A stretch of DNA of 13,683 bases from Anaerolineaceae bacterium (GTDB taxonomy: Bacteria; Chloroflexota; Anaerolineae; Anaerolineales; Anaerolineaceae), in contig JACZIY010000433.1 in NCBI GenBank assembly GCA_014860845.1, positions 1 to 13,683 of the forward strand, given 5' to 3'. Below, one piece after another: positions 1 through 13,683 of this stretch. The notes below the pieces were generated by a model that saw only the letters and a list, made by a program, of their open reading frames with translations, was not told the origin of the DNA and made no database searches. The position numbers were made by a program, and so were the translations under genes. The first letter of the stretch is position 1. Every line of letters starts with the position of its first letter.

Positions 1-833
1 GTATAGTTCTATTTCTAGTTGTGCCGATTATTCTTTCCATCTACTTCAGTCTTACCCAATACGATTACGTCAGCAAACCCGAGTTTATCGGTTTTCAAAA
101 CTATACAGAAGCCTTAAAAAACGACCCCCTTTTCTGGTACACATTGAAAATCACGTTTGTTTTCACGGCATTGTCTTTACCGTTGGAATTCATTCTTTCC
201 TTTGGAATAGCATTATTACTTAATTTTCGTGGTCGAGGCTTGAATGTGTTTAGAACTTTATTTTATCTTCCTTCAATCCTTCCACCAGTTGCCGTATCCA
301 TACTTTGGATCTGGATCTTGAATCCCAAATTCGGTATTCTCAATCAAGTTCTTAAGGTATTTGGTATTACTGGACCTGCATGGCTGTTTGATCCTAAATG
401 GGCATTATTTGCCCTCGTGATCATGAGCCTGTGGGGATTTGGAAGAGGGATGATCATCTATCTGGCTGGATTACAAAATATTAATTCCGAGTATTTCGAT
501 GCAGCGAAAGTCGATGGAGCAAATTTTTTCTCGATGTTTTCAAAGATAACAATTCCTCTGATGTCTCCCGTCATTTTTTTCAACATCATTATGGGAATTA
601 TCGGCTCTTTTCAGGTTTTCGCGCAGGCTTTCATCATGACAGGCGGCGGTCCGGTCCGGTCCACCCAGTTCTATATGCTCTATCTCTACCAAAATGCTTT
701 TAGGTTCTATAAAGCCGGTTATGCATCAGCATTAGGCTGGCTCCTGTTTCTCATCATCGTAGCCATATCATTGCTGGTAATACGCTCATCATCGGCCTGG
801 GTTTATTATGAAGGTGAACTTCGGGGTAAATAG
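1..833 (+). CDS. Sugar ABC transporter permease, MalF/UgpA type (5' truncated)
   Basis: Inner-membrane permease of a carbohydrate ABC importer; with the next gene it would form the membrane channel. The frame is open from the first base of the window, and the codons before the GTG at 21 encode more hydrophobic residues, so the true start lies upstream. About 270 residues are visible after that GTG against a family norm near 290-300, so roughly 20-25 are missing. About six membrane segments are visible, including an N-terminal one leading into SLTQYD, typical of this family. The EAA loop that contacts the ATPase is clear at about residues 157-183 counted from the GTG, with DAAKVDGA followed by KITIPLMSP. 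The second permease starts two bases after the stop, so the two are co-transcribed. The substrate cannot be read from the sequence; the context suggests an oligosaccharide or glycoside. Confidence 0.93.
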   Translation, partial: IVLFLVVPIILSIYFSLTQYDYVSKPEFIGFQNYTEALKNDPLFWYTLKITFVFTALSLPLEFILSFGIALLLNFRGRGLNVFRTLFYLPSILPPVAVSILWIWILNPKFGILNQVLKVFGITGPAWLFDPKWALFALVIMSLWGFGRGMIIYLAGLQNINSEYFDAAKVDGANFFSMFSKITIPLMSPVIFFNIIMGIIGSFQVFAQAFIMTGGGPVRSTQFYMLYLYQNAFRFYKAGYASALGWLLFLIIVAISLLVIRSSSAWVYYEGELRGK

Positions 834-835
834 AT

Positions 836-1705
836 ATGCAAAAAAACAATCGCTTCCCAACAATTGGCAGCCTTAAAAGGCAAACAAAAAACAAGATTCC
901 TATTTATCTTTTGCTCACGATAGGCGGAGCGATTTTCTTAATCCCATTTGCCTGGCTTTTATCGACGGCATTGGGAACTGCAGAAGATGCGGTTCGGGTA
1001 CCACATAATTTCTTCCCATGGCCTCTTCACTTCGAGAATTTTGTGAATGCCTTTGCTTCTACAAAATACCTGGGTTACCTGATGAACACCATAATTGTTA
1101 CTTCTTTAGGCGTATTAGGGAACCTGGTTTCTGTATCATTGGTGGCATATGGATTTGCCAGGATGCGATTCCGCGGCCGGGATGTTCTATTTTTCATACT
1201 ATTGATCACAATGATGATTCCTGGACAAATTCTTTTAGTTCCAAATTTCGTCCTCTTTAAGTGGCTGGGCTGGTACGACACCTTGCTCCCTCTATTTGTT
1301 CCCCAATGGTTTGCTGTCAATGCTTTTGGCGTTTTCTTATTACGTCAATTTTTTATGACAATCCCGATGGATTTCGATGACGCCGCGCGCATTGATGGAG
1401 CCAGTTCATTCAGGATCTACTGGTCTATTCTCCTTCCTCTTTCAAAACCTATCCTGACGACATTGGGGGTGCTAAGTTTTCTACTTCATTGGAATGATTA
1501 TATTGGACCTTTAATCTACATCCAAACACCTTCCAAGCAGACTTTCGCTTTGGCATTAGCTTCATTGCCCAGCCAATACTATACAAATTACCACGAAGCA
1601 ATGGCTGCAGTTTTAGCTTATGCATTACCCTGCATTATCGTATTTTTCTTAGCCCAAAAAAACCTATTACAAGGATTATCGATGACTGGATTGGGCGGAA
1701 AGTAA
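836..1705 (+). CDS. Sugar ABC transporter permease, MalG/UgpE type
   Basis: Second permease of the carbohydrate importer (COG0395-like), 289 residues, which is full length for the family. After a basic N-terminus of about 20 residues there are six predicted membrane segments, beginning at about 22-44, and a periplasmic stretch at about 50-75. The EAA loop lies at about 179-205 with DDAARIDGAS and then ILLPLSKPIL. The ATG is two bases after the upstream stop, with a GGGG-containing ribosome-binding site inside the end of the upstream gene, which indicates translational coupling. No ATPase subunit is present in the window; such systems often share a MsmK/UgpC-type ATPase encoded elsewhere. The gene is followed by 38 bases and then a catabolic gene on the same strand. 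Confidence 0.95.
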   Translation: MQKNNRFPTIGSLKRQTKNKIPIYLLLTIGGAIFLIPFAWLLSTALGTAEDAVRVPHNFFPWPLHFENFVNAFASTKYLGYLMNTIIVTSLGVLGNLVSVSLVAYGFARMRFRGRDVLFFILLITMMIPGQILLVPNFVLFKWLGWYDTLLPLFVPQWFAVNAFGVFLLRQFFMTIPMDFDDAARIDGASSFRIYWSILLPLSKPILTTLGVLSFLLHWNDYIGPLIYIQTPSKQTFALALASLPSQYYTNYHEAMAAVLAYALPCIIVFFLAQKNLLQGLSMTGLGGK

Positions 1706-1743
1706 TTAACTTTATCCATTTTCTTGTTTCAAAGGAGCTCAAC

Positions 1744-2583
1744 ATGGAAATTGGTTTTTTAACCTGGTATTTCAAACAGACACAGCTGGAAGAGTTATTC
1801 AAATGGGCTGATGCTAATGGTTTTTCAGGTATCGAACTTGATGATTGCCCGGACGACCTTGATTTTGTAAAAAAAATAATTTCAAAATATCCGAGGGTTA
1901 GGATCTTTGCTTTAGGTCGCGCTCGTAACTTTCTATTTGGAGATAACGAGGATCGAAAAGCTGTAGCTTCACTTCTAACCCGGGATATCGAAATTGCTTC
2001 TGAATTGGGGATTGGTGTCATTAACATTTTTGCAGGTAAAGATCCCAACAAATCGATTGAGGATAATCTCAAACTATTCCAGGATGTCTTCACCCCCCTT
2101 GCAATCCATGCCGAGAAACATAAGGTCTACCTTGCGATGGAAAATTGCGCTCAACGAAACTGGTGGCCTACTGGTGGAAACCTGGCACATACTCCAGAAT
2201 TGTGGCGGAAACTCTTCGACTTGGTCCCTTCAAAGCATATTGGATTGACCATCGATCCTTCTCACTTCATCTGGCAGCGGATGGACTATCTCAAGGCAAT
2301 GAAAGAATTCGGTGATCGTATCTATTGGGCTCACGCGAAAGATTGTGAAGTTCATCAAGATATCCTTGCTGATAGAGGTATTTATGGTGAAAATTGGTGG
2401 CATTACCGACTACCTGGATGGGGAGAGATGAACTGGGCAGGGTTTTTCACGATATTGCGGGAAATTGGTTACACCGGTCCAATCGGCATCGAACACGAGG
2501 ATCGTTATTGGAACAAGAACGACGAAGAAATAAAACACGGTCTGAAAATGGCTAAGAATTTTTTGAACAAATTCGAATATTAG
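1744..2583 (+). CDS. TIM-barrel sugar isomerase/epimerase (AP endonuclease 2 fold)
   Basis: Predicted cytoplasmic metal-dependent enzyme of the xylose-isomerase-like TIM-barrel superfamily (PF01261), 279 residues, a usual length. The metal/catalytic positions are visible: E133 in AMENC, D171 and H174 in IDPSH, H197 in AHAKD and E250 in GIEHED. The YRLPGWGEMNW stretch near 221-231 is the conserved late-barrel segment of sugar isomerases/epimerases. The start is supported by AAAGGAG at 1731-1737, six bases before the ATG. The family covers ketose epimerases, inosose isomerases or dehydratases (IolE/IolI type) and the eliminases of 3-keto-glycoside pathways. Lying two genes from a Gfo/Idh/MocA dehydrogenase, it may act on an oxidised sugar made by that enzyme. 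The exact reaction is not determinable here. It is not XylA, which is a separate gene further on. Confidence 0.88.
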   Translation: MEIGFLTWYFKQTQLEELFKWADANGFSGIELDDCPDDLDFVKKIISKYPRVRIFALGRARNFLFGDNEDRKAVASLLTRDIEIASELGIGVINIFAGKDPNKSIEDNLKLFQDVFTPLAIHAEKHKVYLAMENCAQRNWWPTGGNLAHTPELWRKLFDLVPSKHIGLTIDPSHFIWQRMDYLKAMKEFGDRIYWAHAKDCEVHQDILADRGIYGENWWHYRLPGWGEMNWAGFFTILREIGYTGPIGIEHEDRYWNKNDEEIKHGLKMAKNFLNKFEY

Positions 2584-2593
2584 GAGAACCAAT

Positions 2594-3640
2594 ATGAAAA
2601 GAGAACGAAAACTACCGTCAGACCGTCCATTAAAGATCATCCTTATGACCCATGTGGAAGGAGATGAATCAGAACCAGAGGGAAGCCCACCTTGCGGAGA
2701 TCTTACCTATCAGACAGGAGGATTGCCGGAACCCGGCCAAAAATTAGATTATTGCACTTATGAGATCGATGTATCTGGAACCGAATTGATGCATGAGACA
2801 TTGCAATCTTTTTCTGACACATTGGGAAAACCTCCAAGACTCTTTATTGAACCTGTCGGAAGTTATTGGCACACCGAAGGGGACTCAAAATATGGTGGAA
2901 AACTTTTCAGGAAATATGATTATTTATCATTTGGCTGTGAGTTTGGGATCCAAACACACGATATCTATTACGCAGGAACTGGCTATTGTTGGTATGCCTC
3001 TCCACCAAATCCCGGAGGTATTTGGAGAAGGATGGCAGATATGCATTGCTTTGCGGAACGTGTTCATATTAATGGAAGAAAAGTAAATGGCGGATTAACA
3101 TATACTGGTGGTCATAAAAACGTGTCTCCGCCAATGGATTCCAAGGAAGCAGAATACTATATTGATCACACCGCATATACGTTAGGATACAGGGTTTCAT
3201 TTGAGGATTTTGACGGACATTGGCAGGGAAGACCAAAAACGATTAATCCCGATTGCGCCTGCCCATATGCCTATGAAGCAGATTATGGTGATGGAGTTCG
3301 CCTATTAAAGATAGACTTTAACGGGATGATTACAGCAGATTCACCGCGAAACACCCCGCGCAGTGAACAACCAGATGAAGCCTTGGCTCGATTAGACCGG
3401 ACAGTTGAGGCGCAATTAGCTGATAACGATCCAACCCACCTGTATTATTTCGCAACAACCTTCCACTCCAATGTATTTTGGATCGATCATAACCTTACTA
3501 AAAACGGTGCGCCGCTTCTTCGCGAAGGGGCTGGATTAAAGAATTTCATGGATGGAGTTCAATCACGAGAGAACTCAGGAGTCAATATCGAATTCATTAC
3601 TCCCAAAGATTTATTGAACGAATATCACTTAATCCAATAA
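2594..3640 (+). CDS. Unidentified 348-residue protein, possibly polysaccharide-deacetylase fold
   Basis: I do not recognise this family with certainty. It has no signal peptide or membrane segment and is rich in Cys, Trp, Tyr and His, so it looks like a cytoplasmic enzyme. Three features recall NodB-type polysaccharide deacetylases and related seven-stranded barrels: an early strand ending in MTHVEGDE (H20, E22, D24), a central EFGIQTHDIYY (E116-Y126) where that family has its EIG-x-H motif, and a late strand YYFATTFHSN (H291) where it has a catalytic His. The match is imperfect, and the canonical TFDDGP motif is absent. AGGAG at 2582-2586 overlaps the upstream stop and sits seven bases before the ATG. 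Its place between a sugar isomerase and a sugar dehydrogenase suggests a step on the same carbohydrate. A catalytic role is inferred; the deacetylase idea is only a hypothesis. Confidence 0.75.
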   Translation: MKRERKLPSDRPLKIILMTHVEGDESEPEGSPPCGDLTYQTGGLPEPGQKLDYCTYEIDVSGTELMHETLQSFSDTLGKPPRLFIEPVGSYWHTEGDSKYGGKLFRKYDYLSFGCEFGIQTHDIYYAGTGYCWYASPPNPGGIWRRMADMHCFAERVHINGRKVNGGLTYTGGHKNVSPPMDSKEAEYYIDHTAYTLGYRVSFEDFDGHWQGRPKTINPDCACPYAYEADYGDGVRLLKIDFNGMITADSPRNTPRSEQPDEALARLDRTVEAQLADNDPTHLYYFATTFHSNVFWIDHNLTKNGAPLLREGAGLKNFMDGVQSRENSGVNIEFITPKDLLNEYHLIQ

Positions 3641-3667
3641 ATATACTTTTTCATAGCCTGGAGATTA

Positions 3668-4792
3668 ATGATGACTGTTGAGAAAAAAATAAATATCGGG
3701 CTAATCGGTAGTGGTGCAATAACTCGTTTCATCCATGTGCCCGGTTTCCAATTATGCCATGAGGTAGAGGTTTTGGTTGCTTGCGATGCTGATCAGGAAA
3801 TTGCACAAACCACTGCTGAAATGTTCGGTATCCCCAATGTGACAACAGATTTTCGAGAGGTAATCACTGATTCAAGGATCGACGCTGTGGTCATTGCCAC
3901 CCCCAATTATTTACACCGGCCGATCTGTTTGGAAGCATTTGAAAATCGAAAAAATGTATTAAGTGAAAAACCATTGGGTTTAACCCTGGCTGAAAGCAAA
4001 GAAATGTTAAAAGCTGCAGAGGAGTCAAATCTCATCCATGCTGTTTCGTTTGTTTATCGTTTTGCACCAGCGATGCGCTATTTGAAGTATTTGATTGATA
4101 GTAAGACACTAGGAGAGATCCGTCATTTTCGCGCCCAATATCTTCAAAAAGTCCCGGATATATTCCTTGGTTGGCGCTCTAAAAGCGCGCAAGCAGGTCG
4201 TGCCGGAGCACTCGGCGATATCGGTCCTCACCTCATCGACTTCGCACGTCTCCTTGTAGGAGAAATCAAGGCTGTTTCCGGGTGGACAAAGACCTTTTTA
4301 CCCCAAAGGCAAGTTGCTGGTACAACTCGTTATGAGGATTGCGATGTAGATGACGCTTCAGGCTTTATCACAGAATTTAGTAATGGCGCGACAGGTGTGT
4401 TTGAAGTTTCTCGCTTAGTTCCTGGACGCGGTTGTGGAAAAAACGAGTTTCAATCAGTAGAGGTTAATGGCACTAAGGGTAGCGCAATCTATCATCTTCA
4501 GGATCCATTCAATCTTCAGGTTTTCCCCGGTCATCCATATAATGATGGTCACTTGTATTCCATGCCAGTTCCTGAAACATTTCTAAAAGAGGCAGAAACA
4601 TCGCGACGGGTAATCGACCACGAGTGTAATGTCGGATTCCGTTATGATCAGGCATTCTCCTTCATTCAAGCCATCCGGGGAAATCCCCAGTGTTTATTAC
4701 CCACATTCAAAGATGGAGAACGTTCTCAGGCTGTTGTAGATGCTGTGCTTGAATCTGCTGCTAGTCGCAAATGGGTCACAGTCTCTGATTGA
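3668..4792 (+). CDS. Gfo/Idh/MocA family oxidoreductase
   Basis: NAD(P)-dependent sugar or cyclitol dehydrogenase, 374 residues, cytoplasmic. The N-terminal Rossmann fold shows the GLIGSGAI nucleotide-binding turn (residues 11-18), then VVIATPN at 74-80 and the family signature SEKPLG at 99-104 with K101. The C-terminal domain contains GDIGPHLID (183-191), where D184 and H188 are the usual catalytic pair. Two in-frame ATGs occur at 3668 and 3671. GGAG at 3660-3663 is four bases from the first and seven from the second, so the second may be the true start. The gene lies 27 bases after the unidentified 348-residue gene. Known activities in this family include inositol dehydrogenase, glucose-fructose oxidoreductase, and 3-oxidation of glycosides. 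The TIM-barrel isomerase nearby makes a ketosugar or 3-keto-glycoside route plausible, but the substrate is unknown. Confidence 0.93.
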   Translation: MMTVEKKINIGLIGSGAITRFIHVPGFQLCHEVEVLVACDADQEIAQTTAEMFGIPNVTTDFREVITDSRIDAVVIATPNYLHRPICLEAFENRKNVLSEKPLGLTLAESKEMLKAAEESNLIHAVSFVYRFAPAMRYLKYLIDSKTLGEIRHFRAQYLQKVPDIFLGWRSKSAQAGRAGALGDIGPHLIDFARLLVGEIKAVSGWTKTFLPQRQVAGTTRYEDCDVDDASGFITEFSNGATGVFEVSRLVPGRGCGKNEFQSVEVNGTKGSAIYHLQDPFNLQVFPGHPYNDGHLYSMPVPETFLKEAETSRRVIDHECNVGFRYDQAFSFIQAIRGNPQCLLPTFKDGERSQAVVDAVLESAASRKWVTVSD

Positions 4793-4901
4793 AAACAACG
4801 ACTCTCGATTGGCAATTAAATTGATAAAAAATCTGACAACAAACAATTCCTCCAATTTGAGCATTGCGTTCGATTACAGAATTCACTGAGGAAAGGTCTC
4901 T

Positions 4902-7676
4902 ATGGGAAAAGACAATAAAAAAAACCACCATCTGGGTGTCTATCTTGGCAAGTCCTCTGTGGCTGAAGGAATTAATGCAATCAAGTTTTTAAGTAACGGG
5001 AATAACCACCCAGATACTCAAGAGAAATTTTCAGTACTTGTCGTTCCTCACACGCACGCTGACCTTTGCTGGCCAGAAATACCCGATTATTGCATTGATG
5101 CCTGTATGGCATGTATCGATGATCTGCTTCGATTCCAACAACTTTCTCCCGGATTTCGTTTTAGCATGGAACATGCTTTTTACTTGCGGATATACCTTGA
5201 GAGAAATCCAGAATCGACAGAAAAAATCATCGACTTGATAAGACGAGGTTTTTTTGAGTGTGGTGCTTTTTACCTGGGACCAACCGAATTGACAGCAGGT
5301 GGGGAGAGTCTGATCCGAGAGTTGTACCTTGGAAAAAGGTGGCTTAAGGAGAAATTCAATATTGACGCTAAAGTTGTGTGGAATGTGGATTGTCCCGGTC
5401 ACACTATGCAATTGCCCCAGATTTTAACCCGTGCCGGGGTCCCTTATTTTGTTATCTGGAAAGAATTTAATTTATTTGAACATGATTACAGCGGATATAA
5501 CGGTCCTTGTTTTTTCCGATGGGCAGCCCCAGATAAGAGTGAAGTTGTGACTTGTTTTACCCCTGGAGGTTATGGAATTGGAAGACAATTAGGTTTTCGA
5601 GAACCCTTTAACGTACTGATGGACCGCCTCCCCGGTTTCTTAAATGACGTTGCAGGTCATTTGAATCATTATCAGCTCCCGAAAGTCATCTTGATCGCAG
5701 ATGGAACCGATATTGAGAGACCAACTCTGGATGTGACAAAAAACATCAAACAATGGAATGAGAAATTCAATCATCCGAAGATGGAATTAGTAACAACCGA
5801 AGAGTTTTTCGAGCGAATTGATCGAACTTCTTTACCCCAAATAAACGGTGAAAGCCCAAATTGGTGGGACACGATTGGATCATTTCAGAATGAGCGGGTG
5901 ATGGGCGAAAGACAGTTAGAGCCCCGCCAGGCAGCCGCGGAAGCATTTAGCGCAGTAGTATCAATCCTAAATAGTAGTTATGAACATCCCAATAGCCTGC
6001 TTGAAAAAATTTGGGAAAACCGCCTCTTCGCTAATGAACATAATTCTGGCGGACGCAACGGAAACATTTCAGATGCAGTGAAGTTAACCAAGATCAAATC
6101 TGCGCGTGTTCTAGTGGATAATGTATTAAACCAATCCCTAGCGGAGATCGCCTTAAATGTAAACTTTCAGCAAACAGGGATTCCTGTCCTGGTTTTCAAC
6201 TCAATCTTATGGACTCGAAAAAATGTCATTGAGATTGAGTTGCATTTTCGAAGGGGAGAATTTAACTCGATAAAAATCGTTGATCGTCATGGCACAGAAA
6301 TACCATACCAGGAAAAATCGCTTACCTGCTACGACGATAACTCCATCAAGGATTGTGTCCTTCTTGTCTGCATGAAACTACCCGCGCTAGGGTATGAGAC
6401 ACTTTACGTAATTAATGAAAAACCACAGGAGATTACCAACCAGATCTTTAGCAGAGTTAATAAACATACATATGAAAATCAGTGGTTCGTTTTCTCAGTA
6501 GATCCGGTATCCGGTTATCTGGTCAGTATTAAAAATAAACTCAATGGAGAAGAACTACTATCATGTTCTGAGTTTCATTTTGGTGAACTGGTCACCGTTG
6601 AAAACACCGCACATGATGAAGATGAACACCTTACTGGAAAATATTGGAGAAGTAGTCAATACAGGTCAAAAGCCTGGCTCTCCGAAAATGGTCCTATTCG
6701 AGCAGTTTGGACTGTGGAAGGAGACTTTAAAGGGTGTTTCCGGCGACAAAATTTCATTTTCTATCGAGATCTTCAAAGGTTCGATATTGAGAGTGAAATT
6801 GAATGGCATGGTGAAAAAGACCTGCAATTAATGCAATCCTTTCCATTTGTTTTCAACAATGAAACCAAATTGGATTATGGCGTTCCCTTTGGGCATTCCA
6901 GATATCTTGCCGAAAATCCTAGCTGGACGAAGATCCATCCAAGTATCAGGGGTGTGCGCGATTGGTTGCATGTAGGAGGAAAACAAGCTGGCATAACTCT
7001 CGCGAGCGAGGTCATTCCCTTTGAGTTCAGGAATCGCATCAAGTCGATTAACCAAGAAATGCTCGTGCAACCGATCCTGATCAAAACAACTTATAGCTGT
7101 CATGATCACCTGGAATTTCTCAGAAAATTGAATCTGGACACGATAAACATTCAAGCAAAAGAAACTGGTACCAAAGCAATTCGACCAGATAATCCTGAAG
7201 TTCGATGGGATCAAACTGGTAAACACATATATAAATTTAGTGTAATGATTGATTCAGGTAGTTTTGATCCTGTCGCATCATCCCGTTTCGGTATAGAATT
7301 TCAAACTCCCTTCTTCTATTTTATTCATTATGAAAACTTGGACCAGTTTCCTCATTTACAAATGGAGCAAGTAAAAAGCCGCCTCAGTAATCTTGATCGC
7401 AATTTACCCGAAAGCATTTGCTTTATCGCGTGTGAGAGTATGAACGTAATCCCAACCTGGGTCAAGAAAGCAGAAGATGGTGAAGGGATTATCGTACGAT
7501 GCTACGAAGCCGGTGGGTTACAGGGAAAAACCACTTTTGAAACTTTCCTTCCCCTGACAGAAGCATACGAGACCGATATTATCGAATATGACATAAACAG
7601 GTTGGAAATTGTGAATGGCAGGTTAGCAACCGATCTTGAACCTTATAAGATCGAAACTGTTCGAATAAAATTCTAA
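4902..7676 (+). CDS. Glycoside hydrolase family 38 alpha-mannosidase-like protein
   Basis: Retaining, zinc-dependent exo-glycosidase of family GH38, 924 residues. A 44-residue leader that does not look like a signal peptide precedes the first catalytic strand VVPHTHADLCW (47-57), in which H52 and D54 are expected zinc ligands. The nucleophile and zinc ligand is D163 in WNVDCPGHT. ADGTD at 266-270 may carry the acid/base, and H380 in NEHNSGG is the likely fourth metal ligand. A middle helical region at about 330-375 and a long beta-rich C-terminal half complete the usual GH38 plan. With no export signal it should act in the cytoplasm on imported sugars. The start has a strong GAGGAAAGG at 4888-4896. 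The gene is preceded by 109 bases without a convincing promoter or terminator, so it may extend the upstream operon. The family assignment is firm; true alpha-mannoside specificity is inferred. Confidence 0.93.
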   Translation: MGKDNKKNHHLGVYLGKSSVAEGINAIKFLSNGNNHPDTQEKFSVLVVPHTHADLCWPEIPDYCIDACMACIDDLLRFQQLSPGFRFSMEHAFYLRIYLERNPESTEKIIDLIRRGFFECGAFYLGPTELTAGGESLIRELYLGKRWLKEKFNIDAKVVWNVDCPGHTMQLPQILTRAGVPYFVIWKEFNLFEHDYSGYNGPCFFRWAAPDKSEVVTCFTPGGYGIGRQLGFREPFNVLMDRLPGFLNDVAGHLNHYQLPKVILIADGTDIERPTLDVTKNIKQWNEKFNHPKMELVTTEEFFERIDRTSLPQINGESPNWWDTIGSFQNERVMGERQLEPRQAAAEAFSAVVSILNSSYEHPNSLLEKIWENRLFANEHNSGGRNGNISDAVKLTKIKSARVLVDNVLNQSLAEIALNVNFQQTGIPVLVFNSILWTRKNVIEIELHFRRGEFNSIKIVDRHGTEIPYQEKSLTCYDDNSIKDCVLLVCMKLPALGYETLYVINEKPQEITNQIFSRVNKHTYENQWFVFSVDPVSGYLVSIKNKLNGEELLSCSEFHFGELVTVENTAHDEDEHLTGKYWRSSQYRSKAWLSENGPIRAVWTVEGDFKGCFRRQNFIFYRDLQRFDIESEIEWHGEKDLQLMQSFPFVFNNETKLDYGVPFGHSRYLAENPSWTKIHPSIRGVRDWLHVGGKQAGITLASEVIPFEFRNRIKSINQEMLVQPILIKTTYSCHDHLEFLRKLNLDTINIQAKETGTKAIRPDNPEVRWDQTGKHIYKFSVMIDSGSFDPVASSRFGIEFQTPFFYFIHYENLDQFPHLQMEQVKSRLSNLDRNLPESICFIACESMNVIPTWVKKAEDGEGIIVRCYEAGGLQGKTTFETFLPLTEAYETDIIEYDINRLEIVNGRLATDLEPYKIETVRIKF

Positions 7677-7714
7677 TAATATACCAATCAAAGAAAGACA
7701 AAATTTAAGGGTAA

Positions 7715-9037
7715 ATGAGAAATCTAAGTTCTTCCATTGCAAAGGTTAGAAGCTCCTTCTTTGGGGAGAGAACAGTACTTCCGTCGCAATTATCTGGAAC
7801 TTTCCATAAGGCGATCTTATTTCAAATTTGCATTACAGCTGGTTTCGAAGCGATTTTTGTTTTAGGTGCTTTATCTGCTCAAAGGATCACAGGAACAGAT
7901 CAGATCTTTGGATTAGCTTCAACAACTGCGTTCGCCTTCGGCCAGTTAGCAATTTCACTACCCACTGGAAGATGGATGGATAGGTACGGTCGAAAGCCAG
8001 TTCTTTTTTCTGGAGCACTGGTGGAAGCAACTGGTTTATTCCTGATTGGAATCTCAATACCAATTGAGTCTCAATTGCTTATTACACTTGGACTATTACT
8101 TCTGGGATTGGGTAGCGGGATTGCTCAAATGGCCTATCTTATTGGAGGAGACATTTTCCCTCCTGCAAGGCGAGCCGAGGGACTGGGAATCATGAATAGC
8201 GTCATTGCAGTCGGAGTGGTTTTAGGACCTTACCTTGTTGGATTGATAGGCGATGCGGCGACTGCAATAAATCTCGACAAGCTTTCAACTCCATGGTTTG
8301 TTATGGGTGGGCTTGTAGCCATAGCCGCATGGATAATGCACCACCTGAAACCTGAACCCCTTGAGGTGGCACGAAAACCATATCAATATTATCCTGAGAT
8401 CAAAAGTGAATTCAGTACGCCAGAATCAAATCACGGAAGCTTGAACCAGAGATCAAAATCAGGTTTATTTACATATCCGATGGTGGCATCGATTGGGATC
8501 ACATTTTGTTTCCAGGGAACAAGAATGTCCATTATCCCATTATTAACTTACATACTTGTCGCAAAGGGATATTCATTAACTACTGGCGCAATAATGGTCG
8601 CAGCGATGGGGTTGGGAATGGTTGTTGCTGCCATACCATCTGGTCACCTAGGGGATCGATTGGGAAGAAAAAAGCCACTATTAATGGCAGGGGTAGTCGG
8701 TACATTGACCGCCGCATTGATCCCACAGGTTGCTTCAGCAGTCTTAATATTTATTTTATTATTCTTAATGGGTGCAGCTTTTATTACGATGTTGACAATG
8801 ACGCGAGTAATCATAACAGATGTCACAAAAGTTGACCAGCGTGCTTCCGCGATGGCGTTCTCTATGATTGCTGTTGGCATTGCAGTAGTAATTTTCCCAA
8901 CTGTCGCCTCCTATATTCTCAACCGATGGGGTTGGTCAAGCATCTCATGGTTAAGTGTAATCCTCATGAGCCTCGCTTTGCTGCAGATTTTTTTCTTGCA
9001 AGAAAAAGGAGTTGGCGGCTGGAATCTCGAAGAGTGA
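7715..9037 (+). CDS. Major facilitator superfamily transporter
   Basis: Integral membrane permease of 440 residues with about 12 hydrophobic segments in two halves. The MFS signature between helices 2 and 3 is present in both halves: GRWMDRYGRK at 85-94 and GHLGDRLGRKK at 310-320. The hydrophilic stretch at about 212-250 is the usual central cytoplasmic loop. The N-terminal 30 residues are polar and probably cytoplasmic. AAGGG at 7707-7711 lies only three bases before the ATG, so initiation may be weak. It follows GH38 by 38 bases on the same strand, and no terminator is visible between them. The substrate cannot be assigned: uptake of a sugar or sugar derivative fits the neighbourhood, but drug-efflux relatives share the same motifs. 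Confidence 0.9.
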   Translation: MRNLSSSIAKVRSSFFGERTVLPSQLSGTFHKAILFQICITAGFEAIFVLGALSAQRITGTDQIFGLASTTAFAFGQLAISLPTGRWMDRYGRKPVLFSGALVEATGLFLIGISIPIESQLLITLGLLLLGLGSGIAQMAYLIGGDIFPPARRAEGLGIMNSVIAVGVVLGPYLVGLIGDAATAINLDKLSTPWFVMGGLVAIAAWIMHHLKPEPLEVARKPYQYYPEIKSEFSTPESNHGSLNQRSKSGLFTYPMVASIGITFCFQGTRMSIIPLLTYILVAKGYSLTTGAIMVAAMGLGMVVAAIPSGHLGDRLGRKKPLLMAGVVGTLTAALIPQVASAVLIFILLFLMGAAFITMLTMTRVIITDVTKVDQRASAMAFSMIAVGIAVVIFPTVASYILNRWGWSSISWLSVILMSLALLQIFFLQEKGVGGWNLEE

Positions 9038-9100
9038 TTTTATGACACAACCGAGCATATGGCTCTTAAGGTTTTTCGAAAGATGGATTGTAGGACTCGT

Positions 9101-9123
9101 AGGTTATCACAATTTTATAACCT
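9101..9123. repeat. Stem-loop after the MFS gene
   Basis: AGGTTAT at 9101-9107 and ATAACCT at 9117-9123 form a perfect 7-base inverted repeat with a 9-base AT-rich loop, 63 bases after the MFS stop. No run of T follows on the plus strand, so it is not a standard intrinsic terminator. It could be a transcript-stabilising hairpin, a weak terminator or a binding site. Confidence 0.4.
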
Positions 9124-9249
9124 CCTACACCCCTTGCGGATAAATAAACTGTTGGATAAATTGGCAAAACCTATTCGACGTATAATCTTGAGAAGAGATA
9201 AAAACGTTCATAAAGGATTAAGCGTTACGTAAAAAATCGAACCTAATGG

Positions 9250-9266
9250 ATATACAGAAAGTATAT
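9250..9266. promoter_or_regulatory. Candidate operator: 6-base inverted repeat at the -35 position
   Basis: ATATAC and GTATAT flank a 5-base spacer AGAAA. The repeat ends 16 bases before the TATAAT at 9283-9288, exactly where a -35 element would sit. A protein bound there would block or replace contact with sigma factor, which fits a xylose-responsive regulator. No regulator gene is in the window, and the palindrome is AT-rich and short, so chance is possible. Confidence 0.35.
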
Positions 9267-9347
9267 TTAGCTAGACCCTTTCTATAATAGGGGAATGATA
9301 AATAAACAAAGGAACAAATACTTGAAAATAAATTAAGGATAAGTCAA

Positions 9348-10652
9348 ATGGAAAAATATGCGAGTATTAAAAAGGTCGTGTACAATCCCAAATCCGATTC
9401 CCTGTTTGCTTTCCGCTTCTATAATCCAGATGAGTTGATAGCAACCAAATCCATGCGAGATCAGTTAAAGTTTGCTATGTGCTATTGGCACACAATAGAT
9501 GCAGGCGGTACAGATATGTTCGGTAACGATACCATGGACAAAAACTTTGGGAAAACAGGTGTCGAGCAGTATCAGGCCAAAGCAGATTTTGCTTTCAACC
9601 TAATGGATAAGCTGCAGATCGATTATTACTGTTTTCATGATGCCGATATCGCACCGCAGGGTGTAACTCTTTCCGAAAGCATAAAAAATCAGAACGAGAT
9701 GATCGATTATCTCGAGGTTCTGCAAAAGAAACACAGTAAGAAACTCCTTTGGAATACAGCCAACAATTTCAGTGATAAAAAATTCATGGCGGGTGCAGCG
9801 ACGAGCCCTAATGCAGAAGTTTTTGCTTTAGCCGCTGCTAAGGTTAAATGGGGTCTTGACACAGCAAAACGACTCGGAGCAGCAGGTTATGTTTTTTGGG
9901 GTGGCAGAGAAGGTTACGACACATTACTTAACACCGATATGGGATTCGAGATTGATAACCTTGCACGCTTCATGCAAATGGCAGTGGATTACAAGCATAA
10001 AATTGGGTTCACCGGTGCGTTCTATATTGAACCCAAACCAAAGGAACCCACAAAACACCAGTATGACTTCGACACAGCAACCTGTATGAATTTCCTTCGA
10101 AAAAACGGTCTCGAAAACGAATTCAAATTGAACATTGAAGCAAATCATGCAACCCTTGCAGGTCATACATTCCAGCACGAACTGCGTTCTGCTTTAATTA
10201 ATGGTGCTTTTGGTTCGATCGATGCAAATCAGGGAGATTTATTCCTTGGTTGGGATACCGACCAATTCCCAACGAATGTTTATGAGACAACACTGTGCAT
10301 GTATGAAGTTCTGAAAGCTGGTGGATTCACTACTGGTGGATTGAATTTTGATGCAAAAACACGACGGCAAAGCAACACATTTGAAGATATTTTACTCTCA
10401 TTTATTGCCGGGATGGATAGTTTCGCACTCGGACTCCGATTGGCAGACAAACTGATTCGAGACGGACGTATAGATGAATTTATCAAAGCTCGTTATGCAA
10501 GTTACAACAATGGTATTGGTAAAAAGATAATTGAAGGAACAACCAATTTAGATGAGCTTTACACTTACGCACTTGCTCACGAAGATATTCAAGTTGATAG
10601 CGGACGGCAGGAGTACCTCGAGTCTGTATTAAACGAAGTTCTTTTTGGATAA
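9348..10652 (+). CDS. xylA: Xylose isomerase
   Basis: Converts D-xylose to D-xylulose in the cytoplasm, normally as a metal-dependent tetramer. The 434-residue length is that of the long (class II) xylose isomerases. All expected active-site residues are visible at a constant offset of four from the Escherichia coli enzyme: H97 and D100 in FHDAD, E228 and K230 in YIEPKP, E264 and H267 in NIEANH, D292, D303 and D305 in GWDTD, and D335 in LNFDAK. The start follows AAGGAT with good spacing. It is the first gene after the 310-base regulatory gap and is directly coupled to xylB, so the two probably form an operon from the promoter near 9283. No truncation or missing catalytic residue is seen; the enzyme should be active. 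Confidence 0.98.
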
Positions 10653-10656
10653 GTAT

Positions 10657-12069
10657 ATGTATCTAGGTGTCGATTTAGGAACCTCCTCAATAAAACTGCT
10701 TCTGGCAAACCATGAAGGTACTATTGTCGATTCAGCCACTGCAACATATCCCAATTACTTCCCTCAACTAAATTGGTCAGAGCAAGAACCCTCAGATTGG
10801 TGGAATGGATTTTTCCATTGTCTTAAAGTTCTCAGCCATCAGAACGATCTGAAGCGAATTGAAGCATTGTCTTTTTCGGGACAAATGCATGGACTAGTGG
10901 TTTTGGATGAGAGAGATGAGATCATCCGTCCAGCGATCCTGTGGAATGATGGTCGAACAAACGATGAATGCGAATATCTCAATAACTTTCCGGTCGTGGA
11001 CTGGACTGGCAATATCGCGCTAACTGGCTTCACTGCTCCAAAAGTGTTATGGCTTAAAAAACACGAACCAGAAAACTTTGCACGTATTAGCAAGATAATG
11101 CTGCCTAAAGACTACCTGGTATACCGCCTTACTGGGAAGCATGTAACGGATGTTTCAGATGCCTCAGGTACATTGTTCTATGATCTGGAAAAGGGTTGCT
11201 GGTCCCAGGTAATGCTTGATATCCTCGGCATCCGAGAAGATCAATTGCCAATGATTCATGAAAGCCTCGACATAATTAGTATGGTTCACGCAGACTGTGG
11301 CCTTTCGCTGGATACCAAGGTCATCATCGGAGGTGGCGATCAGTCGATGGGTGCAATTGGCACAGGTACAGTAAATGATGGCCAGGTGTCCATCTCACTG
11401 GGAACGATTGGAGTTCTGTTTATCAACTCTGAAAACTATCCTGCAGAGAATCATGGACGCCTTCATGCTTTCCGGAACGCGAATGGTCAGTTCCACTTGA
11501 TGGGAGTGACACTAAGCTGTGGGGGATCAATCAAATGGTGGATCGAAGACGTGCTTGGCCAGACTGATTACGATTCGTTATTTGCAGGCATTTCTACCCT
11601 GCCGATCAATGACTTGATCTTTCTTCCATATTTAATGGGAGAGCGCAGCCCTATCAACGATCCTAGTGCAAAAGGCATCTTTTACGGACTGAATGCTTCC
11701 TTAGGACAAAAACAGATGACCAAGGCTGTCATTGAGGGTGTATGTTTCTCTCTACTTGATTGTCTTAAGACAGCAAACGAATGTGGAATTATGTTGAGTG
11801 ACGCCCGTGTGATAGGAGGTGGCTCAAAATCACCTGAATGGTTACAATTACTTTCTGATGTAACCGGCCTTACACTGCACACGATTCAAACCTCAGAAGG
11901 CGGTGGTCTTGGTGCGATAATCCTTGCTATGACGGCTTGTGGGAAATTTTCGTCCATTGCAGATGGATGTGTTAGTTTGATCCACGAAGACAGAATCTTC
12001 ATTCCAGATAAAGTACGAACAATCTCCTATGCGGAAAAATTCAAGAAATACAAAGATATTCACCTATAG
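10657..12069 (+). CDS. xylB: Xylulokinase (FGGY family)
   Basis: Phosphorylates D-xylulose to xylulose 5-phosphate with ATP, delivering it to the pentose phosphate or phosphoketolase route. I chose the ATG at 10657, four bases after the xylA stop, because it gives MYLGVDLGTSS, which aligns with the start of known XylB. An in-frame TTG at 10645, inside xylA, would add four residues. The 470-residue protein has the N-terminal phosphate loop DLGTSSIK, the sugar-binding SGQMHG (74-79) with M77 and H78, WNDGR at 96-100, and the catalytic base D228 in GGGDQS. The C-terminal domain has GERSP and the adenine-pocket GGGSKS. The ribosome-binding site is weak (GGA at 10647-10649), so translation probably depends on coupling to xylA. 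No intrinsic terminator is evident directly downstream. Confidence 0.97.
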   Translation: MYLGVDLGTSSIKLLLANHEGTIVDSATATYPNYFPQLNWSEQEPSDWWNGFFHCLKVLSHQNDLKRIEALSFSGQMHGLVVLDERDEIIRPAILWNDGRTNDECEYLNNFPVVDWTGNIALTGFTAPKVLWLKKHEPENFARISKIMLPKDYLVYRLTGKHVTDVSDASGTLFYDLEKGCWSQVMLDILGIREDQLPMIHESLDIISMVHADCGLSLDTKVIIGGGDQSMGAIGTGTVNDGQVSISLGTIGVLFINSENYPAENHGRLHAFRNANGQFHLMGVTLSCGGSIKWWIEDVLGQTDYDSLFAGISTLPINDLIFLPYLMGERSPINDPSAKGIFYGLNASLGQKQMTKAVIEGVCFSLLDCLKTANECGIMLSDARVIGGGSKSPEWLQLLSDVTGLTLHTIQTSEGGGLGAIILAMTACGKFSSIADGCVSLIHEDRIFIPDKVRTISYAEKFKKYKDIHL

Positions 12070-12372
12070 ATATCCGGATTGCTTTTTATTGCACTACAAT
12101 GTGGCTAAACCGAGGTACAAATTGAGTATCAAACAGTGGGAAATATAGAATTAGTGGACAAATTTATCAGAACTGCGGGACAATCTAAGCACAATTTCAC
12201 TTAAGTACGATATAAGCAGCTCGGTTACCCTCACAAAATCAGTTATTTCAGATTTCAGTTTTCTCTTTTCTTAGTAAGTTATGCTCTTTTGATCGCTTGA
12301 AGATAATATTCTTGTAAATGCAAACGCACCTTAATATTAATTGCGCGGCCAGGACCATATAGTAATAATTGT

Positions 12373-12388
12373 GATGTGTAGATGTGTA
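12373..12388. repeat. Tandem duplication of GATGTGTA
   Basis: Two exact adjacent copies of an 8-base unit, at 12373-12380 and 12381-12388, followed by a partial third (GA). Probably replication slippage in non-coding DNA. Confidence 0.6.
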
Positions 12389-12478
12389 GATTGATATTGA
12401 CAGACGCATATGGTATTTCTTTACATCCTTTGCACCCTTTGAAATCGAAACGCTCAAAATAGAACTCATAAAACTTAT

Positions 12479-12500
12479 CACTACTGCAACACTACTGCAA
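12479..12500. repeat. Tandem duplication of CACTACTGCAA
   Basis: Two exact adjacent copies of an 11-base unit, at 12479-12489 and 12490-12500. It lies in non-coding DNA; slippage or a small iteron-like site are both possible. Confidence 0.65.
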
Positions 12501-12705
12501 CCCAGTTAAAATTATTAAAAATATGATACTTATTGAACTCTTTAACCGCCATATCTAGCGATAGAGAGACTACTTACCCCCATATATACTGGTTAAACAA
12601 CAATTCTCACAGCTTCGAATCAGTAGGTCACTTATTGAATTTGTACGGTAAGTGAAATTTTATGAGTCAAGTATGGGAGAAGAACAATATAATTATCAAA
12701 AATGC

Positions 12706-12734
12706 TTGACTGTTCGATTGTAAGAGGTTAATAT
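12706..12734 (+). promoter_or_regulatory. Strong sigma-70-type promoter
   Basis: TTGACT at 12706-12711 and TAATAT at 12729-12734 are separated by exactly 17 bases, making this the best promoter match in the window. Transcription would start near 12741 and run right through the tRNA fragment to the terminator at 12897-12919, giving an RNA of about 175-180 bases with no evident protein. It might be an original tRNA-type promoter, a promoter from the inserted DNA, or that of a small RNA. Confidence 0.6.
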
Positions 12735-12844
12735 TCTGAAATTGATCAACTATCGCTGCGTGCCGGGCAAGCAAGATCCAGCGTTCGTTGGTTTAGCTGA
12801 TTTGCAAAGCCCGCCGCACAAATGGCACGGATTCAGGAGCATTA

Positions 12845-12888
12845 CTCATAACCCGGAGGTCAGTGGTTCGAATCCGCTCCCCGCTACC
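12845..12888 (+). pseudogene. 3' fragment of a tRNA-Met(CAT) gene, probable attachment-site remnant
   Basis: The sequence fits tRNA positions 32 to 75. The anticodon loop CTCATAA is at 12845-12851 (anticodon CAT at 12847-12849). The 3' anticodon stem CCCGG is at 12852-12856 and the variable loop AGGTC at 12857-12861. The T arm has stem AGTGG (12862-12866), loop TTCGAAT (12867-12873) and stem CCGCT (12874-12878). The acceptor strand CCCCGCT is at 12879-12885, followed by discriminator A and CC; the next base is T rather than A. The bases before the loop, CATTA, cannot pair with CCCGG, and I find no AGCGGGG- or CGCGGGG-like 5' end nearby, so the 5' half is missing. The CCC beside the loop favours the initiator type. 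A clean break at the anticodon loop is typical of integrase attachment sites in tRNA genes. Confidence 0.85.
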
Positions 12889-12896
12889 TGAAAAAT

Positions 12897-12919
12897 GACA
12901 CTCGAAAGGGTGTCTTTTT
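12897..12919. terminator. Bidirectional intrinsic terminator
   Basis: GACACTC (12897-12903) pairs with GGGTGTC (12908-12914) around a GAAA tetraloop, with one G-T pair, and TTTTT follows at 12915-12919. On the minus strand the same stem is followed by ATTTTT. It lies nine bases after the tRNA fragment, so it is probably the original tRNA terminator, and it would also end minus-strand transcripts coming from the right. Confidence 0.9.
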
Positions 12920-12932
12920 ATTTAATTGATCT

Positions 12933-13256
12933 CTATGTGTTTATAAACTCACTTGACTCAGTTTTTTCTAAGAGACCAGCTCTCACACCCGGTTTTTCTT
13001 TTATGGATAAGAACAGTACCAGCTCCAGAATAAGGTGCCAGATGCCTCCTATCAGGTCAGATGGATCATTTTCTATTAGTGGGATTGCCTGACCTAGCAA
13101 GTGATAAGCGAGCAGTTTGGAGGTGGCATTGGTTTAAGTATGCCCATCTGCTGGTAGCCAAAAACTGCCGATGATTTGGTAGCTCAGGATAAAAGGATAC
13201 TCAGCTATCACAATGGCTGCCAGAATGAACTTCCACTCACTTAATAATTGTTCCAT
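12933..13256 (-). pseudogene. Small membrane protein frame interrupted by one in-frame stop
   Basis: Reading the minus strand from the ATG at 13256-13254 gives 40 codons (MEQLLSEWKFILAAIVIAEY and onward), then TAA at 13136-13134, then 66 further codons in the same frame to TAG at 12935-12933. Both parts read like real protein: hydrophobic segments at about codons 10-35 and again near codons 76-88 (IGGIWHLILELVLFLSI), then a charged tail (KEKPGVRAG). It looks like a protein of about 107 residues with two or more membrane segments, broken by one nonsense change. No family is recognised. No good ribosome-binding site precedes the ATG. It lies 39 bases after the stop of the neighbouring minus-strand gene, in the same frame. 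Alternatives are a sequencing error, or two short peptides. Confidence 0.5.
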
Positions 13257-13295
13257 TGAAAGAGATCTGCTGAGACCCTTTCTTATGGATTTGTT

Positions 13296-13683
13296 CTACT
13301 TTATTTCACTGGTGATCGACAAAGCTTCTGCCAACAGGTCTTCAAGCCAAATCCCTGGCTCAAACAGCTGGCTTTTCCAATCAGGATCCAGGCGGTCCAG
13401 CAGTATTGCCTGGACCATACCAGTGTAATAGAACCTGCTTTCGTCCTCATCTCGTGCCATACGCTTAAGCTGTTCGACTTCACGCTTCCAGCGATTATCG
13501 AATTTTTTGTACTGATGAAAACGTGGGTCATTTAGTATCTCTTCAACCAGCACATACCCGCTGCTTGCTTGGGCAAGACGATACACACTCAGTTCGGCAT
13601 AACGACCGATCCCTTCAACCCATTCCCTATGGCGTTCAAACTCGATCAGGTCTGCGCTCAATCCTGCCGTTACGCGGCGTGAT
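13296..13683 (-). CDS. Unidentified protein, C-terminal part (5' end outside window)
   Basis: The minus-strand frame is open from the window edge to TAG at 13298-13296, giving about 128 residues. A TTG at 13661 could in principle start a 121-residue protein, but upstream codons continue in frame (RRVTAG before it), so truncation is more likely. The sequence is soluble, highly charged and helical, with many Arg, Glu and Trp: EFERHREWVEGIGRYAEL near the start, a central RFYYTGMVQAILLDRLDPDW, and WLEDLLAEALS near the end. No signal, membrane segment or known motif is visible. It has somewhat higher GC than the preceding non-coding DNA. With the tRNA fragment between it and the sugar genes, it may belong to the flanking chromosome. 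I cannot assign a function. Confidence 0.7.
   Translation of the reverse strand, partial: SRRVTAGLSADLIEFERHREWVEGIGRYAELSVYRLAQASSGYVLVEEILNDPRFHQYKKFDNRWKREVEQLKRMARDEDESRFYYTGMVQAILLDRLDPDWKSQLFEPGIWLEDLLAEALSITSEIK

Follow-up and report, generated by a model that had tools for sequence, protein, structure and literature searches.

A displaced 3′ half of the initiator tRNA gene as the probable right boundary of an integrated element beside sugar genes in an Anaerolineaceae contig

Gene content of the locus and the tRNA fragment

The window, as the whole 13,683-nucleotide stretch of DNA analysed here is called, carries transporter, oxidoreductase, glycoside hydrolase and xylose genes on the plus strand, followed by a predicted promoter, a conserved module, a tRNA fragment and a terminator-like hairpin (Table 1). 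The 348-aa protein encoded between the TIM-barrel and Gfo/Idh genes (2594-3640) has neither a Pfam nor an NCBIfam match. GC content offers no contrast at the boundary, being 0.41-0.44 in the genes on the left and 0.41 and 0.49 on the right.

Table 1. Features of the window, with the evidence on which each is named
Feature	Position	Strand	Basis
Two ABC transporter permeases, probably for sugar, the first cut by the contig end; presumed cargo	3..1705	+	First PF00528; second named from translation
AP_endonuc_2 TIM-barrel protein, 348-aa protein, Gfo/Idh/MocA oxidoreductase; presumed cargo	1744..4792	+	Profile scans
Glycoside hydrolase family 38 (GH38); presumed cargo	4902..7676	+	Profile scan
MFS transporter; presumed cargo	7715..9037	+	Profile scan
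xylA (xylose isomerase) and xylB (xylulokinase); presumed cargo nearest the boundary	9348..12069	+	Profile scans, search of relatives
Outward-facing sigma-70-like promoter, predicted (TTGACT, 17, TAATAT)	12706..12734	+	Sequence pattern
Conserved right element end (type A end), subtype ending GGAGCATTA	12741..12844	+	Alignment to ends in relatives
Displaced 3′ part of initiator tRNA-fMet gene (att site, chromosome side)	12845..12888	+	Base reading, ARAGORN, alignments of relatives
Terminator-like hairpin (12897-12914) and T-run, after the fragment	12897..12919	+	Sequence pattern
C-terminal 128 aa of a protein without Pfam family; right flank, presumed chromosome	13296..13682	-	Profile scan, family search

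The fragment is the 3′ part of an initiator tRNA-fMet gene, running from the anticodon loop to the acceptor end without the 5′ half. Its first base is the start of the anticodon loop CTCATAA (12845-12851), with a CAT anticodon; there follow the 3′ strand of the anticodon stem, CCCGG (12852-12856), whose CCC we take to be a mark of initiator tRNA, a T-stem of five pairs, AGTGG with CCGCT, one of them T-G (12862-12866 with 12874-12878), and the acceptor 3′ strand (12879-12885), then A and CC. Compared with 51 loci of 356,926 bases, the fragment is identical over 43 of 43 bases to intact fMet genes at L109/L112 (one site) and L120, matches 18 further intact fMet genes at 42 of 43 bases and has 11 more matches at 88-93%, with best E-values of about 1e-14 to 1e-16. 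ARAGORN finds no whole tRNA in the window. An Rfam scan of the window with E up to 1 returns no tRNA; its sole match, the snoRNA sR28 at 724-796 on the minus strand, scores a weak 21.3 bits against a gathering threshold of 39, lies within an ABC permease gene and is almost surely due to chance. The first-pass annotation had described a truncated tRNA-Met 3′ end that begins at the anticodon loop, has a T arm and an acceptor strand and lacks the 5′ half; the bases are as it said, the tRNA can now be named an initiator, and the downstream terminator that it reported is present as a pattern.

A viral origin of the fragment or of the module beside it is disfavoured: the 43-base tRNA pattern and the exact 23-base module pattern each had 0 matches among viral contigs. 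One IMG/VR viral contig (L152:11040-11110) carries what looks like a complete tRNA sharing the 31-base 3′ core. Plasmid similarity to window positions 12600-13300 is limited to 1 of 72,556 records, through a 79-base match beginning at the tRNA fragment.

The element end and its counterparts in relatives

The sequence to the left of the fragment recurs elsewhere. Together with the tRNA half (12741-12887, 147-166 bases aligned), the window end is 85-90% identical to eight ends (L089, L108, L116, two in L117, L122, L126 and L128) and 74.7% identical to a ninth (L120). The fetched loci hold 46 distinct type-A sites: the module runs directly into CTCATAAC at 34, and the other 12 bear a substitution, an inserted hairpin or signs of decay. 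Used alone as a query, the module was detected in 33 of 400 genomes from the order, a handful of these matches being short, and in 1 of 396 from the class, through 21 bases; judged from these searches, the module seems confined to the order. The T-arm is readable at 29 of the 46 sites and shows ten stem types; all five pairs form in nine of these and two pairs in the remaining one (L172), so that most fragments keep a pairing T-stem of varied sequence. The window's subtype, GGAGCATTA, is found exactly at six other sites, with parA upstream at none of the six (one with only 875 bases visible); parA does lie upstream of 12 other type-A ends, among which are those that close the 77-kb G038 and 126-kb G067 elements on the far side.

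Other kinds of end occur at the same tRNA. By eye, a promoter-like site can be recognised in types B and D, roughly as far from the core as in type A. Type C (L087, L090) has an integrase-like gene that ends almost at the tRNA core, only a few bases away, which places a recombinase at the right end. The G042 end (L113:12360-12485) lacks the 104-base module, and its promoter-like site immediately precedes the core. Palindromic insertions of ~20-40 bases interrupt the modules of L116, L176, L182, L183 and L201 and also the core or tRNA half of L156, L157, L158, L166, L175, L176, L182, L183, L186 and L201, with several falling inside the anticodon loop, a pattern suggestive of REP- or MITE-like hairpins building up at attachment ends. 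The opposite, left end, ~180 bases long, exemplified by L187:11537-11720 and common to the short segments described below, was found in 25 of 147 family genomes (E up to 1e-5, many matches being short); among the flanks listed, most begin with a terminator-like hairpin.

These 147 genomes of the family were reached via G001, the genome of the best XylB match, and most are probably incomplete metagenome-assembled genomes (MAGs), so that the 52 without an fMet match mean little. The intact fMet gene is single-copy in 93 of the 95 that do have a match, G119 and G124 having two. A 31-base pattern matched 101 of the 147, and at least 12 genomes, by our own reading of the matches listed, carry two same-strand copies on one contig. 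Eleven such two-copy genomes were fetched; by ARAGORN's calls, only one of the two copies is intact in G042, G071, G103, G090, G067 and G068, and none is intact in the stretches of G080 (5′ side masked), G101, G139:C34, G140 and G145:C35. In G001 itself the one match to the fragment is the intact fMet gene (L081:1471-1543), followed by a tyrosine recombinase (PF00589, 9.6e-33) read from 75 bases past the tRNA. By tblastn, relatives of this L081-type recombinase occur in 17 of the 50 other loci, with best matches 35-98% identical (partial in L086); they lie before the core in L087 and L090 and after the tRNA or fragment in the rest, beginning about 20-85 bases after it in the larger elements. 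A recombinase comes immediately after the fragment in L118, L122, L125 and L126, so that elements stand in tandem there. Larger elements also carry a second, diverged recombinase (~377 aa, 22-24% identical to the first), convergent to the fMet-adjacent integrase (L125:4148-5281, L118, L127 and L216:3211-4341).

The crossover point is visible in a pair of genomes. Left of the core, G139 and G127 are identical over 2,000 of 2,000 bases, as they are over the 17-base CTCATAACCCGGAGGTC; right of the core, 25 of 29, 86 of 104, 146 of 184 and 223 of 318 columns match. Identity up to the core and divergence after it locate the crossover in the 17-base core, and a switch at that point is, on this alignment, the expected outcome of site-specific recombination. 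Should G139 and G127 be MAGs, the identity, but not the switch, could be an artefact of shared contigs being binned into both. By analogy, crossover in the window would be expected within the first 17 bases of the fragment, 12845-12861. Empty and occupied sites can also be paired, to judge from short flanks: the flank of the intact fMet gene in G096 matches that of the fragment in G097 (87% over 46 bases), where other sequence follows the intact gene, and the intact-gene flank in G043 matches the fragment flank in G044 (89% over 98 bases). The window's own right flank, whose hairpin may be the terminator that belonged to the host tRNA gene, has no match among the flanks of intact fMet genes, the nearest sequences being the fragment flanks of L090 (88% over 78) and L108 (85% over 80), tRNA part included. 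The protein encoded on this flank is present in 25 of the 147 family genomes; as a mark of the empty site it was discarded, since no fMet site lies in 20 fetched loci (~1.5 kb each side) or in a longer G079 stretch.

Target, orientation, end sequence and a crossover within CTCATAACCCGGAGGTC are thereby established in the relatives by comparison of their loci. The first-pass annotation had placed at the fragment the boundary of a tyrosine-recombinase element extending to the left, and the relatives bear it out on each point: an intact fMet gene and a displaced fragment in the same orientation enclose the element, a recombinase directly follows the tRNA or fragment in the larger elements, and the conserved end abuts the left of the window's fragment. 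It had proposed a comparison with a relative lacking the insertion; among the relatives themselves, short flanks pair such sites in G096/G097 and G043/G044, and the window's own right flank finds no such partner.

The window boundary is, with high confidence, real and of a known kind, and 12741-12888 is very probably the attR left when a tyrosine recombinase inserted an element, which extends leftwards, into the initiator tRNA-fMet gene. An integrase would join the element core to the fMet gene, leaving an intact gene on the left and the displaced 3′ half on the right; the right end would consist of the ~104-base module, accompanied by an outward promoter-like site, and would meet the host's tRNA 3′ half and terminator at the anticodon loop. 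The integrase would be encoded beyond the window, in a more leftward part of this element or, acting in trans, in another element at the same tRNA, and the int promoter might switch between states as in ICEKp1. The element may even lack the integrase of its own that would be expected, by analogy with comparable short segments in relatives that have none.

Two other origins for the fragment and its module fare poorly against this attR reading. A chance resemblance, or a plain tRNA pseudogene left by a broken duplicate, has virtually no prospect of being right given the 43-base identity, the exact start at the anticodon loop, the common element end directly left of the fragment and the recurrence of the junction in relatives. 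That the 104-base end and tRNA half form a gene for a structured small RNA and not a DNA attachment arm is highly improbable, although the promoter-like site that can be read by eye in types A, B and D, ~105 bases ahead of the core, and the terminator on the core's other side would suit such a gene, as would the 1 of 41 predicted pairs that changes on both sides and the one type-B sequence that folds better than its shuffles (z -3.29). Against these stand the consensus fold of 35 distinct modules (z +0.98, with 84.5% of column shuffles at least as stable) and single type-A sequences at z -0.56, -0.84 and +0.50; consensus folding with column shuffles does not support a module with a conserved RNA fold, and single folds are mixed. 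The promoter-like site is a prediction: seven sigma-70-like sites were found in the region where 3.7 are expected, and a site in the same place occurs in 26 of 37 distinct type-A upstreams as compared to 4.9 in base shuffles, which is no independent test, the upstreams being related. The spacer of the window's site is unlike the common form.

Segments, cargo and competing readings

If the attR reading holds, the sugar genes (3-12069) are likely cargo of the element, being directly inside its end with no second site to interrupt them. The best XylB match in the genome-collection scan comes from a Chloroflexi MAG (L001, 78%); over its 21 kb only xylAB is common to the window at the DNA level (window 9336-12060, 77.5%), and no other window genes were found around it. 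XylA at ~85% occurs in 2 of the 147 family genomes, with ~61% forms in others, and GH38 has only 23-30% matches, in 7 of the 147. This patchiness fits cargo and is no proof of it. As a counter-case, the first-pass annotation had named close relatives that keep this sugar locus and the fragment in one conserved chromosomal order, and no such arrangement was found. It had also stated that the window holds no integrase, in agreement with a profile search and tblastn; neither attL, an intact tRNA nor a recombinase was found in the window, where the contig ends 12.8 kb left of the boundary.

Relatives hold site-bounded segments of two size classes. Twelve closed short segments with a site on both sides measure 0.8-12.9 kb: G147:C18 (6.0 kb), G090:C216 (2.8), G139:C34 (8.3), G145:C25 (11.9), G138:C8 (12.9), G101:C49 (7.6, 3.1 and 0.8), G127:C9 (9.7 and 6.0), G144:C183 (9.0) and G141:C61 (5.6). 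They lie on nine contigs among 11 genomes searched for PF00589 (76 matches listed). Because that search lists nothing on G147:C19, where a 65-residue recombinase remnant lies upstream of a type-A end, the closed segments were also searched by tblastn with five of the recombinases found here, at E up to 0.01; neither method finds a recombinase in any of the 12. On G138:C8, a partial PF00589 match lies outside the segment, at 66.9 kb. By our own reading, both sites are unaltered in only two of the 12, G139:C34 and the 7.6-kb segment of G101, and the other ten have at least one site with a substitution, insertion or decay, so that many short segments may be immobile. One segment recurs: the 6.0-kb segment of G147, beside the intact tRNA, aligns to the G127 segment between its second and third sites in pieces at 74% (left end), 86% and 89%, is bounded by sites in both genomes and has no recombinase in either by PF00589 or tblastn; the last aligned piece continues ~130 bases into the next left end.

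Ten closed larger segments span 22-126 kb, and eight of them start at the left end with an L081-type recombinase (G071 first, G103, G140:C21, G145:C35, G080, G067, G068 and G038). The G042 segment (25 kb) has a diverged recombinase-like frame (21%), and the second G071 segment (34.5 kb, far site decayed) shows no recombinase within the 3.8 kb seen. Proteins encoded in the larger-segment arrays include ParA, DnaB-like, DnaA_N and actin-like proteins. Among the shorter ones, the G145 segment (L189:4914-16790, eight frames scanned) encodes an AraC-type regulator, an esterase, two ABC permeases, a solute-binding protein, GH3, an amidohydrolase and Gfo/Idh, a sugar operon that sits between two type-A ends. 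Elsewhere the cargo includes an alcohol dehydrogenase paired with a MalT-like regulator, or else TetR, acetyltransferase, PAD_porph and epimerase proteins; in G113, ABC-2 transporter, DegV and acyltransferase genes lie just inside an end of a segment that is not closed.

What the boundary encloses can be read in more than one way. It is clearly improbable that the old element is lost and only its right end survives, the sugar genes being ordinary chromosomal ones or otherwise acquired. Decay of the required kind does occur: relatives often have altered type-A sites (12 of 46), 10 of the 12 closed short segments have an altered site, the G147:C19 remnant implies that recombinases and elements also decay, and the spacer of the window promoter departs from the common form. 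The window end and tRNA half are nonetheless intact, with a T-stem that still pairs; this XylA type and GH38 are patchy in the family, and similar sugar genes lie in the closed G145 segment. Rather unlikely, though a real contender, is that a large (22-126 kb) element encoding its own integrase, and not an integrase-less cassette, houses the sugar genes. Eight of the ten larger closed segments have an L081-type recombinase at the left end, and the window cargo, at 12.7 kb or more, equals the longest short segment (12.9 kb), but the six other sites of subtype GGAGCATTA lack the parA that precedes 12 other type-A ends. The remaining reading takes the initiator tRNA gene of this Chloroflexota order as the head of an operon-cassette platform, at which tandem recombinase-less cassettes of ~1-13 kb, with conserved left and right ends of ~180 and ~105 bases plus the tRNA half, would be moved in trans by the integrases of larger plasmid-like elements at the same site, the xylose/GH38 locus of the window being one cassette. 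It is offered tentatively, at somewhat less than even likelihood, a rating lowered by the ten segments with an altered site and by the recombinase remnant. If the platform reading is right, uncultured sugar-using bacteria would swap whole sugar operons at one essential tRNA gene, through a conserved pair of ends and not through one recombinase per segment. The end sequences would offer a simple means of counting and dating these exchanges and of locating cargo in metagenomes.

Relation to known integrative systems

Islands targeted to tRNA genes are well known, and sublocation rules for tyrosine-recombinase integration within these genes were reportedly set out by Williams in 2002. Tandem recombinase-less cassettes at the initiator tRNA would be a variant of such islands; searches of an open-access library listed no paper on arrays of this kind at the initiator tRNA of this group, which is no proof of absence. 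Islands of tyrosine recombinases (Islander, PMC4383910; also PMC9897764) are described as having the tRNA restored at one end, a displaced 3′ fragment at the other and a crossover in the anticodon loop. The window has the displaced fragment at the far end, with the strand relation taken from relatives, and six relatives have the intact tRNA with the same 3′ half at the other end. The differences are that the initiator tRNA is the target here and that the short segments are recombinase-less and in tandem.

Additive flexible genomic islands, known from Methylophilaceae (PMC10872708) and from Alteromonas, where an island lies at a Met-tRNA with a duplicated 3′ end (PMC5217437), are likewise arrays marked by repeats of tRNA 3′ ends with variable cargo. 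Here, long conserved ends (about 180 and 105 bases) accompany the tRNA repeat. Tycheposons, outlined in one of these sources (PMC10872708) as cargo-carrying elements of 4-200 kb with a tyrosine recombinase at tRNA genes including Met, share with the window a tRNA border and, likely, metabolic cargo; they differ in phylum and in that the closed short segments here have no recombinase, and the likeness is one of description. For ICEKp1, ICEclc and ICEEc1, the source (PMC13023037) reports an int promoter that switches between states, and the outward promoter at the 3′ end and attenuating stem-loops between tRNA and int are points of likeness; here the promoter is a sequence prediction and also stands at the ends of recombinase-less segments.

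Integrons offer a further comparison for the cassette-platform reading. The recombinases found in the relatives match PF00589, a family that also covers IntI. The repeated site of the relatives is a tRNA 3′ half, and consensus folding of the module supports no conserved RNA fold. CALIN and integron cassette arrays (PMC11389934) share cassettes without an integrase, thought to be mobilised in trans, and differ from the present segments in the nature of the site and in that the latter hold several genes or whole operons. Should it exist, the platform at the initiator tRNA would be integron-like for whole operons, yet no integron.
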